Notes under the pieces: model-generated
Database searches by the model: none
What the model saw: the letters and a program-made list of their open reading frames with translations, nothing else
Told to the model about the DNA's origin: nothing
Origin: Actinomycetes bacterium
GTDB lineage: Bacteria; Actinomycetota; Actinomycetes; S36-B12
DNA length: 34,510 nucleotides
Assembly (NCBI GenBank): GCA_014190275.1
Contig: BJGE01000019.1
Location: forward strand, 1-34,510
Direction: 5' to 3'
In this document: positions 1-34,510 of the stretch, one piece after another
How the letters are laid out: each line of letters begins with the position of its first letter
Numbering within the stretch: the first letter of the stretch is position 1
Translations under genes and position numbers: made by a program

Positions 1-57
1 GTAGCGGCTCGGGGGGTAGCGGCTCGGGGGGTAGCGGCTCGGGGGGTAGCGGCTCGG
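1..57 (+). repeat. 15-bp tandem repeat encoding a Gly/Ser linker
   Basis: The unit GTAGCGGCTCGGGGG occurs three times exactly (1-15, 16-30, 31-45), followed by a 12-base partial copy. Because the period is a multiple of three, each unit adds five residues of Gly/Ser linker without changing the frame. The array runs off the window edge, so its true copy number is unknown. Confidence 0.95.
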
Positions 58-626
58 CGTCTTATGCACGTGGTAGCACTGGCCCAGGTGGCGGTTTGGT
101 GTTCCTTATCTCTGGCGGCTTGACGTATGAGATGGCACCGAAGACCTGGAGTGCCATCGAGGACCCCCCTATCGAGGACCGCGGTATCGCGTGGTGCAGC
201 GACACGTCTTCCAATATCACTGGCGCCGTCGGCACGGCAATTGGCACCGGTAGTGCAAATACGACAGCAATGCAGTCGGATGCATGTTCTTCGGGGGCAG
301 GGATCTCAGCGCGCGCTTACAGGGGTGGAGGCTTCTCGGATTGGTTCTTGCCGTCTAAGGATGAGTTGAATGCGATGTGTAACTACTCGCGTAACCCAAC
401 CGCACCTGCCGCCCCGAGTGTGAGTTGCTTTGGAAGTGCGGGGTCCCAAGATGGCACCTTCGCTGGTGGCGCCTACGGGTTTGTTGAGGACGGTTACTGG
501 AGTTCGAGTCAGGACAGCAGGGGCCACCCGAACGACGGCGGGTGGGTCCAGGGTTTGGGCGAGGTCAGTCAGTTCGTCGAGCTCAAGAACGCCACGGCGC
601 GGGTTCGTCCGATCCGGGCTTTTTGA
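3..626 (+). CDS. Surface or secreted protein with Lcl/DUF1566-type C-terminal domain (5' partial)
   Basis: The reading frame is open to the left edge, so only the C-terminal 207 residues are present. It begins with a Gly/Ser linker built of GGSGS repeats (about residues 1-19), followed by a globular domain. That domain has the hallmarks of the Lcl/DUF1566 family: WFLPSKDELN near residue 118, a YWSSSQ motif near residue 166, and the ending RVRPIRAF. The family occurs at the C-terminus of bacterial surface or secreted proteins and is often attached to repetitive or collagen-like stalks; binding functions are suspected but no catalytic role is established. The start codon and any signal peptide lie outside the window. 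The domain call rests on motif recognition. Confidence 0.8.
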   Translation, partial: SGSGGSGSGGSGSGGSGSASYARGSTGPGGGLVFLISGGLTYEMAPKTWSAIEDPPIEDRGIAWCSDTSSNITGAVGTAIGTGSANTTAMQSDACSSGAGISARAYRGGGFSDWFLPSKDELNAMCNYSRNPTAPAAPSVSCFGSAGSQDGTFAGGAYGFVEDGYWSSSQDSRGHPNDGGWVQGLGEVSQFVELKNATARVRPIRAF

Positions 627-627
627 G

Positions 628-659
628 CTATTCAGCTATTTACCTATTCACCTATTTAT
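628..659. repeat. Four imperfect 8-bp tandem units after the stop codon
   Basis: Directly after the stop of the first gene come CTATTCAG, CTATTTAC, CTATTCAC and CTATTTAT head to tail. The block is strikingly AT-rich compared with its surroundings. It has no hairpin-plus-U-tract form, so I do not call it a terminator. The rest of 660-835 shows nothing I can support. Confidence 0.8.
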
Positions 660-835
660 TTTGTTTCTCGGGCCATGGCTGGGCAGAGAGACTCCATGAG
701 CACATCGGAAGCAAGCCGGCAGGCGGGTAGTTTGTGACTTGGCCCAATGTGGTTGAACTGCCAGGGAACTGCCGACAGACCCTTGGACCCTTGTCGGCGG
801 GCAGCACTCGCGAGAGGCCGAACGGACCTCCTGCT

Positions 836-1234
836 TCACAGGCAGTCAACGCCTACTTTCTTAGCGGCTGTGATCAATGAGCCATCAAGTGTTGCAAGCG
901 GGTCGCCGGTAATCATCGCGAGGTGAAGGTATGTGGCGTCATAGGCCGAGAGGCTGTGGGTCACTCCGAGGGAAACGATCGACTCAGGATTGCCTTCATC
1001 CAATGTCCCGAAGGGCACCTGCATGATGTCGTTGAGGATCATCGCGCTTGTTGCCGAAGAAATGTCACCTCGTCGCAGCCAGGTGGTTACCGCGTTCATC
1101 ACTTCGAAGCGCCATAGCGTAGGAACGAGAGCGACGCGATCGTCGAGAAGTGAACGTCGGGCCAACGCCTCGGGTGTTGCGTTTGCGGAAAACCACTCGA
1201 GGGCAATGGAGGCATCGAGAATAAAGGACTTCAC
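836..1234 (-). CDS. vapC: PIN-domain toxin of a VapBC-type pair
   Basis: This 132-residue PIN-domain protein is presumably a Mg2+-dependent endoribonuclease, as in VapC toxins, held inactive by the antitoxin encoded just upstream. The four expected acidic residues are visible: D7 in FILDAS, E44 in RFEVMNAV, D99 in AYDATYLHLA and D117 in TLDGSL. I start it at GTG 1234, because MKSFILDAS is the normal PIN start and this GTG overlaps the antitoxin stop by 4 bp (GTGA), a usual translationally coupled arrangement. The open frame extends 26 codons further upstream, but that part only shadows the antitoxin gene. Length is typical of the family. The RNA target cannot be read from sequence. Confidence 0.88.
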   Translation of the reverse strand: MKSFILDASIALEWFSANATPEALARRSLLDDRVALVPTLWRFEVMNAVTTWLRRGDISSATSAMILNDIMQVPFGTLDEGNPESIVSLGVTHSLSAYDATYLHLAMITGDPLATLDGSLITAAKKVGVDCL

Positions 1235-1473
1235 TTTCTTCCGGCCTCGATGTCTGCCCTGATGGATGTGCCGGGGGAAAGGGTTACCAGTCGCGTATCG
1301 ACCTTCTCCCAAAAAGCCGACCAGTCACGGCTCAAGGGCGTCTTAGACACAGGAACCAGTCTGGCAACCGGTCTGCCGTGCTTAGTGATCGTGACCTGCT
1401 CGCCCTCCTCGACCCTTGCGAGGAGTTCGGAAAGATGCGTTTTGGCCTCGAAGGCGCCCACCGTGACGGTCAT
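1231..1473 (-). CDS. vapB: Phd/YefM-type antitoxin paired with the PIN toxin
   Basis: This 80-residue protein has a typical Phd/YefM N-terminal DNA-binding half: GAFEAKTHLSELLARVEEG followed by TITKHGRPVARLVPV at residues 6-42. The C-terminal half should bind and inhibit the toxin. It is first in a two-gene operon and overlaps the toxin gene by 4 bp. A good promoter with 17-bp spacing sits so close that the mRNA would begin at or next to the ATG. A palindrome overlapping the -35 box is a plausible site for autoregulation by the antitoxin or the complex, as in other toxin-antitoxin systems. Confidence 0.88.
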   Translation of the reverse strand: MTVTVGAFEAKTHLSELLARVEEGEQVTITKHGRPVARLVPVSKTPLSRDWSAFWEKVDTRLVTLSPGTSIRADIEAGRK

Positions 1474-1890
1474 ATGTGAAGTATAGGGTCAATTCAACCA
1501 GTAGACAACTAGTTGATATCAGGGTGCCGACTCGGTCACCCGTCACCAGGTGCCTGGCCCACATCAACTGGCCCACATCAACTGGCCCACTAACCGGGGG
1601 CAGGTCAGGAACAGTGGTGACCGTATTCCTGAATAGGTGAAATAATCCGGAATAACGCGAGAGTTGTTCCGTGATCGCCATTACCCCCGTGACGCGAGAA
1701 GAGCGTCCATTGCAACAGACCCAGCGCGCCGGCTGCTGCGGTCTGACCTTCCGATCTTCGTCGGCCAATGTGGGGTCCATGGAGGATCGCGCTTTCGGCT
1801 GCATTCATGAAAGGGCAGCAGCCGTTTCCCACTAGATCACTTGGAAAATGGCACGCCTAATCGTTGTTGCGCTGCAACCACTGTCGAGTG
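1474..1890. other. Intergenic region between vapB and the tRNA cluster
   Basis: Apart from the vapBC promoter, this 417-bp stretch contains a short tandem repeat: GGCCCACATCAACT at 1556-1569 and 1570-1583, then a partial third copy to 1590. A 5-bp hairpin (GTTGC, loop GCT, GCAAC at 1865-1877) lies just beyond the 3' end of tRNA-Phe, without a U tract. I see no convincing gene in either direction; the open frames here lack start signals and family resemblance. Confidence 0.6.
1480..1515 (-). promoter_or_regulatory. vapBC promoter with overlapping palindromic operator candidate
   Basis: Read on the minus strand, TTGTCT (1508-1503), a 17-bp spacer and TATACT (1485-1480) form a good sigma-70 type promoter. 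The ATG at 1473 lies 6 nt after the -10 box, so the transcript is probably leaderless. The perfect 10-bp palindrome CAACTAGTTG (1506-1515) overlaps the first half of the -35 box and is the best operator candidate. Confidence 0.7.
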
Positions 1891-1964
1891 TGGCCAGGGA
1901 CGGGGTCGAACCGTCGACCTTCCGAGTTTCAGTCGGACGCTCGTACCAACTGAGCTACCTGGCC
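1891..1964 (-). tRNA. tRNA-Phe (GAA)
   Basis: A complete 74-nt cloverleaf folds on the minus strand: acceptor GGCCAGG/CCTGGCC, D-stem GCTC/GAGC, anticodon stem TCCGA/TCGGA with loop CTGAAAC (anticodon GAA), T-arm GACGG-TTCGACC-CCGTC, discriminator A. CCA is not encoded. It is the last of three tRNAs transcribed in the order Glu-Asp-Phe. Confidence 0.97.
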
Positions 1965-1967
1965 TGG

Positions 1968-2020
1968 TGCAACGAACTGGGCGAGCAGTTCGTTGCAAAG
2001 GCCCGGAGCGAACTCCGGGC
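1968..2020 (-). other. Two strong hairpins filling the tRNA-Asp/tRNA-Phe spacer
   Basis: The 60-nt spacer between tRNA-Asp and tRNA-Phe holds two perfect inverted repeats. One is GCCCGGAG-CGAA-CTCCGGGC (2001-2020, 8-bp stem, 4-nt loop). The other is TGCAACGAACT / AGTTCGTTGCA (1968-1978 and 1987-1997, 11-bp stem, 8-nt loop). They may guide processing of the tri-tRNA precursor or act as an attenuator; neither has a U tract. Confidence 0.85.
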
Positions 2021-2024
2021 CCCG

Positions 2025-2098
2025 CGACCCCGACCGGGCTCGAACCGGCGACCTTCGCCGTGACAGGGCGACGCGCTAACCAACTGCGCTACGGGGCC
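2025..2098 (-). tRNA. tRNA-Asp (GTC)
   Basis: A 74-nt cloverleaf on the minus strand: acceptor GGCCCCG/CGGGGTC with one G-U pair, D-stem GCGC/GCGC, anticodon stem TCGCC/GGCGA with loop CTGTCAC (anticodon GTC), T-arm GCCGG-TTCGAGC-CCGGT, discriminator G. CCA is not encoded. It is the middle member of the tRNA cluster. Confidence 0.97.
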
Positions 2099-2111
2099 AA
2101 CATTTCGTGCG

Positions 2112-2184
2112 TATCCCCAACGGGGTTCGAACCCGTGTTACCGCCGTGAAAGGGCGGTGTCCTAGGCCACTAGACGATGGGGAC
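2112..2184 (-). tRNA. tRNA-Glu (TTC)
   Basis: A 73-nt cloverleaf on the minus strand: acceptor GTCCCCA/TGGGGAT, D-stem GTCT/GGAC, anticodon stem CCGCC/GGCGG with loop CTTTCAC (anticodon TTC), T-arm ACGGG-TTCGAAC-CCCGT, discriminator A. CCA is not encoded. It is the first tRNA of the cluster; its promoter should lie between 2185 and the divergent zincin gene, but I could not pick a convincing one. Confidence 0.96.
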
Positions 2185-2328
2185 CTACGAGCATCTCCGT
2201 CGACCATTAAGCCGCTGGCGACCGGCCAAGCATACGGGCAGGCCCCGGCGAGGTCCTAATGGGGAGCAGTGCAGGGCTCTGGCCCAGCCACAGGGTCGCA
2301 GCCAACCCATAATGGGGAGGTGATTGAG

Positions 2329-2670
2329 GTGTCGGCGGTCGAATTTGAAGACTTGGTGGCCCAGGCCTTGGACTTGATTCCTGCCCCATTGGCCGCCGCC
2401 TTCAACAATGTGGTGGTCGTGGTGGCCGATGAGCCGCCCGCCGATGAGCCAGATCTGCTGGGGCTCTATACCGGCATCCCGCTGACCGAGCGCGACAGTT
2501 CGTATGCTGGGGCGCTGCCCGACCAGATCACCATCTTTCGCCTCCCGACGCTGGAGATGTGTGACAGTTTCGAAGAGGTCATTGACGAAGTCCGAATCAC
2601 CGTCGTCCATGAGATTGCGCACCACTTCGGTATTGATGATGAGCGGTTGCACGAACTCGGTTACGAATAG
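2329..2670 (+). CDS. Small zincin-like metallopeptidase family protein
   Basis: This 113-residue cytosolic protein ends in the zinc-protease signature VVHEIAHHFGIDDERL: HExxH with a downstream Gly and Asp. It matches the short Zincin_1 type metallopeptidase family common in Actinobacteria. Two His and the Glu should bind zinc and activate water, but no substrate is known for the family. I choose GTG 2329 because GGGGAGG lies 8 nt upstream (2314-2320) and the protein then starts MSAVEFEDLV, a usual beginning for this family. GTG 2320 and ATG 2269 are in frame but have no well-placed ribosome site. The SDR gene follows 29 bp downstream on the same strand, so the two are probably co-transcribed. 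Confidence 0.82.
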   Translation: MSAVEFEDLVAQALDLIPAPLAAAFNNVVVVVADEPPADEPDLLGLYTGIPLTERDSSYAGALPDQITIFRLPTLEMCDSFEEVIDEVRITVVHEIAHHFGIDDERLHELGYE

Positions 2671-2699
2671 CGTTGTCTTTACTCAAAAGGGGCAGTGAT

Positions 2700-3473
2700 A
2701 TGCAGTTGCAAGATGCAGTGGTTCTGGTCACCGGTGGCGCCTCGGGCCTGGGCGAGGCGGTGGTGCGCCGCGCGATTGCTGATGGTGCCAAGGGTGTAAC
2801 GATTGTCGACATGTCCGAAGACAAGGCCAATGCCCTGGCGGCTGAACTTGGTGATCGAGTTTTGGTGGTTAAGACCGACATCAGCAAGGAAGATCAAGTT
2901 GCTGCCGCCGTTGCCGCCACGGTCGTAAAATTTGGGCGCCTAGATGTGACCGTCAGTTGTGCGGGTATTGCCATAGCCGAACGCACTTTGGATCGTGTGG
3001 GCCAGCCGGCGCCGCTGCCGAACTACGCGAAGGTGATAGGCGTCAATCTCATCGGGACATTCGACGTGGTGCGTCAGAGCGCTGCGGTGATGTCCGCGAA
3101 TGAACCGAATGATGATGGTGAGCGCGGCGTTGTCATCATGACGGCATCTGTCGCAGCCTTCGACGGGCAAGTAGGTCAGGCGGCCTACAGCGCCAGCAAG
3201 GGCGGGCTCGTCGGCATGACATTGCCGCTCGCCCGCGATCTAGCGCCGGCGGGTATTCGGGTGATGACCATTGCCCCGGGATTGATCGACACCCCTATTT
3301 ATTCATTCGCGCCACCGGAGATGAAGGAGCAGCTTTCGAAAACCCCGGTGTTTCCCAAGCGCTTAGGTCGCCCGGATGAATTCGCGAAGCTAGTTGCAGC
3401 GATCATCGACAATGCGTATCTAAATGGTGAGGTTATCCGGCTTGATGCAGCGGTGCGCTTACCACCTAAGTAG
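2700..3473 (+). CDS. SDR-family 3-hydroxyacyl-CoA dehydrogenase-like oxidoreductase
   Basis: This 257-residue protein has a complete classical short-chain dehydrogenase fold. The NAD-binding motif TGGASGLG is near residues 12-19, an acidic residue ends the second strand (IVDM, favouring NAD), the NAG motif is replaced by CAG, and the catalytic Tyr/Lys are in YSASK. The insertion with the RVGQPAPLP segment and the overall pattern resemble type 2 3-hydroxyacyl-CoA dehydrogenases (HSD17B10-like), which oxidise short or branched 3-hydroxyacyl-CoA; the exact substrate is inference. The start is ATG 2700, where AAAAGGGGC supplies a ribosome site. The frame also opens at 2673, which would run through that site. 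It lies downstream of the zincin gene. Confidence 0.85.
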   Translation: MQLQDAVVLVTGGASGLGEAVVRRAIADGAKGVTIVDMSEDKANALAAELGDRVLVVKTDISKEDQVAAAVAATVVKFGRLDVTVSCAGIAIAERTLDRVGQPAPLPNYAKVIGVNLIGTFDVVRQSAAVMSANEPNDDGERGVVIMTASVAAFDGQVGQAAYSASKGGLVGMTLPLARDLAPAGIRVMTIAPGLIDTPIYSFAPPEMKEQLSKTPVFPKRLGRPDEFAKLVAAIIDNAYLNGEVIRLDAAVRLPPK

Positions 3474-3476
3474 TGC

Positions 3477-4454
3477 CTAGGCCCCTGCGGCCGCCCGGAT
3501 GAGCCGATCGATCACCGCAACACCGACCCCGGTCGCTGCCGGTGGCACCGCGAGTATCGCCTCAAGCTGCAGGGCATCGGCTTCCCGCAGGGCGGCGTAG
3601 AGCACCCGCGCGTACTCCTCGGCATTTCGTGGCGCCGCCAGCCGCACGGCCCCGATGGGGGTTTCGATATCGGCAAGGGCAAGGAGTCCGATGACACCTT
3701 GGGCGGCCCCCTCGACTTCGAAGGCGATGTTGGCTTCGGCAATTAGTTGCACGGTGGCATTGGGAGAGTAGTGCGAATTAAGGGTGCCGGAGGCGCGAAC
3801 GGTTGAATCGTGGGTGACCTTGAGCCCGGTTGCGGCTTCCACATCTTGGGTGGTGATGGCGCCGGGGCGGAGCATCTTCGGATTAGGGCCAGTGCAATCG
3901 ATGATGGTCGACTCCACCCCGACGGCGCAGTCTCCACCGTCAAGCACCACATCATCACCCTGAAGCAACCCACCAATTTCATCGACAACATGTGCAGCCG
4001 TAGTCGGGCTAACCCGACCAAAGCGGTTAGCACTGGGCGCCGCGACGCCGACGGCCGGGTCTTTGGTGATTTCGCGGAGTTCGAGCAGCACCGCCCGCGC
4101 ATCAAGATGCGACGGCACCCGAATGGCTACCGAGTCCTGGCCACCGGTAATGAAATCCTTCGCCCGGGCTGATCTCGGCACGACCAAAGTCATCGGCCCG
4201 GGCCAAAAGGCTGCGGCCAAGGCGTGCGCGTAGGTCGGGATGCGAACCCCCCAGGACCCAAAGGCAACAGCGCCTGCAACATGAACGATCAGCGGATGAT
4301 CGGCTGGGCGACCTTTAACCGCATAGATCCGGGCCACGGCTCGCGCATCACTGGCCAAGGCACCGAGCCCGTAGACGGTCTCGGTCGGCACCGCAGCCAG
4401 GTGGCCACCGGCGATAGCAGCTGCGGCTACGCGCGGGTCAGTGGTGGTGATCAC
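3477..4454 (-). CDS. sua5: L-threonylcarbamoyladenylate synthase (Sua5 type)
   Basis: This enzyme makes threonylcarbamoyl-AMP from threonine, bicarbonate and ATP, the first step of the t6A modification at position 37 of ANN-decoding tRNAs. The YrdC-like catalytic domain fills about residues 1-200, with PTETVYGLG, the KGRP motif (YAVKGRPADHPL) and the SAN motif (APSANRFGRVSPT). The remaining 120 or so residues match the extra Sua5 domain of the long form, giving 325 residues against about 200 for short TsaC. It starts at GTG 4454. TTAAAT 6 nt upstream is a weak -10 candidate, so the transcript may be leaderless and separate from the upstream protease gene. Essential housekeeping role. Confidence 0.92.
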   Translation of the reverse strand: MITTTDPRVAAAAIAGGHLAAVPTETVYGLGALASDARAVARIYAVKGRPADHPLIVHVAGAVAFGSWGVRIPTYAHALAAAFWPGPMTLVVPRSARAKDFITGGQDSVAIRVPSHLDARAVLLELREITKDPAVGVAAPSANRFGRVSPTTAAHVVDEIGGLLQGDDVVLDGGDCAVGVESTIIDCTGPNPKMLRPGAITTQDVEAATGLKVTHDSTVRASGTLNSHYSPNATVQLIAEANIAFEVEGAAQGVIGLLALADIETPIGAVRLAAPRNAEEYARVLYAALREADALQLEAILAVPPAATGVGVAVIDRLIRAAAGA

Positions 4455-4460
4455 GTGCCC

Positions 4461-4466
4461 ATTTAA
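4461..4466 (-). promoter_or_regulatory. Weak -10 candidate for the Sua5-type gene
   Basis: On the minus strand TTAAAT ends 6 nt before GTG 4454, the spacing seen at several better promoters in this window. It matches four of six consensus bases and no -35 box is evident. Confidence 0.35.
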
Positions 4467-4490
4467 CCTAACGGCGAATAAGTGCGGTGG

Positions 4491-7241
4491 TCAGCCCTTA
4501 AGACTGGGCGCCGTCAGTGTGATCTTCTTATTCTTCGAGATCACTTTGCCGGCCTTCATCAGCACCACCTGGTATTGACCGGAGCGGCTGGCGACATTGT
4601 TAAAGACGAGTCCGCGAGCTTTGTCGATAATGCCGGTGGCGACCTTCTTGCCCTTGAAGTAAAGGACGGCCTTGACCCCGGGGGCCAGTACCGGGGCCGG
4701 GAAGGTGACACTCATCTTGCCCAGTGCGGTGCCCGTGATGGTTGGCTTGCTGGCCGTGGCAGTGGCCGGGGTGGTCGCCGGCTGGTAGATGGTCACCTGG
4801 CCTGGGGCTGGTACCACGTTCGGCGCGCTCACGGTGTTGGCCGTATAGGTATAGCCACCGGGGGCGAAGGCGCGCCCGTTATCGACCGGCACGGCAACAT
4901 CGGCCGAGCCAAGTGCCGAGCCGGCGGGCACGACTACCTCTATATGCGCGTCATTGATGACCTTGTAGGCGGCGTTCTTGTTGCCGATCAACACCGCCGT
5001 TGCCGTGGAGAAGCCGGTGCCGATGAGGGAGATGGTGTTGCCACCGGCCAGTGGGCCCGAAGCCGGGCTCACCCCGAGGATCTCAAAGGCCGAGCCGCCG
5101 CCGCCGCCGCCACTTGATCCGCCACCACTTGATCCGCCGCCGCCGCTGGAGCCGCCGCCGCCGCTGGAGCCGCCGCCACTGGAGCCGCCACTACTTGGTG
5201 TGCCCGGGTCTACCTCGACGAAGGAGCGCACGTACGCCAGTGTGTTTGGGCTGCCGTTGGGGCCGGTGATTCGATCAACCGAAGCGCTTGCGGTGAGGGC
5301 GCTGGCCACCTGCGATGGTGGCGCGCTGGTGTTCAGGCCTAGATAAACGGCAGCCACCCCGGCCACATGCGGCGCCGCCATCGAGGTGCCGCTCATGGTT
5401 GCCGCTGCGGTGTTGCTAGTTATCCCGGCAGACAAAATGGTGACGCCGGGTCCGAAGATATCAACGCAGGAACCGAAGTTCGAGAAGTAAGCGATGTTGT
5501 CACTTTGATCTGAAGCTGCCACGGTAATAGCGCTGGCCTCCCGCGCTGGGCTGTAGTAGCAGGCATTGTCGGTTGAGTTGCCCGCGGCCACCACCACGGT
5601 GATGCCATCGGCGACGGCTGCGGCTACCGCATCGTCCATGGTCTTGCTGGCGCCACCACCAAGGCTCATGTTCAAGACCGCGGGTGTGCCGGCGACGTGG
5701 TCACCGATCGCCCAGTTGATGCCGTCCACCACGCCGGAGGTAGAGCCACTGCCGGAGCAGTCGAGAACCCGCACCGGCACGATGGTTGCTAATTTGGCGA
5801 CCCCGTAGGTGGTGCCGGCGACGGTGCCGGCGACGTGGGTGCCGTGACCGTGGCAGTCCTGGGGGGTGCCGCCGATTGCCGAGTAACCGGTGACAGTTCT
5901 GCCGGTGAACTCCGAGTGGCTGGTGAGCACCCCGGTGTCGACGATGTAGGCCTTCACCCCGGAGCCGGTACCCGCGGGGGTGAACTGGGTGTCCAGTGGC
6001 AGGGTGCGGCTGTCGAGTCGATCAAGGCCCCACGGCGCGCAGCCTTGGGTGCCGGCGGGCACCGGGGAGCCACAACTTGCGGTTGGTGTTGCCGAAGGTG
6101 ACGCCGATGGCGTCGGGGACGCGGTGGGCGCCACCCCGGGGCGGATGGCATACAGGTAACGGCCGGCTACCACCGGTGTCACACCTTCGCTGCCGCCCTT
6201 GAGTTGACCAGCTGCGCCGTCGATCAAGGTGCCGGGGACGGTCGACCTAGAGGCCTTCACGTAGGTGCCGGTTTGGTTCACCGGATTCGCGTAGCCGATA
6301 ACGAACTTGCCGTTGCTGCTCGATGTCGGTGCCAGCACTTTGTCGTAGTTGAAAACCAGGTCGACATCGCCACCGGTGCGGTTGAGGATAAGAAGCTGGA
6401 AGGAGAATTTCACGCCAGAGTTGCTGTATTCACCGACGTTCACCCAGTTGACGCAGTAGCCCGAGGCGCTACCGAACGTGGCGTTGCCGGCCGCACTGAG
6501 TGGGCCGTAGGTGACGGCGGAAGTTGCCGCATTGCGGGTGTCGATGTCGGTGAACAGCGGGAGGACAAGTGGGCGAGTGGTTGTGGTCAGATCGATGGTG
6601 CCCCAGTCGCTGAAGCCGCCGTGGCCGTCATCAAAGCTGACACCGCCGTTGTTGTTGACGTAGATGGAGTCATAAGAAGTGCCGAACCAGTTGGCGGAAA
6701 AGCCAAGGGACACCGGTGGTGAACTACCGTCGTCCATGCGTCCCATTGAAGTAGTGGTGCAACCACTATCAGAAAAAACCGCACCGGCGCTGATGCTGAC
6801 AACTTGATCGGCCTCAACACGTGACACCCCGGCAAGCTTCTCCAGCGCTGCGGCGTCCTCCGGGGTCAGGTCAGCAGCGAAACCATTGATCGCCTTATCG
6901 AAGGTATCGGTGACGGTGCCTCCGAGTGCGGTGATGCGGGCGGCAACAGCTGCCTCGGAGCCGTCGGCGACCGAAATCAAATAGGTGCGCTCACCCGCGG
7001 CCGGCGCCAAGATCGATGCCGATGCCGAAGCAGTTGGTGAGGGGTTGGCTGATTCACTTGATGCCGGGGTCGGCGCCAAGGTGCCAAGGCCGGGTGAGGG
7101 GGAAGGCACCGGCGCACTTGGATCCCCAGCGATATCTGCGGCGGCGGTGGTGGCCCACATCGAGGCGGCAACCACGCTGGCCGCGCACGTAAGCGCAACG
7201 GCAAGGCGCGTTGAGCCAACTCGCCCTGAGCCACGTGTCAC
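4491..7241 (-). CDS. Secreted subtilisin-family (S8) serine protease with inserted nidogen-like domain and IPT/TIG domain
   Basis: This 916-residue exported protease has a signal peptide (about 1-35), a Pro/Ser-rich linker, and an I9-type propeptide inhibitor at about 85-150. A nidogen-like domain at about 158-370 includes LGFSANWFGTSYDSIYVNNN. A proteinase K-like catalytic domain covers about 400-675, with Asp435 (VDTG), His466 (HGHGTHVAG), oxyanion Asn555 and Ser620 (GTSMAAPH). A Gly/Ser linker (685-717), an IPT/TIG fold (about 718-800) and a C-terminal beta-like domain follow. All catalytic residues are present, so it should be active. The start is GTG 7241 with AGGA 6 nt upstream. A nidogen-like domain between propeptide and protease is unusual and would be removed or retained depending on where maturation cuts. 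It is divergent from the HtrA gene. Confidence 0.93.
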   Translation of the reverse strand: MTRGSGRVGSTRLAVALTCAASVVAASMWATTAAADIAGDPSAPVPSPSPGLGTLAPTPASSESANPSPTASASASILAPAAGERTYLISVADGSEAAVAARITALGGTVTDTFDKAINGFAADLTPEDAAALEKLAGVSRVEADQVVSISAGAVFSDSGCTTTSMGRMDDGSSPPVSLGFSANWFGTSYDSIYVNNNGGVSFDDGHGGFSDWGTIDLTTTTRPLVLPLFTDIDTRNAATSAVTYGPLSAAGNATFGSASGYCVNWVNVGEYSNSGVKFSFQLLILNRTGGDVDLVFNYDKVLAPTSSSNGKFVIGYANPVNQTGTYVKASRSTVPGTLIDGAAGQLKGGSEGVTPVVAGRYLYAIRPGVAPTASPTPSASPSATPTASCGSPVPAGTQGCAPWGLDRLDSRTLPLDTQFTPAGTGSGVKAYIVDTGVLTSHSEFTGRTVTGYSAIGGTPQDCHGHGTHVAGTVAGTTYGVAKLATIVPVRVLDCSGSGSTSGVVDGINWAIGDHVAGTPAVLNMSLGGGASKTMDDAVAAAVADGITVVVAAGNSTDNACYYSPAREASAITVAASDQSDNIAYFSNFGSCVDIFGPGVTILSAGITSNTAAATMSGTSMAAPHVAGVAAVYLGLNTSAPPSQVASALTASASVDRITGPNGSPNTLAYVRSFVEVDPGTPSSGGSSGGGSSGGGGSSGGGGSSGGGSSGGGGGGSAFEILGVSPASGPLAGGNTISLIGTGFSTATAVLIGNKNAAYKVINDAHIEVVVPAGSALGSADVAVPVDNGRAFAPGGYTYTANTVSAPNVVPAPGQVTIYQPATTPATATASKPTITGTALGKMSVTFPAPVLAPGVKAVLYFKGKKVATGIIDKARGLVFNNVASRSGQYQVVLMKAGKVISKNKKITLTAPSLKG
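5091..5189 (-). repeat. Gly/Ser-coding repeat tract inside the subtilase gene
   Basis: Near-identical 12-18 bp units coding GGSS, GGGSS and GGGGSS make a flexible linker (residues 685-717) between the protease and IPT domains. Such tracts are prone to slippage. It resembles the Gly/Ser linker at the left edge of the window, though on the other strand and in another gene. Confidence 0.9.
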
Positions 7242-7376
7242 GGGGGGTCCTATCTACTGACTGTTCGCCTGGTCGCTGCGCTTGCCAGTTTCGACGCTCA
7301 GAGCGACCTGGAGGTTCCGTAAGCGTTAGAGATTTGTAAGGAGCAGGTCAGGACTGGCCAAAACTGCCATTTGTAG

Positions 7377-7404
7377 TTGGCATCATCGCACGCGGTGTTA
7401 TCAA
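7377..7404 (+). promoter_or_regulatory. Candidate promoter of the HtrA-type protease gene
   Basis: TTGGCA (7377-7382), a 16-bp spacer and TATCAA (7399-7404) lie upstream of the ATG at 7441, leaving a leader of about 30 nt that carries the ribosome site AGGAG. The match is reasonable but not strong; the divergent protease promoter must share this 199-bp gap. Confidence 0.45.
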
Positions 7405-7440
7405 CTATTGCTGTAAGGACCAATCCAGCCGGCAGGAGCC

Positions 7441-8619
7441 ATGATGACGACCCAACTTCCCGAGCAGTTGAGCCCGCAACCGGCCGGCCAGCAGGCCGCT
7501 TGGCCGAGGTCAACTAACCCCTATGCCCCCTTTGACCCAGTGAATCCACCGCGCCGCTCACCTCGCCGAGGCCGGGTCGCGGTGCTGATCGCCGGGGCCT
7601 GCGCAATGACCCTGGCAGCTGGCACCTTGGGGGGTGCGATCGGTTACCTAGCGGCCCGCGAGTCAGTGTCAACCGGGGTGGCCGAGGTGGCGGCCTTGAG
7701 TTTGCCGGTCCCGGCCGACGGATCGATCGCTGCGGTGGCGGCCGCGGTGCAGCCTTCGGTGGTGCAACTTGATGTTACGGGTGGCTCCGGCAGCGGCACC
7801 GGCTCGGGATTCGTCCTGCGTGATGACGGCTACATCGTCACGAATAATCACGTAGCTGGCCCGGCCGTGGACTCGGGCTCCATCAAGGTCTCGTTCGCCG
7901 ACGGCAGCACCGCCGCGGGCACCTTGGTGGGCGCGAACCCCGGTTATGACATCGCGGTCGTCAAAGTCGACCGCGCCAACTTGACGGCAATCGCGATCGG
8001 CTCGTCGGCAGGCCTTGTTGTTGGTGATTCGGTAATAGCTGTTGGCTCACCACTTGGCCTGCAGGGCACGGTGACCACCGGAATCGTCAGCGCCCTGAAT
8101 CGACCGGTTACCGCCGGAGGTGAAGGTGAGACCGCATTCATCAACGCGATTCAAACCGATGCCGCGATCAACCCGGGTAACTCAGGTGGCCCGCTGGTCG
8201 ACAGCGCGGGCGCGGTCATCGGGGTCAACTCAGCGATCGCTTCGATGGGCGCCGGAGCTGGGCAACCCGGTTCGATCGGGCTTGGGTTTGCGATCCCGAT
8301 CGATACCGTCAAGCGCATCGTCGATGAAATCATCGCGAGCGGCACTTCGAGCACTCCGGTGATCGGGGTCAAGCTCGATATGGCATACACCGGGGACGGC
8401 GCCAGGGTTGCCGAGATAACCGGTGGTGGCCCAGCCGAATCTGCTGGTCTGGTCGCCGGTGATTTGATCACGAAGGTGAATGAGCAGATCATCGCGGACG
8501 CGACGTCATTGATCGTCACCATTCGGTCGAATGCACCCGGTGACAAAGTGGTACTCACCCTCACCAGAGGTGCGAGGACCTTGATTATCCCGGTGACCTT
8601 GGATGCCTCAAAGTCGTAA
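7441..8619 (+). CDS. HtrA/DegP-family membrane-anchored trypsin-like protease with PDZ domain
   Basis: This 392-residue quality-control protease has a Pro-rich cytoplasmic N-terminus (1-44) and one membrane segment (about 45-72, RVAVLIAGACAMTL onward), which would place the protease outside the cell. The trypsin-like domain has His137 (TNNHVAG), Asp170 (PGYDIAVVKVD) and Ser248 (NPGNSGGPL). A C-terminal PDZ domain at about 300-390 should bind exposed C-termini. The architecture is normal for actinobacterial HtrA proteins, which degrade or refold misfolded envelope proteins. Start ATG 7441 (or the adjacent ATG 7444) follows AGGAG. A large hairpin 30 bp after the stop probably ends the transcript, so it is likely monocistronic. 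Confidence 0.93.
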   Translation: MMTTQLPEQLSPQPAGQQAAWPRSTNPYAPFDPVNPPRRSPRRGRVAVLIAGACAMTLAAGTLGGAIGYLAARESVSTGVAEVAALSLPVPADGSIAAVAAAVQPSVVQLDVTGGSGSGTGSGFVLRDDGYIVTNNHVAGPAVDSGSIKVSFADGSTAAGTLVGANPGYDIAVVKVDRANLTAIAIGSSAGLVVGDSVIAVGSPLGLQGTVTTGIVSALNRPVTAGGEGETAFINAIQTDAAINPGNSGGPLVDSAGAVIGVNSAIASMGAGAGQPGSIGLGFAIPIDTVKRIVDEIIASGTSSTPVIGVKLDMAYTGDGARVAEITGGGPAESAGLVAGDLITKVNEQIIADATSLIVTIRSNAPGDKVVLTLTRGARTLIIPVTLDASKS

Positions 8620-8649
8620 TACCCGTGGACTTGTAGCGCTTCCCCTCGT

Positions 8650-8693
8650 CAGCGTGTCTGCAGCCCGCCCCTCCGCCGGCTGCAGGCACGCTG
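8650..8693 (+). terminator. Large hairpin downstream of the HtrA gene
   Basis: Two 16-nt arms (8650-8665 and 8678-8693) pair at every position with one G-U, around a 12-nt pyrimidine-rich loop. ATTCATTT follows. The U run is broken, so termination is likely but not canonical. Nothing else is evident between 8620 and 8768. Confidence 0.75.
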
Positions 8694-8768
8694 ATTCATT
8701 TCCACCCACCAAAGTGAGCTCGTGAAAATGAAGATGCGAGATTGTAAAGTCTTTGGCATTGTTGGGGT

Positions 8769-9686
8769 GTGCTTCCCAATCCGATGACCGTTGTTGATGC
8801 GGCGCGTAGGCAGGTGGCCGACGGCTTTCGGCGCATCGTGTCGGGTGATCCAAGTGGGGCACCGGATTGGGTCCGGCAGATTGCCCAAGGCTCGGATATC
8901 GGCTATTTCGGCCCGGGTTCGGCGGCGTGGGCGGTGCACGGGTCGCTACCAACCTTGGTTGGTGGGGTTCGGGCCTTATTGATGCAGACACTGCATCCGG
9001 GGGCCCTAGCCGGTGTCATGCAGCACTCGCGTTATGAAACAGATGCGCTGGGCCGCTTGGCCGGCACCACGCAGTGGTTGACGGTGGTCACCTTCGGTGA
9101 CACGGCATCGGCGGACCGCGAGTGCGCGCGCGTGCGCGGGGTGCATCGCAAAGTTGTCGGCTCATATCCGGGCGTAACTGGCCCGATCCCGTATGCGGCC
9201 GATGAGCCAGACCTATTGCGCTGGGTGCATATTGCCTTCACCGATTCATTTCTAGCCACACATCTGGTGTGGGGCGGACCGATCCCCGGCGGGCCGGATG
9301 CGTATGTGCGCGAGTGGGCGAAAGCCGGTGAACTTGTTGGCGTGGTGGATCCGCCGCGCTCGGTTGCCGAGTTGCGCGATCAACTCGCCGGCTATGACCC
9401 GGTGCTAGCCGGGGGGCCGGCCGCAGCCAGCACCGTCAACTTCATCCGCAATGCGCCACTCGGCCTAGGCGCGCGAGTGCCGTACGCGGGGCTGTTCGCC
9501 GGTGCGGTATCGACCATGCCGGCCGGGCACCGGGCCCTCCTTGGACTCCCGGCGGTGCCCGGCGCCGTTGCCAAGCCCCTTGTTGGGGCCCTGCTTGGCA
9601 CCTTGGCCCTGGCCCTCGGCCCGGCCTCACCTTCGCAGCGGGCGGCCAGTGAGCGGGTCAACACGCTGGAACAGACCCCGGTGTAG
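8769..9686 (+). CDS. MpaB/DUF2236-family oxygenase-like protein
   Basis: This 305-residue protein matches the DUF2236 family, named after fungal MpaB, a haem-dependent oxygenase that cleaves a prenyl side chain. Family features are the early GPGSAAWAVHG segment (about residues 49-59), QTLHPGALAGVMQHSRY with a conserved His (about 75-91), the RVRGVHRKVVG segment and DEPDLLRWVH followed by FTDSF. Actinobacterial homologues such as latex-clearing proteins use b-type haem, so haem binding is plausible but not shown here. The start is GTG 8769, which follows GTTGGG; ATG 8784 is a reasonable alternative. The last 45 residues are Ala/Pro/Leu-rich and may form a membrane-associating tail. Confidence 0.82.
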   Translation: MLPNPMTVVDAARRQVADGFRRIVSGDPSGAPDWVRQIAQGSDIGYFGPGSAAWAVHGSLPTLVGGVRALLMQTLHPGALAGVMQHSRYETDALGRLAGTTQWLTVVTFGDTASADRECARVRGVHRKVVGSYPGVTGPIPYAADEPDLLRWVHIAFTDSFLATHLVWGGPIPGGPDAYVREWAKAGELVGVVDPPRSVAELRDQLAGYDPVLAGGPAAASTVNFIRNAPLGLGARVPYAGLFAGAVSTMPAGHRALLGLPAVPGAVAKPLVGALLGTLALALGPASPSQRAASERVNTLEQTPV

Positions 9687-9719
9687 CCCGCCGGGCCCGG
9701 CTCGGGTGATGATGGCTTG

Positions 9720-11783
9720 ATGCACAGGGCGATGTTGCTTTTGGGGCAGGTGTGGCGAAGTACCGGGGTGCGGTCCGCCGGCGCCGCCACCTTGATTGCG
9801 GTGACCGGTACGGCCTTGTTGCTCACTGCACCGGGTGCCGGGGCGGCTGATCCGAGTCCATCGGCCAGCGCCTCGGCGACTTCTTCGCCGTCAGAAGGTG
9901 CATCACCGTCAGCGACTGCGTCAGCGACTGCGTCGACAGCTGCTTCCCCGTCAGCGTCCGCGAGTGCTACCCCTACGCCGTCGGTGAGTGCTACCCCTAC
10001 GCCGTCGGTGAGTGCTACCCCGACGCCGAGCGCAGACTCACCGAGTGCCCCGGCCGCACCGGTCGTGGTGCTACCAATGGAGTTGGGTAGTTGGTGTTTG
10101 GCGATGTTCCCACCGCTACGGCCCGGCGTGGAACGCGAGCGGGCCCAGGCCCTGATGAATGGCAAGGTGAATCTCAACAACGGTGGCACCTACACCTTGA
10201 CCGAGCATCCCAACTGGCGCCCGCAGGCATCGTCGGATACCTCGGGCGACCGACATGTCAATTCGTTGAACTGGGCACTGCCGCTGCTTTACCGGGGGGT
10301 GCATAAGCAGATACCGGAGATGGTCGACCGCTTCCGGCAAATCCTGACCTACTGGATAGAGGATCATCAAGGGGCGCGGTCGTACTGGGTCAATGCGTCG
10401 ATCTACGGCGGCTTGCGCACCCAGACTCTGGTTTGCGCAGCGCAGACCTTGAATGATCCGATTATCGCAGCGGCTGCGGCAAGTGATGCGACGCGAATGG
10501 TGAGCCGGTACCAAGTCGCCCCGGTGGTGGCAATAGGCGCCAACAACACCGACCTCATCCGCCAGACCGGGGCTTTCGCCGAGGCCTGCTGGCGAGGCGA
10601 CACCGCGCGCCGTGATCGGGCGTGGGCGAATTTGGTCGGCGTGGCCAACGGCATCATCCAAATTGATGGCAGTGACGTCGAAGGCTCACCCGGCTACGCG
10701 ACCTACATCGAGAACCTCTTGCGCGATGTCGAACGCACGGCCACCACCTGCGGAATTATGTCGGACAACATTGCGGCATTGCGCGGTTCGCTTTACGACT
10801 TCGTGTCCCAATCGATGCGCCCTGATTTCAAGTTGGCTTCGATTGGCGACACCTTGAATGAATCTCTGTCGAAGAACTTCGGGGCGGGTGATCCACGGGT
10901 GGAGTGGGTGCGCTCCGGTGGCACCTCGGGCACCCCGCCAACGCAGATCTACAGCAACTATGACGGTGGCTACACCTTCGGGCGTTCTGGCTGGCAGCCA
11001 CAACCTGGTGGCTTCGACACGTTTTATTCACTGCGGTCCTCATCAACTAGGCCGGCGACTCCGCACGCCCATGATGATGGCGGTTCACTGACCATCCACT
11101 CACGCGGAGTTGACTGGATCGGTGATCCGGGGCCATACCGCTACGAAAACTCCAGCCCGCTGCGGGCCTTCGTCAAATCACGCAATGCGCATTCGAGTTT
11201 CACGGTCTCAAATATTTCCCGGAACAAGTACGCGGGGGTGCGACGCACAATAGGTGGATCGACGTGGCAAACAGGCGGCAACGACACCACCTGTGTTCGG
11301 GATTCCACCTGGGGCACGGTGCAGGTGACCCGATGTGTTCAGTTCATCCGTTCGGTTGATGCGATTGTGGTTGTTGACTACGTAAATGCCGGTAACCGGG
11401 GCAAGGGCAAGGCTCGTCGAGTGGTTACCGAGCGTTGGCAATTACCACCGGGCCTAACAGCAGAAAATGTCAATGACGTATTCACCATCGCGTCCGGTAG
11501 TAAGCGGATGGACGTCTACAAGGCGGGCGAGGGTGGCTGGAAGGTGACAACCGCGGGCCCTACTTCCTCCCAGGGCTGGTTCACCGGCAGTTGGGGGGTC
11601 AAAGTGCCGGGCGCGGTATTGCTGCGCGCCCTCGAATTACCGAAAGCAGGGGGCACGGCGCAAATGGTGACGGTGTTCGTGCCTCGCACTGAGGCCGAGT
11701 CAGTGCCGGTGGTGATCGATGGCGGTGGGGTCACCATCACCCGCAACGGACGGACCGTGACTACCCCGCTACCGGCGGCGTGA
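9720..11783 (+). CDS. Secreted heparinase II/III-like polysaccharide lyase
   Basis: This 687-residue exported protein has a signal peptide (cleavage after about residue 43), a long Ser/Ala/Thr/Pro linker (about 44-115), a helical toroid region (about 120-400) containing NSLNWALPLLYRG, and a C-terminal beta-sandwich region with the heparinase II/III motif PHAHDDGGSLTIHSRG near residue 450. Enzymes of this group cleave uronic acid-containing polysaccharides (heparin-like, alginate or similar) by beta-elimination; the substrate here is unknown. I start at ATG 9720; TTG 9717 is the preceding codon, and the ribosome site is weak. The 3' end overlaps the convergent ribokinase gene by 23 bp. Confidence 0.78.
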   Translation: MHRAMLLLGQVWRSTGVRSAGAATLIAVTGTALLLTAPGAGAADPSPSASASATSSPSEGASPSATASATASTAASPSASASATPTPSVSATPTPSVSATPTPSADSPSAPAAPVVVLPMELGSWCLAMFPPLRPGVERERAQALMNGKVNLNNGGTYTLTEHPNWRPQASSDTSGDRHVNSLNWALPLLYRGVHKQIPEMVDRFRQILTYWIEDHQGARSYWVNASIYGGLRTQTLVCAAQTLNDPIIAAAAASDATRMVSRYQVAPVVAIGANNTDLIRQTGAFAEACWRGDTARRDRAWANLVGVANGIIQIDGSDVEGSPGYATYIENLLRDVERTATTCGIMSDNIAALRGSLYDFVSQSMRPDFKLASIGDTLNESLSKNFGAGDPRVEWVRSGGTSGTPPTQIYSNYDGGYTFGRSGWQPQPGGFDTFYSLRSSSTRPATPHAHDDGGSLTIHSRGVDWIGDPGPYRYENSSPLRAFVKSRNAHSSFTVSNISRNKYAGVRRTIGGSTWQTGGNDTTCVRDSTWGTVQVTRCVQFIRSVDAIVVVDYVNAGNRGKGKARRVVTERWQLPPGLTAENVNDVFTIASGSKRMDVYKAGEGGWKVTTAGPTSSQGWFTGSWGVKVPGAVLLRALELPKAGGTAQMVTVFVPRTEAESVPVVIDGGGVTITRNGRTVTTPLPAA
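9963..10034 (+). repeat. 24-bp tandem repeat in the lyase linker
   Basis: Two exact copies and one diverged copy of a 24-bp unit (9963-9986, 9987-10010, 10011-10034) encode SATPTPSV-type linker residues. Identity at the DNA level indicates recent duplication or slippage. Confidence 0.92.
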
Positions 11784-12717
11784 TTGTTCCCTTACCTAAC
11801 AGGCCTTCAATTGCAGCTCGTGTTGGCAACGAGGGGGAGGCACCTTTGATGGTCACAGCCAACGCGCCGGCGGCCGAGGCCCACTCGAGGGCGTCCGCGA
11901 ACGCGTAACCATTTGCGAGCGCAGCAGCAAGGCCGCCGCAGAAAGCGTCACCTGCAGCAACCGTGTCAATCGCGGCAACCTCGAAGGTGTCGACGTCGAC
12001 GATGCCGGCGGCCGATGCCCAGGTGGCGCCCCGGGCGCCCCGGGTGATCACGACATTGGGTATCCCCTGGGCGTAGAAGTACTCCGCGGCGGCTCGGGCT
12101 TCGGCGTCGCTTTGGGTCGGTAGGCCGCTAAGTGCAGCGGCTTCGTGTTCATTTGGCACCAAGATATCGACGTCAACCAAATGCTCGCGGTAGTCCAGAA
12201 CAGGCGCGGGGTTCAACATGGTGAGCGCACCGATTGCGCGTCCAGCAGCCAGCGCAGCACGCGATACTGCCAGCGGCACCTCGCCATTTGTCATGACCAC
12301 CCCGACGCCGCTCATTGCGCGGATATTTGCACTCACCGTCGCAGCCGACACGTGGCCATTTGCCCCGGGCACCACAATGATGCGGTTCAGCCCGCGTGCA
12401 TCGACCTCGATGAGCGCGGTGCCCGATGGCCCCGGCACGGTGGCTACGAAAGTGTCGTCAACATTGTCGGCGCGGACCAATGCGCGCAGCCAGGCCCCGG
12501 AGTCATCGTCCCCAACCGCCCCCAGGAGTTGGACTTCGGCGCCAAGGCGAGCGGCCGCTATGGCCTGGTTCAACCCCTTGCCTCCGGCGTGGCGCTCGAA
12601 CGTGTCGCCGAGCACGCTCTCGCCTTGGTTCGGCATGCGATCGAGCCCGACGACCAGGTCCACATTGAGGCTGCCAACCACGACCACCGTCGATGGCGCC
12701 TCGGCGGTTCGGCTCAT
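11761..12717 (-). CDS. rbsK: Ribokinase (PfkB family)
   Basis: This 318-residue PfkB-family sugar kinase would convert ribose to ribose-5-phosphate with ATP. It has GSLNVDLV at the N-terminus, the sugar-binding GGKGLNQAIA (about 45-54), NPAPVLDY and LVPNEHEAAAL in the middle, and the catalytic motif DTVAAGDAFCGG near residue 253; the first Gly of the usual VGAGD is Ala here, while the catalytic Asp is kept. Start is ATG 12717. It is divergent from the xylulokinase gene with only 36 bp between starts, and RpiB lies beyond, so this is a compact pentose-utilisation block. Its last 23 bp overlap the convergent lyase gene. Confidence 0.9.
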   Translation of the reverse strand: MSRTAEAPSTVVVVGSLNVDLVVGLDRMPNQGESVLGDTFERHAGGKGLNQAIAAARLGAEVQLLGAVGDDDSGAWLRALVRADNVDDTFVATVPGPSGTALIEVDARGLNRIIVVPGANGHVSAATVSANIRAMSGVGVVMTNGEVPLAVSRAALAAGRAIGALTMLNPAPVLDYREHLVDVDILVPNEHEAAALSGLPTQSDAEARAAAEYFYAQGIPNVVITRGARGATWASAAGIVDVDTFEVAAIDTVAAGDAFCGGLAAALANGYAFADALEWASAAGALAVTIKGASPSLPTRAAIEGLLGKGTITPPVAG

Positions 12718-12753
12718 ATGCGAGATACTGCCACGTGTGGAGCAGGTGAGGTA

Positions 12754-14157
12754 GTGACCTTCCTCGGAATCGACCTAGGCACCGGTTCGGTCAAGGCCGC
12801 CGTGGTGGAGGCAGCTGGCAGCATTCTTGCCGAGTCAGCGCACGGCTACCCGGTGGTTGCACCGCAACCCGGTTGGGCCGAAAGTGATCCGGCCACCTGG
12901 CTCGCGGCGGTGCGCGCGGCCGCCGGCGCCGTGCTCGGGGCGCAGCAACCGGAGGCCGTCGGGTTCTCTGGGCAGATGCATGGCATCGTGGTGACCGATG
13001 CGGATCTGCAACCGCTGCGGCCGGCGATCTTGTGGGCCGATGCCCGGTCGACGAAGCAGGCGCATCGAATGGCGCAGCGGTTCACTGCAACTGAGCTGGC
13101 CCGCCTGGGCTCACCCGCGGTGCCTGGATTCGCAGCCACCAGCGTTGCTTGGCTCTACGCCAACGAGCCGGAAGTCATGGCTCGTGCGCACTATGTGCTG
13201 CAGCCAAAGGATTGGCTGCGCGCGGCCCTTGGCGGTGCGATTGCAACCGATCCAAGTGATGCGACAGGCACCTTGCTTTGTGATGTTGTTACCGGATCAT
13301 GGTCACCGGCAGCCGCTGATTGGGCGGGCCTGCCGGAACATTTGCTCCCGCAGATCATCAGCTCGACGGCCCCGGCCGGTGTCATAAACCTGGGCCGCGA
13401 AATACCCGCGGTGGTCGGTGCCGCCGACACCGCATGCGCATTGGCCGGGCTGGGACTGCAACCAGGTGACGGCTTCATCGCGGTGGGCACCGGCTCGCAG
13501 GTGGTCAGCGTGCTTACCGCCCCGGTACTTGATGAGACCTTGGTGACCCACACTTTCGCCACCGCCGGTGGCATCGGTGCGGGCTGGTTTCGGGTCGGCG
13601 CAGTGCAAAATGCGGGCCTGTCCTTGACAGCGGCACTGCGCTGGTTTGGCGCCGACGTGGCCGAAGCGGTCGCAGCACTTGGCGAAGGCGTCAAGGCAAG
13701 TGACCCGATTTATGTGCCGTATCTGGCGGGTGAGCGCACCCCGTTCATGGACGCGGACCTGCGCGGGTCTTGGCATGGCATTGGCTTGTCGACCGATCGC
13801 GCCGCGATGCTCCGCAGCATCATGGAGGGGGTAGCTCAGGCGGTGGCGCTGGCGACCACCGCGGTCAGCGCCAGTGGCACCCCGCTGCCCGAGGTGGTGC
13901 CGCTGGTTGGCGGCGGCACGCACGACTTGGCTTTCCAACAACTGCTGGCGGACGCCACCGGGTGCGCGCTGGGGGTTGTTGAGGTGCCGAACGCCGCGGT
14001 CGTCGGGGCGGCCTTGCTCGCAGCGGGCAGGGTCCGTGCCGAGGTGCGGGCGCAACCCGCCAGCGTGGTGGAACCGAACGAGACCGCGATGGGATTGCTG
14101 GCGAAGCGGCGGGGGACAATGGCCTGGTTGGTGCAATCGCAGCAGGTGGCCAAATAG
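12754..14157 (+). CDS. xylB: FGGY-family kinase, probably xylulokinase
   Basis: This 467-residue FGGY carbohydrate kinase has an N-terminal phosphate-binding segment (FLGIDLGTGSVKAAVV), the xylulose-kinase motif GFSGQMHGIV near residue 70, PAILWADARS, a C-terminal VPYLAGERTPFMD motif and GGGTHDLAFQQLLAD near residue 388. The pattern fits xylulokinase (xylulose to xylulose-5-phosphate), but FGGY substrates are easily misassigned. I start at GTG 12754 (MTFLGIDLG), with GAGG shortly upstream. The open frame extends back to 12145 but there only mirrors the ribokinase gene on the other strand. RpiB follows 28 bp downstream and is probably co-transcribed. A second xylulokinase-like gene lies at 26459. 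Confidence 0.88.
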   Translation: MTFLGIDLGTGSVKAAVVEAAGSILAESAHGYPVVAPQPGWAESDPATWLAAVRAAAGAVLGAQQPEAVGFSGQMHGIVVTDADLQPLRPAILWADARSTKQAHRMAQRFTATELARLGSPAVPGFAATSVAWLYANEPEVMARAHYVLQPKDWLRAALGGAIATDPSDATGTLLCDVVTGSWSPAAADWAGLPEHLLPQIISSTAPAGVINLGREIPAVVGAADTACALAGLGLQPGDGFIAVGTGSQVVSVLTAPVLDETLVTHTFATAGGIGAGWFRVGAVQNAGLSLTAALRWFGADVAEAVAALGEGVKASDPIYVPYLAGERTPFMDADLRGSWHGIGLSTDRAAMLRSIMEGVAQAVALATTAVSASGTPLPEVVPLVGGGTHDLAFQQLLADATGCALGVVEVPNAAVVGAALLAAGRVRAEVRAQPASVVEPNETAMGLLAKRRGTMAWLVQSQQVAK

Positions 14158-14185
14158 CCGGGCACCTTGAACGAGTGGAGTCGAA

Positions 14186-14635
14186 GTGTTGATCGCGATC
14201 GGATCAGACCATGCTGGCTTTCATTTGAAGTCCACCTTGATGCAGTGGCTCATCGACAATGATCATGACGTCATTGACCTGGGCACTAACTCCGAAGCCA
14301 GTGTTGATTACCCGCACTACGGAGCAGCGGTTGGCCACGCGGTGGCCGACGGTGATGCTGATTTCGGGGTCGCGGTATGCGGCAGTGGCCAGGGCATCGC
14401 GATGGCGGTCAATAAAGTACCCGGTGCCCGCGGTGCGGTCATCAGAGCGGTTGATGATGCCGAGATGACACGTCGTCACAATGACGCGAACGTCGCATGC
14501 TTTGGTGAACGCTTCACCGACCCCGATACCGCACTTGAGGCCCTCGATGTCTTCTTGACCACGGACTTTGAAGGCGGGCGCCACGAGCGTCGGGTTGAGC
14601 AACTGGCCGAACTAGATGCCGGTGAGCTGGTCTAG
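14186..14635 (+). CDS. rpiB: Ribose-5-phosphate isomerase B
   Basis: This 149-residue RpiB/LacAB-type isomerase interconverts ribose-5-phosphate and ribulose-5-phosphate in the pentose phosphate pathway. Visible features are IGSDHAGFHLK (residues 4-14), VDYPHYG, the catalytic-site motif VCGSGQGIAMAVNK and ARGAVIRAVDDAEMTRRHNDANV with conserved Arg and His. Start is GTG 14186, with GTGGAG 6-7 nt upstream. It follows the FGGY kinase by 28 bp. Together with the divergent ribokinase it links pentose phosphorylation to central metabolism. Confidence 0.95.
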   Translation: MLIAIGSDHAGFHLKSTLMQWLIDNDHDVIDLGTNSEASVDYPHYGAAVGHAVADGDADFGVAVCGSGQGIAMAVNKVPGARGAVIRAVDDAEMTRRHNDANVACFGERFTDPDTALEALDVFLTTDFEGGRHERRVEQLAELDAGELV

Positions 14636-14643
14636 CCAAGTGA

Positions 14644-15477
14644 TCAGGTGAGTGGGGTGCCGGTGCGCGCCGCGGCCAAGAGCTTTCGCACCGCGTTGAT
14701 CACGATCCTAGGTTGATCCCGCTGCACGATATGCCCTGAGTTCTTCGCGATCAAATGCAGTGAATTCGTGGATAATCTCGCTGCTATTACTTGCTCGGCA
14801 TTCCACCTGCGGTCGGCCCAAGCCGTGCCATTGCCGGGCTCCCCGGCGGTGATGACGATCAACGGCACCGCACCTAGGTTCGGGCCGGCGCCGGTGGCGG
14901 CTGCACTTGCGGACATATCGATTGACGTACCACCTTCATGCCATGGGCTCTTGTATGAGGCTAGGAAGTTCTTGTGGATCCCCGGGTATACGGCGTCGAG
15001 CAACAACACGCCGGCAACGTCAGCAAGGTGTCTGTTCGCGAAGGCGCGCACGATTAACCCAGCATAGGAATGGCCCATGAGAATGAACGGCCCGGACTCA
15101 CCGGCAGCGGTGAGCAGTGCCTGCAGTTCGCGGGCGTGCTCGCCGGCATCGGTGCCCTCTGGCCCGATGCGCGCCGGGCTGTTGCCCAGCCCCGGCCGGT
15201 CGTAGATACAGGTGCGGGTCATGCTGCGTAGCTTGGGCAGCACCTTCGACCACATGCTGCTATCGGCGCCCAGGCCCGAGGAGATCACCAAGGTCGGTGA
15301 CCCGGCGCCCTGGCAGTCAATCCATTGGTTTTGTCCGCCGGCGGCCAGCACCTCGATCACCGGATCCGCCGCAGGCGCGGCACTTGCGGATGGGATGACG
15401 AGGCCGAGTGCTAACGCCCCGACGGCAGCACCCAGCGCCCTTCGCCATGTCAAGTTCACGTAAGGAAGGTACGTCAT
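14644..15477 (-). CDS. Secreted alpha/beta hydrolase
   Basis: This 277-residue exported hydrolase has a signal peptide of about 30 residues (TWRRALGAAVGALALGLVIP, then ASAAPA), the oxyanion segment SSGLGADSSMW, the Asp-containing YDRPGLGNS and nucleophile elbow GHSYAG. The catalytic His is in NSGHIVQRDQP. The substrate is unknown; esters are likely. I start at ATG 15477, where the signal peptide begins within a few residues. The open frame continues 65 codons further, into the divergent lipoprotein promoter, and lacks signal character there. No ribosome site precedes ATG 15477, so leaderless translation is possible. Confidence 0.82.
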   Translation of the reverse strand: MTYLPYVNLTWRRALGAAVGALALGLVIPSASAAPAADPVIEVLAAGGQNQWIDCQGAGSPTLVISSGLGADSSMWSKVLPKLRSMTRTCIYDRPGLGNSPARIGPEGTDAGEHARELQALLTAAGESGPFILMGHSYAGLIVRAFANRHLADVAGVLLLDAVYPGIHKNFLASYKSPWHEGGTSIDMSASAAATGAGPNLGAVPLIVITAGEPGNGTAWADRRWNAEQVIAARLSTNSLHLIAKNSGHIVQRDQPRIVINAVRKLLAAARTGTPLT

Positions 15478-15553
15478 AGTGTTTAGCCGGCCGATTGAGC
15501 GGGTATGGTCAGATCCAATATCGGGAGATCCTCGGTAGGAATGGGAGTTAGCC

Positions 15554-15940
15554 ATGTTTGGCAATAGGCGTTTTGCCGCCATTGGCGCCACCGCACTCAT
15601 TGGCGCGGCAGTGCTCGCGGGCTGCTCATCTTCAACCGAACCAGCCGCTTCGAATGCCGCAGGCTCAGGCACCGAGGTTGTTGCCCCGATAATGGTGGCC
15701 CCGGATCAAACCGAAGCTAGCGCCAAAGTCGGTAATTTCATTGTCTTCAATGTTGAAAGCCTTGCGGGCACCACCATTTCAACCGATAAGCCCGAGCTGC
15801 TCGAACTGAGCCAGGCCAAGGAGGAAGGCGGCGCCGAGTTCAACCCCGGTGCCAAGGCCTTGGCCGCGGGGGTAGCGATCGTCACCGTCACCAATCCGGA
15901 CAGCAGCACCCGCGATGTCACCATCACCATCACGGGGTAG
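15554..15940 (+). CDS. Small putative lipoprotein of unknown function
   Basis: This 128-residue protein has a lipoprotein signal (RRFAAIGATALIGAAVLAGC) with lipobox Cys near residue 24, a Ser/Ala-rich spacer, and one small domain of about 85 residues rich in beta-type sequence ending VTVTNPDSSTRDVTITITG. That ending suggests an Ig-like or Big-type sandwich, but I recognise no family. GGGAG 8 nt before the ATG makes the start secure. It is divergent from the alpha/beta hydrolase and 24 bp upstream of the next gene, with which it probably forms an operon. Confidence 0.72.
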   Translation: MFGNRRFAAIGATALIGAAVLAGCSSSTEPAASNAAGSGTEVVAPIMVAPDQTEASAKVGNFIVFNVESLAGTTISTDKPELLELSQAKEEGGAEFNPGAKALAAGVAIVTVTNPDSSTRDVTITITG

Positions 15941-15964
15941 AAAGTAGTAAAACGAATTGCTGAA

Positions 15965-16459
15965 ATGACGGATCAAGACTGGGTCTTCCCGAACGTGATC
16001 GGCAGGGACCTGCTCGGCACCGAATTCAATTTGCCGCTGCAGTTCCCTGCCGATATCAATGTCACGGTCATCGCGTTTCAGCAGTGGCAGCAATCGCAGG
16101 TCGATGCGTGGATCAGTGCGTTGGCGGCAGCCGGCATCGCCGAATCCCCATTCAATACGCGCGAGATGAAGTCGTGCATCCTGGAACTGCCGGTGCTCTC
16201 CGGCAAGTTCAAGTTGGCGCGCCGGTTCATCGACGGCGGCATGGCCGCGAGCATCAAGAACCCGATCGTGCTAGCGCGCACCATCACCATCTATGGGTCG
16301 GTAGGTGATTTTCGCCAGAGCCTGGGCATCACCTCGATAGGTGATGTGTCAGTGCGGGTGGTTACGCGCACCGGTGCCGTTAGTTGGGGCACGACCGGCG
16401 CAGCAAACGCCGTCGAGGTAGGGCAGATCCGCGAATTATTGGCAGCGGATCCGCGTTGA
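15965..16459 (+). CDS. Hypothetical protein, possible thioredoxin-fold/ATP10-like
   Basis: This 164-residue cytosolic protein has no signal peptide. The opening, FPNVIGRDLLGTEFNLPLQF followed by a hydrophobic strand (NVTVIAFQQWQQSQVDAWI), resembles redoxin-type proteins and the ATP10-like group, in which the usual CxxC is absent. Only one Cys is present (KSCILEL), so a classical dithiol function is excluded. VLARTITIYGSVGDFRQSLGI fits the later strands of such a fold. The family call is tentative. There is no strong ribosome site; it sits 24 bp after the lipoprotein gene. Confidence 0.6.
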   Translation: MTDQDWVFPNVIGRDLLGTEFNLPLQFPADINVTVIAFQQWQQSQVDAWISALAAAGIAESPFNTREMKSCILELPVLSGKFKLARRFIDGGMAASIKNPIVLARTITIYGSVGDFRQSLGITSIGDVSVRVVTRTGAVSWGTTGAANAVEVGQIRELLAADPR

Positions 16460-16516
16460 CCTAGACAATGGGCCTGCCTGTGAAATACGCTTTTTTCACT
16501 TGATCTGGGAGGCAAT

Positions 16517-17566
16517 ATGAGCCGGTTGGCACGCTCGGTTTTGGTTGCGGTTGCAAGTTCAGCTCTGGTGTTTGGCGGGGTTGCTACTGCGCGGGCAGCA
16601 GGTTCCCTCTCGGCTACTCCGACGACGATTGCCGGGGCGACAATCGATGTCACGGCGCCGACGGCAAGTTCGCCACCAGGTGTCTCACCCGATGTCTACT
16701 ACGACTCCGCTACCGGCACGTACTACCTCTACACAACCAACATTCCGACCGGTGTCTATACCAGCACCGATGGCACCAATTGGACGTCGGTCGCCGGCGC
16801 GACCATGCCCCAGGGGTTCGACTGGTCTGTGGTGAAAATGGGTCCAAGTGATTACCGGCTCTACTACTCATCGATAAATCCAAATGCGGCGGCAACTGTC
16901 TCTTGCTCAAAGCAGCGCAAGGAGTTCCACTACGCGACGTCCTCGGATTTGTTGCACTGGACCGCGCAGCCGCAGACCCTGCTCGATGACATCGGCTGCG
17001 GGGTGCCGCATGTGCTCCGCAAGACCGATGGCACCTACCTGCTCTACTGGAACACCATCACCGAGAAGCACGGTATTCATATTGCCACCTCATCAGATGG
17101 CCTCACCTGGACCAAGCGCAGCGGCATCATCGCCGATGAACCGGATCTGGTCGACCCGGCGCCCTTGCAGATGCCCGATGGCACCTTCTTGATGGTTTCG
17201 TCAACCATGGGTGCTGGCACCACCCAGCAACTGCGCATCTTGAGCTCGGCTGATGGTTTGACCTGGAGCTTGCGTAACACCGCGCTTTATGCTCCCGCGG
17301 GGATCAGCGTGCTGGATCCATCGGTTGAACTTATCGGTGAGCAGCTTCGGGTGTGGTTTGGCTATACGCAGGGCAATGACCACTCGGCCTCGCGCATTGC
17401 CAGTGGCCTTTTGAATCTGAAGGCAGGGACAGTAGATACCGCCAAGCCAACGACCTCGGGTAAGACCCTCGGGCCATGCAAAAAGCTTGGTGCGAAAGTC
17501 ACCAAAAAGGGCGTGACGGCCGTGTGCACCAAGGTAAAAGGAAAATTGGTCTGGGTGCAGGCCTGA
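16517..17566 (+). CDS. Secreted five-bladed beta-propeller protein, glycosyl hydrolase 43/32-like
   Basis: This 349-residue exported protein has a signal peptide (cleavage after about residue 27). Repeating blades show PDVYYDSATGTYYLYTTN, HYATSSDLLHWTA, GTYLLYWNTI, IATSSDGLTWTKRS and ILSSADGLTWSLRN, the pattern of five-bladed glycosidases of the GH43/GH32 type. Acidic residues such as D52 (SPDVYYD) and D216 near DLVDPAP are catalytic candidates, but activity is unproven. The last 30 residues (CKKLGAKVTKKGVTAVC, ending WVQA) form a separate small Cys/Lys tail that I associate with secreted proteins of aquatic Actinobacteria. GGGAGG precedes the ATG, and TACGCT (16486-16491) is a possible -10 box. 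Confidence 0.75.
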   Translation: MSRLARSVLVAVASSALVFGGVATARAAGSLSATPTTIAGATIDVTAPTASSPPGVSPDVYYDSATGTYYLYTTNIPTGVYTSTDGTNWTSVAGATMPQGFDWSVVKMGPSDYRLYYSSINPNAAATVSCSKQRKEFHYATSSDLLHWTAQPQTLLDDIGCGVPHVLRKTDGTYLLYWNTITEKHGIHIATSSDGLTWTKRSGIIADEPDLVDPAPLQMPDGTFLMVSSTMGAGTTQQLRILSSADGLTWSLRNTALYAPAGISVLDPSVELIGEQLRVWFGYTQGNDHSASRIASGLLNLKAGTVDTAKPTTSGKTLGPCKKLGAKVTKKGVTAVCTKVKGKLVWVQA

Positions 17567-17610
17567 GCCGGCGCCGACCAACGGCTAATCGCCCGGGCAT
17601 CGCCCTTTGG

Positions 17611-18837
17611 TCATGAGTCCCATGCCACCGTCACTCGCGTGGGCCGGCGGAAAGCGAACCCCGAAGGGGCGTCGGCTGACACGAGCTTGATCCCGGGCAG
17701 CCGCGTTAGTAGGCGCTCGAGGCCGATGGTGGTCTGCAGCCTTGCCATGTGGATACCAAGGCACGCGTGCGGACCGAATGAGAAGGACAGCCCCTTGTTG
17801 GCATTGCCGCGGTGGATATCGAAGTCGGTGGGCTGCGGGAAGGTGGCCGGGTCGCGATTCGCGGCAAGGACGGATACGCCGACGAACTCCCGGGCCGGTA
17901 TCTCGACACCGGCGATCACCTTGTCCGCAAGGGTCCAGCGCTCGATGAAGGACACGGGCGGGATCAGCCGTCGCGCCTCCTCTTGAGCTTCACCCAATAA
18001 GGCGGTGTCGGCGCGGACCTCAGCTAACTGCTCAGGGTGCTGCAGCAGCAAGGTGAGCGTCGTCAGCACCGAGGCCTGAATCGTCTCGATCGCACCGAAC
18101 ATCACCACGCGCAGTTGGGCGACGATCTCGTCATCGCTCAGCCCCTGCGGATCCTTGGCCAGCACGGCCGTGAGCGAGTGCCCGGGGTTGAGTCGGTTCT
18201 TCGCCAACTCCCCGAGCAGGATCTCATTGAGTTGCTCGCAGGCGCGTTCAGCGGCGCGGATCGGCTCGGGGTCGCCGACATAGTCCATCCCACCGGCGAT
18301 GGCGGAGTAGATGGACGTCATGGCAGGTACGTCGTCCAAGGACAGGCCGAGTGAGTATCCGGCCATCTGGATGGCGAAGGGCGCTGCAAAGGCGTCGTCG
18401 AGTTCGACGGTCCCCAGCGCGATGAAAGCATCGATCAGTTCCTCGGCCAGCTCGGCGATGGGCTGGGCGTAGTAGTCCTCGACGACACTGCCCTTGAAGG
18501 GCCATTCAAAGGGCTTGCGCATCCGCGCCTGCTCGTCGCCGTCAACCGTGAGCATCATCCGGCCCGCTGCTGCGCGCACCAGGTTCTGCTCGGCCTCAAC
18601 GGTGAGGCCGCTGTTGCGGCCGAGTACCTCGCGGGCGGCATCCCGGCCGGTGACGAGCCAACCCCCGATGAACGGGGCCCAGGTGATCGGCTCGTGCTCG
18701 CGCACGCGGTCCAGGGCCCCTTCGCGACCCGCCTCGGCGAGATCGGCGTATTCGAGCGCGGCCCCGAGCGGGAAGCGGGCCCGTCTGGCCTGCTCCTGCG
18801 CTGCGGGGACCTCGCGCTGGGTTAAAAGCTGTTCCAT
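17611..18837 (-). CDS. Cytochrome P450
   Basis: This 408-residue soluble bacterial P450 has the I-helix motif FGAIETIQ (A249, E251, T252) for oxygen activation, the ExxR pair at E287/R290 (EEARRLIPP) and the haem-thiolate loop FSFGPHACLGIHMAR with Cys359. All core residues are intact, so it should be a functional monooxygenase that takes electrons from a ferredoxin encoded elsewhere; no ferredoxin or reductase gene is adjacent. Substrate unknown. It starts at ATG 18837 and is divergent from a second P450, with only 67 bp between starts. That gap contains a near-palindrome likely to bind the neighbouring TetR regulator. Confidence 0.92.
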   Translation of the reverse strand: MEQLLTQREVPAAQEQARRARFPLGAALEYADLAEAGREGALDRVREHEPITWAPFIGGWLVTGRDAAREVLGRNSGLTVEAEQNLVRAAAGRMMLTVDGDEQARMRKPFEWPFKGSVVEDYYAQPIAELAEELIDAFIALGTVELDDAFAAPFAIQMAGYSLGLSLDDVPAMTSIYSAIAGGMDYVGDPEPIRAAERACEQLNEILLGELAKNRLNPGHSLTAVLAKDPQGLSDDEIVAQLRVVMFGAIETIQASVLTTLTLLLQHPEQLAEVRADTALLGEAQEEARRLIPPVSFIERWTLADKVIAGVEIPAREFVGVSVLAANRDPATFPQPTDFDIHRGNANKGLSFSFGPHACLGIHMARLQTTIGLERLLTRLPGIKLVSADAPSGFAFRRPTRVTVAWDS

Positions 18838-18879
18838 ACGGGCACGGTAATGACATTTTCGGCAATTCGCCCCAAAAAC

Positions 18880-18893
18880 TGATCAATTGGTCA
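18880..18893. promoter_or_regulatory. TetR-type operator candidate between the two P450 genes
   Basis: TGATCAATTGGTCA is a 14-bp inverted repeat with one mismatched pair. A minus-strand TTGACC (18894-18889) that could serve as a -35 box overlaps its right half. A TetR gene lies immediately downstream of the second P450, and such regulators commonly bind palindromes in the divergent promoter of their operon. Confidence 0.55.
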
Positions 18894-18904
18894 AAGATTG
18901 AGCC

Positions 18905-20083
18905 ATGACTTCCTTTGCCGACTCGATCACCGTCGGGGAGCTCGACGCCGACCCCTACCCGATCTACGCGCGGCTGCGGGCCGAGCAGCCGGTGGCCTGG
19001 GTGCCGGCGGTGAACTGCTGGCTCGTCACCCGAGCCGCGGACGTGGAGTTCGTGACGAAGCGGACGGAGTACTTCACCGCGAAGGCCCCGCAGTCCCCGG
19101 TGGACAGATCCTTCGGTGGCAGCACCCTGATGACGATGGATGGCCCCGATCATCTGGCGTTGCGCCGCTCCCTGGATGAGAAATTCCGCCCCCGCAAGGT
19201 CGCCGACTACATCGATGATCTCGTCACCCCAATCGCAATCGACTACCTTGCGAGGCTTCAGGCAAAGTCGGGGCGTTCGGCCGAGCTGGTGGTGGAGTAC
19301 TTCGAGCCGATCAGCGTGCTGGCACTTGCGGACGTATTGGGCCTTGGCCATCTGCCCGCAGAACGGCTCCAGTGGTGGTTCCGCGGACTCTCGCAAGGCG
19401 CCACGAACTTCGAGGGTGATCCGGTGAAGCAATTCGCAAATGACGAGGTCGCGGCCGACATTGACGAGGAGCTGCGCCCGATCATGCGCCGCTGGCAAGA
19501 GCAGCCGGATGATTCGGCGATCGCTTCGCTGCTCACCCACGGCTGCCCTGCCGGGTCAGCCCGCCAGATCGATGCGCTACTGCCTTCAATCAAGGTGATT
19601 TTGTTGGGCGGGATGCAGGAGCCCGGCCATGGCGCTGCATCGTGCCTAGCGGCCTTGTTGATGAATCCCGATCAGTTGCAGTACGTGCGCGAGCACCCGC
19701 TGGCCTGGGATGACGTGGTGCAGGAGTCACTGCGTTGGATGGCACCGATCGGCACGATGCAGGTCACGGCCGTGCAGGACGTTGAACTTGGTGGGGCGCT
19801 GATCTGCGAGGGAGACCTGGTATCCGCGGTGGTGTCCAGCGCCAGTCATGACGAGTCGATTTTCTCCGATCCGGCGCGGTTCGACATCCATCGCCCGCGT
19901 CAGGCCAATGCCTCATTCGGCTTCGGGCCGCATTTTTGCGCGGGGCATCAGTTCGCCCGCGACCTAGAGCGCATCAGCTTGCAGGTGCTGGTCGATGCCC
20001 TGCCCGGGCTGGAGTTGCTGGAGCCCGTCGTCTTCACCGGGTGGGAGTTTCGCGCCCCCACAGCCCTGCGCGTGCGCTGGTAG
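18905..20083 (+). CDS. Cytochrome P450 with atypical I-helix
   Basis: This 392-residue P450 has the ExxR pair E274/R277 (QESLRWMAP), a PERF-like segment DPARFDIHRP and haem loop FGFGPHFCAGHQFAR with Cys345. In the I-helix the usual AGxxT is GGMQEPG (235-241), so the conserved Thr is replaced by Pro with a nearby Glu. P450s of this kind exist and handle protonation differently or carry out non-standard chemistry. The protein is only distantly similar to the divergent P450. Start ATG 18905 gives MTSFADSITV; the ribosome site is weak. The TetR gene begins 2 bp after its stop, so they are co-transcribed. Confidence 0.92.
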   Translation: MTSFADSITVGELDADPYPIYARLRAEQPVAWVPAVNCWLVTRAADVEFVTKRTEYFTAKAPQSPVDRSFGGSTLMTMDGPDHLALRRSLDEKFRPRKVADYIDDLVTPIAIDYLARLQAKSGRSAELVVEYFEPISVLALADVLGLGHLPAERLQWWFRGLSQGATNFEGDPVKQFANDEVAADIDEELRPIMRRWQEQPDDSAIASLLTHGCPAGSARQIDALLPSIKVILLGGMQEPGHGAASCLAALLMNPDQLQYVREHPLAWDDVVQESLRWMAPIGTMQVTAVQDVELGGALICEGDLVSAVVSSASHDESIFSDPARFDIHRPRQANASFGFGPHFCAGHQFARDLERISLQVLVDALPGLELLEPVVFTGWEFRAPTALRVRW

Positions 20084-20085
20084 CA

Positions 20086-20688
20086 GTGGCTAGAACCCGA
20101 AGCGCCCAGCAGGTGGCGATCAAGCGCGAGCACATCTCGAACGCGGCGGTCTCGGTGATGGCACGCGAGGGGATTGCGGCGGCGAACTTAAGAGGGGTTG
20201 CCCATGAGGCGGATGTCAGTACCGGTGCAGTGCTTTACTACTTTGCCGAGTTCGACGCCGTGGTGCGTTCGGCGATCTCGATAGTCGCAGCGAAATATGC
20301 GACGGCCCGGGAGCACGCCCTTGAGCAATCCAAGGATGCGGTGGCAGCGCTGCGCCGGCTGGTCAGCCTAGGCCTGCCCGACACCATCGACGGGTCCCTC
20401 GCGGTGCTCTACCAGGCACACTTCGTCGACGATCCCAGCGGCGAGATCACGATGCTGCTCGAGGATCTCAATACCAGGCAGCGCGCCCTTTACGAACGTG
20501 CCATCCGCCTTGGCATCAAAGACTGTGTTTTCACACCAAATCAGGACCCGAAGGCCATTGCTGCGAACGCCTTATGCATTGAGGATGCGCACTCGCTGTA
20601 TGCCATGCGGGGCTATGGGCGGGGCATGAGTCGGGCGCGATCGGCCCTACGCGAGTACCTAACCGTCGAACTTGGCGCGCGCATCTAG
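20086..20688 (+). CDS. TetR-family transcriptional regulator
   Basis: This 200-residue regulator has an N-terminal helix-turn-helix region (about residues 12-58): ISNAAVSVMAREG, then ANLRGVAHEADVSTGAVLYYF, the standard TetR recognition-helix pattern ending in YYF. The rest is a helical ligand-binding and dimerisation domain. It starts at GTG 20086, 2 nt after the P450 stop, which fits translational coupling. The frame is open further upstream, but only inside the P450 gene. It probably controls both divergent P450 genes through the palindrome at 18880; the ligand may be the P450 substrate. Confidence 0.88.
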   Translation: MARTRSAQQVAIKREHISNAAVSVMAREGIAAANLRGVAHEADVSTGAVLYYFAEFDAVVRSAISIVAAKYATAREHALEQSKDAVAALRRLVSLGLPDTIDGSLAVLYQAHFVDDPSGEITMLLEDLNTRQRALYERAIRLGIKDCVFTPNQDPKAIAANALCIEDAHSLYAMRGYGRGMSRARSALREYLTVELGARI

Positions 20689-20931
20689 CGCAGTCTCGCT
20701 GGGCTACTTCCGATCGAACGCTTGCAATTGGCTTCGTTCGGCGCGATTGACGCCAGACCGCGGGCCGGGCTGGCCTGTCTGACGTTTGCCATATTGGCGA
20801 ACCTGAGCGTTAGCAGCGTCAAACTCGGCCGGTTGCGATAGGCGAAAGCGCCCGAATACCGCCTGCTAACCCACTGGATAGGATCTGGAGTCGAGGGTCG
20901 TCACGTGATGCACGGTTGTCATCTGGACTCT
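20689..20931. other. Intergenic region upstream of tRNA-Lys
   Basis: I see no gene here. The tRNA-Lys promoter must lie in this stretch, but I cannot choose one hexamer pair with confidence. Confidence 0.5.
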
Positions 20932-21003
20932 GGGTCGCTAGCTCAATGGTAGAGCTGCGGACTTTTAATCCGTAGGTTCGGGGTTCGAGCCCCCGGCGAC
21001 CCA
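20932..21003 (+). tRNA. tRNA-Lys (TTT)
   Basis: A 72-nt cloverleaf: acceptor GGGTCGC/GCGACCC, D-stem GCTC/GAGC, anticodon stem GCGGA/TCCGT with loop CTTTTAA (anticodon TTT), T-arm CGGGG-TTCGAGC-CCCCG, discriminator A. CCA is not encoded. No duplicated 3' end that would mark an integration site was found. Confidence 0.97.
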
Positions 21004-21484
21004 CTCCCGCAAAGTGTTGGTGCTAAACGGGGCTCGCCGAGTCTCCTAGTAATCCCTTGCTTCATTGAGCTGGCTGCGCCCCCAGTGGAACGCGTTGCCG
21101 CGCAGCACCCTTCGGCCTTTGTGCCCCTGAGCCTTCCTTCGGCCAGTGCCGCGATCGTTCTTGGAACCTACGGATTCAGCGTCAGCAGTGGCGCTAGGCG
21201 CCATCGAGCTCGGTGAGATGGCGAGAATCTCCACGCGTGCGGGGGAGCGAGTGTCGGATGGGCACTACGACACGGCTGGTCGCGCGGTGATCGAAGTCGG
21301 GCCACGCCATCGCCCAGGCAGTGGGACTTGCGGCCCACGAGTGATGCGTGGCGCAAGGAGGCAGCGGCCCTGGTCGGGGACCGCGGTGCAGAGTTGGGGA
21401 GAGGGAAGACAGGCCACGTTCGAAAGAGGCTTAGTTGGAAGTCAGTCGGCGTGTGCTGAGGATCGGACCAAGCCGCAGTCGCCG
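21004..21484. other. Non-coding or decayed stretch after tRNA-Lys
   Basis: No open frame here shows a start signal or a family resemblance. The sequence just before a GntR remnant and after a tRNA gene looks like a degraded insertion zone, but no repeat, transposase or integrase fragment could be recognised. Confidence 0.5.
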
Positions 21485-21711
21485 CTACGCACCGGGCTCG
21501 TCGAGGTGCTCTTCCGCCCAGCAGATGTGCTTGCGCATCGCTGCACGTGCACCGTCAGCGTCTCGATCCCGGATCCGGCCGAAGATCTCGAGGTGGTCCC
21601 GGTGAACGTGGATACAGCGACGCCCAACACTCCACGAGTATCTCTCCGAGTGAGCTTGTCTCACGCGCCCGCTGGACTTGGTCCGTGGCTCGATATAGCC
21701 TTCCAGCATGA
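21485..21711 (-). pseudogene. C-terminal remnant of a GntR/FadR-type regulator (FCD domain)
   Basis: The minus-strand frame ending at 21485 encodes HRDHLEIFGRIRDRDADGAR followed by AAMRKHICWAEEHL. This is the characteristic last helix pair of the FCD ligand-binding domain (H..I...I..rDa.gAr.aM..H). Upstream residues IEPRTKSSGRVRQAHSERYS could belong to the preceding helix. No winged-helix DNA-binding domain is found: the frame upstream of about 21711 runs antisense to a candidate membrane protein. A whole GntR/FadR protein has about 220-240 residues; about 75 remain. I read it as a truncated gene. Confidence 0.62.
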
Positions 21712-21881
21712 TGGCGTTCATCGTGCTCACCGTGATGGTCTGCGGTGTTTTGCTGGCTCTTTTCTTGAACCGCGGTCGCGGCAACGTTCAGGGTTGCTGC
21801 TGCCCAGCTGACCCGAGCAGGGATGCCCGAATGCGGGAGGCCTTTAGTGAGGCAGGCACGGTCAGCACGAAGGAGCAGTGA
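21711..21881 (+). CDS. Candidate small single-pass membrane protein with Cys triplet
   Basis: A 56-residue frame starts MAFIVLTVMVCGVLLALFLN, a clean single transmembrane helix, followed by a basic stop-transfer segment (NRGRGN), a CCC triplet at about residues 29-31 and a charged tail ending STKEQ. The codons are G/C-rich at third positions, as in neighbouring genes. No known family is recognised. A second ATG lies directly before (21708). The ribosome site is poor, but GATATAGC lies 8-10 nt upstream and might act as a -10 box for near-leaderless expression. It could be spurious; confidence rests on the sharp topology. Confidence 0.45.
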   Translation: MAFIVLTVMVCGVLLALFLNRGRGNVQGCCCPADPSRDARMREAFSEAGTVSTKEQ

Positions 21882-21925
21882 GCGGGGGCGTCACGCACGG
21901 CGCCGCCTTGGTCGCCCGTGATGCT

Positions 21926-21961
21926 CATCGATAGGCCCATCGATACGTCCATCGATCAGGA
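21926..21961. repeat. Three CATCGAT repeats with 12-bp period
   Basis: CATCGAT occurs at 21926, 21938 and 21950, each holding the palindrome ATCGAT. The array sits 76 bp before the alpha/beta hydrolase start. It also lies within a 21-codon frame from ATG 21921 (MLIDRPIDTSIDQEEYQ, then VAWS), so it may be coding or a protein-binding array. Confidence 0.6.
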
Positions 21962-22037
21962 GGAATACCAGGTCGCATGGTCCTGACGCCCGCCCGCACG
22001 AGCGGTTCTCCGGCTTGCAGCACACCTCAGGGATGAT

Positions 22038-22982
22038 GTGAAGGTGATATTTCGCCTGCGCCTGTTTGTTATTTCAGCCTTAGTAGGTCTACTCGTTGCC
22101 AGTTCACCTGCTGCACTTGCGAGCGTCCGTGCAGACTGGCGCGGCGTGCGGCTTGAGGTTAGGGCGGTAGACGCAGCTGGCACTTCATTTGCGTGGGCCG
22201 AGTTAGGCGCTGGGCCGACACTTTTGCTACTAAATGGCACGGGATCACCGATGTCGGAGTGGGACCCGAAACTACTTGCTGCGTTGGCTAAGAACCGTCG
22301 AGTGATCGTGTTTGACTATCCGGGCTTGGGACTGTCAGGCCCGGCGCCGTCTAAGTGGGAGTTTTCGGCTGCCGCCGATTGGGTAAATGATTTTCTCACC
22401 CAAGTTTCGCCAGGGGCACCCGTCGATGTACTCGGGTGGTCGATGGGTGGTTTTGTTGCCCAGCAACTATCGATCAGACACCCCACATCAATTAGGAGGT
22501 TGGTGCTCGCGGCAACAAATCCCGGCGGCGATGCAGCGGTGCTCGGGCCGCTTTGGGTTCAGGAGGCTGATAGTAATTCTGAAGGCAGTATTAAGTCGTA
22601 TTTGGAAACTAATTACCCAGCTACCAAAGTTGCTCAATCGCGTGGCCGCGCATTTATTAGCCGACTCGTTTCCGCAAATGTAGATGGCTCGTACCCGGAT
22701 GAATCCGTACCGACTAAAACCTACAACGCGATGGTGGCGGCTGAGGATCCTTGGCTTCAGAGCAACGCAAATGCGAACGCTTTGCGGGCGATAAGTGCTC
22801 GAACGTTGGTTATCACCGGGGCTAAAGATGTCATTACCCCGCCGGCTAATAGTCGTTACATAGCAGGGGCTATACCCAATGCGAAATTAATGTTGGTTCC
22901 GGTAGCTGGGCACTCTTTCCTTTTTCAAGAACCTATTCAAGTGGCGTCGTCAGTCTCAAAGTTCTTGGATTCAGAATCCTGA
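22038..22982 (+). CDS. Exported alpha/beta hydrolase
   Basis: This 314-residue hydrolase has an N-terminal signal or anchor (residues 5-28, LRLFVISALVGLLVASSPAA). It carries LLNGTGSPMSEW for the oxyanion hole, VFDYPGLGLSG, nucleophile elbow LGWSMGGF, the Asp in VITGAKDVITPP and the His in PVAGHSFLFQ, so the triad is complete. Substrate unknown. Start is GTG 22038 with AGGGA 5 nt upstream. Third codon positions are visibly richer in A/T than in neighbouring genes, which suggests later acquisition. Its last 46 bp overlap the convergent EamA transporter gene. Confidence 0.85.
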   Translation: MKVIFRLRLFVISALVGLLVASSPAALASVRADWRGVRLEVRAVDAAGTSFAWAELGAGPTLLLLNGTGSPMSEWDPKLLAALAKNRRVIVFDYPGLGLSGPAPSKWEFSAAADWVNDFLTQVSPGAPVDVLGWSMGGFVAQQLSIRHPTSIRRLVLAATNPGGDAAVLGPLWVQEADSNSEGSIKSYLETNYPATKVAQSRGRAFISRLVSANVDGSYPDESVPTKTYNAMVAAEDPWLQSNANANALRAISARTLVITGAKDVITPPANSRYIAGAIPNAKLMLVPVAGHSFLFQEPIQVASSVSKFLDSES

Positions 22983-23869
22983 TCCACCAAAACAGGACGC
23001 CGGCGCACCAGCGCCACCCCAACGGTGGCGAGCGCGAACCCGCCGAGGGAAAGGGCCGAAAGCTGCTCGCCGAAGAGCAGGTAGGCCTCGATCAGGGTGA
23101 CGGGCGGGACAAGGTAGTACAGGCTGGATACGCCGGTGGCGGTGCCGATACGAAGCAACCAGAACATGAGGAGCACCGCGCCGATGGAGAGTGCGAGCAC
23201 TAACCATGCGAGGGCCCCGATGAAGGCAGGAGTCCAATCGATGATGATGTCCTCGGTTAACAATGCAAGTGCGGCAAGCAGGATTGCGGCCGCCGCGTAC
23301 TGCACTGCAGTACCGGGAAGCAGCGAGATGCTCGCGCCGTAGCGCTTTTGCATGACGGTGGCGACGGATGAGGAGATGAGTGCCACTAGGGCCGCCAGCA
23401 CGGCAACCGGCGAATAGTCGGTGGGGTTCCCCTGATGGATGAGACCCGGGGTCAACACGATGATGGCCCCGACTAGACCGAGGACGATCCCGAGCCATTG
23501 CCGTAGTGCGAGATGCTCACCGAGTGCGGGGCCGGCGAAAATGGCAACTAGGACTGGTTGCAGGCAAACGATGAGCGCGGTCACGCTGACAGGTAGGGCC
23601 AGGCCAATCGCGACGAAGACCCCGCCTAGGTAGCCCGCATGCAACAGCACACCGATTACCGCCGACCGCCGGTAGTCGGTGGCGGTTTGCGGCCACGAGG
23701 AGCGCAGCGCCGCCGCCAGCAATGCAAGAATTGCTGCCGCGATAACCAGCCGGATGGCGAGCAGCGCGAAGGGCGGTGCATATGGCAGGCCATATCGGGC
23801 CCCGACGAACCCGGTACTCCAGAGTAAGACGAAAACTGCTGGCGCGGCCAGTACCAGCAGACGCTTCAC
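22937..23869 (-). CDS. EamA/DMT-family transporter
   Basis: This 310-residue inner-membrane protein has ten predicted transmembrane helices in two EamA halves (about 5-140 and 150-285), with LWSTGFVGARYGL at the start of the first, as in RhaT/YdcZ-type permeases. The drug/metabolite transporter superfamily exports amino acids or other metabolites; the cargo here is unknown. It starts at GTG 23869. TAGCCT ends 6 nt upstream on the minus strand, so the transcript is probably leaderless. The C-terminal residues after about 290 are hydrophilic, and their codons overlap the end of the convergent hydrolase gene. Confidence 0.9.
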   Translation of the reverse strand: MKRLLVLAAPAVFVLLWSTGFVGARYGLPYAPPFALLAIRLVIAAAILALLAAALRSSWPQTATDYRRSAVIGVLLHAGYLGGVFVAIGLALPVSVTALIVCLQPVLVAIFAGPALGEHLALRQWLGIVLGLVGAIIVLTPGLIHQGNPTDYSPVAVLAALVALISSSVATVMQKRYGASISLLPGTAVQYAAAAILLAALALLTEDIIIDWTPAFIGALAWLVLALSIGAVLLMFWLLRIGTATGVSSLYYLVPPVTLIEAYLLFGEQLSALSLGGFALATVGVALVRRRPVLVDQDSESKNFETDDAT

Positions 23870-23875
23870 GGACGA

Positions 23876-23881
23876 AGGCTA
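23876..23881 (-). promoter_or_regulatory. -10 box of the EamA gene (leaderless spacing)
   Basis: Minus-strand TAGCCT is followed by 6 nt and then GTG 23869. No ribosome site lies between them. No -35 box is obvious. Confidence 0.5.
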
Positions 23882-23902
23882 GCGGTGGTGCTTAAATGGC
23901 AT

Positions 23903-24460
23903 ATGACTTACGGGCCACTGACGCGATGGCGCCGGGCCATGGTGATACTCGGACTCTCCGTGACTTTGGTGAGTGCATGTGGTCGAGGGGATGCTGCAAC
24001 GGGGGCGGCAAATGAGTCTTTGGGGCTTTTGGTTATTGCAGCCGGGGAACGTACGGTGGCGCCGGCAATCAACGGGGCTGCCCTAACCGGTGGGTCAATC
24101 AGTCTCACCGACTACCAAGGCAAACTTGTGGTGCTCAACGCATTCGCGTCTTGGTGCACACCATGTCAACGTGAGCTGCCAGTATTGGTGGCCGCTGCGA
24201 AGGCGTATCCGAACGTGCAGTTCCTTGGCCTTGACGTTAAGGACGACGATGAGGCCGCGCGCGGATTCCTCGCCGCTGAGGGTGCTACCTACCCGGTGAT
24301 CAAAGACCCGAACGGTGAGTTGTTGAACCAATTCACCATGAACCCCACGTCAGGCTTACCGGTTACCTTCTTCATCGATGAACAGGGCAGGTTGGCGGGG
24401 CGAATTCTTGGGGAAGTGACTGCCGAAAACCTGGTGATTGCGATTGACTCCCTCGGGTGA
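23903..24460 (+). CDS. TlpA/ResA-like thioredoxin-family lipoprotein
   Basis: This 185-residue envelope thiol-disulfide oxidoreductase has a short basic N-terminus, a lipoprotein signal (VILGLSVTLVSAC, lipobox Cys about 26), and a thioredoxin fold with the active site FASWCTPCQRELP (Cys85 and Cys88). TSGLPVTFFID carries the cis-Pro. Such proteins reduce exported cysteines, for example during cytochrome c maturation, but no cytochrome biogenesis genes are nearby. Start ATG 23903 is chosen; GTG 23885 is in frame and would add six residues without changing the signal. The gene is divergent from the EamA gene. Confidence 0.87.
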   Translation: MTYGPLTRWRRAMVILGLSVTLVSACGRGDAATGAANESLGLLVIAAGERTVAPAINGAALTGGSISLTDYQGKLVVLNAFASWCTPCQRELPVLVAAAKAYPNVQFLGLDVKDDDEAARGFLAAEGATYPVIKDPNGELLNQFTMNPTSGLPVTFFIDEQGRLAGRILGEVTAENLVIAIDSLG

Positions 24461-24477
24461 GGCCTGTTGCCAGCACT

Positions 24478-24483
24478 TATACT
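24478..24483 (+). promoter_or_regulatory. -10 box upstream of the acidic protein gene
   Basis: TATACT at 24478-24483 would start transcription near 24490, leaving a leader of about 39 nt that includes GGAG (24519-24522), 6 nt before ATG 24529. No good -35 box at 17 bp. Confidence 0.45.
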
Positions 24484-24528
24484 CACACTCCCGCGGCAGT
24501 GAGCCGGGGCTGAAGGATGGAGCAGTAC

Positions 24529-24780
24529 ATGGGTGACGACGCAATTGAAATCGGCGAAGATATTGAGGTAGACATAGTTCTTGACGAATCAGGGATGCCA
24601 ATAGGAGCCATCGTTGATGATCTGATCGTCGCAACCGGCCCCGGTGGTTCGGTTACTGACGAGATCATCGATGTTTTAGATGCCGACGGAAATATCGTGC
24701 TCGAGGATGAAACCGTCTCGATCTTTGACGCCAACGGCCAACTTATCGAGTCAGAAGAAACCATAACCGCCATCGACTAA
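24529..24780 (+). CDS. Ultra-acidic small protein of unknown function
   Basis: This 83-residue protein has 24 Asp/Glu and not one Lys, Arg or His. It has no signal peptide. Three similar turns occur, LDESGMPIG, LDADGNIVLE and FDANGQLIE, separated by hydrophobic strands, suggesting a small repeated beta-hairpin fold; the Asp-rich turns might bind Ca2+ or Mg2+. No family is recognised. I choose ATG 24529 because GGAG lies 6 nt upstream; the in-frame ATG 24517 has its only purine run directly abutting. A TATACT box upstream and its placement between intact genes support a real gene. Confidence 0.65.
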   Translation: MGDDAIEIGEDIEVDIVLDESGMPIGAIVDDLIVATGPGGSVTDEIIDVLDADGNIVLEDETVSIFDANGQLIESEETITAID

Positions 24781-24793
24781 TTGGTACCGGCGC

Positions 24794-24799
24794 TACGCT
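24794..24799 (+). promoter_or_regulatory. -10 box of the FucU/RbsD gene (leaderless spacing)
   Basis: TACGCT followed by GGGGTC and then ATG 24806. There is no room for a ribosome site, so a leaderless transcript is likely. Confidence 0.5.
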
Positions 24800-24805
24800 G
24801 GGGTC

Positions 24806-25237
24806 ATGCTGAAAGGTATTGATCCGCTGCTGAGCGGTGAGTTATTGAAGATCCTGGACGACATGGGCCATGGCGACCAGCTGCTGCTGTGTGATCGAAA
24901 CTATCCCGCTGTGGCCGCTGGTCGCCCCGTCATCCGGCTGGGTGAGGTTACGGTCCTGCGCGCTGCGCGGGCGATCTTCAGCGTCTTGCCGCTTGATAGC
25001 TTTGTCGCGCACCCCATGGAGCGCATGGAAGTAAATGCTGAGCCCGGCACGACCACGTCATTGCAGGATGAGTTGCTGGCACTTGCTTGTGCCGCTGAAA
25101 ATCGCCCCCTTGAGTACGGGGTGATTCCGCGCCTTGATTTCTATCAAAGGGCTAAGTCGGTCTTTGCGGTCGTTCACACTCTTGAGGCGCAGCCCTATGG
25201 GTGCTTTATCTTTCAAAAGGGCGTTATCTTTGATTGA
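24806..25237 (+). CDS. fucU: RbsD/FucU-family sugar mutarotase
   Basis: This 143-residue protein matches the RbsD/FucU family, which interconverts anomers of free sugars (L-fucose for FucU, ribose pyranose and furanose for RbsD). Features are MLKGIDPLLSGELLKILDDM, MGHGDQLLLCDRNYPA with the catalytic His, and FYQRAKSVFAVVHTLEAQPY followed by GCFIFQKGVI. The pattern looks closer to FucU, but substrate assignment within this family is uncertain. With RbsK, RpiB, two xylulokinases and a mutarotase remnant in the window, it fits a sugar-salvage role. It is transcribed from a probable leaderless promoter. Confidence 0.85.
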   Translation: MLKGIDPLLSGELLKILDDMGHGDQLLLCDRNYPAVAAGRPVIRLGEVTVLRAARAIFSVLPLDSFVAHPMERMEVNAEPGTTTSLQDELLALACAAENRPLEYGVIPRLDFYQRAKSVFAVVHTLEAQPYGCFIFQKGVIFD

Positions 25238-25259
25238 GGTGACACCACGAGGTGGCACC
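25238..25259. other. Imperfect hairpin just after fucU
   Basis: GGTGACACC-ACGA-GGTGGCACC begins at the base after the fucU stop codon; eight of nine positions pair. There is no U tract. It may slow transcription or shield the start region of the nuclease gene. Confidence 0.6.
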
Positions 25260-25284
25260 CACCGAAGTTACCCGGGGGCCGGTG

Positions 25285-26145
25285 ATGCGCAGCTTTACCC
25301 GCACGGCACTCGCAAGCCCGATCGCCCTGGCTCTAGCACTGGCCATGGGCTCGGCGGCAGCACCGCCGGCGCATGGGGATTCCCACAAGCCCGCCGACAT
25401 GGTGCTCAACTCCTTGCCGGTCTCCGTTGAGATGGGGTCGGGGTATGCGCGTTCGCTGTTTCGGCATTGGACAGACCGCGATGGCAACGGGTGCGATGCT
25501 CGTAAGGATGTCTTGATCGAGGAAGCCATTGCCGGTCGGGTAGCGGGCTGCACCGTAGTGGGCGGGGTCTGGCAATCGGCTTATGACGGGGTCACCACGT
25601 CAAACTCGAGCACCTTCGATGTCGACCATCGGGTACCACTTAAAGAGGCATGGGATTCGGGTGCATGGCGTTGGTCTGCTTCGACGCGCGAGGCATTTGC
25701 GAACGACCTGGGGTATGCGCAGTCGCTGATCGCGGTGAGTGCGTCGTCGAATCGCTCGAAATCCGATCGAGATCCGGCCGACTGGCTACCCAAGTACGAC
25801 GTCTGCACTTATGCGAAAACTTGGATCGCGGTTAAGTACCGGTGGCGGCTCGCCGTGGACACCACCGAGAAGTCGGCGCTGCAGCGCATCATCGGAGCCT
25901 GCCCGGCTCTGATGCTGGTGCCTGACCTAGCCGACGTCACGACGGATCCCAATGCTGGACGCCCGAGCCCGCAGAATTCAACCACGCCAGATTCTGGTGC
26001 GGCAAGTAGCGCTGGCACCGACCCACGGTTTGGTACCTGCGGCGAAGCTATTGCCGCTGGCTACGGGCCCTATGTCGTCGGCCGCGACGGGGAGTACTCG
26101 TGGTACATCGATCGAGACAAAGACGGGACTGTCTGCGAGCGCTAG
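25285..26145 (+). CDS. Secreted HNH-type nuclease with Excalibur domain
   Basis: This 286-residue exported protein has a signal peptide (MRSFTRTALASPIALALALA, cleavage near residue 32). A nuclease domain carries the motif TFDVDHRVPLKEAWDSGA near residue 115, followed by LIAVSASSNRSKSDRDPADW, the GmrSD-C/DUF1524-like HNH core seen in many actinobacterial secreted nucleases. Conserved Cys pairs (NGCDAR, AGCTVV) may form disulfides. After a Ser/Pro linker comes a C-terminal Excalibur Ca2+-binding motif, WYIDRDKDGTVCER. It probably degrades extracellular DNA for nutrients or competition. GTG 25252 would extend it by 11 residues; ATG 25285 fits the signal peptide better. It overlaps the convergent immunity-like gene by 4 bp. 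Confidence 0.88.
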   Translation: MRSFTRTALASPIALALALAMGSAAAPPAHGDSHKPADMVLNSLPVSVEMGSGYARSLFRHWTDRDGNGCDARKDVLIEEAIAGRVAGCTVVGGVWQSAYDGVTTSNSSTFDVDHRVPLKEAWDSGAWRWSASTREAFANDLGYAQSLIAVSASSNRSKSDRDPADWLPKYDVCTYAKTWIAVKYRWRLAVDTTEKSALQRIIGACPALMLVPDLADVTTDPNAGRPSPQNSTTPDSGAASSAGTDPRFGTCGEAIAAGYGPYVVGRDGEYSWYIDRDKDGTVCER

Positions 26146-26435
26146 CCCTCGTCGGGGCGAAGTTTGCGCAGCGACATCACCAAAGCCACTACCCAGCCGA
26201 CGATCGTCCAGCCGAGTAAAAGGTCAATTAGGCCAACGCTGACGTGGGTGCGCAGATCGCGAACCGCGGCGATAGCCCAGGGCAAGAGATAGCCACCGGT
26301 CAGGATTGCCAAGATAACCGACAGGACTTTGGTGAAGGTACTTGTCTGGTAGCGATCGCTCACCTCGAGGAAGATAGTTTGCTCGGTGGCGGACGAATCT
26401 GTGGTGCCGGGCGGGGGGATTGCGGATTCGGTCAT
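26142..26435 (-). CDS. Superinfection-immunity-family small membrane protein
   Basis: This 97-residue protein has two membrane segments (about 36-58 and 66-88). The motif GGYLLPWAIAAVRD and LLLGWTIVGWVVALVMSLRK match the superinfection immunity family (Imm of phage T4, PF14373 type). In T4, Imm blocks DNA injection by later phages; bacterial members are mostly uncharacterised. The N-terminal 35 residues are polar. Start ATG 26435 is 7 nt from TAATCT, so the transcript is probably leaderless. It is convergent with the secreted nuclease (4-bp overlap) and divergent from the second xylulokinase, sharing overlapping -10 boxes with it. Confidence 0.85.
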   Translation of the reverse strand: MTESAIPPPGTTDSSATEQTIFLEVSDRYQTSTFTKVLSVILAILTGGYLLPWAIAAVRDLRTHVSVGLIDLLLGWTIVGWVVALVMSLRKLRPDEG

Positions 26436-26442
26436 GACGAGG

Positions 26443-26452
26443 AGATTAACCT
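26443..26452. promoter_or_regulatory. Overlapping head-to-head -10 boxes
   Basis: Minus-strand TAATCT (26448-26443) lies 7 nt before ATG 26435. Plus-strand TAACCT (26447-26452) lies 6 nt before ATG 26459. The two hexamers share two base pairs, so polymerase cannot open both at once. Confidence 0.55.
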
Positions 26453-26458
26453 GTCGTC

Positions 26459-27874
26459 ATGACACTTGTCGCCGGGGTCGACTCATCAACCCAATCCGTC
26501 AAGGTCGTGGTCCGAGACGCCCACACCGGCGCTTGGGTTCGCGAGGCGCGCGCGCCGCACCCGGAAGGCACCAGCGTCGATCCGACCACCTGGTGGTCGG
26601 CATTGCAATCGGTGCTTAAGTCCGATACCGGGGGCTTCCTTGAAGGGGTGGGTGCGATATCCGTCGCCGGCCAGCAGCACGGCATGGTGGTACTGGATGG
26701 CAACCACGAGGTAATTCGTCCCGCCCTGCTCTGGAATGACACTAGGTCGGCGGCTGCTGCCTTAGATCTAGTCACTGAAATGGGTGGTCCCGGGTTCTGG
26801 GCCGATGCCGTTGGCAGTGTGCCGGTTGCCGCGTTCACGGTGTCCAAGATCCGCTGGCTGGCGCAGCACGAGCCGGAAAATGCGGTGCGAGTGGCGTCCT
26901 TGATGCTGCCGCACGACTATTTGACCTGGCTGCTGGCAGGTCGACCCGCGCACGCCACCACCGATCGCGGTGAAGTATCGGGCACCGGGTACTGGTCACC
27001 TGCAACAGGTGCTTACCGCGAGGACTTAGTCGAGCTGGCACTAGGGCACGTCCCTGCGCTCCCGCACGTTGCAGCACCTAATCAAGTAGTTGGTGAAACC
27101 ACATTTGGCAATGACAGGTCGGGAATCAAAATTGGCCCCGGCACCGGCGACAACATGGGTGCGGCACTGGCGCTTGATGCAGGCCCGGGTGACATCGTGG
27201 TCTCCCTAGGTACGTCCGGTACCGCATTCGCCTGCTCATTGACGCCAGCCGCGGATCCGTCGGGGTTAGTTGCGGGTTTTGCCGATGCCACCGGACGCTT
27301 CCTACCACTTGTCTGCACCCTTAATGCCGCGCGCGTGCTGACGTCGACCGCGGCGATGCTCGGCGTTGATTTTGCCGGCCTAGCGGAGCTGGCGATGGCG
27401 GCCGAGCCGGGATCCGGTGGCCTGGTCCTCCTTCCCTACTTCGATGGCGAGCGCACCCCGAACCTGCCCGATGCCCGCGGGTCATTACATGGCATCGCTC
27501 GCGATAACTTCACGCCGGCGAATGTGGCCCGCGCGGCGATGGAGGGGATGTTCGGTGGCTTGGCCGATGCGGTGGACGCACTGATCGCGGTGGGTGTGGT
27601 GCCCGGCCGGGTGCTGCTGGTCGGTGGGGCCGCCGCGAACTCGGCGGTTGCCGAGGTGGCGGCGACGATGTTCTCGGTGCCCGTTGAAGTGCCCCCGCCG
27701 GGTGAGTACGTAGCCGACGGTGCCGCGCGGCAGGCGGCCTGGGCCTTATCGGGTGCACCCAACCCACCCGAGTGGAGTGCCTTGCGGGCCGGGCCGACCA
27801 AATACCTGGACCCGAGCCCGGTGCCAAGGATCCGGGTGGGCTATGCGGGCGCTCGAGCCGCCCTTTTCGGGTAG
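26459..27874 (+). CDS. xylB: Xylulokinase
   Basis: This 471-residue FGGY kinase opens with VAGVDSSTQSVKVVV and carries SVAGQQHGMVVLD, PALLWNDTRS, GTSGTAFACS, LVLLPYFDGERTPNLPDARG and a C-terminal VLLVGGAAANSAVAEVAATM. These are the usual marks of actinobacterial xylulokinase, closer to that group than the kinase at 12754. It converts xylulose to xylulose-5-phosphate. No xylose isomerase or sugar transporter gene is in the window. The start ATG 26459 is 6 nt after TAACCT, implying a leaderless mRNA. A truncated aldose-epimerase gene follows directly. Confidence 0.92.
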   Translation: MTLVAGVDSSTQSVKVVVRDAHTGAWVREARAPHPEGTSVDPTTWWSALQSVLKSDTGGFLEGVGAISVAGQQHGMVVLDGNHEVIRPALLWNDTRSAAAALDLVTEMGGPGFWADAVGSVPVAAFTVSKIRWLAQHEPENAVRVASLMLPHDYLTWLLAGRPAHATTDRGEVSGTGYWSPATGAYREDLVELALGHVPALPHVAAPNQVVGETTFGNDRSGIKIGPGTGDNMGAALALDAGPGDIVVSLGTSGTAFACSLTPAADPSGLVAGFADATGRFLPLVCTLNAARVLTSTAAMLGVDFAGLAELAMAAEPGSGGLVLLPYFDGERTPNLPDARGSLHGIARDNFTPANVARAAMEGMFGGLADAVDALIAVGVVPGRVLLVGGAAANSAVAEVAATMFSVPVEVPPPGEYVADGAARQAAWALSGAPNPPEWSALRAGPTKYLDPSPVPRIRVGYAGARAALFG

Positions 27875-27887
27875 GGGACCCCACTAA

Positions 27888-28160
27888 CCCCAATGGGCGC
27901 AGGGGAATCAACGCGACCCGGGGCGCAAGGCCACGGTGCGCTGGCCCGGTGCAATACGCCTCGATATCGTCAACACGCATCCATGGTTTGTCATCTATGA
28001 CGAACCCGAGTCCTATGTATTGCTCGAGCCGCAGACCGGCCCGCCTAACGGTAGTAATACTCCAATTGTCGGTGAACGCATCACCGCACGTGTTGGGCAA
28101 CCACTCACCATGGTTACCGATTGGTTCGTTACCCGTGAGCAGCCGGTGGATCAAGGCTGA
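27888..28160 (+). pseudogene. C-terminal remnant of an aldose 1-epimerase
   Basis: The frame, open from a stop codon at 27885-27887, encodes GRKATVRWPGAIRLDIVNTH, then PWFVIYDEPESYVLLEPQTG and PPNGSNTP. This is the highly recognisable C-terminal third of galactose mutarotase-like aldose 1-epimerases (the pWfVvYdEP and EPQtGPP motifs). The catalytic His and most of the roughly 280-residue beta-sandwich are absent. A xylulokinase gene ends 13 bp upstream of this frame, so a deletion probably removed the 5' part. An internal GTG at 27936 could still yield a 74-residue product. Its end overlaps the convergent Gfo/Idh gene by 32 bp. Confidence 0.78.
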
Positions 28161-29211
28161 TCGTCTGGCCGGTTGTTGCCGACGTCCGGGCCGCGTCCAA
28201 AACCCTAAGGTTCGCGATGGCATCGTCAAGAAGTACCGGTGGCGGAGCTGATGTGGTGAGGGTTTCGTAGACGCCGGTGTAGAACGTGCCCCAGCGTCCG
28301 GGTGTATAAGGCACCTCGGTATCAAGGGTTGCCGATTCGCCCGATGCCACCTTGACCAAGGCGACCGAATCAGGTGGCTCAACCCCCCAATTGGCGTCGG
28401 CGGGGGTGCTACCGCTTCGAAGTGCTGTCTCTTGAGTGTCGTACTCGCGAAGTAGCATCCCGCCGCCTGTTCCCAGGACATTAAAGCGGGGCTCGGTGAA
28501 AGCCGCGATCATGCTTCCGGTGAGGTAACTGACGGCGTCGTCAAGGTGCGTGAGCAAGATCAGCATGTCATCGTCAGCTGCTTCAGCAACGCGAACAGAA
28601 CGCGTGATGGCGCTAACGCGCACCACCGGGCCGAGCAATTGGATGGCCTGATCGACAAGGTGCGCACCGAAGTCGAGCAATACCCCGCCGCTGACACTTG
28701 GGTCGGCAAGTTCTCGCCAGCCGCCCTTGGGCACCGTCCGAAAACGGTCGAAGTGCGATTCGAAGCGGTGAATTCGACCCAAGGATTCCGCGGTATCAAG
28801 AATCGTCAAGAACTCCGAATCCCACCGCCGGTTCTGGAACGGGAAAACCTGCTTGCCGGCCGCCTGGGCGGCAGCGCGGATGGCGCTGGCATCCGCGGCG
28901 GTAGCGGCCAGCGGTTTGTCGACCACGGCCGGTAGCCCATGTTCGAGGGCGGCGATGGTGAAAGGCAGGTGGGTCAGGTTTGCCCCGGCCACCACCACGA
29001 GGTCGAAATCACCGGCTCTAGCCCAAATCGCCGCGGCCGAATCCACGATTTCGGCAGCCGGGAGGTCCGCGGCCGCCTGCTCGCGCCGCTCGGCGTCGGT
29101 GGTCAGGATCGCGGTGATCTTCAGCCCAGTCGTGGCTTCGATCAACGGGCGATGAAAGTGGCGGCCGGCCAGGCCATAGCCGAGCAGGGCAATTTTGATG
29201 TTGGTTGACAC
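28129..29211 (-). CDS. Gfo/Idh/MocA-family oxidoreductase
   Basis: This 360-residue NAD(P)-dependent dehydrogenase has an N-terminal Rossmann fold with IALLGYGLAGRHFHRPL (GxGxxG-type) and the family motif VVDKPLAATAADA in place of the usual EKP. The C-terminal half holds FQNRRWDSEFLTI and GGVLLDFGAHLVDQAIQLLG with the catalytic-type His. Homologues oxidise inositols, sugars or sugar acids; substrate unknown. I start at GTG 29211 (MSTNIKIALLGYG). The frame extends 49 codons further but is Cys/Arg-rich there and not protein-like. TTTACT, 6 nt upstream, may be the -10 box of a leaderless transcript. It is convergent with the epimerase remnant. Confidence 0.9.
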   Translation of the reverse strand: MSTNIKIALLGYGLAGRHFHRPLIEATTGLKITAILTTDAERREQAAADLPAAEIVDSAAAIWARAGDFDLVVVAGANLTHLPFTIAALEHGLPAVVDKPLAATAADASAIRAAAQAAGKQVFPFQNRRWDSEFLTILDTAESLGRIHRFESHFDRFRTVPKGGWRELADPSVSGGVLLDFGAHLVDQAIQLLGPVVRVSAITRSVRVAEAADDDMLILLTHLDDAVSYLTGSMIAAFTEPRFNVLGTGGGMLLREYDTQETALRSGSTPADANWGVEPPDSVALVKVASGESATLDTEVPYTPGRWGTFYTGVYETLTTSAPPPVLLDDAIANLRVLDAARTSATTGQTISLDPPAAHG

Positions 29212-29599
29212 GCCGTTAGTAAAGCACTGATGCCCCGGGGTGCACCGGTTGGTGTGCCGCCTGTCACATCGACATTGGCGGCGTTCTTGGTGAATTTCCG
29301 GAAATGCAGCGAAACATTTGGCACACTGCTGCCAGTCGCCCTCCGGGCGGCCGGCCACTAGGCCGTCGAAGAGCCCGCGTGACAGCCCCCCAGCTGCGCG
29401 GGCTTTTCCTTGCCCGCATCACCACGCGCTCGCAGCTGAGAGTTCTAGCCAGGTTTGGGGTTGGCGCTAGGCCCCGAGTTCGGGGCTAGCCCCTCGTGTT
29501 TGGCGTTAACCTGTTAGGTACTTACGGTGTGACGGGATTCGTGTTTCGCTGGCGCCTACGGTCAATTCGCCAGCAACGTTATTGATAGGGAGAAGTTGG
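29212..29599. other. Structured intergenic region
   Basis: No open frame is convincing in this 388-bp stretch, but it is full of hairpins: CGCCC-TCC-GGGCG (29337-29349), CGGCC-ACTA-GGCCG (29352-29365), a terminator (29372-29407), GCTAG(G)CCCCG-AGTT-CGGGGCTAGC (29466-29490) and GCTGGCG/CGCCAGC (29548-29554 and 29568-29574). A plus-strand TTGACA sits at 29205-29210 with only a poor -10 box (TGATGC, 17-bp spacing). The first three hairpins could be a small RNA; the last two lie in the presumed leader of the peptide gene. Confidence 0.6.
29372..29407 (+). terminator. Rho-independent terminator with six-C loop
   Basis: AGCCCGCG (29372-29379) pairs with CGCGGGCT (29397-29404). Inside it CAGC pairs with GCTG around a loop that includes six consecutive C (29386-29391). 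TTTTCC follows. It points in the plus direction, yet no plus-strand gene lies between it and the epimerase remnant at 28160, so it may end a small RNA. Confidence 0.75.
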
Positions 29600-29773
29600 A
29601 TGACAAATATTGACATTTCAGCGCCGGTGAGTTCAGCTCCGACGCAGCGGCTCGCCCTTGGTCTTGGTTGGGTACGGCCGGCCGCAGGCGCTATCGGCGG
29701 CACCCAAAACCCCGCCGCAAATGAAAACTACGGATTCCATGGCACCTATTGCTTTGCGGGTAGTGACGAGTAG
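29600..29773 (+). CDS. Orphan 57-residue peptide of unknown function
   Basis: This short gene has an excellent ribosome site, AGGGAGAAG, 4 nt before ATG 29600. The product starts MTNIDISAPVSSAPTQRLAL, contains a Gly-Gly at residues 33-34, and ends in an Asn/Gly/aromatic segment (NENYGFHGTYCFAGSDE) with one Cys. It has no membrane helix or classical signal peptide and matches no family I know. It follows a strongly structured leader and precedes the aldehyde dehydrogenase gene by 88 bp. It could be a ribosomally made precursor peptide with a GG-type leader, a regulatory leader peptide, or a small metabolic accessory protein. No modification or export genes are adjacent. Confidence 0.62.
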   Translation: MTNIDISAPVSSAPTQRLALGLGWVRPAAGAIGGTQNPAANENYGFHGTYCFAGSDE

Positions 29774-29861
29774 GTAAAGCTGAGGGAAGGCAACCTAGGT
29801 AATTGACGGCAATATGCCTGCGAGGTAAGTGCATTGGCCAGTCATCTGGCAGGATCATTTG

Positions 29862-31358
29862 ATGACCTTCACGTCAAGAAACCCGGCTGACTTCAGCGAG
29901 GTCATCGCGACCTTCCCGCTGGTGAGCGCCGCTGAGGTGAGCGAAAACTGCCGCGTGGCCCACGATGCGCAGCCCGGTTGGGCTCGGGTCCCCGCGCCGG
30001 CGCGCGGTCGGGTCATTGCCCAGGTCGGGCGCCTGGTGGAGGCGAATAAGGAAGCCCTCGCGACACTTGTTTCACGGGAGATCGGCAAGGTATACGCCGA
30101 AGCCCTCGGTGAGGTGCAGGAGGTCATCGATACCTGCGACTTCTTCCTGGGTGAAGGCCGGCGCCTTTATGGGCAGACCATCCCGAGCGAGATGCCGGAC
30201 AAACAACTGTTTACCTTCCGCAATCCGGTGGGTGCGGTGATGATCGTTACGGCAGCAAACTTCCCGGCAGCCGTCCCGTCCTGGTACTTCATTCCGGCGT
30301 TACTCACCGGCAACTCGGTGGTCTGGAAGCCTGCCGAGCATGCGGGCGCCATCGCACTTGCCATTGCGGAACTCTTACACGCCGGCGGTGTACCAAAGGA
30401 CGTACTTCGAGTTGTCATCGCTGATGGCCCAACCACCTACGCGGGGCTGGAGGTGGCTCTGACGGCTGGTTATGTCGACAAAGTCGGGTTCACCGGTTCG
30501 ACGGCCGTCGGGCGCAAGCTGGGTGAGCTAGCGGGCCGGCACCTGCAATCACCTTGCCTAGAACTCGGCGGCAAGAACCCGATGGTGGTGATGGCCGATG
30601 CGGACATCGACCTGGTCATTGAAGGTGCCCTATTCGCCGGGTTTGGCACCGCTGGCCAGCGGTGCACCTCACTCGGCACCCTCTGGTTGCATCGGTCAAT
30701 TCACGATGCGGTGCTCACCCGCTACGCGCAAACCGTCGCTAGTGCCGCCGTCGGCGACCCGTTCGCCGACGTACTTTATGGGCCGATGATCGATGAAAAA
30801 TACTTGGCCGACCACCTCTTGCATCTTGAGCTGATTCAGTCGCATCACAGCGTCTACGGCTCAACCGGGGTTGGCCGAATAACCGCCGACAACCCCCGTG
30901 CAGGTTTTGTCGGTGATCCAGCGGTGGGCTGGTTCGCCCACCCGACCATCGTGGCCGGGGTGCGCCCGGGTGATGCGCTCTATGCCAACGAGACTTTCGG
31001 CCCACTTGTTGGCATCGGTGTATTCGACTCACTGGACGAAGCCATTGAGTTGGCGAATGGGCACGGCTACGGCCTCTCAAGTGCGCTTTACTCCAATGAC
31101 CCGAAGACAATCTGGCGGTTTCGACAAGGCATTAGCGCCGGGATGCTGTCAATAAACAATTCAACCTCCGGGGCAGAAGCCCATCTGCCATTTGGCGGCA
31201 ATGGCAAGAGCGGTAACGGCTCCAGACAAAGTGGTATCTGGGTACTTGATCAATTCACCAGATGGCAGGCAATGAACTGGGATTACAGCGGTAAGTTGCA
31301 AAAGGCGCAGATGGATGTTTTAGATCTGCCACATGATCCTGATTTCAAGATCAGCTAG
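29862..31358 (+). CDS. NAD(P)-dependent aldehyde dehydrogenase
   Basis: This 498-residue enzyme of the aldehyde dehydrogenase superfamily oxidises an aldehyde to the acid. Asn133 (TAANFPAAVP), FTGSTAVGR, the general-base Glu234 (LELGGKNP) and the catalytic Cys268 (AGQRCTS) are all present. The C-terminal segment SINNSTSGAEAHLPFGGNGK and WDYSGKLQKAQMD are unlike standard betaine or succinate-semialdehyde enzymes; it recalls amino-acid-derived semialdehyde dehydrogenases, but the substrate is open. I start at ATG 29862, with AGGA 7 nt upstream beside a small hairpin (GCCAG-TCAT-CTGGC, 29837-29850). The FAD oxidase gene begins 7 bp after its stop, suggesting sequential steps. Confidence 0.92.
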   Translation: MTFTSRNPADFSEVIATFPLVSAAEVSENCRVAHDAQPGWARVPAPARGRVIAQVGRLVEANKEALATLVSREIGKVYAEALGEVQEVIDTCDFFLGEGRRLYGQTIPSEMPDKQLFTFRNPVGAVMIVTAANFPAAVPSWYFIPALLTGNSVVWKPAEHAGAIALAIAELLHAGGVPKDVLRVVIADGPTTYAGLEVALTAGYVDKVGFTGSTAVGRKLGELAGRHLQSPCLELGGKNPMVVMADADIDLVIEGALFAGFGTAGQRCTSLGTLWLHRSIHDAVLTRYAQTVASAAVGDPFADVLYGPMIDEKYLADHLLHLELIQSHHSVYGSTGVGRITADNPRAGFVGDPAVGWFAHPTIVAGVRPGDALYANETFGPLVGIGVFDSLDEAIELANGHGYGLSSALYSNDPKTIWRFRQGISAGMLSINNSTSGAEAHLPFGGNGKSGNGSRQSGIWVLDQFTRWQAMNWDYSGKLQKAQMDVLDLPHDPDFKIS

Positions 31359-31365
31359 CCACGTG

Positions 31366-32517
31366 ATGGACAAAGGCGCTCCCGCTGCGGCCGATGTAGT
31401 TGTGGTCGGCGGCGGTGTCATGGGTGCGTCGGCGGCATTTCATCTTGCTGAGGCAGGAGTCGACGTTGTACTGGTCGAGCGTGGTGATCTTGCCGGGGGG
31501 TCGACCTCTAAGGCCGCCGGCGGCGTGCGTGCGAATTTCTCAGATGAACTAAATATCGCCCTCGGTAAGCGATCACTGGAGCTGTTCGCGGACTTCACCA
31601 GTAGGCCAGGGCAGCAGATCGACCTACACCGGACCGGGTACCTCTTCGTACTGACAAGTGCCGAGGCGGTCGACGATTTTGAGCAGGCGGTCGCACTACA
31701 GCAGCAAATGGGGGTGCACGCGGAACTAGTGGATCCGCTGCGGGCCAGCGAACTCTCACCGTATCTAGATATTTCGGGAGTGCTAGCGGCCGCTTGGTCA
31801 CCTGATGATGGCCATTGCACCCCTGAGTCGGTGGTGCAGGGTTACGCGGCGGGCGCGCGGCGCTTTGGTGCGCGGCTAATGACCCACACTGAAGTCACGA
31901 ATATTTTCGTCTCTGGCGGCGAGATCCATGCGGTGGAAACATCGGCCGGGTCAATAGCCACCCCTTGTGTTATCAACTGTGCCGGTGCCTGGTCGCCGCA
32001 AATTGCAAACTTCGTGGGTTTGGATTTACCGGTCGTACCAATTCGCCGGCAACTGGTGGTAACCGAACCACTAGCAAATCCGATGCCAACCGCCTTCACC
32101 ATTGACTATGGGACGACCTTCTATTGGCACCGCGAGGGGCCGGGGATATTAATGGGCTTCTCCGACCCAAGCACGAAACCGAGTTTCGATTGCACCGATG
32201 ATCCTGGGTTTTTAGGTCAATTGGCCGAGTTAGCGCGGGTGCGCGCACCGGCGCTCCTTGATATCGGAATCAAGACGGGTTGGGCGGGGCTGTATGAAGT
32301 TACCCCAGATCACAATGCGCTCCTTGGGCAAAGTCATGAAGTCTCCCGGATGCTTTATGCAACCGGGTTCTCCGGGCACGGCTTCCTGCAAGGACCGGCG
32401 GTTGGTGAGATCCTGCGCGACGTGTATTTAGGTTGTCCACCCTTCATCGATATCGCGCCGCTGGATGTTCGACGTTTTGCGAGCGGCGCACTTCGCCCCG
32501 AACGCAATGTCGTCTGA
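31366..32517 (+). CDS. FAD-dependent oxidoreductase of the DAO family
   Basis: This 383-residue flavoprotein has the dinucleotide-binding motif VVVVGGGVMGASAAFHLAEA at about residues 11-30. GGSTSKAAGGVRANF and CVINCAGAWSPQIANFVGL follow, and the C-terminal YEVTPDHNALLGQ and GFSGHGFLQGPAVGE match the DAO fold of sarcosine oxidase beta-type, D-amino-acid and pipecolate oxidases. It likely oxidises an amine or amino acid, producing an imine that gives an aldehyde, which the adjacent aldehyde dehydrogenase could take. Start ATG 31366 (GTG 31363 also possible) lies 7 bp after the upstream stop. The substrate is inference only. Confidence 0.9.
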   Translation: MDKGAPAAADVVVVGGGVMGASAAFHLAEAGVDVVLVERGDLAGGSTSKAAGGVRANFSDELNIALGKRSLELFADFTSRPGQQIDLHRTGYLFVLTSAEAVDDFEQAVALQQQMGVHAELVDPLRASELSPYLDISGVLAAAWSPDDGHCTPESVVQGYAAGARRFGARLMTHTEVTNIFVSGGEIHAVETSAGSIATPCVINCAGAWSPQIANFVGLDLPVVPIRRQLVVTEPLANPMPTAFTIDYGTTFYWHREGPGILMGFSDPSTKPSFDCTDDPGFLGQLAELARVRAPALLDIGIKTGWAGLYEVTPDHNALLGQSHEVSRMLYATGFSGHGFLQGPAVGEILRDVYLGCPPFIDIAPLDVRRFASGALRPERNVV

Positions 32518-32535
32518 TAATCGTTAGCGCTGCAA

Positions 32536-34086
32536 TTAGGCGCGCGACTCGAACATGCCGAGGAGGGCGGCGATTCCGAGAACTGATCGGGGTGAATATG
32601 CGGCCCGCCAAAGCCCACCGTGGTTTGCTCCCTGCACGAACAACTCCATCGGATTACTCAACGCGGTGCCCGGATTAGCTGTGGCTGCAGGATTGCGCAG
32701 ATCATGAACCAGGAGTGCAGCCATGAGTGCGGTCGACGTTGCCGGCTCGAACACCTCGATACCAAATTTATCCGCACCGGCGTAAGCCGCGGCCAGCGCC
32801 CGATTCTTGACCACCGATTGGGTGCGTGTGGCAGGCGCAAGATTAATTGAAACCGGCGTCCCCGCTGACCGCGCCACCAATGCGCGCCACCGCTGCATTC
32901 GTTTGGCCAGCGCGTAGTTCGCACCCTGCTGCGAGATGAGCGAGTCGTTAAGGCCGACTTCGGTGCCATCGGCGGCCACTAGGGTGTCCGGATAATTGGG
33001 CTCAAATTGCTTAAGGGCGCGCAGGGGGGTTTGCAGCAGCCCACTTAAGCCGCGTGAATCCCAGCGACGACGTGACTCAAGGACGGCAGCAAGTGGCACC
33101 ATGAAGGTGTCGGTAGGGGTGGCCAGATAGGCGAGGGTGATGTCATTGCGGCTACCGAGTAGATCGGCGACCACGGCATCGGCCGCCATCGACAGCAACG
33201 CATGCGTGGCTCCGTCGGCGTATGCGTAGGTGCCGAGCACGAAGGGCTGCTCGATTTCAGCGAGCCAGGTGCGGACTTCCGGAGTGCGGGTAAGTAAGTT
33301 CGCGCCGGCGACGTTCGCGATCACGACATCGTCCTCGGGGTGCACGAGCCCATCCAGGACTAGTGGTGGGTGGCCATCAGCATCAAACTCGATCGGGATT
33401 CGAACGCTGCCCGCCGTGCTGCGCGTGATGTCGATCAGTCGCTGCCAGATTGCTGGCCGCCTAAGGTCGATGGCGTGCACGGTGGCACCCCAGCGCAGCA
33501 GTGATCTGGTCGGGCCCATTTCGGCCCCGGCACCGAGTAACGCGATATCCACCCCGCGCAGATCAAGCCAGTCTGGATTGTCGAGCACCAGGTGGATTGC
33601 CGCCCCGAAACTCGGTTCGGCTATGCCATCGTCAACCCACTTGTCGACTTGGTCGCGCAGGTGCCGGCCGAACAAGCGCTTACCCCGGTATGGCACGGAT
33701 AGATCCGAGTCCAGTTGGGCGTTGCCTTGGATCTGAACAGAGCCGAAGCCGGGTGCGGTAAATGCCCCCATGGCCGCATCGACACTTAGTTCTTGGCCGT
33801 CGCGGCCAAATCGAAAGCGCCGGTGCGCCGACGCTAGACCGTCGCGTGAGATCTGCAGTGCGGCATCTGGTGTCGCGGTGGCGGCCGCGACGATATCTCG
33901 GATTGGGCGAAGGTAGCCAGCACGCCAGTCCTTGGTGTGCTCGATGCGATCGGCGAGTTCTGGCGCTACGCCGCGGGCACAATCGGCGAAGATGGCGCGC
34001 CCGGTGGCGCTGGTGCTGCGTTTGCCATCACCGCCCGAAGGGAAATGGACCCCATCGGGCATCGTGTCGTCTGTGTTCGCGGGCAC
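32536..34086 (-). CDS. Conserved hypothetical protein with Rossmann-like segment
   Basis: This 516-residue cytosolic protein is of a family I cannot name. It has a nucleotide-binding-like segment, VDIALLGAGAEMGPTRSLLR, followed by an acidic strand end (HAIDLRRPAIW), as in a Rossmann fold. Later segments are YADGATHALLSMAADAV, LATPTDTFMVPLAAVLESR and a C-terminal ELFVQGANHGGLWRAAYSPR. No signal peptide. Several starts are possible; I choose GTG 34086 because TATTCT stands 6 nt upstream, the leaderless spacing seen elsewhere here. ATG 34062 would shorten it by eight residues, and ATG 34134 would overlap the upstream gene. It lies just downstream of a PLP decarboxylase gene on the same strand. 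Confidence 0.72.
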   Translation of the reverse strand: MPANTDDTMPDGVHFPSGGDGKRSTSATGRAIFADCARGVAPELADRIEHTKDWRAGYLRPIRDIVAAATATPDAALQISRDGLASAHRRFRFGRDGQELSVDAAMGAFTAPGFGSVQIQGNAQLDSDLSVPYRGKRLFGRHLRDQVDKWVDDGIAEPSFGAAIHLVLDNPDWLDLRGVDIALLGAGAEMGPTRSLLRWGATVHAIDLRRPAIWQRLIDITRSTAGSVRIPIEFDADGHPPLVLDGLVHPEDDVVIANVAGANLLTRTPEVRTWLAEIEQPFVLGTYAYADGATHALLSMAADAVVADLLGSRNDITLAYLATPTDTFMVPLAAVLESRRRWDSRGLSGLLQTPLRALKQFEPNYPDTLVAADGTEVGLNDSLISQQGANYALAKRMQRWRALVARSAGTPVSINLAPATRTQSVVKNRALAAAYAGADKFGIEVFEPATSTALMAALLVHDLRNPAATANPGTALSNPMELFVQGANHGGLWRAAYSPRSVLGIAALLGMFESRA

Positions 34087-34092
34087 CAGTGC

Positions 34093-34098
34093 AGAATA
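34093..34098 (-). promoter_or_regulatory. -10 box with leaderless spacing for the conserved hypothetical
   Basis: Minus-strand TATTCT, then 6 nt, then GTG 34086. It lies just past the stop codon of the decarboxylase gene. No matching -35 box is evident. Confidence 0.45.
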
Positions 34099-34099
34099 C

Positions 34100-34510
34100 C
34101 TATTTCTTTGACGAGTGAAGGCTCGGGTCTTCATGCGGGTCAAGATTGCCCAGCTCGGCTGCGATCGCAAGGGTTATGTCGACGTCAGTCAGAGTGGTTC
34201 GAAAATTAGTAAAGCACGGACGAAGCCACACCTGACCATCGATTGTTGCGGGTGAGATGTAGACGCGCCCGTCCTGCTGCATACTCGAGCAAAGGTCAAG
34301 GTTGTGGGCGTCCAAATCGGTGCAACCGGGTGGCACATGGCGAAACGGCACGATTGACAACTGCGGCGGCGCGGCCAGAACCTCGAATTCCGGATGCGCG
34401 GCGGCGGCCCGATAAAGGTGTTGTGCTTGCTCGCAATTCCCCGCAATGGCCTCGCGGAAGGCGTGGGCACCGTGGACGCGCAATGCCAACCAAAGTTTCA
34501 AGGCCCTAAG
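34100..34510 (-). CDS. Group II PLP-dependent decarboxylase (5' partial)
   Basis: The C-terminal 136 residues are visible; the gene continues past the right edge. ALKLWLALRVHGAHAFREAI, HPEFEVLAAPPQLSIVPFRH, the GRVYISPATIDGQVWLRPC segment and NFRTT are the standard C-terminal signature of aromatic-L-amino-acid/tyrosine/glutamate-type decarboxylases, fold type I. The PLP-binding Lys lies outside the window. These enzymes remove the carboxyl group from an amino acid to give an amine; which amino acid cannot be told from this part. The TTG at 34501 is internal and not the start. Confidence 0.9.
   Translation of the reverse strand, partial: LRALKLWLALRVHGAHAFREAIAGNCEQAQHLYRAAAAHPEFEVLAAPPQLSIVPFRHVPPGCTDLDAHNLDLCSSMQQDGRVYISPATIDGQVWLRPCFTNFRTTLTDVDITLAIAAELGNLDPHEDPSLHSSKK

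Follow-up and report, generated by a model that had tools for sequence, protein, structure and literature searches.

The 34,510-nucleotide stretch of DNA analysed here (the window) carries a 57-codon gene beside genes for an aldehyde dehydrogenase and an FAD oxidase. From the letters of the window, an earlier sequence-only reading had taken the product for an orphan peptide, possibly composed of a leader and a core. This raises the question of what the gene encodes and which enzymes would act on its product. Our analysis makes it very likely that the gene encodes the precursor (an E-peptide-like substrate) of a cyanobactin-type RiPP pathway.

The gene and its family

The ORF was verified at 29600–29773 on the forward strand, running from ATG to TAG, and its product is MTNIDISAPVSSAPTQRLALGLGWVRPAAGAIGGTQNPAANENYGFHGTYCFAGSDE. 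Gly-Gly at residues 33–34 and a lone Cys at residue 51, both pointed out in the sequence-only reading, were confirmed together with the coordinates. The features of the locus are:

29587–29595 (+): Shine-Dalgarno sequence AGGGAGAAG, 4 nt upstream of the ATG
29600–29773 (+): predicted precursor peptide gene, 57 aa and stop, with a patE-like layout (from homologous copies and dN/dS)
29600–29716 (+): leader, residues 1–39, MTNIDISAPVSSAPTQRLALGLGWVRPAAGAIGGTQNPA; R17, L20, R26 and P27 conserved in the family (from column conservation)
29717–29752 (+): predicted core, residues 40–51, ANENYGFHGTYC; boundary placed by an entropy jump and PatA/PatG site logic
29753–29770 (+): conserved follower or tail FAGSDE, residues 52–57, with a predicted PatG-type protease site; FEGNEE in most copies
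29424–29815 (+): unit carrying the gene, with approximate edges; site empty in G001, G002, G004 and G009

The peptide gave zero matches to Pfam and NCBIfam models, and a Nif11-type leader was accordingly not recognised. A 544-aa ORF of the window (32536–34170, reverse strand) likewise had no Pfam or NCBIfam match.

The gene proved genuine, evolves under purifying selection and was found not to be an orphan. A search for relatives showed 27 homologues in the window's own genome (28 copies at a looser threshold) and 3–45 in each of nine other genomes of the genus; at the former threshold no homologues were found in the sampled other genera. With a profile search that included distant members, 6–46 genes per genome and approximately 240 over the ten genus genomes were detected, and 17 of the 85 genomes in the taxonomic family contained the precursor family. 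Syntenic orthologues of the window copy were found in two of the genomes (G008 and G003) with a nearly identical core, and dN/dS between the syntenic orthologues was 0.17–0.25, calculated from few sites (4–14 synonymous and 2–12 non-synonymous differences). The 27–28 homologues in the same genome, the copies in every genus genome and the dN/dS values thus place the gene far beyond chance. Of the refuting conditions set in the sequence-only reading, the two that were checked, conservation in relatives and the rates of synonymous and non-synonymous change, came out in favour of the gene.

The host genus is one freshwater actinobacterial genus related to Ca. Nanopelagicales. The named records are metagenome-assembled genomes (MAGs) from lakes, including 'Candidatus Nanopelagicales' from Baikal, and the remaining sample codes seem to denote Lake Loclat and the Rimov reservoir. 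The precursor family also occurs in public MAG records from lakes that bear the title Bifidobacterium breve (L099, L102, L106, L111, L128, and others) and are probably mislabelled.

From the loci fetched, 165 distinct complete genes, a few damaged ones included, were gathered, and 136 of them could be parsed as leader, core, Cys and tail, with 125 different cores. The leader consensus was MPSxDVxxPVSSAPxDRLALGVGWVRPGxAGIGGTLNPS, with R17, R26 and P27 invariant in 134 aligned copies, and the tail was mostly FEGNEE, with FAG variants. Cores are approximately 6–20 residues long and almost always end in Cys. Column entropy was 1.5 bits at the Ser of NPS, jumped to 3.6 bits one residue further on, stayed high across the core and dropped to 0 where Cys meets Phe. 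At the nucleotide level, copies shared a median identity of 0.77 for the leader, 0.90 for the tail and 0.53 for the core, compared to 0.50 for shuffled cores. The core region is thus hypervariable family-wide, yet it is kept among the three syntenic orthologues. The residue preceding the F-tail (P1) was Cys in 146, Pro in three, Thr in two and Arg in one of 152 copies. A leader, a hypervariable core and flanking recognition sites, as in cyanobactin precursors, are all present. The idea of a leader and core precursor proposed earlier was borne out, except that the 23-residue core is replaced by one of approximately 12 residues plus a conserved C-terminal follower, and that the boundary proposed at Gly-Gly is moved to the entropy jump, with a predicted position after Asn-Pro-Ala39 (Asn-Pro-Ser in most copies).

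Frameshifted or truncated copies lacking the tail were seen at L030, L138, L144, L165 and L169, showing that there are pseudogenes among the dispersed precursors.

Enzymes encoded on another contig

The constant-variable-Cys-constant layout resembles that of cyanobactin precursors, and cyanobactin enzymes were therefore sought; the pathway was predicted from the precursor layout and the enzymes were searched for afterwards. Strong matches to PatA/PatG-family proteases (TIGR03895) were found in eight of the ten genus genomes and a YcaO match in nine of the ten. The two genomes without a PatA match are 57% and 79% complete. Within the clusters read, proteases and YcaO were located within approximately 10 kb of each other. 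The sequence-only reading had noted that no modification enzyme or exporter is adjacent; both were found to be encoded on another contig of the same genome (G000:C34):

L071 on contig C34: enzyme cluster of the window's genome, ten ORFs
L071:6459–7718 (−): sulfotransferase fused to a PqqD/RRE-like domain, candidate RiPP-sulfating enzyme
L071:7672–8466 (−): conserved protein of 264 aa, unmatched in Pfam and NCBIfam, present wherever the sulfotransferase fusion occurs

Besides these two proteins, the cluster contains two DHA2 MFS transporters, a PatA-like and a PatG-like protease, a YcaO protein that includes a TOMM leader-binding domain, a ThcOx/SagB oxidase and two further proteins, one of 140 aa and one of the DUF4190 type. 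The first protease scored 730 bits against TIGR03895 (cut-off 421), contains the Asp/His/Ser motifs and has PatA as its closest solved structure (3zxx/4h6w, E 5e-84), as expected of a PatA-type N-terminal protease. The second showed PatA (2e-60) and the PatG macrocyclase (1e-56) as closest solved structures and carries PatG_D, PatG_C and a PatG-like S8 domain, the composition of a protease G. The YcaO protein matched LynD (4v1t, 7e-147) and TruD (3e-143) over its full length and, with its leader-binding domain, belongs to the azoline-forming heterocyclases of the PatD/LynD/TruD type. The oxidase (PF22767, ThcOx; closest structure CyaGox, 2e-45) corresponds to the optional azoline oxidase of such clusters. 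The sulfotransferase was found to be similar to Teg14/Teg12 and to cytosolic sulfotransferases, with similarity to TbiB1 in its C-terminal part. No PatF and no LanM were present among the ten ORFs, and no methyl- or prenyltransferase was found in the cluster. AlphaFold models of the 264-aa protein (pLDDT 44.5) and the PatG-like protease (48.2) did not reach the quality that a fold search requires. The cluster was kept in the seven genus genomes compared, with YcaO proteins 85–92% identical to that of the window's genome.

Within the window, a 916-aa subtilase (4491–7241, reverse strand) resembles the PatA/PatG family only weakly (7.8e-12); it has counterparts in other genomes of the genus and is probably an ordinary subtilase.

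The cluster loci that were read in the window's genus gave no precursor. Outside the genus, precursors lie within the enzyme cluster in five genomes: eight were detected by profile in the G012 stretch, seven in G503 and six in G021, and one each beside PatA in G485 and G498. The sulfotransferase-PqqD fusion and the 264-aa protein were present in the window's genus, G485 and G498, and were not detected in the clusters of G012, G503 and G021. Over 85 genomes of the taxonomic family, PatA and precursors occurred together in 14, PatA only in three (G454, G029 and G499), precursors only in three (G002, G007 and G483, incomplete MAGs that are 57–79% complete) and neither in 65 (Fisher p = 1e-10, a value that overstates independence since the genomes are related). 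In the order, strong PatA-family matches came from this taxonomic family only (17 of 166 genomes). PatG_C was found in four of 396 Actinomycetota genomes, the window's genome included, and no homologues of this YcaO and oxidase were detectable nearby in the other three.

The clusters of G485 and G498 (L192 and L193), which are assigned to two other genera, encode YcaO, PatA and PatG-like proteins 83–87% identical to those of the window's genus, and their precursors closely resemble those of that genus as well, reflecting either gene transfer or misbinning. A PatA/PatG protease pair of another kind, accompanied in L198 by an MFS gene, is present in G029 (L198) and also in G454 and G499; beside this pair neither a YcaO of this type nor a recognisable precursor was detected, and a second precursor type sought beside the G029 pair was not found.

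Based on these comparisons, the distant cluster very probably acts on all of the approximately 28 dispersed copies and makes a modified-peptide library of them. The leader would recruit the YcaO cyclodehydratase of the LynD/TruD type, whose gene lies elsewhere in the genome, and this enzyme would turn the C-terminal Cys of the core, and perhaps Thr, into an azoline that the ThcOx-type oxidase could then aromatise. The PatA-type subtilase is predicted to cut after NPA or NPS; PatA-type enzymes are described to cut after G(L/V)E(A/P)S (PMC10885120), and the family motif at the corresponding position, G-T-L-N-P-S, has a similar ending and is not canonical. The PatG-related subtilase would cut between Cys51 and FAGSDE and would thereby either close the core to a macrocycle or set it free in linear form. 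PatGmac requires a thiazoline or Pro at P1 (PMC10043927), and Cys, Pro or Thr at P1 in 151 of 152 copies is close to this published requirement. The sulfotransferase-PqqD fusion may sulfate Tyr, Ser or Thr, and the DHA2-type MFS proteins would export the product. Since a single enzyme cluster would serve all the dispersed substrates, the cell would encode a peptide library. As to the biological role, our guess is a secreted, rapidly diversifying repertoire directed toward competitors or metals.

Dispersal of the copies and rival readings

The sequence-only reading had proposed checking whether the peptide always precedes the same two enzymes. The same neighbours were found in three species, with the remaining copies located elsewhere in the genome. 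In four sister genomes (G001, G002, G004 and G009) the dehydrogenase gene directly follows a GFO/IDH oxidoreductase gene with no peptide between them, and the gene of the window sits in a stretch of approximately 0.35–0.4 kb that is missing there at the same site. The stretch is either an insertion or was lost in these four genomes. Similarity between dispersed copies seldom extends far past the gene, so that the units are usually gene-sized, and no transposon or terminal repeats were seen around the copies. Enrichment at contig ends was weak (8 of 28 copies within 1.5 kb, compared to approximately 17% expected). A phage origin was rejected, as no viral contig encodes a relative. Several pairs of copies showed 0.93–1.00 nucleotide identity in the core and only 0.75–0.86 in the leader, and in other pairs the flanks were similar and the cores different. 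Because cores are shared over divergent leaders, the core/tail part appears to have been exchanged between copies by recombination, which gives the best account of these alignments.

These observations bear on what the peptide could be other than a cyanobactin-type precursor. The shared neighbours in three species would fit a joint function of the peptide with the aldehyde dehydrogenase and FAD oxidase encoded next to it, a reading to which we give almost no credence: the stretch is missing at that site in the four sister genomes, so that the enzyme pair is considered unrelated, and a functional link to it was rejected. Alternatively, the copies could form a selfish or structural repeat, or the peptide could serve unmodified as a regulator or signal, with the cluster acting on something else. 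The high copy number, the dispersion, the empty sites and the damaged copies would agree with this reading; it is nevertheless very unlikely in view of the purifying selection, the co-occurrence with PatA, the in-cluster copies in five genomes, the restriction at P1 and the gene-sized similarity without mobile-element ends. The Gly-Gly of the window copy, with Gly at the two positions in 88% and 85% of the family, could instead mark a precursor of the double-glycine kind, such as that of a lanthipeptide, with a C39 peptidase-ABC exporter cutting after Gly34. This is most improbable, since the variable region begins after NPS or NPA and not after Gly-Gly, a conserved follower is unusual for such leaders, and the four tandem in-cluster precursors of G012 that were read directly lack Gly-Gly at the leader position.

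A further alternative concerns the end product and competes with the macrocycle version of the cyanobactin-type pathway only: the same enzymes would yield a product that stays linear and carries a thiazole at its C-terminus, like aeruginosamides and viridisamide, with the second protease hydrolysing rather than cyclising. In all 12 clusters the PatG-like proteases have approximately 7–9 residues where PatG has approximately 43, and thus lack the macrocyclisation insert, a helix-turn-helix of two helices and approximately 40 residues that in PatG binds AYDG and shields the acyl-enzyme (PMC10043927, PMC4663559). Cyclisation is therefore doubtful; the missing insert does not bear on the type of pathway, since linear cyanobactins exist. 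Against hydrolysis, the protease retains PatG-like sequence features that are absent from the PatA alignment, IIHCAFCHPSQT, together with the PatG D and C domains, and P1 is nearly restricted to Cys, Pro or Thr, as PatG requires. Moreover, the insert is reported to be variable in length and sequence (PMC4663559), and the reviewed linear cyanobactins accompany a methyl- or prenyltransferase, neither of which is in the cluster. We regard a linear product as a serious possibility, with a chance only a little short of even.

Comparison with known systems

The cyanobactin-type pathway described here differs from known ones in host, genomic organisation and enzyme set. In common with the pathways of patellamide (pat), trunkamide (tru), aestuaramide (lyn) and cyanothecamide (thc) are the PatA/PatG-type subtilases with PatG_D and PatG_C, the LynD/TruD-type YcaO and the ThcOx oxidase, as well as a leader, a hypervariable core and a C-terminal recognition tail with Cys, Pro or Thr at P1. 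Cyanobactin clusters have been described as restricted to cyanobacteria (PMC4663559; see also PMC4603692), whereas the host here is actinobacterial; no report of such clusters from Actinomycetota was found in the open-licence literature. A complete YcaO/PatA/PatG-type/ThcOx gene set is present in uncultured freshwater actinobacteria. Instead of the canonical motifs G(L/V)E(A/P)S and AYDG (PMC10885120), the family has GTLNPS and FEGNEE or FAGSDE; variant flanks, e.g. SNCIG, are also known among cyanobactins (PMC4663559). In contrast to known clusters, this one has no PatF among its ten ORFs and a PatG-like protease without the insert, and it contains in addition the sulfotransferase-PqqD fusion, a candidate sulfating RiPP enzyme. 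With 6–46 dispersed precursor genes per genome, the substrate repertoire is several-fold above the reviewed maximum of 10 precursors per cyanobactin cluster (PMC4663559).

Since the protease lacks the capping insert, a linear, thiazole-ended release like that of the linear cyanobactins (aeruginosamides, viridisamide A and muscoride) is plausible in this system. Aeruginosamides and viridisamide consist of 3–5 residues and involve a prenyl- or methyltransferase (PMC4663559), whereas the cores here are longer, as given above, and the cluster has neither enzyme. The more than 100 natural cores provide material for defining the tolerance of a PatG-type protease without the insert. Dozens of dispersed precursors, cores shuffled between leaders and one cluster combining a capless PatG, a YcaO and a sulfotransferase might together make an undescribed class of sulfated azol(in)e peptides with species-specific repertoires, which we propose tentatively and consider somewhat improbable.

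In its use of one promiscuous enzyme system on scattered substrates with a constant leader and a hypervariable core, the system resembles the prochlorosins and synechococsins (ProcA/ProcM, SyncA/SyncM), for which 29 scattered substrates are reported in MIT9313 and 79–83 in some Synechococcus (PMC10783134). Those are built on a LanM lanthionine synthetase and a Nif11 leader, whereas a C-terminal follower and a subtilase pair are found here, so that the same design of one enzyme set and many scattered substrates is based on different chemistry. Why bacteria maintain peptide libraries thereby becomes testable in a second, unrelated system.
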